DNA of 32,795 bases, taken from the IMG/VR virus record IMGVR_UViG_3300046002_002303, positions 1 through 32,795 of that record; one strand, given 5' to 3'. This document shows positions 1-32,795 of the stretch, piece after piece; position 1 is the first letter of the stretch; every line of letters begins with the position of its first letter. Source of the stretch: a virus. Both the position numbers and the translations under genes were made by a program. The notes under the pieces were generated by a model. That model was not told the origin of the DNA and did no database searches. It saw only the letters and a program-made list of their open reading frames with translations.

Positions 1-289
1 GAGCTCGCCTTGCACCAGCGCTTTGACGCTGTTGAAGTCGGAGCTGGTCACGCTAGTCTCAGACAGCAAGTTGGCCAAGCCATTTGCGTGAATGATGATG
101 TTGCGGCCATCAGGTGGAACATTGTTTTTGTCCATTAAGCGCTTGGCTTCGCGCAGCTTGGTAATGTTCATGTTGGTGTCAGAGCCACCAATGTCATTGC
201 TGACTGTCAAGCTGGTGCTAGATGCAGCAAGTGCGTCCAGAATCATCTGATCTTGGCGACGGCCCATAGCGCCAGCAACAACTTGTACG
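1..289. repeat. Left copy of divergent terminal overlap
   Basis: This segment aligns without gaps to 32507-32795, with 24 differences counted by eye. Most are silent; about four codons change (for example ALAASS versus ALTASS, and SNDIGG versus ANSIGG). True direct terminal repeats of one genome are normally identical. The pattern therefore fits a circular or permuted genome whose assembly ends came from two strain variants, or else a tandem capsid-gene duplication. Confidence 0.85.
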
Positions 290-588
290 AGCTCTTGACG
301 CTCATCAAAATTGACCTTGGCTTGGCTGAAAATGTCAGAGTACTCTGCTGCGTTGTAATCAGCCAAAGTCAAAGTGACTGAGCTAAATGCAACATTCAGA
401 GGTGTGACATCGGTTTGGGGAACGCGAATAGTTGCGACACCCTTGCCTACTTTGGGGAACTTAACAGTTGAACCTTCGACTCCACGACGCTGGCGAACCG
501 CCGGAACCAACTTTGCCATACCTTGGTAGGCTTGTTTGACTTCCGCGTCGAAGAGAGTAACGAAGGCATTGCTTAAAGAAATGCTCAT
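1..588 (-). CDS. Major capsid protein, N-terminal part (cut by window edge)
   Basis: This is the first 196 codons of the coat protein that builds the icosahedral head. The ATG at 588 has GAGG a few bases upstream, and the frame is open to base 1. The N-terminus reads MSISLSNAFVTLFDAEVKQA and continues with a segment rich in VPQTDVTP and LADYNAAEYSDIF, as in podovirus coat proteins of the HK97 fold. Bases 1-289 match 32507-32795 at about 92% in the same frame, so the missing C-terminus is almost certainly the piece at 32252-32506, giving 280 residues in total. It lies after the scaffold gene but behind a terminator, so it probably has its own transcript. The coat identity is well supported by position; the fold is inferred. 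Confidence 0.82.
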   Translation of the reverse strand, partial: MSISLSNAFVTLFDAEVKQAYQGMAKLVPAVRQRRGVEGSTVKFPKVGKGVATIRVPQTDVTPLNVAFSSVTLTLADYNAAEYSDIFSQAKVNFDERQELVQVVAGAMGRRQDQMILDALAASSTSLTVSNDIGGSDTNMNITKLREAKRLMDKNNVPPDGRNIIIHANGLANLLSETSVTSSDFNSVKALVQGEL

Positions 589-731
589 TTGGATACCTCA
601 TTCGGTTGTTGAAAAAACAGGGTTCTCGCGACGGTGAGCCTAAAAATTAGGGCCGAATGCTTGCTGGTATCGCCAGCCAATCGTCAGCATCCACTGCGGT
701 AAGGGTCGGTTGCCCGGTGGGCCTTGGCCGG

Positions 732-758
732 ATTGTATGACTTTTTTGACAAAAGCAA
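732..758 (-). promoter_or_regulatory. Possible promoter for the capsid transcription unit
   Basis: Reading leftward, TTGCTT (758-753) and TACAAT (737-732) are separated by 15 bp, just downstream of the strong terminator at 781-806. The spacing is shorter than the sigma70 optimum, so this is a weak call. Some promoter is expected here, because the terminator would otherwise cut the capsid gene off from the upstream head genes. The remaining stretch to the capsid ATG would be a leader of roughly 135 nt with no convincing gene. Confidence 0.3.
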
Positions 759-780
759 TAGGGGGGCTTGACTGTTGTAC

Positions 781-806
781 AAAAAAGACCCAGCCGAAGC
801 TGGGTC
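781..806 (-). terminator. Rho-independent terminator between scaffold and capsid genes
   Basis: On the minus strand a perfect 8-bp stem GACCCAGC/GCTGGGTC (806-799 and 794-787) closes a TTCG tetraloop and is followed at once by six T residues (786-781). This is a textbook intrinsic terminator. It sits 28 bp after the scaffold stop codon and ends the terminase-to-scaffold transcript before the capsid gene. Confidence 0.93.
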
Positions 807-833
807 AAAGGGCAACTGCTTGCCTTGGAGAGA

Positions 834-1619
834 TTATTTAAAACTTGCTTGAAACATCTTTTCGACCTTGGTGCGGTAGCCGGGGTCGGTCTTGTAGCGT
901 GGATCGTTGACCATTTGATAGAGCTCATCCTTGCTGGGTGCGCCTTCAAGCGGTGCGCTCTGGGTTGGCACCCTGCCCTCATAGGCCTCGCGCACCTTCA
1001 TTAGAGCGGTGATGCCGCGAGCGGTGCCGCCCATAATTTTGAATTCCTCGAAATCATCTTTTGACCAGACACCCTTGTTGACCAAGCCGCGAGCCCAGTC
1101 AACCATGCCGTTCACGATTGCGCCACCGTTGGGGCCCAGCTGCTTCATCTCCACAGCCGGGTCAACCATGTCGCCTTGCATCAACTCACGCGCTTGGGTT
1201 TGCAAGTTGCCAACCAAGTCATCAAATGCAGCCTGCGACAGACTGTTGTCCTTTGCCCATGTGGCCAAGGTAGACGCAATGGGGTTGGTTTCGGCCTCTT
1301 CGCCAAAGGCTTTGAGGTCGTATTTGCCATCAGCTGGCGCTTTATGTTTCCCTTGGCTGATTTGCTTGCGCAGATCCGACCAAGATTTTGCAATGCCTTC
1401 TAGGTCGGGCTCGTTGGAGTCCTTCTTCCAGAAGTTTTCTGGCCAAAAGTCTGGCCGCTCCAAGGGATCATCGGGCTCAGACGCAGCCAATGCATCTGGC
1501 GCAACGGCTTTGTGGTCAATCTCTACGGCTTGTGGATTGGTCGGGGTGGTTTGGTCATTCACTTGCACGTTGTCAAGTAGGCCGGTTCCACCGGGCTCGA
1601 CGGTTGCTGTGTCGTTCAT
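834..1619 (-). CDS. Capsid assembly scaffolding protein (T7 gp9-like)
   Basis: The 261-residue acidic protein is predicted to guide coat assembly and leave the head before packaging. The N-terminal 75 residues are low-complexity and acidic. The middle is helical (DNSLSQAAFDDLVGNLQTQA). The C-terminus contains KDELYQMVNDPRYKTDPGYR followed by a basic helix, the typical coat-binding end of podovirus scaffolds. The start at 1619 overlaps the upstream stop as ATGA and has AAGGA in front. It lies directly before the capsid gene, as in T7, but a terminator separates the two. Confidence 0.88.
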   Translation of the reverse strand: MNDTATVEPGGTGLLDNVQVNDQTTPTNPQAVEIDHKAVAPDALAASEPDDPLERPDFWPENFWKKDSNEPDLEGIAKSWSDLRKQISQGKHKAPADGKYDLKAFGEEAETNPIASTLATWAKDNSLSQAAFDDLVGNLQTQARELMQGDMVDPAVEMKQLGPNGGAIVNGMVDWARGLVNKGVWSKDDFEEFKIMGGTARGITALMKVREAYEGRVPTQSAPLEGAPSKDELYQMVNDPRYKTDPGYRTKVEKMFQASFK

Positions 1620-1879
1620 AGTTTCCTTGCTGAGTTAATCCGCACCAAAATGTCCCTCACCACTGTCCTTTGCCCTTCAGCAAAGAACGCGTGAGAAGGG
1701 TCTGTGCCCGGCACGGCGATGGGCACATTCACATACATGTGCTGCAACCATTGCAGCAGCTTCTGGCCATCTTCTGAGCCAAACACCCGCAGCGTCAGCT
1801 TGGCCAAGTCTTCTCGTTTTTGGTCAACCTCGCGGATATCGCTTGGCTGGCCAATGGCTTCTAATTCTTCCCAAGACAT
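1616..1879 (-). CDS. Bbp19-like virion structural protein
   Basis: The 87-residue protein resembles the Bbp19 family of small head-region proteins found between portal and scaffold in podoviruses. Visible family features are a central FGSEDGQKLLQWLQHMYV helix and the later segment DPSHAFFAEGQRTVVRDI. It ends with a 4-bp ATGA overlap into the scaffold gene, so translation is probably coupled. The exact role of this family is not known; a minor virion or assembly role is inferred from its position. Confidence 0.7.
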   Translation of the reverse strand: MSWEELEAIGQPSDIREVDQKREDLAKLTLRVFGSEDGQKLLQWLQHMYVNVPIAVPGTDPSHAFFAEGQRTVVRDILVRINSARKL

Positions 1880-1881
1880 AG

Positions 1882-2283
1882 CTATTCCTCTAACTTGTTA
1901 TTCATCAATAAAGGTCTCTTTATTGATCTTGGGGTTAATGAAATACCAAGTTTATTTTCCGCCTCTTCCTTACTTGTTATTCCTAAAGAATCTGGATTTT
2001 TACCTGTCTCACGCATAAAATATTCTTTCCAAGCAGTAGGATGCTTTTCTGACTTTAGAGGCATGTCATCTTCTGTCGTTGATGGCCAATGATATTTATC
2101 TTTATCAAAAGGATCTCGCTCAGGCTTAATCCCGCTTTTCCAAGCTAAACGATAGTCATAGTCTTCTATATTTAAATCTGGCTCTTCGTTATAATCCTTA
2201 ACAAATTCTTTAAACCAGTCTGTTTTTCTAATCCATATTTGGAAATCATTTTCTTCTGTTTCGTCTAGTTTTAAGAGTTCCAT
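1882..2283 (-). CDS. Conserved phage protein of unknown function, AT-rich
   Basis: The 133-residue protein is acidic and rich in aromatic residues, with segments such as DYDYRLAWKSGIKPERDPFD and KYHWPS that recall small proteins found near portal genes in podoviruses. I cannot assign a function. Its start overlaps the portal stop by one base (TAATG), and 2 bp separate its stop from the next start. The DNA is clearly richer in A and T than the genes on both sides, which suggests recent acquisition from another source although the operon spacing is tight. Confidence 0.72.
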   Translation of the reverse strand: MELLKLDETEENDFQIWIRKTDWFKEFVKDYNEEPDLNIEDYDYRLAWKSGIKPERDPFDKDKYHWPSTTEDDMPLKSEKHPTAWKEYFMRETGKNPDSLGITSKEEAENKLGISLTPRSIKRPLLMNNKLEE

Positions 2284-3899
2284 TACATGACTCCCTCTGG
2301 TGCTGGTAGTGCTTGCATACCGGCACCAGCTTGGGCCTGCATGGCCATAGCTTGTGCGATAGCTTGCTGCTGTTGTTGATTGCGCATCTCTTCCATAAGC
2401 ACGGCTCGCTCGGCTGCGGTGTTGCGCACGGCTGCAGGCACGCCCAGCTTGTCGGCAAGGTAGTCCACCAGAATGTCGGTCTTGATGACCAGCTGGCCGT
2501 CGGTGCCCAAGCTCTGAGCAATTTGCATGTACTGCATGATGGAGTTGACTTCCTCCATGTTTTGCGCCATGGCCAGCGGGGCCACTGGGGTAACCTTGAC
2601 TTCCAGCCCGTTGACCCGCAGCGGCATGTCGATCAGGCCACGCTCATCCATGACTTCCAAGATCTTGGCCGTGACGGGGATCATGGTCTCGTTGATCAAG
2701 CGGCCAAAGGCAGAGCCAAGGTTCTGGGCCAGCTCCTTCATGCGCTCGACAATCTCGGTGGCAGACCGTGCAGACATGTTGTCGGGTGGCAGCGACTCAT
2801 CCAGCAAGATCCGCTTAATACTTGCCGTCATGTCGTTGATCACCAGCTGGCTGATATTGAAGTCGCCAGAGCGGGGCAGAGCCAGCAGGGCAGGGCCTTG
2901 GGATCCACCATTGCGAGCCACTGGGATAATGGCACCCGGCACAATCTTGACAGTGTTGGGGTTAAGCACACCGTCGTCTGCCGCTGTATATACACCAGCC
3001 ACGGCCAGCGATGCGTTCTTGAGCAGCAGCTCTTTGACCTTGTTCAGCGTCTTGATGTCGGGCAGGGCAGTCATCAATGGGCCACGGCCATAGATCTCGC
3101 CAGCCACCTTCATGTACCGGCTGATCACCCACGGACTCATCTTGCGACGGCGGTAGACAATCTCAGTCTTAGATACCTTGTCGATAACGTGGTAACAGTA
3201 GTCGCCACGCTTGTGGTCATAGATCGTGGCCTCAAGCAACTCAATGTCATCAGTCGGCTTGTTCTCTATGCGGCGCTTTAGATCGTCTGATATCTCGGCA
3301 TCTGGCCACTGGCGCTGGATGGACTCACCCTTCATACGCATGCGGCGGTAGACATTGTCCACTTGGCCGTTGGCACCCTCTTCATAGCTCACCAAGAACA
3401 GGGGCACGGGGATGAAGTTGAGCGGCTGCACATCGTCGCCGGGCTGCACCATCATGCAGGCGGTGCCTACCGCCAGATCCAGCAAAAACTCGCCCATGGC
3501 GATGTCAAAGTTGGACTGGTTCAGCATGGTGAACATCTTTTCTTGGTAGACCTCAAGCACGGCTTGGGCTTGCTGACGGCGATCAGGTGGAATGTCCGAG
3601 CCAGCCTCTAGCTTGGCCCACTTGCGCTGGGGCGGGAAGACTACAGACTGCAGCCGGTTGGCAAAGCGCTGGGTAGAGTTGATGGCGGTCGAGTCAAAGA
3701 CGCGCTGCATCTTCTTAGATCCAGTCGCGCCGCCTTCCCACACGCCATATAGCTGGCGCTGGGGCAAGGCAAATTCGTAGGCATCTTGGTAGAGTTGCTG
3801 GAATTCATCCTTCTTGGCTTGGGCGGCGGTTTGCCGTTTCAAGATCTGCTCTGGTGTCAGGCGCATACCGCCGGGTGTATTCTTGTCGTATTCCATCAT
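2283..3899 (-). CDS. Portal protein (head-tail connector, T7 gp8-like)
   Basis: The 538-residue protein forms the dodecameric ring at the packaging vertex. It starts MMEYDKNTPGG at 3899, where TGATG overlaps the upstream stop and AAAGGA lies in front; the open frame extends 32 codons further upstream but that part is just the neighbour's shadow. Portal features in order are RFANRLQSVVFPP near residue 75, the WAKLEAG segment, DLAVGTACMMVQPG, YGRGPLMTALPDIKTLNKVK and SARSATEIVERMKE. The C-terminal 40 residues are rich in Gln, Ala and Met. It follows the terminase and small head genes. Confidence 0.93.
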   Translation of the reverse strand: MMEYDKNTPGGMRLTPEQILKRQTAAQAKKDEFQQLYQDAYEFALPQRQLYGVWEGGATGSKKMQRVFDSTAINSTQRFANRLQSVVFPPQRKWAKLEAGSDIPPDRRQQAQAVLEVYQEKMFTMLNQSNFDIAMGEFLLDLAVGTACMMVQPGDDVQPLNFIPVPLFLVSYEEGANGQVDNVYRRMRMKGESIQRQWPDAEISDDLKRRIENKPTDDIELLEATIYDHKRGDYCYHVIDKVSKTEIVYRRRKMSPWVISRYMKVAGEIYGRGPLMTALPDIKTLNKVKELLLKNASLAVAGVYTAADDGVLNPNTVKIVPGAIIPVARNGGSQGPALLALPRSGDFNISQLVINDMTASIKRILLDESLPPDNMSARSATEIVERMKELAQNLGSAFGRLINETMIPVTAKILEVMDERGLIDMPLRVNGLEVKVTPVAPLAMAQNMEEVNSIMQYMQIAQSLGTDGQLVIKTDILVDYLADKLGVPAAVRNTAAERAVLMEEMRNQQQQQAIAQAMAMQAQAGAGMQALPAPEGVM

Positions 3900-4222
3900 C
3901 AATCCTTTTGCAATTCGTACTTTTCCAACATGTTGCGGCCTTTGGCTGCCAGCCTTGCAGCTGCGCCAGCTGTGCGCGGCACCGGCTCGCCCCACGCATT
4001 GGCTGCCAGCGCCAGCCGGGTTGGCTTGCCCTTGTCATCCACCAGTGGGCCACTTGGGTTGGTGTAGAAACGGGTCAGGAATGATCCCTTGCGACGCAGC
4101 GCTTGGCCTACTGGGCTCTTGTCTTTGACACCCGGCTGTAGGTTTTCGCTTTCACCAGAGCGCTCAAACTTGCGCCGACCGGCTTCGGTCAGGCCACCCT
4201 CTGGATCCTTGTATTTGCTCAC
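3899..4222 (-). CDS. DUF6321-like phage protein
   Basis: The 107-residue basic protein carries GGLTEAGRRKFERSGESENL near the start, then RRKGSFLTRFYTNPSGPL and RLALAANAWGEPVP. This pattern matches the DUF6321 family as I remember it, found in phages next to portal and terminase genes. The start codon is GTG at 4222, overlapping the upstream stop as GTGA. Function is unknown; the high content of Arg and Lys would allow DNA contact, which is only a guess. Confidence 0.72.
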   Translation of the reverse strand: MSKYKDPEGGLTEAGRRKFERSGESENLQPGVKDKSPVGQALRRKGSFLTRFYTNPSGPLVDDKGKPTRLALAANAWGEPVPRTAGAAARLAAKGRNMLEKYELQKD

Positions 4223-4377
4223 TTCTTTTCTCGCGCCGCAGCCATGTTGTCAACCAAGTTGGGGTATGGTCTGCCAGCTTTTGCGGCACGCCGCATGGCG
4301 TTGCGCTTCTCGGCTGATGACATTTCCTTTGGCTTACCAAGATCTTTGGGCCGAGGCTTGTCCCAGACCTCTTTCAC
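4219..4377 (-). CDS. Small basic protein of unknown function (52 aa)
   Basis: The short gene runs from a GTG at 4377 to a TGA at 4219. It has an AAGGA site in front and GTGA overlaps at both ends, so it forms part of the coupled chain. The peptide begins MKEVWDKPRPKDLGKPKEMS and contains SAEKRNAMRRAAKAGRPYPN, a basic helix followed by a short tail. The overlap pattern and sensible composition make it a likely real gene. I do not recognise the family. Confidence 0.6.
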   Translation of the reverse strand: MKEVWDKPRPKDLGKPKEMSSAEKRNAMRRAAKAGRPYPNLVDNMAAAREKK

Positions 4378-4541
4378 TTCTTTTCCTTGCCAGCTTTAGA
4401 CATGGCAATGGCCACGGCTTGCTTTGGGTTTGTGACCTTGTCGCCACTTGAGCTTTTCAGCTGACCAGCCTTGTATTCGCGCATGGTCTTGGCGACTTTG
4501 TCTTTCATCTTGCTTGATTTATCGTCATAGTGTCCGGGCAT
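4374..4541 (-). CDS. DUF6496-like small protein (55 aa)
   Basis: The ATG at 4541 overlaps the preceding stop as TGATG, and the end overlaps the next GTG start. The peptide contains KMKDKVAKTMREYKAGQLKS followed by SSGDKVTNPKQAVAIAMSKA, the core of the DUF6496 family of short phage and bacterial proteins. It is strongly basic. Its role is unknown, though family members often occur among head or packaging genes. The family match is from memory, with good agreement over most of its length. Confidence 0.72.
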   Translation of the reverse strand: MPGHYDDKSSKMKDKVAKTMREYKAGQLKSSSGDKVTNPKQAVAIAMSKAGKEKK

Positions 4542-5143
4542 CATTCAGCTCCTTTTAACATTGGTCGGGTCATCTTGCGGGAAACGGCACCAAGCCTTGC
4601 GGCGCGGCGCTCGCCCACCTCTCGTTTGAATGTGCTCTCGGCTGCGGTGCGCTTTGTGCCGAACTCACCTTCGTCAAACTTCTCTATCTCTGGCGCAACC
4701 GGCGCGGTTGGCAGCGTGGGCGCTTTTTCGGTGAACGTCGGTATAGGCTTTGGCTCGTAGTAGGTGTAGGGCTCGCGCTTGGTTTCATAGCCAGCAAGGC
4801 CGAACAGACCATACCTTGGCTTCTTGGTTTCTTTGATGCCAGTGCGTTCAGTGACAGGATTCTTTTCAAGCTCAGCCAGCGTGGCGGTGTATTCGTCCAG
4901 CTTCTTTTGGTAGGCAGTCTTTTGAGTTTCGTAAGCAGGCAGCAGCGACTCTTTGTATGTAGCCATCTGAGCTTCAAACGGCTTCATCTTCTCGGCCACG
5001 CCAGCTTGGTAGCCGGTGAATGCTGTTTGGTACTCGCCGGTCAGCGCATCAATGTTGGCTTTGTACTGCTTGGCCAGCCGGTCAATGTCGGATGTTTTGC
5101 GCCGGGCGATCTGGCGTTGTTTGAATTGGGGCAGTGTGGCCAT
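4541..5143 (-). CDS. Coiled-coil phage protein of unknown function
   Basis: The 200-residue protein has a long amphipathic helical region over residues 10-100 with many Lys, Gln and Ala, then a Pro- and Tyr-rich stretch (YETKREPYTYYEPKPIPTF), and a basic C-terminus. No signal peptide or membrane span is visible. It starts at 5143 in a TAATG overlap with the gene before it and ends in TGATG. Placement between terminase and portal suggests a virion or assembly protein. I do not recognise the family. Confidence 0.68.
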   Translation of the reverse strand: MATLPQFKQRQIARRKTSDIDRLAKQYKANIDALTGEYQTAFTGYQAGVAEKMKPFEAQMATYKESLLPAYETQKTAYQKKLDEYTATLAELEKNPVTERTGIKETKKPRYGLFGLAGYETKREPYTYYEPKPIPTFTEKAPTLPTAPVAPEIEKFDEGEFGTKRTAAESTFKREVGERRAARLGAVSRKMTRPMLKGAE

Positions 5144-5592
5144 TACTGGATCCTCATGCCTGCGCTGCCTAGATCCATGCCCATGCCAAGCTCTGCATCC
5201 ATGCGCTCGCCTGAGAGCAAAGATCTGCGACCACCACGGGTGCGAGCTCTGAGCGCAGATGCTTCTGCAGCTGCAGCTTTACGGCGCTCTTCGTCTGCAG
5301 CGGCCTGCACTTCCTTGGCTTTGTTCTCCATCTCCAGCTTGTTGGTCTGGTAGTTTTGCTGAGATGTCGCAAACTGTTCGCGAGCGATGTTGGCTTGCTG
5401 CTCAAGGGACGCGCCTTGCTTGGCATACTCAGCGGTTTGCTTGCCCAGCTCAAGTCGCATGGCTGCTTGGTCGGAAGCCTGCTGCGCCAGCATGGTGCGC
5501 TGGTCTGATTCAGCTTGTTGGCGTGATTTACGCGCCTCGCTGGCGGTATAGGCAGAACTCAAAAGAATAGCGCCAGCAATATAAAACGGCAT
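5143..5592 (-). CDS. Phage protein with N-terminal membrane segment and coiled coil
   Basis: The 149-residue protein begins with a hydrophobic stretch (FYIAGAILLSSAY, residues 3-15), followed by about 90 residues of Gln- and Ala-rich coiled coil, and ends with RARTRGGRRSLLSGERMDAE and a Gly/Met tail. The RGGRRSLL motif is common in small virion-associated proteins of podoviruses. The start at 5592 has a perfect GGAGG site. It may be a minor virion protein that meets the membrane at entry, but this is inference. Confidence 0.68.
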   Translation of the reverse strand: MPFYIAGAILLSSAYTASEARKSRQQAESDQRTMLAQQASDQAAMRLELGKQTAEYAKQGASLEQQANIAREQFATSQQNYQTNKLEMENKAKEVQAAADEERRKAAAAEASALRARTRGGRRSLLSGERMDAELGMGMDLGSAGMRIQ

Positions 5593-5594
5593 AG

Positions 5595-5906
5595 TTAACC
5601 TCCAATCAGAACTTCATCAATCTTGTCTGCATCTGTCTCTTGTGTTGCGTGGATACAGAACCAAACACTGTCTTCATGGGCCGTGATGGTGTGATGCTGG
5701 CCAGCAAGAATGTTGATACAGGCAGGTGCCTTGTATTCTGTCCTCACTCCTTCAACCTCCACCGTCACATCGCCCTTGGCCAAGATACTCAGATGATCGT
5801 AGGCATGCGCATGGCTGACCGCAAAATGCTTTGCTGGCAACAGCATCTGCTTTGCATACAAGCCAGCAGAAAAATGATGCACCACACCCAAATCAACTTC
5901 GATCAT
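5595..5906 (-). CDS. Cupin-fold protein
   Basis: The 103-residue protein is a single-domain cupin. The first cupin motif is seen as SHAHAYDHLSILAKG with histidines 32, 34 and 38, and the second as INILAGQHHTITAHE with histidines 71 and 72. These residues would bind a metal such as iron, manganese or zinc in a small beta barrel. The chosen start is the ATG at 5906; an in-frame TTG at 5912 is possible. No ribosome site is visible, and a candidate promoter ends only 9 bp upstream, so the message may be leaderless. Substrate and role are unknown. Confidence 0.78.
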   Translation of the reverse strand: MIEVDLGVVHHFSAGLYAKQMLLPAKHFAVSHAHAYDHLSILAKGDVTVEVEGVRTEYKAPACINILAGQHHTITAHEDSVWFCIHATQETDADKIDEVLIGG

Positions 5907-5915
5907 ATGCAAACG

Positions 5916-5943
5916 ATTCTAATGATGTTTGTACAAGGGGCAA
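5916..5943 (-). promoter_or_regulatory. Candidate sigma70 promoter before the cupin gene
   Basis: Reading leftward, TTGCCC (5943-5938) and TAGAAT (5921-5916) are separated by 16 bp within the 64-bp gap after the terminase gene. Transcription would begin at about 5909, almost at the cupin ATG. That agrees with the absence of a ribosome binding site. It would give the portal-scaffold block a promoter independent of the terminase. Confidence 0.4.
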
Positions 5944-5949
5944 TTACTG

Positions 5950-5966
5950 TATATCGTGGCGATATA
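5950..5966. promoter_or_regulatory. Operator-like palindrome next to the cupin promoter
   Basis: TATATCG and CGATATA form a perfect 7-bp inverted repeat around TGG in the non-coding gap after the terminase stop. On the minus strand it runs on into CGATATACA, then two bases, then AATTG. Nearly the same string lies in the divergent control region at 11892-11905, so both may bind the same regulator. Confidence 0.45.
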
Positions 5967-5970
5967 TAGC

Positions 5971-7524
5971 TCATGCAAACACATCGAAGTCGGTGCTGGC
6001 GCTGGACTGGCCCATGGGTCGGCCACCCAACTGGTGGGTGCGGGTCATTCGGTTGTATTCGCCGCCACCAAGCATCAGGTAGCCAAAGGAGTCACCAATG
6101 TGTGAGTGCTCGTTCTTGTTTGGCGCGTCCCGAAAGCGCTCTTGGCCAGCGCCGACCGCTATTCGCTTGAAGTGATAACCACCTGCAAGCGCTTTGCGCA
6201 GCAGCTTGCACTCGCGGTTGACAATGAGCCCCGGCTTGCCAGCAATAAGTCGCTGCATGGGCGCGGCAGAGGCCTCGCGGCGCACCTTGAAGTCGTTGCT
6301 GGCCGTAGGCTGAGCTCGCAGCCCCAAGGTTTTCAAGTGGTCAAAGGCGGTTGTCTCATAAATGGTTTCTCTGGCCATGCCTGCCGGGTCGCCCCAGACC
6401 AGAACTTGGTGATTTGGGTAACGCTGGTTCAGTTCAGCCAGCAGCTGGTGGCCAAAGCGCTCCAGTCCCATGTCAAAGGTCACGATTTCTTGGTGGATCA
6501 GCCACCTGCCGTTGGGCAAACGCTGTCCAATGGTGGCCGCTGGGGTCAATCCAAAGTCAAGCCCCACCTGTATGGGCACATTGGGCTCAATTTCAGTCTC
6601 ACCCGACATGGTTGAGTCCTCATACTCTGGCCAAACGGGCCTGCCTTCTTGCACATAGGTGTATTCGCCCCCGGCATAGCAGCGAATCCAGTCCAAATTT
6701 TTGCCAAGCAACATTTGCTGGTAGTAGCCGGGCGGCAGGTTGTGGATATTCTCGGCCTTGGGGTTGACCTTCCACCACTTGCCAGACGCAAAGATGTGAT
6801 CGTTGGCCTCTGGCATCTCAGGCAGGTTCTCAACGTCCACGGGCACCACGCCGCCGGGCTGCTTGAAGAACTTCCACGCATAGGCACCAGTCATCTTCTC
6901 CTTTTCAGCCATCCTGTGCCACCAATGGTCATCATCCATGGGGTTGGTATCCATCCAGATGCCGTGCCAAGTAGCCCCGCCATCGCGCTTGGTAGGATAA
7001 CGGCCAACCCGGTGGGTCAAGCCATCAATGACGGCCTTGGGCAGCTCACGCGCCTCGTTGACCCAAGCGCCTGTGAGCTCCAAAGACAACAACTTGCGCA
7101 CATCTTTGGGTTGATCAAGGGCAAGGAATATCACTTCGCAGTCAATGCCAGCTGCGCCCTCACGGGCAGGCAAGCGGATGTGGTGTGTGATGGGCGGTGT
7201 CCACAACATCGGCCCAAACGTGCCTTCTGGGAACAGGTCAAGCCATGTTTTGATGGTCGTTGTCTTCAGCATGGGGTAGCTGTTCCTGACAATCGCCCAG
7301 CGCGAATACCTGACGTTGTCAATAGGACTGGCCTTTTGCTGAACAGCTTTGATGAAGATCTTGGCTGCACACCCGTAGCTCTTGCCAGAGCCCACCGGCC
7401 CCATGATCCCCTGCACAAAGTTCTTGGACTGGATGAAGTCGTAGATCACTGGCGACTCGCTGAAGTCTAGGTTCAGACCGGCCATCGGCACGGTCTTGTC
7501 GCTCATCTCTTTGGTACGGCTCAT
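5971..7524 (-). CDS. terL: Terminase large subunit (packaging ATPase and nuclease)
   Basis: The 517-residue motor cuts concatemeric DNA and pumps it into the prohead through the portal. The ATPase domain shows a Walker A loop GPVGSGKS (residues 42-49) and a Walker B-like segment LTGAWVNEARE with acidic residues near 157-160. The RNase H-fold nuclease shows VGLDFGL (Asp 323), VWGDPAG (Asp 379) and HIGDSFGYLM (Asp 478). Length is normal for the family. It starts at 7524 with an ATGA overlap to the gene before it. The small subunit is two genes upstream. Confidence 0.95.
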   Translation of the reverse strand: MSRTKEMSDKTVPMAGLNLDFSESPVIYDFIQSKNFVQGIMGPVGSGKSYGCAAKIFIKAVQQKASPIDNVRYSRWAIVRNSYPMLKTTTIKTWLDLFPEGTFGPMLWTPPITHHIRLPAREGAAGIDCEVIFLALDQPKDVRKLLSLELTGAWVNEARELPKAVIDGLTHRVGRYPTKRDGGATWHGIWMDTNPMDDDHWWHRMAEKEKMTGAYAWKFFKQPGGVVPVDVENLPEMPEANDHIFASGKWWKVNPKAENIHNLPPGYYQQMLLGKNLDWIRCYAGGEYTYVQEGRPVWPEYEDSTMSGETEIEPNVPIQVGLDFGLTPAATIGQRLPNGRWLIHQEIVTFDMGLERFGHQLLAELNQRYPNHQVLVWGDPAGMARETIYETTAFDHLKTLGLRAQPTASNDFKVRREASAAPMQRLIAGKPGLIVNRECKLLRKALAGGYHFKRIAVGAGQERFRDAPNKNEHSHIGDSFGYLMLGGGEYNRMTRTHQLGGRPMGQSSASTDFDVFA

Positions 7525-7967
7525 GTGTTCTTATCCTTCAACATTTGCTCTGCAAATTTATAAAAAATCATCACTCGCTCTGGAGGATAGCCTCTGGCTT
7601 TGTATCCCAACCAACAAGTCTTAACCTCATTCTGTGTCAACCCAACCCATGTGCGCTGTGGTGGGGAGGTGTAGAGAGGAATAGTTGGTTTGAATCCGTG
7701 ATATTCGTCCACCTCTTTTGTGTCCTCCCAAAACACCACATTCTTGTCAGGAAGTTTCCACGCCACAGGCTCTTGCGTCTGTGTCAATCTGCAATCAGGA
7801 TGATGATCAGTCCACACACAATTTGTATCGCAAAACTGCTCTGGCTGTGCCAAGGCTTCTTTGATGGCGGTGATAGCTTTGTCTCGGTAGTGAATCTGTT
7901 GTGGGTGCTTAATGGCAGTGTGGTTTTCCAACGCATCAAGCGCCAGTTTCAATGCTTCTTGTGTCAT
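7521..7967 (-). CDS. Hypothetical protein between the terminase subunits
   Basis: The 148-residue protein starts MTQEALKLALDALENHTAIK and includes AITAIKEALAQPE, a short segment with Cys and His (FCDTNCVWTDHHPDC) that may bind a metal, and PLYTSPPQRTWVGLTQNEV. These blocks occur in many accessory proteins of phages infecting Burkholderiales, usually as mosaics, but their function is unknown. The gene overlaps terL by ATGA and the next upstream gene by 4 bp, so all are co-translated. Confidence 0.68.
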   Translation of the reverse strand: MTQEALKLALDALENHTAIKHPQQIHYRDKAITAIKEALAQPEQFCDTNCVWTDHHPDCRLTQTQEPVAWKLPDKNVVFWEDTKEVDEYHGFKPTIPLYTSPPQRTWVGLTQNEVKTCWLGYKARGYPPERVMIFYKFAEQMLKDKNT

Positions 7968-8215
7968 GCTTCACCTCTGGCTCTGATTTCTGCCCCTAAT
8001 TTCTTGAACCAGTCATAGAAACCTGAACCACCCCAAGTTCCGTATTCTTCTGCCAACTTTGCGCAGGCTTCCCTTTCAACGGCTGTTGCTTTGGCGGCTA
8101 CAAGGTTGGCAAACATCTGTAAAGGTTCACCAACACCTGCCCAACACCATTCGGTGTCATTGCATAATTCTTTTGAGACTTGCATATACATCTCAATGAT
8201 TTCATCTTGTGTCAT
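7964..8215 (-). CDS. Hypothetical small protein with conserved accessory motif
   Basis: The 83-residue protein contains KATAVEREACAKLAEEYG and ends in AEIRARGEA. This EREACAK...IRARG pattern is frequent in small proteins of betaproteobacterial phages, where it is often combined with other short blocks. It is acidic and soluble. It starts at 8215 in a 4-bp overlap with the small terminase gene and ends in a 4-bp overlap with its neighbour. Function is unknown. Confidence 0.65.
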   Translation of the reverse strand: MTQDEIIEMYMQVSKELCNDTEWCWAGVGEPLQMFANLVAAKATAVEREACAKLAEEYGTWGGSGFYDWFKKLGAEIRARGEA

Positions 8216-8646
8216 GCTTCTCCCCTTGGTGCCACAACATTGATGTCAATCACAGACGGCTTCTCGCTGCCGTCGTCTGGGTTGTCAAGCAGTCCACTCG
8301 CCTTGGCCAGCAAGCGCAAGACACCCACCTTGTCATACAGCTCAATGTCCAGCGTGGAGTACACATTGCCGTCAGAGTCCTTCTTGCTGTTGACCTTGAT
8401 GCTCTTGATCGCATGCAGCGCGTGCTCTGGTATATCGCTAGACCGCTTGACAGTCACATTGCCAGCCTCATCCCAAGACATGATGTCTGTCAGCTTGGTG
8501 TTAGCCATGGACAGCAACGCATAAGCCACAGCCTCTTTGTTGGCCACCAGCGTCGTGCTGCGATCCAGCCTGCGCTGCACAGACCTCACCCCGCCCCAGT
8601 TGGTCAGGGGAGGGATCACGCTTGACTTAGTCCTAGTCCTTGCCAT
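8212..8646 (-). CDS. terS: Terminase small subunit, probable
   Basis: The 144-residue protein is predicted to recognise phage DNA and pass it to the large subunit. A basic N-terminus (MARTRTKSSVIPP) and a short helical part are followed by a conserved-looking block, AVAYALLSMANTKLTDIMSW, then a segment ending ELYDKVGVLRLLAKASGLLD. That last block is typical of the C-terminal half of Terminase_2-type small subunits. The N-terminal helix-turn-helix is shorter than usual. It lies two genes before terL and begins at 8646 in a TGATG overlap. Confidence 0.72.
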   Translation of the reverse strand: MARTRTKSSVIPPLTNWGGVRSVQRRLDRSTTLVANKEAVAYALLSMANTKLTDIMSWDEAGNVTVKRSSDIPEHALHAIKSIKVNSKKDSDGNVYSTLDIELYDKVGVLRLLAKASGLLDNPDDGSEKPSVIDINVVAPRGEA

Positions 8647-8942
8647 CAGAACGGTATATCGTCATCAGTGTCCGGCACCACAGCCTTTGGCTGCGGCTGG
8701 GGAGCAGCAGCAAACACAGGCGCAGCAGACCCAGCACCAGAGTTGCTTATCTTGGCCTTGCCAACCTTGAGCTTGAACCAAACCGCGCCGTCAGGCTTCT
8801 TATTGACGTAAACATCAAGGAAGTGCTTCGTCCCGTCAGGCATCACAAACGTGCCCTTGTAGTCACCATGCCACGCCTCAGTCTTCTCAGCGTTCTTCCA
8901 CGCCTTGCCCTCACTAGGCTTGATCTCGTTGTCGTTTGTCAT
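8646..8942 (-). CDS. Small protein with SSB-type acidic tail
   Basis: The 98-residue protein has a compact N-terminal part (residues 10-65) with predicted beta strands around YKGTFVMPDGTKHFLDVYVN and AVWFKLKVGKAK, then an Ala/Pro/Gln linker, and ends exactly DTDDDIPF. The DDDIPF tip is the hallmark of bacterial single-stranded DNA-binding proteins, where it recruits host replication and repair proteins. The core is shorter than a normal SSB OB-fold domain, so this may be a minimal phage SSB or a decoy for SSB partners. AAAGGA precedes the ATG at 8942. Confidence 0.7.
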   Translation of the reverse strand: MTNDNEIKPSEGKAWKNAEKTEAWHGDYKGTFVMPDGTKHFLDVYVNKKPDGAVWFKLKVGKAKISNSGAGSAAPVFAAAPQPQPKAVVPDTDDDIPF

Positions 8943-9286
8943 AAAAGTCCTTTACATCATTGTCGTTGAAAAACTGGGGAAAATTTCGGGATGACCCCCA
9001 CACGCAGTACGAAGGGGCAGGGGGGCAAGGGTATCGATTTGCGCACACGGCTGGCCACGCCCTGCCTGCCGCTGGCCACCAGCAAACACGCATGCCTGCC
9101 TGCCGCCAGCAGCCAGACACCCCTTGATGTGCTGAGCCTGTACAAAATGCATACGCTGGTATGCTGGTTGTACCCATGGGATTACAAGGCCTACAAGGCG
9201 CTGGCCAGCTGACAGGCTACCTGCGCCTAGACCTGCATGCTGTCGTGGCTGCATGGCACCAGCCAGTGGCTTGGCGGGGCATCCAG
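8943..9286. other. 344-bp non-coding stretch, possible control or packaging region
   Basis: No convincing gene was found here. The stretch is GC-rich with repeated CTGGCCA and CCTGCCTGCC strings, contains the two-part palindrome at 9140-9173, and lies between the replication initiator and the terminase operon. This is a usual place for a packaging (cos or pac) site and for the operon promoter. A weak leftward promoter can be drawn as TTGTAG (9196-9191), 18 bp, TACAAC (9172-9167), with its -10 box inside the palindrome. Confidence 0.4.
9140..9173. promoter_or_regulatory. Two-part perfect palindrome, operator-like
   Basis: The site reads GTACAA, 3 bp, GCATAC, 4 bp, GTATGC, 3 bp, TTGTAC: two nested perfect 6-bp inverted repeats sharing one centre at 9156.5. 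The 34-bp dyad symmetry with even spacing is typical of a site bound by a dimer or tetramer of a regulator, but it could also form a cruciform used in packaging or replication. Confidence 0.6.
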
Positions 9287-10231
9287 TCATCGGGCATCTG
9301 CCTGCAACTGCCGGATCCCTGCCGTGAGGACACGGCTGCTGGGCTTGATGCCCTCGGCTTGGTACAGCGGCAGCAGGGTGTCGAGCGCGTCCCTGATCTG
9401 CTGTGCAGACATGCCGTCTCTGAAAAGTTGCTGAACATCTTGGTTGTGCAGAACAGACATGTTGTCTTCTTCTTTTAAGTTAACTTCTTCACATGTTGTC
9501 TTGTTCCTTTGTTTTATACAACCCTCAGAGGTTGTGCCATAAAAGCCTTCAGGTTGTATCTGGACAGAGTTATCCACAGGCGCTGGTTGTGCTTGTTTGC
9601 TGTCTTGTTGTACAACCTCTGGGGGTTGTGCCTGCGATCCCTTGGTTTGTGCCTTTTGGATGGCTTCTTTCATGTTCCTGACTGTGACTGTTTCGTTTGA
9701 TTTGGGCATGGTTTTATACCTCTTGATTGGTTGCTTGAGTACTTTGCTGATTGCTTGGGCGACTCTGCGTTGGCCCTCTGGATCTGGTTTGTCTGCTTCC
9801 ATTGCTTGCTGCTCCTTCATGTAGGGTGGCCTTGTGTCTTCGATGGCGCTGGTGATGCTGACTGCGTCCTCGGCGCTGATGGTTGGGTCGAAGATGACAC
9901 GCCACGTTGTGTGCCTTGCGCCGGGCATGGGCTTCTTGAGGATCTCTAGGTAGCCTGCCTTGGTCAGCTTGACAAGGTGCTTGCTGATGGCTTGCTGGCT
10001 GATGCCGAGCTTGTCTGCCATGGTCTTTTGGCCAACCCAAGTGATGCCAGACCTGTTCATGTAGCTGCAGATCAGGAGGAATGACCTGATCATGCCGGGT
10101 GTCAGCTGCTTGTCTGTGCATGCTCGGATCGGGATGACAGCTATCTTGCGCTGGTCTGGCAAGGGTGCCTGCTCCTTGATCTTTGGCCGCTTGGGCATGT
10201 TGAAGTGGACTGGCTCAGTCATCGCGTTCAC
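9287..10231 (-). CDS. Replication initiator with winged helix-turn-helix
   Basis: The protein of about 314 residues carries a winged helix around residues 65-97 (WVGQKTMADKLGISQQAISK, then HLVKLTKAGYLEIL), as in plasmid and phage replication initiators and lambda O-like proteins. A Pro/Gln/Lys-rich linker (about residues 195-265) precedes a short C-terminal domain (DVQQLFRDGMSAQQIRDALD). The linker DNA holds a DnaA box and repeated motifs, so origin and initiator appear to share the gene. GTG at 10231 was chosen because GGAAGG lies 7 bp upstream and it overlaps the previous stop; ATGs at 10246 and 10222 are alternatives. Confidence 0.68.
   Translation of the reverse strand: MNAMTEPVHFNMPKRPKIKEQAPLPDQRKIAVIPIRACTDKQLTPGMIRSFLLICSYMNRSGITWVGQKTMADKLGISQQAISKHLVKLTKAGYLEILKKPMPGARHTTWRVIFDPTISAEDAVSITSAIEDTRPPYMKEQQAMEADKPDPEGQRRVAQAISKVLKQPIKRYKTMPKSNETVTVRNMKEAIQKAQTKGSQAQPPEVVQQDSKQAQPAPVDNSVQIQPEGFYGTTSEGCIKQRNKTTCEEVNLKEEDNMSVLHNQDVQQLFRDGMSAQQIRDALDTLLPLYQAEGIKPSSRVLTAGIRQLQADAR
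9442..9632. repeat. Iteron-like GGTTGTGC repeats (putative origin)
   Basis: Direct copies of GGTTGTGC or a one- to two-base variant begin at 9442, 9530, 9552 (GGTTGTAT), 9585 and 9624. Two inverted copies (ACAACC) lie at 9518 and 9612, the latter inside the palindrome GTTGTACAAC. Intervals of 22 and 33 bp between neighbouring copies place them on the same helix face. A DnaA box lies in the middle. The array falls in the linker of the initiator gene. Confidence 0.6.
9570..9578 (+). promoter_or_regulatory. Perfect DnaA box
   Basis: TTATCCACA matches the consensus bacterial DnaA box at all nine positions. By chance about one such match is expected per four windows of this size on both strands, so alone it is weak, but its place among the GGTTGTGC repeats in the initiator gene makes a role in host-DnaA-assisted initiation likely. 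Confidence 0.6.
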
Positions 10232-10542
10232 TTGGATGCCTTCCATAGCTTGGTGACGTTGTTGGCCAGCTCATTGGCTGACTCTTGGCCACGCCTGTCC
10301 TGTACGCCCAAGATGTAGTCCCGCCGGCTGATCTGCGGGGTTGACTTGCGCGTGCGGTTGACAGTGACAGGCAAGGTGTCAAGCACCCACTTGGCCTCGG
10401 TGTAGGCGCGGTACTCCATGCTGTAGCTGCCCACGCTGGTGCCGTCTGGCAGCGTGATGAGCCGGGCATCTGGGTGAACCCTGCCGCATTGTGGGCAGGC
10501 CAGCTCATCGGCCAAAGACACGGGTGATGATCTTTTGGCCAA
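10228..10542 (-). CDS. Hypothetical protein with CPQCG motif
   Basis: The protein of up to 104 residues has one Cys pair (CPQCGRVHPDA) near the N-terminus, then TLPDGTSVGSYSMEYRAYTE and a C-terminal block RRDYILGVQDRRGQESANEL. The last part resembles a small family found in betaproteobacterial phages (possibly DUF7696-like). A single Cys pair would bind zinc only as a dimer or with the nearby His. The ORF begins with TTG at 10542; a GTG at 10521 is another possible start. It overlaps the next upstream gene by over 10 bp and couples into the initiator gene. Confidence 0.6.
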   Translation of the reverse strand: MAKRSSPVSLADELACPQCGRVHPDARLITLPDGTSVGSYSMEYRAYTEAKWVLDTLPVTVNRTRKSTPQISRRDYILGVQDRRGQESANELANNVTKLWKASK

Positions 10543-10705
10543 GACTTGGCTGCTCTGCTTGCCAGCGCCGCTCCATCTCAGCTATCAGCTGCCGGCGCAG
10601 CCAAGCGGCACCGCCCATCTGCTTGAATGCTTCCCTTTGGCTTGCAGTGACTCGCACCGTGATCTGTATCTGCTTGCCGGTGATATCACTTTGTGGTCTT
10701 GGCAT
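10505..10705 (-). CDS. Ribbon-helix-helix-like small DNA-binding protein
   Basis: The 66-residue basic protein has a probable beta strand (QIQITVRVTASQREAFK) followed by two helices (GAAWLRRQLIAEMERRW), the order seen in Arc/MetJ-type ribbon-helix-helix proteins. Such proteins bind operators as dimers. It could regulate the replication genes. It overlaps the upstream gene by 20 bp and the next gene by about 38 bp if the TTG start is used there. Confidence 0.6.
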   Translation of the reverse strand: MPRPQSDITGKQIQITVRVTASQREAFKQMGGAAWLRRQLIAEMERRWQAEQPSLGQKIITRVFGR

Positions 10706-10922
10706 CGTCGTCCTTCAGTATCTCTTCGTTTAGTTCGTAGGCAATGCGCCTGACCGAGTCAAGCAGCTCGCGCAGGTCGGCCACCGTGTTCATCTCGCGC
10801 TCAAGCGCGTGCTTGAGCAGCTCAATCTGGTGCTTGAAGTTGCGGATCTCGCCGTTGGCTTCTTGTGTGTCCCGCACGGTGCCTTCGTCATCGCGGAACA
10901 GTTTGACATAGCTGACATGCAT
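10686..10922 (-). CDS. Small coiled-coil protein of unknown function
   Basis: The 78-residue protein starts MHVSYVKLFRDDEGTVRDTQ at 10922, with a TGATG overlap and GGAG upstream. It is followed by a long amphipathic helix (NFKHQIELLKHALEREMNTV) and a very acidic C-terminus (NEEILKDDDAKTTK). The open frame extends further upstream, but that part only shadows the neighbouring genes. It is probably soluble and dimeric. No family was recognised. Confidence 0.6.
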   Translation of the reverse strand: MHVSYVKLFRDDEGTVRDTQEANGEIRNFKHQIELLKHALEREMNTVADLRELLDSVRRIAYELNEEILKDDDAKTTK

Positions 10923-11023
10923 CACTTTTTCTCCAAGAAGATCAGCATCAGCCACAGCACCACAAGGGTCAGCAGCGAGCCCAGCAGCATCAACGCAATA
11001 GCCCAGAAAATAGTCATCAACAT
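10922..11023 (-). CDS. 33-residue single-span membrane microprotein
   Basis: The ATG at 11023 has a near-perfect GGAGGT site 5-6 bp upstream, located within the end of the resolvase gene. The peptide is almost entirely hydrophobic (MTIFWAIALMLLGSLLTLVV and onward) and ends FLEKK, so it should insert once in the membrane with a basic C-terminus. A longer open frame upstream is the shadow of the resolvase gene. The role is unknown; early position speaks against a main holin. Confidence 0.62.
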   Translation of the reverse strand: MLMTIFWAIALMLLGSLLTLVVLWLMLIFLEKK

Positions 11024-11484
11024 GATTGCACCTCCAATGCCCAATGTAAAAGCGCCAGCGCGTCTGCCTCGTTGTCGTCTGTGACTGGATGGCCACGCAG
11101 CTGCATGGCCTCGACCATGTCTTGCTTGCCAGCGTTGCCCTTGCCCGTCGCATGCTTCTTGATTGTGCCCACCGGCACGCCTTGGTAAGGAATCTTGTGG
11201 TGCTCGCACCAGCTGGTCAGCGTGGCCATCAAGCCGCCGTAGACATGCGCAGAGTCAGTGCTGGCATGCCTACGCACCTCTTCAAAGTACACGGCCTGCA
11301 GCTCGCCACCGACAGTGCCCTTGAGCTCGGAGAGCCACTGCTTGAAGCGCAGGTAGCGCATGCCGCCGCCCTCATACCTGCCGGGCTTGAAGCTGGCCCA
11401 GCCGTGGACAATGCTGCCGTCCATGGGCCTGCATGCCCAGCCGGTGGTGGTGCCCAGATCCAGTGTCAGGATGGTTTCATTCAT
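11017..11484 (-). CDS. RuvC-like Holliday junction resolvase
   Basis: The 155-residue enzyme is predicted to cut four-way DNA junctions made during recombination or replication, preparing branched DNA for packaging. It has the RNase H fold: TLDLGTTTGWA (Asp 9), AVYFEEVRRH (Glu 68-69), KKHATGKGNAGKQDMVEA, and the final DDNEADALALLHWAL (Asp 137 and 141). The start MNETILTLD at 11484 was preferred to an in-frame upstream codon because the RuvC fold begins there and GGAG lies upstream. It works naturally with the RecT and exonuclease of the rightward operon. Confidence 0.88.
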   Translation of the reverse strand: MNETILTLDLGTTTGWACRPMDGSIVHGWASFKPGRYEGGGMRYLRFKQWLSELKGTVGGELQAVYFEEVRRHASTDSAHVYGGLMATLTSWCEHHKIPYQGVPVGTIKKHATGKGNAGKQDMVEAMQLRGHPVTDDNEADALALLHWALEVQSC

Positions 11485-11602
11485 GGCCAAGCTCCGCAGG
11501 CTTGTCGCCCGTGGCCACCAGCGCCAGCTCAATCAGGTACGGCGGCACCAGCTGGCCATCTCTGACCCTGTCCAACAACTTGTGTGCTTCTTGTGGTGTC
11601 AT
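11477..11602 (-). CDS. 41-residue hypothetical protein
   Basis: The short gene has an ATGA overlap with the upstream regulator and overlaps the start of the resolvase gene by 8 bp. The peptide begins MTPQEAHKLLDRVRDGQLVP and ends PYLIELALVATGDKPAELGHE, a likely two-helix acidic protein. The coupling at both ends and the protein-like composition support it. No function can be given. Confidence 0.55.
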   Translation of the reverse strand: MTPQEAHKLLDRVRDGQLVPPYLIELALVATGDKPAELGHE

Positions 11603-11793
11603 GGCTGGCGCACCCCGGAGAGGAACCGCTGCAGCCGGGGCTGGAGCTCACCGTAGCGTGGCTGCAGCTGCTCGCGCACGCACTGGTCGATCAAAGATGA
11701 CACGCTGCGCCCTTGGTCAACAGCTGCCTTGTCAAGCAGCTCCCGCGTGGCTGGGTGCAAACGCATAAGGAAAGGTTTGAGTTTAGGTTTCAT
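11599..11793 (-). CDS. Ribbon-helix-helix transcriptional regulator, probable
   Basis: The 64-residue basic protein shows an Arc-like layout: strand KPFLMRLHPATRELLD followed by AAVDQGRSVSSLIDQCVREQ. It is the first gene of the leftward transcript, facing the divergent promoter region, which is the classical position of a repressor that controls both operons. Likely sites are the inverted repeats at 11848-11862 and around 11892-11912. Regulation is inferred from position and fold, not shown. Confidence 0.68.
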   Translation of the reverse strand: MKPKLKPFLMRLHPATRELLDKAAVDQGRSVSSLIDQCVREQLQPRYGELQPRLQRFLSGVRQP

Positions 11794-11807
11794 GGGCGCT
11801 GAGTGTA

Positions 11808-11836
11808 TATCTACCTGATACCGCCTGCCCAGCCAA
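11808..11836 (-). promoter_or_regulatory. Candidate leftward promoter
   Basis: TTGGCT (11836-11831) and TAGATA (11813-11808) have an ideal 17-bp spacer and point to the regulator gene. The start would lie about 7 bp beyond the -10 box, leaving a leader of only about 8 nt before the ATG at 11793. Confidence 0.45.
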
Positions 11837-11847
11837 ATGTGTTGTAT

Positions 11848-11862
11848 TAGGGTAACTCCCTA
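11848..11862. promoter_or_regulatory. Operator-like inverted repeat in the divergent region
   Basis: TAGGG and CCCTA flank the five bases TAACT as a perfect inverted repeat, just upstream of both candidate promoters. The place suits a repressor site controlling the two directions together. Confidence 0.42.
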
Positions 11863-11870
11863 GAAAATAC

Positions 11871-11900
11871 TTGGTTTAGGTACTTCCAAAGCGATATACA
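11871..11900 (+). promoter_or_regulatory. Candidate rightward early promoter
   Basis: TTGGTT (11871-11876) and TATACA (11895-11900) are separated by 18 bp and face the recombination operon. The -10 box sits inside the shared string CGATATACA-AATTG (11892-11905) also present near the cupin gene, and imperfect dyad symmetry continues to about 11912, so a protein bound there would block this promoter. Confidence 0.45.
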
Positions 11901-11957
11901 AATTGTGATATAGTTCGTTCATGTTCAACAGGCAGATAAAGCCTAAAGGAGTTCAAC

Positions 11958-12125
11958 ATGACCACTTACAAGATCATCAAAGGCTACAGCGAGACCTTCA
12001 CAGGCCGCATTGTCGCTGTTTGGCATTTGACTGACGCAGCTGACGGCTACATCTTCGACACCTTCAGCCGCAAGTGCGATGCCGTGGCACGCATGAAGGC
12101 TTGGATCAGCGAAGTGGGGGCTTGA
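11958..12125 (+). CDS. First gene of the early operon, 55-residue protein
   Basis: The ATG at 11958 follows AGGAG at a good distance. The peptide begins MTTYKIIKGYSETFTGRIVA and later has FDTFSRKCDAVARMKAWISE, a likely small alpha/beta protein. As the first rightward gene it is probably the earliest made protein and may act on the host. I do not recognise a family. It ends two bases before the next ATG. Confidence 0.7.
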   Translation: MTTYKIIKGYSETFTGRIVAVWHLTDAADGYIFDTFSRKCDAVARMKAWISEVGA

Positions 12126-12127
12126 TC

Positions 12128-12322
12128 ATGACCACATTAGCCCAACAGATCCAAGACATCGAGCGCCAGCTTGTTGTCATTGAGCACACAGCTGCCAACT
12201 ACATTGGTGGCGACAAGGCCTATCACTCTGGCCATCAGACCTACTTAAAGCCTGCAGCACAGCGCAAAGTTGACTTGCTCAACAAGAAGCTGGACGCATT
12301 GCTTGACCAGTGCGAGGCTTGA
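12128..12322 (+). CDS. Small coiled-coil protein (64 aa)
   Basis: The peptide starts MTTLAQQIQDIERQLVVIEH at 12128, continues with AANYIGGDKAYHSGHQTYLK and ends with an amphipathic helix (RKVDLLNKKLDALLDQCEA). The in-frame upstream extension is a shadow of the previous gene. Stop and start at both ends are arranged as TGATCATG, the same 12-bp GGCTTGATCATG string, indicating re-initiation by terminating ribosomes. Function is unknown. Confidence 0.65.
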   Translation: MTTLAQQIQDIERQLVVIEHTAANYIGGDKAYHSGHQTYLKPAAQRKVDLLNKKLDALLDQCEA

Positions 12323-12324
12323 TC

Positions 12325-12975
12325 ATGTCCAAATTCGTCGCCTACTACCGCGTTTCAACCGACCGCCAAGGTCAGTCCGGCCTCGGCCTTGATGCCCAGC
12401 GTGCAGCTGTGGCCAAGCACATCGGCACCGCCGAGCTGGTGGCCGAGTTCACCGAGGTCGAGTCTGGCCGCAAGAACGACCGCGAGCAGCTGGCTGCAGC
12501 TCTGGCCACCGCCAAGCGCACCAAGTCCATGCTGGTCATCGCCAAGCTCGACCGCCTTGCCCGTAACGTGCACTTCATCTCTGGCCTGCTTGAGTCCGGC
12601 GTACCCTTCGTGTGTGCCGACATGCCCGAAGCCGACCGCACCTTCTTGCAGATGATGGCCGTCTTTGCTGAGTGGGAAGCACGCAAGATCAGCGAGCGTA
12701 CCAAGTCAGCGCTGGCGCAGGTCAAAGCACAGGGCCGCACCCTCGGCTGCCCAACACCCCAGATCGGCTCAGCCATCGGCGTGGCCAAGATCCAAGCCAA
12801 GGCCGACAAGTACGCTGAGCGCGTTGGCCCCATCGTGCGCGACATCATCGCCAAGTCTGGCGCCGACACCATGCGCGATATCGCGGCAGCCCTGCAAGCA
12901 CGCGGCGTGGCCACACCACGCGGCAATACCAACTGGAACGCCTCACAGGTGTCCAACCTTCTCAAACGCATCTAA
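12325..12975 (+). CDS. Serine recombinase (resolvase/invertase type)
   Basis: The 216-residue protein has the catalytic domain of small serine recombinases: YYRVSTDRQ with nucleophile Ser 11, LVIAKLDRLARN with the conserved arginines at 77 and 80, and EWEARKISERTKSAL forming the long helix. A C-terminal helix-turn-helix follows (MRDIAAALQARGVATPRG and SQVSNLLKRI). It is of resolvase size and lacks the large C-terminal domain of serine integrases. Possible jobs are resolving genome multimers, site-specific inversion or transposon-like integration; no crossing-over site was found. Confidence 0.88.
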   Translation: MSKFVAYYRVSTDRQGQSGLGLDAQRAAVAKHIGTAELVAEFTEVESGRKNDREQLAAALATAKRTKSMLVIAKLDRLARNVHFISGLLESGVPFVCADMPEADRTFLQMMAVFAEWEARKISERTKSALAQVKAQGRTLGCPTPQIGSAIGVAKIQAKADKYAERVGPIVRDIIAKSGADTMRDIAAALQARGVATPRGNTNWNASQVSNLLKRI

Positions 12976-12986
12976 GGAGCAAGCAC

Positions 12987-13193
12987 ATGGTTCAAAAATT
13001 CAACACCGGCAAAGTGATCATCGGCTCATGCTATGAGCTTCCCCTGACCCCAGAATCAGACCCCGACATGCTGCGCCTGCAGCGTGCCCTGCTGCCACCG
13101 CCACACCCGCTTGAAACCAGAGCAGCTGCGGCTGCCGACATGGTCTTGTATGTGGTTTCAGCCATCGGGCTGGTTGTGATCATCTTCGTATGA
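12987..13193 (+). CDS. Small C-tail-anchored membrane protein
   Basis: The 68-residue protein has a soluble, Pro-rich N-terminal part (GSCYELPLTPESDPDMLRLQ) and one strongly hydrophobic C-terminal segment (MVLYVVSAIGLVVIIFV), suggesting a tail anchor in the inner membrane. AAGGAG lies upstream of the ATG. Its end overlaps the next gene by ATGA. No family recognised. An early membrane protein could serve exclusion of other phages, but nothing proves this. Confidence 0.65.
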   Translation: MVQKFNTGKVIIGSCYELPLTPESDPDMLRLQRALLPPPHPLETRAAAAADMVLYVVSAIGLVVIIFV

Positions 13194-13474
13194 AGGTTGG
13201 CCAGATCATCCGAGATGTGCAGCTCGACCTGTTTGAGCAGCGCGATGCCGACTTCTTGGCCCGGTGCCGGGCGGTCGCAGCCGAGGTCTGCCGCCAGCAT
13301 GGCAGCGTCAGTATCAATGATGTGCGTGAGCGGATCCAGATCCCCGCGCACCTTCACCCATCTGTTTTGGGCGCGGTCTTCCGCACAAAGCAGTTCGTCA
13401 AGGTTGGCCTCGTTGAGGCCAATCACCCCCAAGCGCATGCCAGAGTGGTGCGTGTTTATCAACTACAGGAGTAA
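13190..13474 (+). CDS. Hypothetical protein with likely winged-helix fold
   Basis: The 94-residue protein has an N-terminal helix with QLDLFEQRDADFLARCRAVA, then GSVSINDVRERIQIPAHLHP, FRTKQFVKVGLVEANHPQAH and ARVVRVYQL. The order (helix, helix, recognition helix, two strands) suggests a winged helix-turn-helix, and similar proteins sit in replication or recombination operons of other phages. It may bind DNA or help the exonuclease. ATGA overlap couples it to the gene before. Confidence 0.65.
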   Translation: MKVGQIIRDVQLDLFEQRDADFLARCRAVAAEVCRQHGSVSINDVRERIQIPAHLHPSVLGAVFRTKQFVKVGLVEANHPQAHARVVRVYQLQE

Positions 13475-13477
13475 AAA

Positions 13478-14434
13478 ATGGCAGGCAAACTAACAGACGA
13501 CAAAGCAATGAGCGCATCGCGCTTACCCGGCCTCATGGGCTTCAGCAAGTACAGCACACCCAATGATGAGCTGCAGTTCAGCATCAACGCCATTGACGGC
13601 AAAGAGCGCCCCGACATTGGCAACGAAGCCATGGGCTGGGGCAATACCTTGGAGCCAGTCATCCTGATCGAATCAGCCAAGCGCTTGGGGCTCACCGACT
13701 ATGACACCCAGATTGGCCAAGCCTACACACACAACGCTGTGGCCCTGTCGTGCTCGCTGGATGGCATTGGCTTTGGGCTTGGCCAAGAGATCTTCACCGA
13801 CCCCGACAAGGGCCTGTATGTGGTTGGCCAAGACTCAATCATTCTCAATGGGCCCGGCGTGCTGGAAGCCAAGCTCACCAAGATGATGCCCGAAGATGTG
13901 CCCCACCTTGCGCGTGGCCCCATCCAGCTGCAAGGCCAAATGCTGATCACCGGCCACAAGTGGGGCGCGGTCTGCGTGCTCTACCAAGGCATTGAGCTGC
14001 GCGTGTTCCTGTTCGCCCCGCACAGCGAGACACAAAAAGCGATCATCAAAGCTGTGCTGGCCTTTGAGCACAAGCTGCAGACCTACCGAGACAGCGGTGC
14101 CATCGACTGGTACCCGCCTGAGACAAGCAAGGAGATGGATCGCATGTACCCGCAGGCCGTGGCCAAGGAAGAGATTTCCCTTGACATGCAGGCCGAGCGC
14201 TTGGCCGAGCAGCTGCTGGCTGCCAAGTCTGTGGTCAGAGAAGCCGAGGCCTCAATTGACAACGCTGAGAAGCAGATCAAGGAGCTGATGGGGCAGGCTG
14301 AGCGTGGCCGAGCTGGCCGCTTTGTAATTAACTGGCCCATGCGTAATTACAAGGCGGCAGCCGAGCGCTTGGTGCCAGCCAAGGAAGCCTACTCTGTGCG
14401 CCAGTCCACGCTGACCATCAAGGAGCAGTCTTGA
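13478..14434 (+). CDS. YqaJ-like exonuclease (PD-(D/E)XK family)
   Basis: The 318-residue protein is predicted to chew one strand from double-stranded ends and hand the single strand to the RecT partner. The N-terminus shows ASRLPGLMGFSKYSTPNDEL and MGWGNTLEPV, typical of YqaJ-type enzymes. The metal site is LSCSLDGIG (Asp 95) and GVLEAKLTK (Glu 130, Lys 132), followed by QLQGQMLITG. The C-terminal 90 residues form a coiled coil (EASIDNAEKQIKELMGQ). AGGAG precedes the ATG. Confidence 0.86.
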   Translation: MAGKLTDDKAMSASRLPGLMGFSKYSTPNDELQFSINAIDGKERPDIGNEAMGWGNTLEPVILIESAKRLGLTDYDTQIGQAYTHNAVALSCSLDGIGFGLGQEIFTDPDKGLYVVGQDSIILNGPGVLEAKLTKMMPEDVPHLARGPIQLQGQMLITGHKWGAVCVLYQGIELRVFLFAPHSETQKAIIKAVLAFEHKLQTYRDSGAIDWYPPETSKEMDRMYPQAVAKEEISLDMQAERLAEQLLAAKSVVREAEASIDNAEKQIKELMGQAERGRAGRFVINWPMRNYKAAAERLVPAKEAYSVRQSTLTIKEQS

Positions 14435-14616
14435 ACCTGCAAGGCAGGCCCGACATCCAGCAGGCCTACGACGCAGCTGTCGTGGCCATGCTCAATGCCA
14501 CCGGCTGCACCGAGCCACAAGCCGAGGCCTTTGTCGAGGCTATGGCCCACCTGATTTTCACCACCATGCAAACCTACTTAACTGAGAGAGAACCAAATGG
14601 AACTAACCACCACTAA
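14431..14616 (+). CDS. Small protein between exonuclease and RecT
   Basis: The 61-residue protein begins with TTG at 14431, which overlaps the exonuclease stop (TTGA) and has a perfect AAGGAG 5 bp upstream, so this start is convincing. The peptide has a helix IQQAYDAAVVAMLNATG and another, EPQAEAFVEAMAHLIFTTMQ. It is acidic and soluble. It overlaps the next gene by 20 bp. Its place suggests a helper or inhibitor of the recombination pair, which is inference only. Confidence 0.62.
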   Translation: MNLQGRPDIQQAYDAAVVAMLNATGCTEPQAEAFVEAMAHLIFTTMQTYLTEREPNGTNHH

Positions 14617-15577
14617 CCGGGGCTTTGCTCCGGCCACCCTCACCGAGGCCATCCAATTCAGCGACATGCTGGCCAACTCCAGCATGGTGCCCAAGGCCTA
14701 CCAAGGTAAGCCCCAAGACATTCTGGTCTGTGTGCAGTGGGGCTATGAGATGGGGCTGGCACCCATGCAGGCGCTCCAAAACATCGCGGTGATCAACGGC
14801 AAGCCAAGCGTGTACGGCGACGCAATGATGGCGCTGGTGCAGGCCAGCGCAGTCTGCGAAGACGTTGAAGAGTTCTTTGAGAACGAAGGCACGCCCAACC
14901 CGGTGGCCGTCTGCATTGCCAAGCGAAAAAATCGCAAGCCGGTTGTTGCCAAGTTCAGCGTTGAAGATGCCAAGCGAGCTGGCCTGTGGGGCAAGCAGGG
15001 CCCATGGTCGGCATACCCCAAACGCATGATGCAGATGAGAGCTCGCGGCTTTGCGCTGCGCGATGCCTTCCCTGATGTGCTCAAGGGCTTGATCAGCGCC
15101 GAGGAAGCACAGGACTATCCTGATGAAGCCAAGCCCCAGCCTGTGGCCAAGCCAGCCAACCCGTTGGATCTGGTGGCCAAGCCGGAGCCCGTGGCCATAC
15201 CCGCGGCCACCAGCGATCCAGTCATCATTGAGGCAGCGTTTGCCGACACGGTTGAGCCAGAGCTGGTGACAGTTGAAGCTGAAGAGCTGCAGCCTGCTGA
15301 CACCGTGGCACGATTTGGTTATGCCTTGATGGTGCCCGGCAAGGAGGAGCCCTTCTCAGTGCATGAGAGCTTGGATGAGTGGCAAGATGCCTACGAAGAT
15401 CTGGCCGACAAGACAGCGAGAGCTGGCAAGCGGCCAGCCCGTGAGCGCATGACCGCGTTGAAGGAACTGCGCGTAGTCAACGAAGAAACCATCGCACGCA
15501 TTGACATGGTCAAGCGGATCCGGCACACGGCCAGCTACACCCAGCGCATCAAAGCACTGGGTGCATCGCAGGGTTAA
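14597..15577 (+). CDS. recT: RecT-family single-strand annealing protein
   Basis: The 326-residue protein is predicted to anneal complementary strands after exonuclease resection. The RecT core spans residues 10-175: MLANSSMVPKAYQGKPQDIL, VCVQWGYEMGLAPMQALQNI, AVINGKPSVYGDAMMAL, KRAGLWGKQGPW, and MMQMRARGFALRDAFPDVLK. A Pro/Val/Glu-rich linker (residues 185-235) leads to a small helical C-terminal domain. It is the last gene of the rightward operon, and its TAA overlaps the stop of the opposite endolysin gene in TTAA. Confidence 0.9.
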   Translation: MELTTTNRGFAPATLTEAIQFSDMLANSSMVPKAYQGKPQDILVCVQWGYEMGLAPMQALQNIAVINGKPSVYGDAMMALVQASAVCEDVEEFFENEGTPNPVAVCIAKRKNRKPVVAKFSVEDAKRAGLWGKQGPWSAYPKRMMQMRARGFALRDAFPDVLKGLISAEEAQDYPDEAKPQPVAKPANPLDLVAKPEPVAIPAATSDPVIIEAAFADTVEPELVTVEAEELQPADTVARFGYALMVPGKEEPFSVHESLDEWQDAYEDLADKTARAGKRPARERMTALKELRVVNEETIARIDMVKRIRHTASYTQRIKALGASQG

Positions 15578-16041
15578 GCTACCACCAAGCCGGGGAGATA
15601 TTGAGTCTTCCCGGCGACCTTGGTGGCCGTCAACACTTGAGCCTTTAGGGCCTGTGGGTTATAAGAGGCATGCACCCACCCGCTGTCAGGTACTCCGGGC
15701 TGAAAAAATTCAAGGATCAATTGACTAAACTCAAGGTTCTCTTGCACCCAACGTGCCAGTTCATCATTCGACACGCCATCAATTTCAAAGTCAACTGCTT
15801 GGCCCTTGCAATGGTCTGAGGTTGCAGATCCACCCGTGAGCCGGTTCAATTCTGCACAGCGAAACGCACTATTGATCCGAACTGGTTTGCCATAGTGGTC
15901 GCGCACTGGCTGCAAGATCTTTTCGCACAGCAAGCGCAGCGATTCAATCTGCTCTTCGTTTGGCTGGTTGTCAACGTCATGGCGCACCGCAGTCTCTGAC
16001 TTGGTGAGCTCCTTGAGGGTAAAGTTTTTTGTGAGGTTCAT
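15574..16041 (-). CDS. Endolysin, M15-type peptidase
   Basis: The 155-residue enzyme is predicted to cut peptide cross-links of peptidoglycan (L-Ala-D-Glu or D-Ala carboxypeptidase type). The zinc site of the Peptidase_M15_3 group is clear: SATSDHCKGQAVDFE (His 77, Asp 84) and GWVHASY (His 124). No signal peptide is present, so a holin is needed for export. It ends the leftward late operon and overlaps the Rz stop at its start by 4 bp. Confidence 0.9.
   Translation of the reverse strand: MNLTKNFTLKELTKSETAVRHDVDNQPNEEQIESLRLLCEKILQPVRDHYGKPVRINSAFRCAELNRLTGGSATSDHCKGQAVDFEIDGVSNDELARWVQENLEFSQLILEFFQPGVPDSGWVHASYNPQALKAQVLTATKVAGKTQYLPGLVVA
15582..15626. terminator. Large hairpin at the convergent operon junction
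   Basis: CCACCAAG pairs with CTTGGTGG (8 bp), and inside it GCCGGG pairs with CCCGGC, with a small bulge between. It is the only strong dyad near the collision point of the two operons. It lies within the 3' end of the endolysin gene and just after recT. No run of T follows on either strand, so it could be a pause or RNA-protecting hairpin rather than a standard terminator. Confidence 0.4.
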
Positions 16042-16496
16042 GGTTTCCTTTCAGTTGTTGGCCAAGAGTTGGTCAGGGTTCTTGCGTCAGTGGCGTGTCC
16101 ATCAGCTTTTGTCGCCAGCTCTTCAAGAGCTGCAGCACATTGCTCGAATACGGCTGTGGCGGTGGCGGCGTAGTCTCTTGCGGAGCTGCAGGTAGCTGTG
16201 GGCAGGGCGCTGGTGGCGGCGTTGATCTGGTTGCGCAACCCGTCACGCTCAGCGCGAGCAGCAGCAGCAGCGGAAGCATTCTCTTGAGCACGCTTGGCCG
16301 CGAGTCGTAGTGCGTCATCTTTTTTCCTTTGCATCTGGGTGGTTTCTTCCATGGCCTGCGCGGTGGCAGCAGCCACAGCAGCCGAGTTGGCAGCTTCGAT
16401 CTCTGCGATCTGCGCATCCTTGCGCCAGCCCTGCACAGCAAAGCCAGACGCAAAGGCTGCAGTCAGCATGACAGCAGCAATGGCCATCTTAAGCAT
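16038..16496 (-). CDS. Inner-membrane spanin (Rz-like)
   Basis: The 152-residue protein has an N-terminal membrane anchor (MAIAAVMLTAAFASGFAVQG), followed by a long Ala- and Gln-rich coiled coil and a small Cys-containing end. This is the layout of phage i-spanins that bridge the periplasm and fuse the membranes in the last step of lysis. The outer partner is nested inside it in another frame, which strengthens the call. It begins with an 8-bp overlap with the EF-hand holin gene. Confidence 0.84.
   Translation of the reverse strand: MLKMAIAAVMLTAAFASGFAVQGWRKDAQIAEIEAANSAAVAAATAQAMEETTQMQRKKDDALRLAAKRAQENASAAAAARAERDGLRNQINAATSALPTATCSSARDYAATATAVFEQCAAALEELATKADGHATDARTLTNSWPTTERKP
16073..16318 (-). 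CDS. Outer-membrane lipoprotein spanin (Rz1-like), nested
   Basis: The 81-residue lipoprotein is encoded entirely within the Rz gene in another frame. The ATG at 16318 has AAAGGA upstream. The signal peptide is SVLKRMLPLLLLLALSVTGC, ending in the lipobox LSVTGC with Cys 28 as the lipid-bearing residue. The mature part is Pro-rich (STPPPAPCPQLPAAPQETTP), as in Rz1. A longer frame upstream exists but would bury the signal peptide. Confidence 0.88.
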   Translation of the reverse strand: MTHYDSRPSVLKRMLPLLLLLALSVTGCATRSTPPPAPCPQLPAAPQETTPPPPQPYSSNVLQLLKSWRQKLMDTPLTQEP

Positions 16497-16818
16497 CGTT
16501 CATCTTGCCTCGGATGTATGCAGTGGCGGCCATGAATGCGACCACGATGGTGCCCATCGCAGCTGCAAAGGTTGTGGCCAAGCCCATGATCAGCTGCACC
16601 CGTGCATCAGTAATGTAGGGCAAGCACAAGAACATGATGATCAGGAAGGGCAGGCCCATGGCCACCCACGCCATGACTCGCTGCTGGTCGGCCAGCTTGT
16701 CCATGTTTTCGATCTGCATCATGCGCTCTGATTTGGACAGCTCGTCGTCAGTGACAACGCCGTCGCCATCAGTGTCAAACGCTGCGTATGTTGAATTCTT
16801 TTCTAGCTGCTTAGTCAT
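16489..16818 (-). CDS. Holin-like membrane protein with EF-hand
   Basis: The 109-residue protein begins with a soluble domain holding a canonical EF-hand loop DTDGDGVVTDDE (residues 15-26), with ligands Asp 15, Asp 17, Asp 19, Thr 23 and Glu 26. Two membrane spans follow (WVAMGLPFLIIMFLCLPYI and IMGLATTFAAAMGTIVVAF). Size, two spans and place just before Rz/Rz1 and endolysin fit a class II holin. Calcium control of hole formation would be a bold but testable idea. The start overlaps the preceding gene by 8 bp. Confidence 0.76.
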   Translation of the reverse strand: MTKQLEKNSTYAAFDTDGDGVVTDDELSKSERMMQIENMDKLADQQRVMAWVAMGLPFLIIMFLCLPYITDARVQLIMGLATTFAAAMGTIVVAFMAATAYIRGKMNDA

Positions 16819-16984
16819 CTTTGTTGCCTTTCCTTTGTTGATGTTCCACTTGCCGTCTAAGTTTTTCGAGTTTTTCCAACGCCACTTTCGTTTCGTTCTT
16901 TGTCTCTAAGGTGTCGAGGTACAGCATGGCTATCAGCGGCAGCATCAGCCCTGCAAAAACACAAGCTGCGATCCACCCGATCAT
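16811..16984 (-). CDS. Small single-span membrane protein in lysis cassette
   Basis: The 57-residue peptide starts MIGWIAACVFAGLMLPLIAM at 16984 in an ATGA overlap, with GGGGGA just upstream. A membrane span is followed by a charged helix (KVALEKLEKLRRQVEHQQRK). A longer in-frame start at 17104 would only add a shadow of the gene before. It may be a holin partner or antiholin. No family is recognised. Confidence 0.62.
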   Translation of the reverse strand: MIGWIAACVFAGLMLPLIAMLYLDTLETKNETKVALEKLEKLRRQVEHQQRKGNKDD

Positions 16985-17679
16985 GTCTTCCCCCAGCGAT
17001 TTATCAGGAGAAGCCACAACCACAGGTAGAGGAGGAATAGGATAGTCACTACTGCTGCGGCCAGCTTGGCTTGCACGTTTCTCTCTTCTTGCCGTAGTTG
17101 CCATGCCTCTTGCCGTTTCTTTGCCTCTTGTTTCAGTCTTGCTTTTTCCTGTTCCTCTGCGATGACTTCCCGCATCTTGAAGACCTCGCTGTACAAGGCA
17201 CCCATGCCGGGTGTCTGGTACACCATGATCTCGCGGATCTCGACCTCAAGCTCTGACATCTGCTGCAGCGCCAGCACGCGGTTCATGGCAGCAATGTTGT
17301 GGTTCTGATCTGGGTCGTAGACTGCCTTGCTCTGCTTCTCCTCAAGTCGGATCTTGGCCGCTAATTTTTCTTGAAGCGTGAAAAACTCGCTGATATGTTT
17401 GACAATATCTGCTTTGATTTTTGTCTCATCAACAGCAACGTACTTAGAGTTATTCTTTGAGCGTGCAGCCACAGGAGTTGGCTTTGCAGGCTTACTTTTT
17501 CCCTTGAAAAATGCAATGATTGGGCCAAGGAACCCGCGTGCCTCTTGAGCAATTCCAGCAACTTCGTCATAGGTTTCCTTTATCTCCAGATAAGAATCCT
17601 TTGCCTGCTTGTAAAGCTCGCACCCCTCTCGGATGTTCTTCACCAAGGCGACAGCAGCCAGTGCAATGGTGAGCGGCAT
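16981..17679 (-). CDS. Coiled-coil protein with C-terminal membrane anchor
   Basis: The 232-residue protein starts with a hydrophobic helix (PLTIALAAVALVKNI), continues with long charged helices, including a Lys/Glu/Arg/Gln-rich stretch (EEQEKARLKQEAKKRQEAWQ), and ends with a strong membrane span (AAAVVTILFLLYLWLWLLL). Similar helical membrane proteins occur downstream of tail genes in other podoviruses, but the function is not known. Its position at the head of the lysis cassette suggests a lysis accessory or membrane-linked virion factor. Confidence 0.65.
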   Translation of the reverse strand: MPLTIALAAVALVKNIREGCELYKQAKDSYLEIKETYDEVAGIAQEARGFLGPIIAFFKGKSKPAKPTPVAARSKNNSKYVAVDETKIKADIVKHISEFFTLQEKLAAKIRLEEKQSKAVYDPDQNHNIAAMNRVLALQQMSELEVEIREIMVYQTPGMGALYSEVFKMREVIAEEQEKARLKQEAKKRQEAWQLRQEERNVQAKLAAAVVTILFLLYLWLWLLLINRWGKT

Positions 17680-17685
17680 GATGCA

Positions 17686-17841
17686 TCACAGCTTTAACAC
17701 CAGCGTCATCAACATGCCGATGATGGCTGCGCAGCTGCCGATCAGGATGTGCTCAATGCGTTTGAGCCGAGCGTTGATGCTGTCGTAGCGAAACTCGCAC
17801 ACCTGTTCGTGCGTGTCTAGTCGGGCTTCGACGGGTGTCAT
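17686..17841 (-). CDS. XhlA-like small lysis protein (51 aa)
   Basis: The ATG at 17841 overlaps the upstream stop as ATGA. The peptide has a coiled-coil N-terminus (TPVEARLDTHEQVCEFRYDS, then INARLKRIEHI) and a C-terminal membrane span (AAIIGMLMTLVLKL). This is the layout of XhlA/hemolysin-type proteins that help holins. It lies at the entry of the lysis cassette, so two or three holin-like proteins may work together. Confidence 0.66.
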   Translation of the reverse strand: MTPVEARLDTHEQVCEFRYDSINARLKRIEHILIGSCAAIIGMLMTLVLKL

Positions 17842-17999
17842 GGTGCAGGCTCAGTGGGCGCTGGTGTTGCTGCCGCGTCTGCAAGTGCTTGCGCTTCGGC
17901 AGCCGCTACTGCCGCATCATGCGCTGCTTGTTCTTCAGCGGTGTACTCAACGATTGAGGTCACACCTGTCTCTACATTTACAACGATTCTGTGTGTCAT
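17838..17999 (-). CDS. Small tail-associated protein (53 aa)
   Basis: The peptide begins MTHRIVVNVETGVTSIVEYT and ends in an Ala- and Pro-rich helix (EEQAAHDAAVAAAEAQALAD). The opening, with VETG and YTAEEQA, resembles short proteins seen beside tail-fibre genes that may act in fibre assembly. It is joined by ATGA overlaps at both ends. The function is inferred from context only. Confidence 0.6.
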   Translation of the reverse strand: MTHRIVVNVETGVTSIVEYTAEEQAAHDAAVAAAEAQALADAAATPAPTEPAP

Positions 18000-18217
18000 G
18001 GCATTGCCGCCTTAATTTGTTCAGTTGTTGTTGCCGAATCAATCGCTGTCTGCATGGCGGCGTACTTGGTTCTGACTGCCGCCCTTGCCGTCTCTGCCGC
18101 TGTTGCTTCAGATGGAATTGTTGCCTTGATGTCCAAAGGCGCAAACTCAGCAGATCGTGCTTCTCTGCGCTTGTCATGAGCAATGGTCTTGGCTTTGTCA
18201 ATGTTGATGGTAATCAC
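17996..18217 (-). CDS. Fibre-partner protein, XkdW-like, copy 1
   Basis: The 73-residue protein reads MITINIDKAKTIAHDKRREA and ends IDSATTTEQIKAAMP; it is a paralogue of the gene at 19377. The pattern ITIN-DKAK-I--DK-R-AR...TTEQ is common next to tail-fibre genes (XkdW-type). GTG at 18217 is preferred as start because GGGAG lies 8 bp before and it overlaps the previous stop as GTGA; the second copy has the same arrangement. An ATG 15 bp upstream is an alternative. Confidence 0.68.
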   Translation of the reverse strand: MITINIDKAKTIAHDKRREARSAEFAPLDIKATIPSEATAAETARAAVRTKYAAMQTAIDSATTTEQIKAAMP

Positions 18218-18390
18218 TCTAAATACTCCCATGCGTTGCGAAATGTGCGGTCTGATGGAATGTCAGCAACATCCACGATCTTGAATGGCTTGCCTTCAGG
18301 AATGTCCTTCATCGCGGCTTCAACAGATTCAGCGGGAACAATGATAGCCACGCCGCCATCGTCAGTTGGATAAATGATTCTTGAGTTCAT
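18214..18390 (-). CDS. Small tail-tip partner protein, copy 1 (58 aa)
   Basis: The peptide starts MNSRIIYPTDDGGVAIIVPA at 18390 and ends DIPSDRTFRNAWEYLE. It is a clear paralogue of the gene at 19595, sharing MNSRIIYP-DDGGV-I and KIVDVADIP-DRTFRNAWEY. Proteins with such IIYP...GGV...RTFRNAW signatures accompany fibre proteins in many phages, where they may help folding or attachment. It is coupled to the next gene by GTGA. Confidence 0.66.
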   Translation of the reverse strand: MNSRIIYPTDDGGVAIIVPAESVEAAMKDIPEGKPFKIVDVADIPSDRTFRNAWEYLE

Positions 18391-18399
18391 GGTGTCACC

Positions 18400-18777
18400 T
18401 TATCTAATAATTGCAACTGTTGTTATATCTGAGTCTACTTTAGCATTTGCAGTGTCTATTGGCGTAATGTTTACTGAACTAGTTGCAAAACTACGAGCAG
18501 TAATACACAACATATTTACTGCTGTTCTGCTTCCCCCGCCAACAACTGAATAATTTGCATCACTCATTGCTGTGGTGAAGTTGACTGTATAGTCACCTGT
18601 ACCATTGTCTGTTATTGAAGTTACATTACCACTTGCACGAATTGCCACAGTGCCTGTGCCGTTGAAGTTCACCCAAGCGCGGCATGAGTAGTTGATGCCA
18701 TCAATCGTTGTCGATGGGTTTACAGACCCACCAGCGTTTGTCGTGACACCTGCTGATCCATCAATTGTTACGGACAT
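18400..18777 (-). CDS. Small fibre-tip protein, paralogue A
   Basis: The 125-residue beta-rich protein has a Gly/Thr-rich start and the block SCRAWVNFNGTGTVAIRASG, then NVTSITDNGTGDYTVNFTTA and MSDANYSVV. This block is found as the C-terminal domain of many phage fibres and stands here as a separate protein. The same block occurs in the gene at 19795. It may form a receptor-binding tip. It starts 3 bp after the previous stop. Confidence 0.7.
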   Translation of the reverse strand: MSVTIDGSAGVTTNAGGSVNPSTTIDGINYSCRAWVNFNGTGTVAIRASGNVTSITDNGTGDYTVNFTTAMSDANYSVVGGGSRTAVNMLCITARSFATSSVNITPIDTANAKVDSDITTVAIIR

Positions 18778-18780
18778 GAT

Positions 18781-19374
18781 TTAACCCTCATATATGATAT
18801 TTACAGAACCGGCATCGAAAGTATCTGTGCCGCCTGATGTTGTTATGCGAACACGATCTAGAGTGGCAGAAAGAGACTTAGATCCGCCCTGTATATAAAT
18901 GTTTGCTCCATCACTTCGTCCTACAGCCCCCATTGCTGTCCAAGTGTTTGTACTAGAATTAAGTAAATTAAGAGCAATACTTCCGTGTCGAACACTCGCT
19001 GCTGCGCCACCATCTTCTATAAGAAAGCCCGATGAATTATTTGCCCCAGCAGTGCCAGCACCTGTTCGTCCATTTGTGCCTAAATACCCAGTTATTTCAA
19101 CCCCACCAGAGTCGCCAATCTGCATGGTCACAGGAGAAGTTCCATTAGTGCTTACACCCTCAAACATCACAGTAATACGCTTACACCACGCAGGGATGCC
19201 AGTGAAGTCAATCGATGTCCCACTGGTAGATGCAACAGCAGTTCCTGAAGTAATCCTCTGCAACTGCGCCCGAGACGCATTGCTGTCAGTGCCAAAGAAT
19301 TGACCGTTGTATTCGATGTTGCCAGCGGCTGCTGTACCGATCAGCGTGTCAGAAGTTAAAACAAGTATTGACAT
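18781..19374 (-). CDS. Fibre-tip protein with receptor-binding-like domain
   Basis: The 197-residue protein has a short N-terminal attachment-like part (NIEYNGQFFGTDSNASRAQL) and a beta domain starting SGTAVASTSGTSIDFTGIPA and WCKRITVMFEGVSTNG, followed by MQIGDSGGVEITGY. This domain recurs at the end of tail-fibre proteins in marine and freshwater phages and is thought to face the host. Together with its neighbours it probably forms the adsorption tip. The family assignment is from memory. Confidence 0.68.
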   Translation of the reverse strand: MSILVLTSDTLIGTAAAGNIEYNGQFFGTDSNASRAQLQRITSGTAVASTSGTSIDFTGIPAWCKRITVMFEGVSTNGTSPVTMQIGDSGGVEITGYLGTNGRTGAGTAGANNSSGFLIEDGGAAASVRHGSIALNLLNSSTNTWTAMGAVGRSDGANIYIQGGSKSLSATLDRVRITTSGGTDTFDAGSVNIIYEG

Positions 19375-19376
19375 GA

Positions 19377-19598
19377 TTAAGCCTTCAGGTTACTGAGTTG
19401 TTCAGTTGTTGTGCATGAATCAGCCAACTTGGTGATGTCACGCAGTCTTTGCTTTTCAGCCACGATTGCTGTAGTGGATGCGTTTGTTTCTAACGCTTTT
19501 TGAAACGCTATATCTTGCGCCGCCAATAAAGGCTCACGCTCAGTGCGTAAACGATTCTTGGTTATCTCTTTGGCTTTGGTAATGTTGATGGTGATCAC
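19377..19598 (-). CDS. Fibre-partner protein, XkdW-like, copy 2
   Basis: The 73-residue protein (MITINITKAKEITKNRLRTE ... SCTTTEQLSNLKA) is a paralogue of the gene at 17996, with matching start (GTG in a GTGA overlap) and the same C-terminal TTTEQ segment. The rest has diverged, so the duplication is old. It probably assists folding or attachment of the adjacent fibre-tip protein. Confidence 0.68.
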   Translation of the reverse strand: MITINITKAKEITKNRLRTEREPLLAAQDIAFQKALETNASTTAIVAEKQRLRDITKLADSCTTTEQLSNLKA

Positions 19599-19786
19599 GC
19601 TGTGTACTCCCATGCGTTGCGGAATGTGCGATCTGTCGGTATGTCAGCGACATCAACGATCTTGTAGGGCTTACCAGCAGGCACAGATTTATCGGCAATT
19701 TCCTCAATGGATAAACCGCATTCTGATGCTGGAATGACGATTGACACACCGCCATCGTCATTAGGGTAAATGATTCTTGAGTTCAT
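19595..19786 (-). CDS. Small tail-tip partner protein, copy 2 (63 aa)
   Basis: The peptide begins MNSRIIYPNDDGGVSIVIPA and ends DIPTDRTFRNAWEYTA. It matches the gene at 18214 almost throughout, with about five extra residues in the middle. It follows the paralogous fibre-tip gene at 19795 just as copy 1 follows the one at 18400, so the three-gene set has been duplicated as a unit. Confidence 0.68.
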   Translation of the reverse strand: MNSRIIYPNDDGGVSIVIPASECGLSIEEIADKSVPAGKPYKIVDVADIPTDRTFRNAWEYTA

Positions 19787-19794
19787 AATTATCC

Positions 19795-20202
19795 TTATCT
19801 GAAAACGGCAATTGAAACAGTTGTGGCATCAGCGTTTGCTGAGTCGCTTCCAGTGACAAATCTAAGAGATCCAGCCGCGTAAGTGCTTATCTTTACATAC
19901 ATATTCCCTGCGGCGTTAGCAAGGCCGGTTGCTGCAAAGTTTGCATCGGTCATGGCCGTTGTAAAGTTGACTGTGTAATCCGCTGTACCATTATCAGTAA
20001 TACTTGTCACATTAAATGACGCACGAATAGTTACCGTACCTGTGCCTGCAAAGTTGACCCAAGCACGGCATACACCCACAGTTGCATCATTCAGCATAGT
20101 GCCTGTAGTGGCTGGTAAAGTCAGTGTGGTAGTTCCCGAAACAGCAGGCGCAGACAGCGTAATCGCCCCGCTGGTGTCTCCCGAAATAATTACTGATGAC
20201 AT
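19795..20202 (-). CDS. Small fibre-tip protein, paralogue B
   Basis: The 135-residue beta-rich protein starts SSVIISGDTSGAITLSAPAV followed by TTTLTLPATTGTM, a motif typical for phage tail-tip and fibre modules. It then has the shared block VCRAWVNFAGTGTVTIRASF, NVTSITDNGTADYTVNFTTA. The C-terminal 40 residues differ from the copy at 18400, as expected for a variable host-contact face. Confidence 0.72.
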   Translation of the reverse strand: MSSVIISGDTSGAITLSAPAVSGTTTLTLPATTGTMLNDATVGVCRAWVNFAGTGTVTIRASFNVTSITDNGTADYTVNFTTAMTDANFAATGLANAAGNMYVKISTYAAGSLRFVTGSDSANADATTVSIAVFR

Positions 20203-20221
20203 TATTGAATCTCCTTATCAA

Positions 20222-21598
20222 TCATAAAACCACCCACCTTGCACCGCTCGGAATAGTAACCGTTACCCCGCTATTAATAGAAATTGGGCCAACAGAGTGA
20301 GCGCTGTTGGATGCGGTGATGCTGTAGTTTGTAGTCACGGTGCGTGTGTTCTCATAGAACACTGTGTCACCGCCACCGCCAGTTGCACCACCACCCACTG
20401 AAGACCATGCAGTGCCGTTGTAACCTTCAAACTTTGCAAGACTACTATTGAACCTCAAGTAGCCAGCGCTGGGTGCGCCATCTCTTTGAGCAGTAGTACC
20501 GGCTGGCAAATAAGCAGCGCCAGTGGATGAAGACTGAGCCACGAATCCAGCGCCTGATACATACGCAGCCACCCAAGCAGAGCCTGTGTACAAGCGCATC
20601 TCAGGCACCACAGTGTTGTAGTACAAGGAGCCAGCAAGCAAAGCATTGCCGTCGTTGTCTAAAGCTGGGTTGCTTGATTTGGCTCCAAGGTAGCGATCAT
20701 CAAAGTTGTCGTATGCAGCCAAGGCCGAGTCTCTGGCTGCCTCTGCTGCGGTCTGTGCTGATGCCGCGCTGCTGGCTGATGCCGACGCATTGCTGGCAGA
20801 CGTACTGGCAGCAGACGCAGAGCTTGCCGCATTGGTAGCCGATGTGCTGGCATTGCTGGCTTGCGTTGTCGCGGTGCTTGCAGACGCTGTTGCGCTGGTA
20901 GCTGATGTACTTGCATTGCTTGCGCTGGTCGAAGCATTGCTGGCCGAGGTCGATGCGTTGCTGGCCTGAGTAGTTGCTGTGCTGGCCGAGCTGGTGGCGC
21001 TTGATGCTGAGCTTGATGCCGAGCTTGCGCTTGATGCTGCAGCAGTGGCGCTGTTGGCAGCGTTGGTTGCATAGGTAGCAGCGTTGGCAATATCAGCCGC
21101 GCTGATGCCCAGCGTGGGGTCGCCATTGGCATCAAAGGCCAGCGTCTTGTTGGCACGGTCTGCCGCCCTTGGTAGAACCATGTCAATCGTGGTCGGATCA
21201 GTCTGAGGCGCAACCAAAGCTCGCTGCAGTCCTTCAGCATTCTGCTGGGCAAAGATGGTCTGCTGGTCAAGCTCGTCGTTCAGCGTGTTGGCAAAGAAGT
21301 CGCCGCCGGTTGTGAAGTCAGTGGCACGCGCAATGGTGCGGTTGCCGACAATGGCGTACTGGGTTGGAGAGGTTGGCGACAGCGCCAAGCCAGTTGCTGT
21401 AATGGTCACCGAGCCGGTGCCATTGGCAGCAATGCTCACCGTGTAGTGGGTAGTCAAGGTGAGCAGCACATCGTCCTTGTACACGGCGATGTCGGTGTTG
21501 GCCAAGATCTCAAAGGTGAAACTATACGGGCCAGCGCCACCAGCGCCACTTGGCGCATACACTGTTCGGCGGGTTACGTTACTAATAGGCACTGGCAT
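20222..21598 (-). CDS. Tail fibre protein (T7 gp17-like N-terminus)
   Basis: The 458-residue fibre has an N-terminal tail-binding domain like T7 gp17 (residues 1-150: RRTVYAPSGAGGAGPYSFTF, FANTLNDELDQQTIFAQQN), then a shaft of about 119 residues made almost only of Ala, Ser, Thr and Asn, then a C-terminal part with YYNTVVPEMRLYTGSAWVAA and GYLRFNSSLAKFEGYNGTAW. That C-terminal type is common in fibres and may bind further tip proteins, which are encoded right after it. The last 50 residues contain another small beta domain. Confidence 0.9.
   Translation of the reverse strand: MPVPISNVTRRTVYAPSGAGGAGPYSFTFEILANTDIAVYKDDVLLTLTTHYTVSIAANGTGSVTITATGLALSPTSPTQYAIVGNRTIARATDFTTGGDFFANTLNDELDQQTIFAQQNAEGLQRALVAPQTDPTTIDMVLPRAADRANKTLAFDANGDPTLGISAADIANAATYATNAANSATAAASSASSASSSASSATSSASTATTQASNASTSASNASTSASNASTSATSATASASTATTQASNASTSATNAASSASAASTSASNASASASSAASAQTAAEAARDSALAAYDNFDDRYLGAKSSNPALDNDGNALLAGSLYYNTVVPEMRLYTGSAWVAAYVSGAGFVAQSSSTGAAYLPAGTTAQRDGAPSAGYLRFNSSLAKFEGYNGTAWSSVGGGATGGGGDTVFYENTRTVTTNYSITASNSAHSVGPISINSGVTVTIPSGARWVVL
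20732..21088 (-). repeat. Ala/Ser/Thr repeat region of the fibre shaft
   Basis: Codons 171-289 of the fibre gene encode repeating units such as ASNASTS and SASTATTQ, about seven residues long, giving an imperfect coding repeat on the DNA level. Such heptads form a trimeric coiled shaft, and slippage or recombination can change its length. Confidence 0.7.
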
Positions 21599-21641
21599 GA
21601 TGCAATCCTTCCTGTTGGAAATTGTACGTTTTTAATCTGTT

Positions 21642-24600
21642 TCAGTCCACGGCCAAAGGTTCGCGCTTGATCCGCTGATACTGCTGCAAGGCAAGCTCTC
21701 TGTTTCGAGCAATTTGCGCAGCTGCATCTGGATACTTGGCGGCAAACACGGGGTTGGCCACAGCCTCATCTCGGTAGTCGCTGACAATGCCAGACAACTT
21801 CCCAGCAATTCCCTCATAGGCACCACGGTTCATTTGGTCAGCAAACTCAGGGGCAACCAAGGCCTCGGCAAACGCGCCTTTCATAGTGGTGCCATTGATG
21901 ATTGTGTTGTTCATCAACAGCAGCATGTCTGAATACTCAGCATCACTCAACTGAATGTTGGCTACTACCTTGCCGGGCTTGTTGACCGGCATTCTTTGGC
22001 GAGCCCTTGCAATTTCAAGGATCTTGCTGTCAATAGGGTCAAGATCTTGTACCTTCTTGTTGAAAGGAAAGACCAAGTTCATTGCCCCAGTCTCACCAAC
22101 CGTCACCTCTTCACCGTACAAGTTACGCTCAACCGCTTGGCTTGTTGACAAGATCGGGGTCTTGGCCAGCCAGCTGCGGAACATGAAGTCAAAGTATTTG
22201 GTTTCAGCTGGCAGGGTCGGGTCTGGTGACACCGAGCGCTTTTCTGGATCAAGAATGTTTTCAATCAAGCGCAAGCTGGCAGCTCCCGGCACCGGCACCG
22301 GCACCACACCCCCAGCAAAACTTTGGCTCATGCTGCCAAAAAACTTGACCGCTGCCGCATTAGCTGATTCACCTTTTGGATCTCGATTGACATGCTCAAT
22401 CATGGTGGTGAAGTCTGACAAGCTATTTAAAAACGGCAGCTCGCCAATGTACTTAAACGGCAGCAAAGTCGAATACAGCAGCAGGTCGTGCCACTCATCA
22501 TCGTCTTCCTTGCCGTACACAGCGCCGATCTCTGCAAGCGTTGCGGCCATACCCAGCATGCCGCCAATTGGCTCAAGACCTGCGTAGCTGCGGTAGACAG
22601 CGCGGCCATTCTCATCCTCCCCTGTCTTGCAAGAGAACGGCTGCCATCCAGTGTTTTCGCTTAAGAACTTGCGGCGGTTTGGATCAGTTGGGCCAGCCCC
22701 AGTGCATGTCCCATTCAGCGCCAAGTAGTAACCCAAGCCCATGAACGACGCGCCCATGCTGGCTTTGCCCAGTGCCATCTGACGGCGAGCGCCACCAGCG
22801 GCAATGTCTTCGCGGATCTCCTTGAGCGCCAGCTGGCCAACCGGCGTGCGAGCCAGCATCTGCTTTTGCGAGTTGATCACCACCTTGATAAACGGGGCCA
22901 GCACTGTACCAACTGGGCCAGCATCATTTCGGAATTTTTGCAACGCATTACCAAAAGAACCTAAGTCAGACTGCAGCGTTCCTTCGGTAGCAGCTTGGTT
23001 GACTTTTTCCATGATTCGCGCATCAGGGCTTGTGATCTGCATAGCCATGCCATCCAGCGCGGCGTTCACGTTCACCCCGTTGTCCATGGCGATCAATGCC
23101 TCGCGAGCAGCCTGCCTGCGAATTTCCATGGTGGACAGCTGGGCCTTGCTGAATTCATCAGCGGCCAACATTGCACGCGACCACAACCGCACAGCCTTGC
23201 CCATGAAGTCCACCGCCTGCGCCGTGGGGCTCTCTGGGTCAGCAAACAGCTTGGCAGAGATGGCAGGGTCTGGCATCTTGTCCATGTCGCGGCCAGCTTT
23301 GTAGACTCTGGTGTCAGTTGCAAACGCTTGACCCGCAGCCTTTGCGGCCTTGGGTAGGCTGGTAAAGAAGTTGGCCATTTCAATGATGGCCTCGCTGACC
23401 ATAACCTCGTCGCTGCTCTTGCTACCAAAAATGGGAGTGATTACCCTGTCTATTGTTTTGCCAGCGGTGGCCGCAAAGATAGTGTCAAACGGGCGAGCCA
23501 GCGTCATCACAATGTTGCCAAAGAATGCCCTCTCAATTGGCGCAGGCGACAACAGCAAAGATGAGTAATACAGCTCTTGCCAGATCTCTCCCAGCTTTTT
23601 GGTGGTGCCGCCAGCCAGCTCTGTAAATCTAGCCTGCTGATCCATTGATAACTTGCTGTATGAATCGGCCAAGTTCTTGAGGTTGGCGCGGCCACCCATC
23701 TCTTGCAGCAGAATGTTGATCTGGTTGGGGTCGGACAGGCCAGTGCTGCCATCAACCGGCAGCCTAAAAGAACGCAGAGCTCTAGCAGTTTCAGTCTGAG
23801 CTGCTTTGAGCCGCATCTGAATGGCGGCGTGGGTTGCCAATGAGTTGCGAAACTCAAGCAGCAGCTTGTCATCCTCGGTGCCAACAGGCATTGCTTTAAT
23901 CTTGTCAGACAGTTTGCCTAAGTTATCAGCAGACTTGACCAGCAAGTGGCGTGCGGCCAGCAGCTGCTCTGCGTTAAAGGTTGCGCCAGACCGAGCCTGC
24001 AACAACTCAGGCGCAATGTTCAAGCGAGCAGCCATGTCTTTGAGCGCTTCATCTCCCAGCACACCGCGCTTCTCCGCGTCGATCTGTTTGGCAAACACCT
24101 TGCTGGTGGCATCGATCATCTTGTCGATATCTTCCGGCGCTTGAATGTTGTTTAGGTTGAAGTCAATGCCAATGGCTGGCGTGTCGGCACCAGACAAGAA
24201 CTTGATTGTCTGCGCCTCATCAGCTGGGACAATAAACACACCCGGCACGGCCTCATCAGCCAGCTGGGATACCGGCTCAAAAGTAGCTTGGATTGCTGCC
24301 TGCATTTGCTCTGGGGTAGCAGGCGGCAATGGCTGCACTGCTTGCGGTTGAGCTGGCGCTGGCTTTGGCGTAAGAGCTTTTTTGATTTTTTGCACAGCGC
24401 CCGGCACAGATTCTTTTTGTACCTTGGTGGCCGCGTCGGTAACCGTCTTCTGCGCTGCCTCAAAAACAGCTTGCTCTGCAGCGTTTGGTGCAAGCTGCTT
24501 GGTTGGCTTGACAGACTGCTTGAGTACTTTAAAAACATTGCCAAGGCCAGCCACCTGCACCGGCTCTTCAACAGGCGCTTCCTCTGGCAATAATGGCAAA

Positions 24601-24677
24601 GGCACTTCAGCTGGCATGCCGACTTGCTTGTCGGCGATCATGTCGCTTAAGCGGCTTTCAAGTGGTGGTATGGCCAT
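21642..24677 (-). CDS. Large internal virion protein (gp16-like position)
   Basis: The 1011-residue protein lies where T7-like phages encode the large ejection protein. Its N-terminal 130 residues are Pro- and Lys-rich (KKALTPKPAPAQPQAVQPLP). The centre is helical, with FFGNIVMTLARPFDTIFAAT near residue 390 and KASMGASFMGLGYYLALNGT near 650, possible membrane-inserting parts, and RSYAGLEPIGGMLGMAATL soon after. The C-terminus is charged. I see no clear lytic transglycosylase motif. The central region recalls large polyvalent-protein domains, a guess from memory. It is likely ejected into the cell with the DNA. Confidence 0.74.
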   Translation of the reverse strand: MAIPPLESRLSDMIADKQVGMPAEVPLPLLPEEAPVEEPVQVAGLGNVFKVLKQSVKPTKQLAPNAAEQAVFEAAQKTVTDAATKVQKESVPGAVQKIKKALTPKPAPAQPQAVQPLPPATPEQMQAAIQATFEPVSQLADEAVPGVFIVPADEAQTIKFLSGADTPAIGIDFNLNNIQAPEDIDKMIDATSKVFAKQIDAEKRGVLGDEALKDMAARLNIAPELLQARSGATFNAEQLLAARHLLVKSADNLGKLSDKIKAMPVGTEDDKLLLEFRNSLATHAAIQMRLKAAQTETARALRSFRLPVDGSTGLSDPNQINILLQEMGGRANLKNLADSYSKLSMDQQARFTELAGGTTKKLGEIWQELYYSSLLLSPAPIERAFFGNIVMTLARPFDTIFAATAGKTIDRVITPIFGSKSSDEVMVSEAIIEMANFFTSLPKAAKAAGQAFATDTRVYKAGRDMDKMPDPAISAKLFADPESPTAQAVDFMGKAVRLWSRAMLAADEFSKAQLSTMEIRRQAAREALIAMDNGVNVNAALDGMAMQITSPDARIMEKVNQAATEGTLQSDLGSFGNALQKFRNDAGPVGTVLAPFIKVVINSQKQMLARTPVGQLALKEIREDIAAGGARRQMALGKASMGASFMGLGYYLALNGTCTGAGPTDPNRRKFLSENTGWQPFSCKTGEDENGRAVYRSYAGLEPIGGMLGMAATLAEIGAVYGKEDDDEWHDLLLYSTLLPFKYIGELPFLNSLSDFTTMIEHVNRDPKGESANAAAVKFFGSMSQSFAGGVVPVPVPGAASLRLIENILDPEKRSVSPDPTLPAETKYFDFMFRSWLAKTPILSTSQAVERNLYGEEVTVGETGAMNLVFPFNKKVQDLDPIDSKILEIARARQRMPVNKPGKVVANIQLSDAEYSDMLLLMNNTIINGTTMKGAFAEALVAPEFADQMNRGAYEGIAGKLSGIVSDYRDEAVANPVFAAKYPDAAAQIARNRELALQQYQRIKREPLAVD

Positions 24678-26629
24678 TATTTAGCTCCAGAGGTTGGAGC
24701 GCCACGGCCCCGTTTTACTGTTGTTGCTGGCGCAGCTGGCGCAGCTTGTCCGACACCGACGGTATTCCCTGCTCCTGCAGCGCTTGGCGGTTCTGCTGCA
24801 ATTTGACCCGCATTGCTGCGGCCTCTAGCTCCAGCGAGCTCGGCGGCTGTGAAGGGGATTCCTCTGGCATTGAGTAAGGTTTTTGCTCCATCTGAAAAAC
24901 TCTCCGATCTAGCAGATTTGATACCCAGATTGTAGTACAAGCTCTGCTCGTAGTACCACAACACAGCTTGGTTGGCCTGTTCGTCCAGCTTCATATTTTC
25001 TGCAACCGAGCGGTTCCAGACTTTCATCACAGATCGCTCAGACTCATTGCGTGGCGTATCAACCAATCCTTGATCGCTGAGCGGGCCAGTGGTTAATGTT
25101 CCAGTATGGCGGTTGTAGGTTCGGCTAAACCACTTGTCGGCGGTTGTTTCCTTGATGCCGTTAAGGTTTAAGAAGAATGCGCCGCCCTTTTCACCAATGA
25201 TGAATGCGCCCATCTTCATGTCTGATGCCTTGCCGGGGATACTGGAATCTTTGTATAACCCAGAAGCAGCCTTCATCTCGCTGATTTCCTTGACTGTGTG
25301 GGGCGTTAACAGCCACTCGGCATAGTTATCCATACCCATGGTGCCCATCAAGAACTCATGCAACTTAAGTTGCTTCTCCATAATTGGCCCTGTTGTCCCG
25401 CCCCATAGCTTTCCATTGTCTGGGTTTCTAGAAGGAACTTTTCCAGTTTTCATCATGTCTTCAGTGATGCGCATTGCCACAGACCAGTTCTCAGATGCTC
25501 GCTTGTTGTAGCTGGTTGACGCTGCAAAAGCTGTGGCCATCACCCGCAATGGTTCATCGGTCGCAAGTTCGGGAACGATTTTTGACCCCAAGGCAAAGGC
25601 TTGGAATACATCATCTTCGTACCATGTTGCGCCACTGATTGGCTGCGACATCTGATACTCAGCCTCGGCACTGGCCGAGTCAACCATCTTGACCAAGTCT
25701 TTGGGCTTTGTTGGGTCAAGTGTCTTTCCATTGTTTAAAGACAGCTGAGACTTTTCAAGCACTAAGCCAATATCGCTAACAGTCAATGCGCCTTTCCCGC
25801 CAGTGCCTTTAATTTCTGGCTTTGTCAATCGCAACGCAACCGATGGAGCCCGCTGCGCTTGAGGCAAGAATGTATTCAATGCCGGATCATTTGCAACGAT
25901 GTCAACAGCTTTTGGCAGCTCAACTTTTGGATTGAACTTTGATGGCTCCACAATTCCAAGGCCACGCACTGGGGCACCAAGTCTTTCAGCGCTTTCAATG
26001 ATCATCTCTGCTGCTTTAGGGCCAAGTTTCTTGGCAGTAGTTCGCGCAACTACACCTGCACTTTTACCAAGACCAACAGCATCCATTCCTAAAAACATAG
26101 TGTCAGCCAATTGCTCCTTGCGCCCGGTCTTGATCATTGGCACACTGGTCATCTCAGGCACTCTCATCGGCGCGTTGCCATAAGCCCACTCTTCAAGCTC
26201 TTCTGGCGACTTACCCATAAGCAAATCACCCACACCCATACCACCCAACAGCGGCACAAATTGTTTGATCTCGTACTCGTTGGCCAGATCACGCACACCA
26301 CGCACAAAGTCAGCCACGCCGCCCATGACTGGATTGCGCGGCGTTGGGCCAATGGTTGCCCCAGCATCTGATACGGTTCCTGATGGGCCTGCAGCCATCA
26401 GCACATCACCCTCTTGTCTGCCGGGCATGGTCTTCTCTGGCATACCAACAAACATCTGCTCACCGTGCGGTGTATTGAAAAACATTGCTTGGCCATCGTC
26501 TGTGTCTTCAAGTGTGAACTCTGCATCATCAAGCGTGGCTCTCTGCATCAACCCTTCGCGAACACCGGGCGTGCTGATGTATGCGTCAAAGTTGTAGATG
26601 TCATCAATCGTGGGTTGCTTGCTGATCAT
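24677..26629 (-). CDS. Internal virion protein, probable
   Basis: The 650-residue protein begins MISKQPTIDDIYNFDAYIST, is helical with Gly-rich hydrophobic turns (FVPLLGGMGVGDLLMGKSPE), and has a distinct C-terminal domain from about residue 310 with AEYQMSQPISGATWYEDDVF, TADKWFSRTYNRHTG and QAVLWYYEQSLYYNLGIKSA. That domain resembles one seen in polyvalent or ejected phage proteins (DUF7178-like, from memory). It ends in an Ala/Gly/Pro tail. TAATG and ATGA overlaps join it to both neighbours, so it is likely ejected with them. Confidence 0.7.
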   Translation of the reverse strand: MISKQPTIDDIYNFDAYISTPGVREGLMQRATLDDAEFTLEDTDDGQAMFFNTPHGEQMFVGMPEKTMPGRQEGDVLMAAGPSGTVSDAGATIGPTPRNPVMGGVADFVRGVRDLANEYEIKQFVPLLGGMGVGDLLMGKSPEELEEWAYGNAPMRVPEMTSVPMIKTGRKEQLADTMFLGMDAVGLGKSAGVVARTTAKKLGPKAAEMIIESAERLGAPVRGLGIVEPSKFNPKVELPKAVDIVANDPALNTFLPQAQRAPSVALRLTKPEIKGTGGKGALTVSDIGLVLEKSQLSLNNGKTLDPTKPKDLVKMVDSASAEAEYQMSQPISGATWYEDDVFQAFALGSKIVPELATDEPLRVMATAFAASTSYNKRASENWSVAMRITEDMMKTGKVPSRNPDNGKLWGGTTGPIMEKQLKLHEFLMGTMGMDNYAEWLLTPHTVKEISEMKAASGLYKDSSIPGKASDMKMGAFIIGEKGGAFFLNLNGIKETTADKWFSRTYNRHTGTLTTGPLSDQGLVDTPRNESERSVMKVWNRSVAENMKLDEQANQAVLWYYEQSLYYNLGIKSARSESFSDGAKTLLNARGIPFTAAELAGARGRSNAGQIAAEPPSAAGAGNTVGVGQAAPAAPATTVKRGRGAPTSGAK

Positions 26630-28425
26630 TTTGCGCCTTCAACTTGTGCTTTGTTCTTGCGGTAGTTTTCAATTGCATTACGGGCTGGAAGTACACTGCT
26701 TTCTTTGGCCCCTCTCTTTACAGCTTTTGCAATTGCGGCATCTACAGCAGGCTGATTATTTAAATCAACGCCAGATAATTCAGGCAGTATTTGTTCTGCT
26801 GATTTTCTAGCAGTTTCTGCCACGCTTGAAAATGCACCAGACATTCTGCTTTTTGCTTGCGCGGCAAGTTTTTGCCCATAGTCCAAAATTGCTTCATTGC
26901 TAGGTGGGCGACCAGTCTTGTCGATAGTGGTAGCAAAATCGTAAAGCTGTTGTGTTAAATCGTTGCGTACCGATGTGGCCAGCTGTCTTGCGTTGGCATC
27001 AGCAAACTCAGGGGGCAGGCCAGACTCTTGAATACCGACCTGTGAATTTATTCTTCTTACGCCAGCGTTAATTGTGTTGTTGGGGTTAACCACCATCGCT
27101 ATCAGTTTTTCTTTTGTCTCTCGAGTAAAAGGGCCGCCGACAATTTCCGACACCGTTGCCGCTCCTATAGCAATACGGGCGTGCACCTTACCAAGCGCGT
27201 TAAGGTTGTTTTGCGTTTCAGCTGGTTTAGAAAACTCTGTTATAAAAGAACGGGCCGAGCTAATTAACGATGGTGACACAGGCAACCCATCAAGCTGCTG
27301 AAACAAGCCATTCATTTCAGATGGAGTCTTTGCCATATAAATCTTGCGCAAGATGGTATTGCCTTGCTGCTCAGACGCAAACAAATTATCTGTAATACCT
27401 TGCTTGCGGGCAGATACAGCCGCACCAAAATTATCACGCACGGCTTTCTTTTCAGCTTCAGTCATGCCTTGCCACACAGCTGAATATTTTCCAAGGTCAC
27501 CTTTTAAAATTCTCTCAGTGCCAATGTTTGGGTTGGCCATAAACTCTTCGCTCAATACCAATTTGGTGCCAACATTGATTTTTTCTTCGCTGACCATTTT
27601 TTCAAATTTGTCGCTGTATTCTTTTTGTATTCTTGCGTCACCTAGTGTTGCTGCTTTGTAAGCCGTGCTTGCGCGATGTACGGCAATAAGATCTTCGATT
27701 GATCTTTTTGGCTTTGTAAAGTCATCAGTTTCAATTGTTCCAACTTGATCTTTTGTTGGCGACCAGAAGCCTCTTTCAATCTCAGCTCTTATGATTTCTC
27801 TTTTGTTATCAAAGTCAAGATCAAATTCAATTAGCTTGAGTTGTTGCTGTTGCTCCGCTTGTTTTTCATATGCCTTATTCATCACCGTGTTGCCATGAGT
27901 CAACATAGTGGCGCGGAACTTGATCATTGCTTCTGGATCAATTTTTCCTAATTCAGATTTGCTGTAGCCATTGATGACTGCGTCAATTTTGCTCTGCACT
28001 TTTTCTGGCGTAGTGCTGCCAGTGTTAATCTCGGTCAATAACTTTGCCAGTTCATTGCGGCCTTCTTTTTCAAAATGACCTGCAATTTCAATGCTTCTGG
28101 CCTTGGCCACAGCTTGCGCAAAATAACCAAAGGATCTTGTTGTTGGTATTTTTAAATCTGGTGCATCTCCTTTAGCAAGCAGCAGCTGCGCATCACTTAA
28201 TTCATTTTCACGCGCATATTGCAATCCCTCTTCGGTACGCATTTTTGCGCCAACTTCCAACGTACTTGCAGTCATGCGATCAATAATTTGAGCCAACTGG
28301 TTGGAGGCTTGCGCTGCTACACGCGGCCCAATGAAGTCAACCTGCTGTGGTTGAGGCTGCACCATAGGCACGCCACCGGCACCACGCAGCTGCATCTGTC
28401 CTGATTCCAATCGTTGTGTGGCCAT
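26626..28425 (-). CDS. Internal virion protein (T7 gp15-like)
   Basis: The 599-residue, mainly helical protein begins MATQRLESGQMQLRGAGGVP with VDFIGPRVAAQASNQLAQII, a typical start of gp15-like ejection proteins. It has long amphipathic helices rich in Lys, Glu and Gln, including YEKQAEQQQQLKLIEFDLDF, and a basic C-terminus. In T7 this protein forms part of the channel through which DNA crosses the periplasm. The DNA is richer in A and T than the tail-tube genes. No membrane span is evident. Confidence 0.76.
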   Translation of the reverse strand: MATQRLESGQMQLRGAGGVPMVQPQPQQVDFIGPRVAAQASNQLAQIIDRMTASTLEVGAKMRTEEGLQYARENELSDAQLLLAKGDAPDLKIPTTRSFGYFAQAVAKARSIEIAGHFEKEGRNELAKLLTEINTGSTTPEKVQSKIDAVINGYSKSELGKIDPEAMIKFRATMLTHGNTVMNKAYEKQAEQQQQLKLIEFDLDFDNKREIIRAEIERGFWSPTKDQVGTIETDDFTKPKRSIEDLIAVHRASTAYKAATLGDARIQKEYSDKFEKMVSEEKINVGTKLVLSEEFMANPNIGTERILKGDLGKYSAVWQGMTEAEKKAVRDNFGAAVSARKQGITDNLFASEQQGNTILRKIYMAKTPSEMNGLFQQLDGLPVSPSLISSARSFITEFSKPAETQNNLNALGKVHARIAIGAATVSEIVGGPFTRETKEKLIAMVVNPNNTINAGVRRINSQVGIQESGLPPEFADANARQLATSVRNDLTQQLYDFATTIDKTGRPPSNEAILDYGQKLAAQAKSRMSGAFSSVAETARKSAEQILPELSGVDLNNQPAVDAAIAKAVKRGAKESSVLPARNAIENYRKNKAQVEGAK

Positions 28426-28428
28426 GTT

Positions 28429-29055
28429 TTATTTGCCTTCGCTTGAAATTATTTTGTAAGCCTCAACACCACCTCTGGCCAATGTTGCGCCAGCAAGCAT
28501 ACCGCCAGCTTTACGCGCAGTAGAACCGGCATATTGGAACTGACCAGCTTGGCTTCTTGCGCTGTACAGGCTGAGAGTGTTTTGTATGTCAGTAGACTGC
28601 AGCATGGCGCTGGCATCCTCAAACCCCAGCACCCTAGCAGTCAGCGCATTCAAGTCTGCGATGTTGACATCGCGCATGACAGCTTCCACGTTTTGGCCAA
28701 TTACATTTTGAATTGACCCACTGCCCAACGACACACCACTTGCAGCCGCCCTTGCACGCATGGACGCATTGGTGGCTCGCATATTCTTAAGCAAAGTGTT
28801 GCCAGCAATCGTGTAGTTCTGGGCTTCAAGCTCAGCCTTCTTGACTGTGCGGCCAGCTTGGATGGTGGCGTACTGCTCGGAAAATTCAGCACGCACTTGA
28901 GACACGGCCAGCGTGTCACGCGCCTGCAGCAGGTAGCTTGTTTGCTGGTTTATCGCTGCGGCTTTTTGCGCCTCGGATTCGCCATAAGCGCTAATAAGAG
29001 CGCCTGCTCCAACCATTTGTCCGGGGGAGGGGCCGGGGGAGGGGGTTGTTGCCAT
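28429..29055 (-). CDS. Internal virion protein (T7 gp14-like)
   Basis: The 208-residue protein has the features of gp14-type ejection proteins: a Pro/Gly start, SAYGESEAQKAAAINQQTSY, a helix with EFSEQYATIQAGRTVKKAEL, and the segment MRARAAASGVSLGSGSIQNV. In T7 this protein makes the outer-membrane pore for DNA entry. It follows tail tube B, exactly as in T7-like phages. It starts 3 bp beyond the preceding stop. Confidence 0.82.
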   Translation of the reverse strand: MATTPSPGPSPGQMVGAGALISAYGESEAQKAAAINQQTSYLLQARDTLAVSQVRAEFSEQYATIQAGRTVKKAELEAQNYTIAGNTLLKNMRATNASMRARAAASGVSLGSGSIQNVIGQNVEAVMRDVNIADLNALTARVLGFEDASAMLQSTDIQNTLSLYSARSQAGQFQYAGSTARKAGGMLAGATLARGGVEAYKIISSEGK

Positions 29056-29058
29056 GTC

Positions 29059-31275
29059 TTATGTTCCTGAGAAAACAGCGACTCGGTAGTCCAAGCCAAG
29101 CAGGTTCATCTTGACCGGCAAGTCTTGGGATACCTCAATGGACTGCTCGCGGCTGTAACCAAGCACGCCATTGATGCGCTTGATGCCGGTGAACTCTGGT
29201 ATAGGGTCGTCCAGCAGCGGGTTGTCAAACAACCGAAACGCCACCGGCTGATTGTTGATGATCATGTTCTGAGTCTCGTTGACCACTGCGCTGATTTCCA
29301 CAATGCGCTTCTTGAACGACACCCGGCTGCCGGTTTGCAGCTTAACCTCGGCAGGCATGGTCTTGACGTAGACCGTGATTGGCAGGCCAACCTCATAACT
29401 GGTCACTGACTCGCGGTCAAAGGTCACAGCGCCACCAGCACTTACAGTCTCATTACCTTGTGGTGAACCATCGCAGATCACGTTGAGCGACTTACCAATG
29501 TGCGGCAGGCCAGATCCAACACCACCCGCAGATCCACCAACAAACGCGCAATCGGTGAAATACTCATAGCCAAAGAGCTCAATGAAGTACCTGTCAACGC
29601 TGTTGAACGTGCGCTTGGTCACCACATAGATGGCGTTCACATCCACACCCACATCGATGTAAGAGCCATCTGTGATGAACTCAGACGGGCTGGTAACCTG
29701 TTGGCTGCGCATGATGCTGAACACGCCCATGGTGCCGTCATCAGTGTTGGTCATCAACAACAGGTCGGCTTCCTCTGTGCTGGATGCCTTACGCAGGGCA
29801 ACCCGCTGCGGCCCCTTGAGCAGGTGGCCAGACAGCAGCGAGATGCGCTGGGTGATGTAGGTCAGCTGCGTGTCGTTAAACACAAACTCATTGAGTGACT
29901 TGCCTTGGCGCTGAATGTAGATCGATCCAGACTCAACCGATTGCACGCGAGTGCCGGGCTTGATGCCATTGCGACTCACGTTCTTGAATGTAAAGGTCAG
30001 CGGCGTGACTGGATCAGTGCCCTGCTGCGGCACATAGAACTCACCGCCAGAGGTGAACACTTGAAAGTCACGCGAGCTGATGATGTCAGTGATCACGTTC
30101 AAATCGTTGGTGTCCAGCGTGGCCTCGACCGCGTCATCATCCAGCGACTCGCTTGGCACAAAGTCAAAGAACAGGCCGATCTTGGAGCCCCAGATTGTGG
30201 ATGGCCGCGACTTGCTGCCACCAAAGTAGAGCCTGCCTTCGTGGAAAGTCACGGTGCGTGGCCAGCCTTTGGTGCTTGACCACACATCCACATAGCCGTG
30301 CTCAAGCTCCCAGCGGCCACCATCAATGGCGGTGGTGTTAAAGAATGGGTACTCTGTCACCGCCTCAACCACTGTTGAGGAGACATACCGCACAATCCTT
30401 GCGCGACCCTGCGGCTGCGCGTTGATGTACTGGTTGACAGACAGAGCTGAAAACGTGGTTGTGGTGTAGGTGCTTGTGCCGTTTGGCGTGACGGTGAAGG
30501 CCTCGCCGACTGTCGCCACCTTGGTAGTGCCGTTGTAGTCCTCAATCAATCGCGTTTGGCCAGAGCCTGTGCCGCCTGTGATGTTGACGTACATACCGTT
30601 GTAGATGTCATCGGTCGCACTTGCTGTTGCTTTCAGCGTCACAGTCAGGCTGGTGCCTGCCTGCAATGTGCCCGAGTCATGGTGCGTGGTCGATGCCGTC
30701 AGCGTCACATTGCCAGACACGGCAGACGGGGTCAGCGTTGATCCAGTGTTTGTGTGGAAGTCAATGTCGTATGCATACTTGGGTATTGAATCAAACGTGA
30801 TTGATGTGGCAGTCCAAGCGGTGTCGCTGGTTCTGGTAATGCGCACCGGCTGCAGATCTGGATGCACCACGATCAATGTGTCGGCAGACTGAGTCCAGCA
30901 CATATCGTCAACGATAGAGCTGCCAATGGTGGTGGTCAAATAATTGTTGCCACTGCCGTTGATGTTGGCTTGCACCACGCCATTCTTGACGACATGCATG
31001 CGGTTGTGGGTAAAGCACAGCATGTAGCTGTCGTCCACAGAGAACTGGAATGACACCAAGCGCACGCCGTTGCCAGCTGACTCGGTGCCAGTGTGCGGCA
31101 GCGCAAAGATGTGCTTGCTGCCGGGCCTACGGCGCAGGCCACCTTGCGGCTGGATCAGCACGTTGGTGGCCTTGGCCAAAGCGTTACCGTATGCGGCCAA
31201 GTCAACCCGCGCACGCAGCAATGGGTCGAGCTCGCCTGTCGCAAAGTTGGTGGTGAACTCTACAAAGCGTGGCAT
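29059..31275 (-). CDS. Tail tubular protein B / nozzle (T7 gp12-like)
   Basis: The 738-residue protein forms the lower tail nozzle and binds the fibres. The N-terminus FTTNFATGELDPLLRARVDL and ATNVLIQPQGGLRRRPGSKH is the diagnostic start of this family, followed by beta-propeller-like parts (FHEGRLYFGGSKSRPSTIWG near residue 345). It overlaps the tube A stop by one base (TGATG). Its length is within the usual range of the family. Confidence 0.92.
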   Translation of the reverse strand: MPRFVEFTTNFATGELDPLLRARVDLAAYGNALAKATNVLIQPQGGLRRRPGSKHIFALPHTGTESAGNGVRLVSFQFSVDDSYMLCFTHNRMHVVKNGVVQANINGSGNNYLTTTIGSSIVDDMCWTQSADTLIVVHPDLQPVRITRTSDTAWTATSITFDSIPKYAYDIDFHTNTGSTLTPSAVSGNVTLTASTTHHDSGTLQAGTSLTVTLKATASATDDIYNGMYVNITGGTGSGQTRLIEDYNGTTKVATVGEAFTVTPNGTSTYTTTTFSALSVNQYINAQPQGRARIVRYVSSTVVEAVTEYPFFNTTAIDGGRWELEHGYVDVWSSTKGWPRTVTFHEGRLYFGGSKSRPSTIWGSKIGLFFDFVPSESLDDDAVEATLDTNDLNVITDIISSRDFQVFTSGGEFYVPQQGTDPVTPLTFTFKNVSRNGIKPGTRVQSVESGSIYIQRQGKSLNEFVFNDTQLTYITQRISLLSGHLLKGPQRVALRKASSTEEADLLLMTNTDDGTMGVFSIMRSQQVTSPSEFITDGSYIDVGVDVNAIYVVTKRTFNSVDRYFIELFGYEYFTDCAFVGGSAGGVGSGLPHIGKSLNVICDGSPQGNETVSAGGAVTFDRESVTSYEVGLPITVYVKTMPAEVKLQTGSRVSFKKRIVEISAVVNETQNMIINNQPVAFRLFDNPLLDDPIPEFTGIKRINGVLGYSREQSIEVSQDLPVKMNLLGLDYRVAVFSGT

Positions 31276-31889
31276 CAGTTCCTCACCGCAATCAAGCTGT
31301 AGTCTTCGATGATGCGCATTGGGTTGTTCTGGCCATCAATTTGCATGGCTTGGCGCATGTAGCCACCACGGCCATTCTCAGATGGGTCACCTGTGGCCAC
31401 ACGCTGCCATCTGGCAGACTTGTCTTGCTGCTCGGTAATGGTCTCCGCAATGTGCCAAGCCACCATGTACTTGAGCAGCTGCACAAAGTACTGGGGCATT
31501 GCAAACTCTGGCACGCTGAATTGGTAATCAATAAAGACGCTGGTCAGGTTGGTGAGCAGCTTGTCGCCTTGGATTTCCCAGTCCTTTTGCACTGGGCTGC
31601 CGGAGTTGGCGCTGTTGTACACGGCGCGGGGGTTGGCTAGTTTGTCGCCCGGCAGCTGATACTCATAGCGCCAGACAGTTGTTGGGGTGGTGATGAGCTG
31701 AGCCAGCTGCACCTTCTTCATGCCAAAGCTCCACGGGTACATGACCAAGGTGGAGTCGCGAATATCGGGATAGAGTCGGTCGCAAACGCTTGACTCGTCG
31801 GTGCCGTCGTTAAAAGACGAAATAGCCTTGGCACCAATCAGGAGCAAGGCATCAGAACATATCGATACACCAGTGTCGCCAGCAGCCAT
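31275..31889 (-). CDS. Tail tubular protein A / adaptor (T7 gp11-like)
   Basis: The 204-residue protein connects the portal ring with the nozzle. It opens with ICSDALLLIGAKAISSFNDG and CDRLYPDIRDSTLVMYPWSF, the well-known signature of gp11-type adaptors, and ends with a helical part (QYFVQLLKYMVAWHIAETIT). It is the first gene after the hairpin that follows the capsid unit, the same place as in T7 where a terminator follows gene 10. Confidence 0.9.
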   Translation of the reverse strand: MAAGDTGVSICSDALLLIGAKAISSFNDGTDESSVCDRLYPDIRDSTLVMYPWSFGMKKVQLAQLITTPTTVWRYEYQLPGDKLANPRAVYNSANSGSPVQKDWEIQGDKLLTNLTSVFIDYQFSVPEFAMPQYFVQLLKYMVAWHIAETITEQQDKSARWQRVATGDPSENGRGGYMRQAMQIDGQNNPMRIIEDYSLIAVRN

Positions 31890-31910
31890 TTGAACCTCTC
31901 AATGTGAGAA

Positions 31911-31944
31911 AGGCCATCCTCCGAGGATCCTCAGAAGATGGCCT
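31911..31944 (-). terminator. Hairpin terminator after the capsid unit
   Basis: On the minus strand AGGCCATCTTC (31944-31934) pairs with GAGGATGGCCT (31921-31911), an 11-bp stem with one G-U pair, and the loop contains the palindrome GAGGATCCTC. It is followed by TTCTC rather than a full T run, so termination is likely partial. This lets some polymerase read into the tail genes, as the T7 terminator after gene 10 does. Confidence 0.75.
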
Positions 31945-31961
31945 AGCTAACTGACCATCAA

Positions 31962-32237
31962 TTAGTCAGTGTCAGTTGCGCTTACGGTTGTGCCGTCAGC
32001 AATGTCAACCACACCAGCTGAAGACACAGCGTTGACGTAAGTCAACACTAGGCTTGGGGTAGTGGAGTCATAGACAAAAAGAATGTCACCGACTTTCAAC
32101 AGCGATGCAATGCTGTCAAAGTAGCTCACAGTGTTAACCGTGGCTTGGGTATCTGCTGTTTTGTACAGATACATTGATGGTGCATTGCCAGATTTGGCAG
32201 CGCATACGGTTACAAAACCAGTGCTTGAAAATGCCAT
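31962..32237 (-). CDS. Small capsid-associated protein, probable decoration protein
   Basis: The 91-residue, Thr/Ser/Val-rich beta protein begins MAFSSTGFVTVCAAKSGNAP and contains YFDSIASLLKVGDILFVYDS. Small beta proteins of this type are encoded just after the coat gene in many podoviruses and are thought to sit on the head surface or act as head fibres. AGGAGA precedes the ATG at 32237. It shares a transcription unit with the coat gene between two hairpin terminators. Confidence 0.66.
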   Translation of the reverse strand: MAFSSTGFVTVCAAKSGNAPSMYLYKTADTQATVNTVSYFDSIASLLKVGDILFVYDSTTPSLVLTYVNAVSSAGVVDIADGTTVSATDTD

Positions 32238-32251
32238 GTCAGTCTCCTAGA

Positions 32252-32795
32252 TTAAGTTTCACGGCAGGTGATCTTGACGATACCTTCATCGTCAATGGCA
32301 ACAGCGCCAGCACTGAAGACCTCGTTCACCAACCAAGAAGTCTTCTCAGCGATGTAGTTGATCTCAGTTCTCATGGCAATGCCTTCACCGTAGCCAACTG
32401 CATCCTTGTGGAATGCAAAGCAGCTGCGATCAAGTGAGGCATCAATAGCCAAGCCGCCTTCAGAGCGGTCACCCAAGACATGGAACGTGAAGCCCAAGTA
32501 GGTGTTGAGCTCGCCCTGCACCAGCGCTTTAACGCTGTTGAAGTCGGAGCTGGTCACGCTGGTCTCAGACAGCAAGTTGGCCAAGCCATTTGCGTGAATG
32601 ATGATGTTGCGGCCATCGGGTGGAACATTGTTCTTGTCCATTAAGCGCTTAGCTTCGCGCAGCTTGGTAATGTTCATATTGGTGTTTGAGCCGCCAATGC
32701 TGTTAGCCACTGTCAAGCTGGTGCTTGATGCGGTAAGTGCATCCAAAATCATCTGATCTTGGCGACGGCCCATAGCGCCAGCAACAACTTGCACC
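32252..32795 (-). CDS. Major capsid protein, C-terminal part (cut by window edge)
   Basis: The frame is open from the window edge to a stop at 32252. The part up to 32507 repeats codons 101-196 of the left-edge piece at about 92% DNA identity. The part from 32506 to 32252 is the unique last 84 residues, with NTYLGFTFHVLGDRSEGGLA, SCFAFHKDAVGYGEGIAMRT and EVFSAGAVAIDDEGIVKI, typical coat protein C-terminal segments. Together the two pieces make one coat protein if the genome is circular. Confidence 0.82.
   Translation of the reverse strand, partial: VQVVAGAMGRRQDQMILDALTASSTSLTVANSIGGSNTNMNITKLREAKRLMDKNNVPPDGRNIIIHANGLANLLSETSVTSSDFNSVKALVQGELNTYLGFTFHVLGDRSEGGLAIDASLDRSCFAFHKDAVGYGEGIAMRTEINYIAEKTSWLVNEVFSAGAVAIDDEGIVKITCRET
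32507..32795. repeat. Right copy of divergent terminal overlap
   Basis: This is the partner of 1-289 (see that entry), aligned at a constant offset of 32506. The differences cluster around 32687-32746, where several adjacent codons differ, which argues against random sequencing error and for two real alleles. Confidence 0.85.

Follow-up and report, generated by a model that had tools for sequence, protein, structure and literature searches.

How DNA synthesis starts in a phage that has T7-like virion genes and no detectable replication enzymes is the question raised by the locus described here, a putative initiator gene with a cluster of short repeated sites in its coding sequence. The window analyzed, 32,795 bases, is the whole of a single uncultivated virus record. 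The two ends of the record (window 1-285 and ~32507-32791) share 286 bp of the major capsid gene at 92.7% identity, so the genome is near complete, with a circle of ~32.5 kb, and the contig ends stem from slightly different members of the population. The first-pass annotation of this DNA had remarked on a T7-like virion background without phage polymerase or helicase. The virion part is borne out by matches to PF05396, PF12236 and phrog_376 (Table 1), and the second part by profile searches in 14 related records, in which PolA (PF00476), DnaB_C (PF03796), IstB/DnaC-type (PF01695) and lambda P (PF06992) profiles found no match while control genomes matched as expected. The replication genes typical of T7, the PF00476 polymerase and the PF03796 helicase-primase, were not detected despite the T7-like capsid assembly and connector genes. 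The phage does encode RecE/RecT-like and RuvC-like genes and, possibly, an SSB-like gene. With neither a phage polymerase or helicase nor a known loader detected, host DnaA/DnaB loading and host replication proteins are the likely machinery. Two further observations concern the region beyond the initiator gene: a RecE/YqaJ-type exonuclease and a RecT-type annealing protein (13478-15577, plus strand) are opposite in direction to most genes, and a serine recombinase/invertase-like gene (phrog_125, 3e-33) lies at 12310-12975, also on the plus strand, in a phage lineage whose initiator has no relative among the bacterial and archaeal genomes searched.

The nearest cultured phage, judged by the large terminase, is Methylophilales phage MEP301 (74% identical). 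A search of 84,980 bacterial and archaeal genomes found no relative of the initiator and hence no prophage or host link, and cultured phages gave distant matches only. Among these, the helix-turn-helix (HTH) genes of Rhodobacter phage RcBaka and of a Bradyrhizobium phage were set aside, as they have other helices and are without ACAACC or GCAACC dyads. In the RcBaka gene (L326, 1956-2927) the linker has a repeated ETRLRN peptide, which may mark a further in-gene array of repeats of another site.

The gene itself is identified as O-like by several PHROG profiles, including phrog_391 (1.5e-5) and phrog_345 (5e-4) in addition to those in Table 1; these scores are modest, the best being 34 bits. 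The match to HTH_36 (29.4 bits) is above the cut-off of 25. Neither a Rep_3/RepA-type profile nor RepA_N (PF06970) is among its Pfam matches. A fold search against the PDB returned generic winged helices, including the plasmid initiators 5kbj and 4pt7, and none below an E-value of 0.001 (best 0.0024). An AlphaFold2 model, built with 39 family members, divides the protein into a winged helix, a long disordered linker and a small helical C-terminal domain, which by analogy with lambda O is a possible partner-binding domain. Because several relatives align only from about residue 6, the true start may be the conserved Met9 at 10222.

The first-pass annotation had placed a perfect DnaA box among five direct and two inverted motifs, at intervals of 22 and 33 bp, in the linker-coding part of a winged-helix initiator gene. 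The coordinates agree in every respect: GGTTGT occurs in direct orientation at 9442, 9530, 9552, 9585 and 9624 and inverted (ACAACC) at 9518 and 9612, the DnaA box is the sole exact one in the window, and all lie within the open reading frame for which HTH_36 and the AlphaFold2 linker predict that architecture. A degenerate GTTTGTGC at 9645 forms the end of the interval it had marked. What it had missed is that the two inverted copies pair with two of the direct ones, giving two identical ACAACC-N6-GGTTGT dyads, the only ones in the window, with the DnaA box midway between them (33/34 nt). Read in gene orientation (0-based nucleotides), the order is dyad 1 at 617, a single ACAACC at 656, the DnaA box (TGTGGATAA) at 668, a second single site at 689, dyad 2 at 711, an A+T-rich purine tract from 729 and a last single site at 799. 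The tract stands out against a gene average of 47% A+T, and nearly the whole of the proposed origin falls within the code for the disordered linker. In a scan of the whole window that allowed one mismatch, GGTTGTGC was not enriched overall, so the signal is one of clustering and arrangement, not of abundance. Among 20,000 synonymous-codon shuffles of the gene, the seven hexamers recurred with P=7.5e-4, the two dyads with P=5e-5 and the DnaA box with P=0.002. The sites are spread over three reading frames and both orientations, and therefore no repeated peptide accounts for them.

Table 1. Features of the phage genome and of the proposed origin, in window coordinates; domain boundaries are predicted.
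Feature	Position	Strand	Basis or remark
T7-like capsid assembly gene			PF05396, 124 bits
T7-like head-tail connector gene			PF12236, 317 bits
Tail protein gene			phrog_376
Small terminase gene	8212-8646		
O-like replication initiator gene, 319 aa	9287-10246	-	phrog_678 (4.4e-8), phrog_428 (2e-6), HTH_36
Winged-helix domain, residues 40-117	9896-10129	-	AlphaFold2, pLDDT ~90 through most
Recognition helix, residues 84-97, QQAISKHLVKLTKA	9956-9997	-	AlphaFold2; residues 84, 88 and 89 track the half-site
Disordered linker, residues 203-261	9464-9640	-	AlphaFold2, pLDDT <50
C-terminal helical domain, residues 268-318	9293-9445	-	AlphaFold2
Dyad 1, ACAACC-N6-GGTTGT, proposed initiator dimer site	9612-9629	.	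Synonymous difference 4.7%
Single half-site GGTTGT (GGTTGTGC at 9585-9592)	9585-9590	+	Lost in a few relatives, e.g. L019-L021, L026
DnaA box TTATCCACA	9570-9578	+	In every close relative; synonymous differences absent among those compared
Single half-site GGTTGT, 22 nt from the corresponding arm of dyad 2	9552-9557	+	No synonymous change
Dyad 2, ACAACC-N6-GGTTGT, proposed initiator dimer site, adjoining the A+T-rich tract	9518-9535	.	Synonymous difference 2.1%
A+T-rich tract, proposed unwinding region	9458-9517	.	70% A+T; gene strand 75% purine
Outlying single half-site GGTTGT, on the far side of the A+T-rich tract	9442-9447	+	GTTGTT-type (TGAACAACCA) in some relatives

The check for conservation of motif and spacing beyond the needs of the protein, which the earlier annotation had suggested, was run and passed: the DNA sites are kept while the linker diverges, and they recur in 65 diverged initiators. 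At close range, 33 loci encode initiators that are 75-100% identical, and in these the dyads, the box and most of the single sites are kept in register, with a few single sites lost. Synonymous differences amount to 2.7% in the motif codons versus 16.8% over the remaining codons (permutation P ~1e-5, for codons that are not fully independent and a motif set picked after the window was seen). The synonymous minimum of the gene lies at codons 222-260, where amino-acid divergence is high. Several of the close relatives (L023-L032) have a second exact DnaA box past dyad 2, at about gene nucleotides 749-767, which is absent in the window.

The wider family was collected by profile scans of viral contigs, which gave up to 499 relatives in one scan and, after thinning at 80% identity, 65 genes; it is a large group of uncultivated aquatic phages. 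The 65 genes contain 426 cognate half-sites, 106 dyads and 30 exact DnaA boxes, compared with means of 134, 4.0 and 1.6 (maxima 159, 11 and 7) in 1,000 synonymous shuffles; the choice of the commonest half-site for each gene favours enrichment somewhat, and the shuffles used the same half-site. The cognate half-site was adopted since generic counts of 6-mer dyads per gene, with any spacer, had proved noisy. At least one exact dyad is present in 56 of the 65 members. In the 38 members for which it was calculated, A+T content reaches its maximum, 63-66%, just past the last dyad, against 46% for the whole gene. Counting exact boxes only, a DnaA box is present in 27 members and absent in 38, from which it follows that DnaA is either optional or using diverged boxes. 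The length of the dyad spacer varies with the helix, being 6 with SKHL, 4 with QQAVAKQF and 5 in L090 and L092, and may reflect dimer geometry. Distances between dyads (94, 82, 72, 61 and 48) are by inspection not all in phase, with no single helical phase.

Scans of 2.9 million viral contigs with DNA patterns alone led back to the same genes. A dyad with a DnaA box at 25-45 nt was found in 42 stretches, most of them in the initiator family and a few in unrelated genes, and a single site with a dyad at exactly 22 nt was found at 66 loci, 65 of which belong to the family; the helix is of QQ type in nearly all of these, and in one it could not be parsed. Three of the 42 stretches (L036, L042 and L050) contain a diverged O-like gene with the helix QQGVSKH and dyads; the dyads use the same half-site, and two DnaA boxes lie 12 nt apart in the opposite orientation.

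Members of the family differ in their half-site, and these differences follow the predicted recognition helix. Glutamine at residue 84 occurs with ACAAC (37/37), arginine at 84 together with lysine or arginine at 89 with GCAAC (18/18), and arginine at 84 with asparagine at 89 with GGACAC (7/7); single rows combine K84 with TCAACC and H84 with GCAAC, and one row, L306 (K84 with ACAAC), falls outside this simple code, its helix alignment being doubtful. The association of residue 84 (with 89) and half-site has a Fisher probability of 7e-18, without phylogenetic correction. A tree from which helix and linker were left out implies 15 changes at residue 84 and 16 in the site, and all eight independent pairs agree (sign test p=0.0078); an earlier tree test, with 39 rows, had yielded too few independent pairs (3/3, p=0.25). 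Glutamine usually contacts adenine and arginine guanine, a preference that the pairing of Q84 with A and of R84 with G at the first base would fit. Two residues of the linker, 212 (V, A or S) and 243, vary according to site class, and here it is the protein that follows the DNA.

On the basis of these data, we propose that the segment is the replication origin of the phage, embedded in the gene of its own initiator as the first-pass annotation had suspected; DNA-level conservation and covariation both argue for this reading, and we put its probability at about 0.86. Computation establishes the sites, their conservation in excess of coding need and their covariation with the recognition helix; we infer direct binding by the initiator, firing of the origin here, a place of unwinding and a role of DnaA, which could combine as follows. 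Initiator dimers would bind the two dyads through the winged helix, and the single half-sites would extend the complex. Binding would strain and open the purine-rich A+T tract adjoining dyad 2, and host DnaA on the centred box, the C-terminal domain of the initiator, or both would then recruit DnaB and the replisome of the host, whose machinery could plausibly enter at the DnaA box. Such a constraint on the DNA would be tolerated because the stretch encodes a disordered linker. Cumulative GC skew, which had been recommended as a further check, neither supports nor refutes an origin at this segment: minima fall at ~29.66 kb (raw) and 28.76 kb (detrended), and on the joined circle the detrended range was reached by 851 of 1,000 block shuffles, that is, there is no structure and no origin signal.

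That the same binding sites form an operator or a copy-control (handcuffing) array, serving to repress the gene or to set its timing, with the true origin elsewhere, is in our estimate unlikely. The sites could indeed serve autoregulation, and covariation with the helix points to binding by the product of the gene, not by itself to replication; they lie, however, more than 600 nt inside the gene and not at a promoter, no third dyad occurs in the window, and an operator needs neither the enriched DnaA boxes (30 versus 1.6 in the family) nor an A+T-rich tract.

Very unlikely, too, is the explanation that helix and linker covary only because they are exchanged as one recombining block, with no functional contact between protein and DNA. 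The two are only ~350 bp apart and phages are mosaic, but columns that lie between them track the site much less well than residue 84 does. Outside the linker, residue 84 is the most informative on the site (0.97 bits, shuffle-corrected), followed by residue 88; the best of the intermediate columns reach 0.50 bits and belong to the wing (residues 113 and 112), and the C-terminal domain contains little information except at residue 267, at the edge of the linker. Block linkage is thus not a sufficient cause.

The chance that the array is a packaging (pac) site, or a partition or recombination site that happens to lie in the initiator gene, appears slighter still. A small terminase gene is located nearby, and other phages have a small-terminase-like gene with GCAACC repeats of its own, but in the initiator family the half-site tracks the recognition helix of the very protein whose gene contains it, and a pac site gives no reason to expect DnaA boxes. 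The terminase-like genes emerged from the GCAACC counterpart of the 22-nt spacing scan, in which 4 of 15 loci belonged to the initiator family, all with RQ helices, and the other 11 to a single small-terminase-like family whose HTH likewise reads SRQAI and whose half-site is the one used by RQ-type initiators. Several of these (L329, L331, L333 and others; HTH SRQAIQKR) have six GCAACC/GGTTGC sites between the two HTH domains of the gene, possibly a pac site inside the terminase gene; coding bias is also possible, since most of the sites share one frame in a QP-rich linker. Finally, that the motifs of the initiator gene are a by-product of codon bias in a repetitive Gln/Ala/Pro-rich linker has a negligible probability, for although two of the sites share a frame in which they encode AQP peptides, the array uses three frames and both orientations, synonymous shuffles fail to yield it, and the amino acids encoded at the sites vary with the class of the DNA site, as at residue 212.

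If the segment is an origin embedded in its initiator gene, a wider picture can be drawn, to which we give an even chance: a lineage with T7-type virions would start replication by a hybrid of two known designs, with a lambda-like in-gene origin opened jointly by an O-like dimer and by host DnaA on a centred box, and no phage helicase loader, and its specificity would have been switched about 15 times by matched changes of helix and site, making the gene a self-contained pair of initiator and origin with a readable code. In-gene origins are known from lambda, and the worked examples of which we are aware are few and come without exception from cultured phages; this one uncultivated lineage would offer 65 diverged initiator/origin pairs with some 15 specificity switches. 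The code (residue 84, Q with A and R with G, plus residue 89) is testable and predicts which co-infecting relatives would share, or exclude, each other's origin. The locus would also be a clean case of a DNA stretch selected more strongly as a binding site than as protein code, and a concrete answer to how DNA synthesis starts in a group with T7-like virions and no detectable replication enzymes.

Among known systems, the O-like protein gp55 of MEP301 is 34% identical over the winged helix but has only 201 aa, without the long linker and without such sites, and the origin of that phage must therefore be organized differently. RepA_N initiators have an N-terminal winged-helix domain that binds semi-palindromic iterons as a dimer (PMC7145576). 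The phage initiator shares the winged helix with RepA of the staphylococcal plasmids pSK41 and pTZ2162 and with PLE RepA, as the 5kbj and 4pt7 fold matches indicate, but this resemblance is to a generic winged helix only (best E 0.0024) and does not extend to PF06970; in PLE, moreover, the origin is outside the gene. With iteron plasmids of the Rep_3 type (P1, F, RK2, pSC101), in which initiator and DnaA cooperate in origin opening (PMC5043065), the segment has in common the combination of initiator sites, one or more DnaA boxes and an A+T-rich tract. Their iterons, however, bind monomers and are usually outside the rep gene, whereas the phage has dyads within the gene itself and an initiator of another type than Rep_3.

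The closest parallel is lambda, where the origin lies in the middle of the initiator gene and consists of inverted repeats, bound by O dimers, with an A+T-rich tract of ~40 bp after them (PMC5043065, PMC7466680). The comparison with lambda O made in the first-pass annotation holds: the protein matches O-like profiles and has the same succession of N-terminal DNA-binding domain, origin-coding linker and C-terminal domain, and the gene has putative initiator-specific iterons in mid-gene, as dimer-type inverted repeats, then the A+T-rich tract. It differs from lambda in its half-sites (ACAACC, GCAACC, GGACAC or TCAACC), arranged as two spaced dyads plus single sites and not as four tandem iterons, in the DnaA box centred between the dyads in the clade of the window, in having no match to lambda P, and in virion genes that are T7-like and not lambdoid. 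It would thus work like lambda O/ori, without being a lambda O/P system, from which it is set apart by its centred box, its set of sites, the lack of a lambda P match and a T7-like virion.
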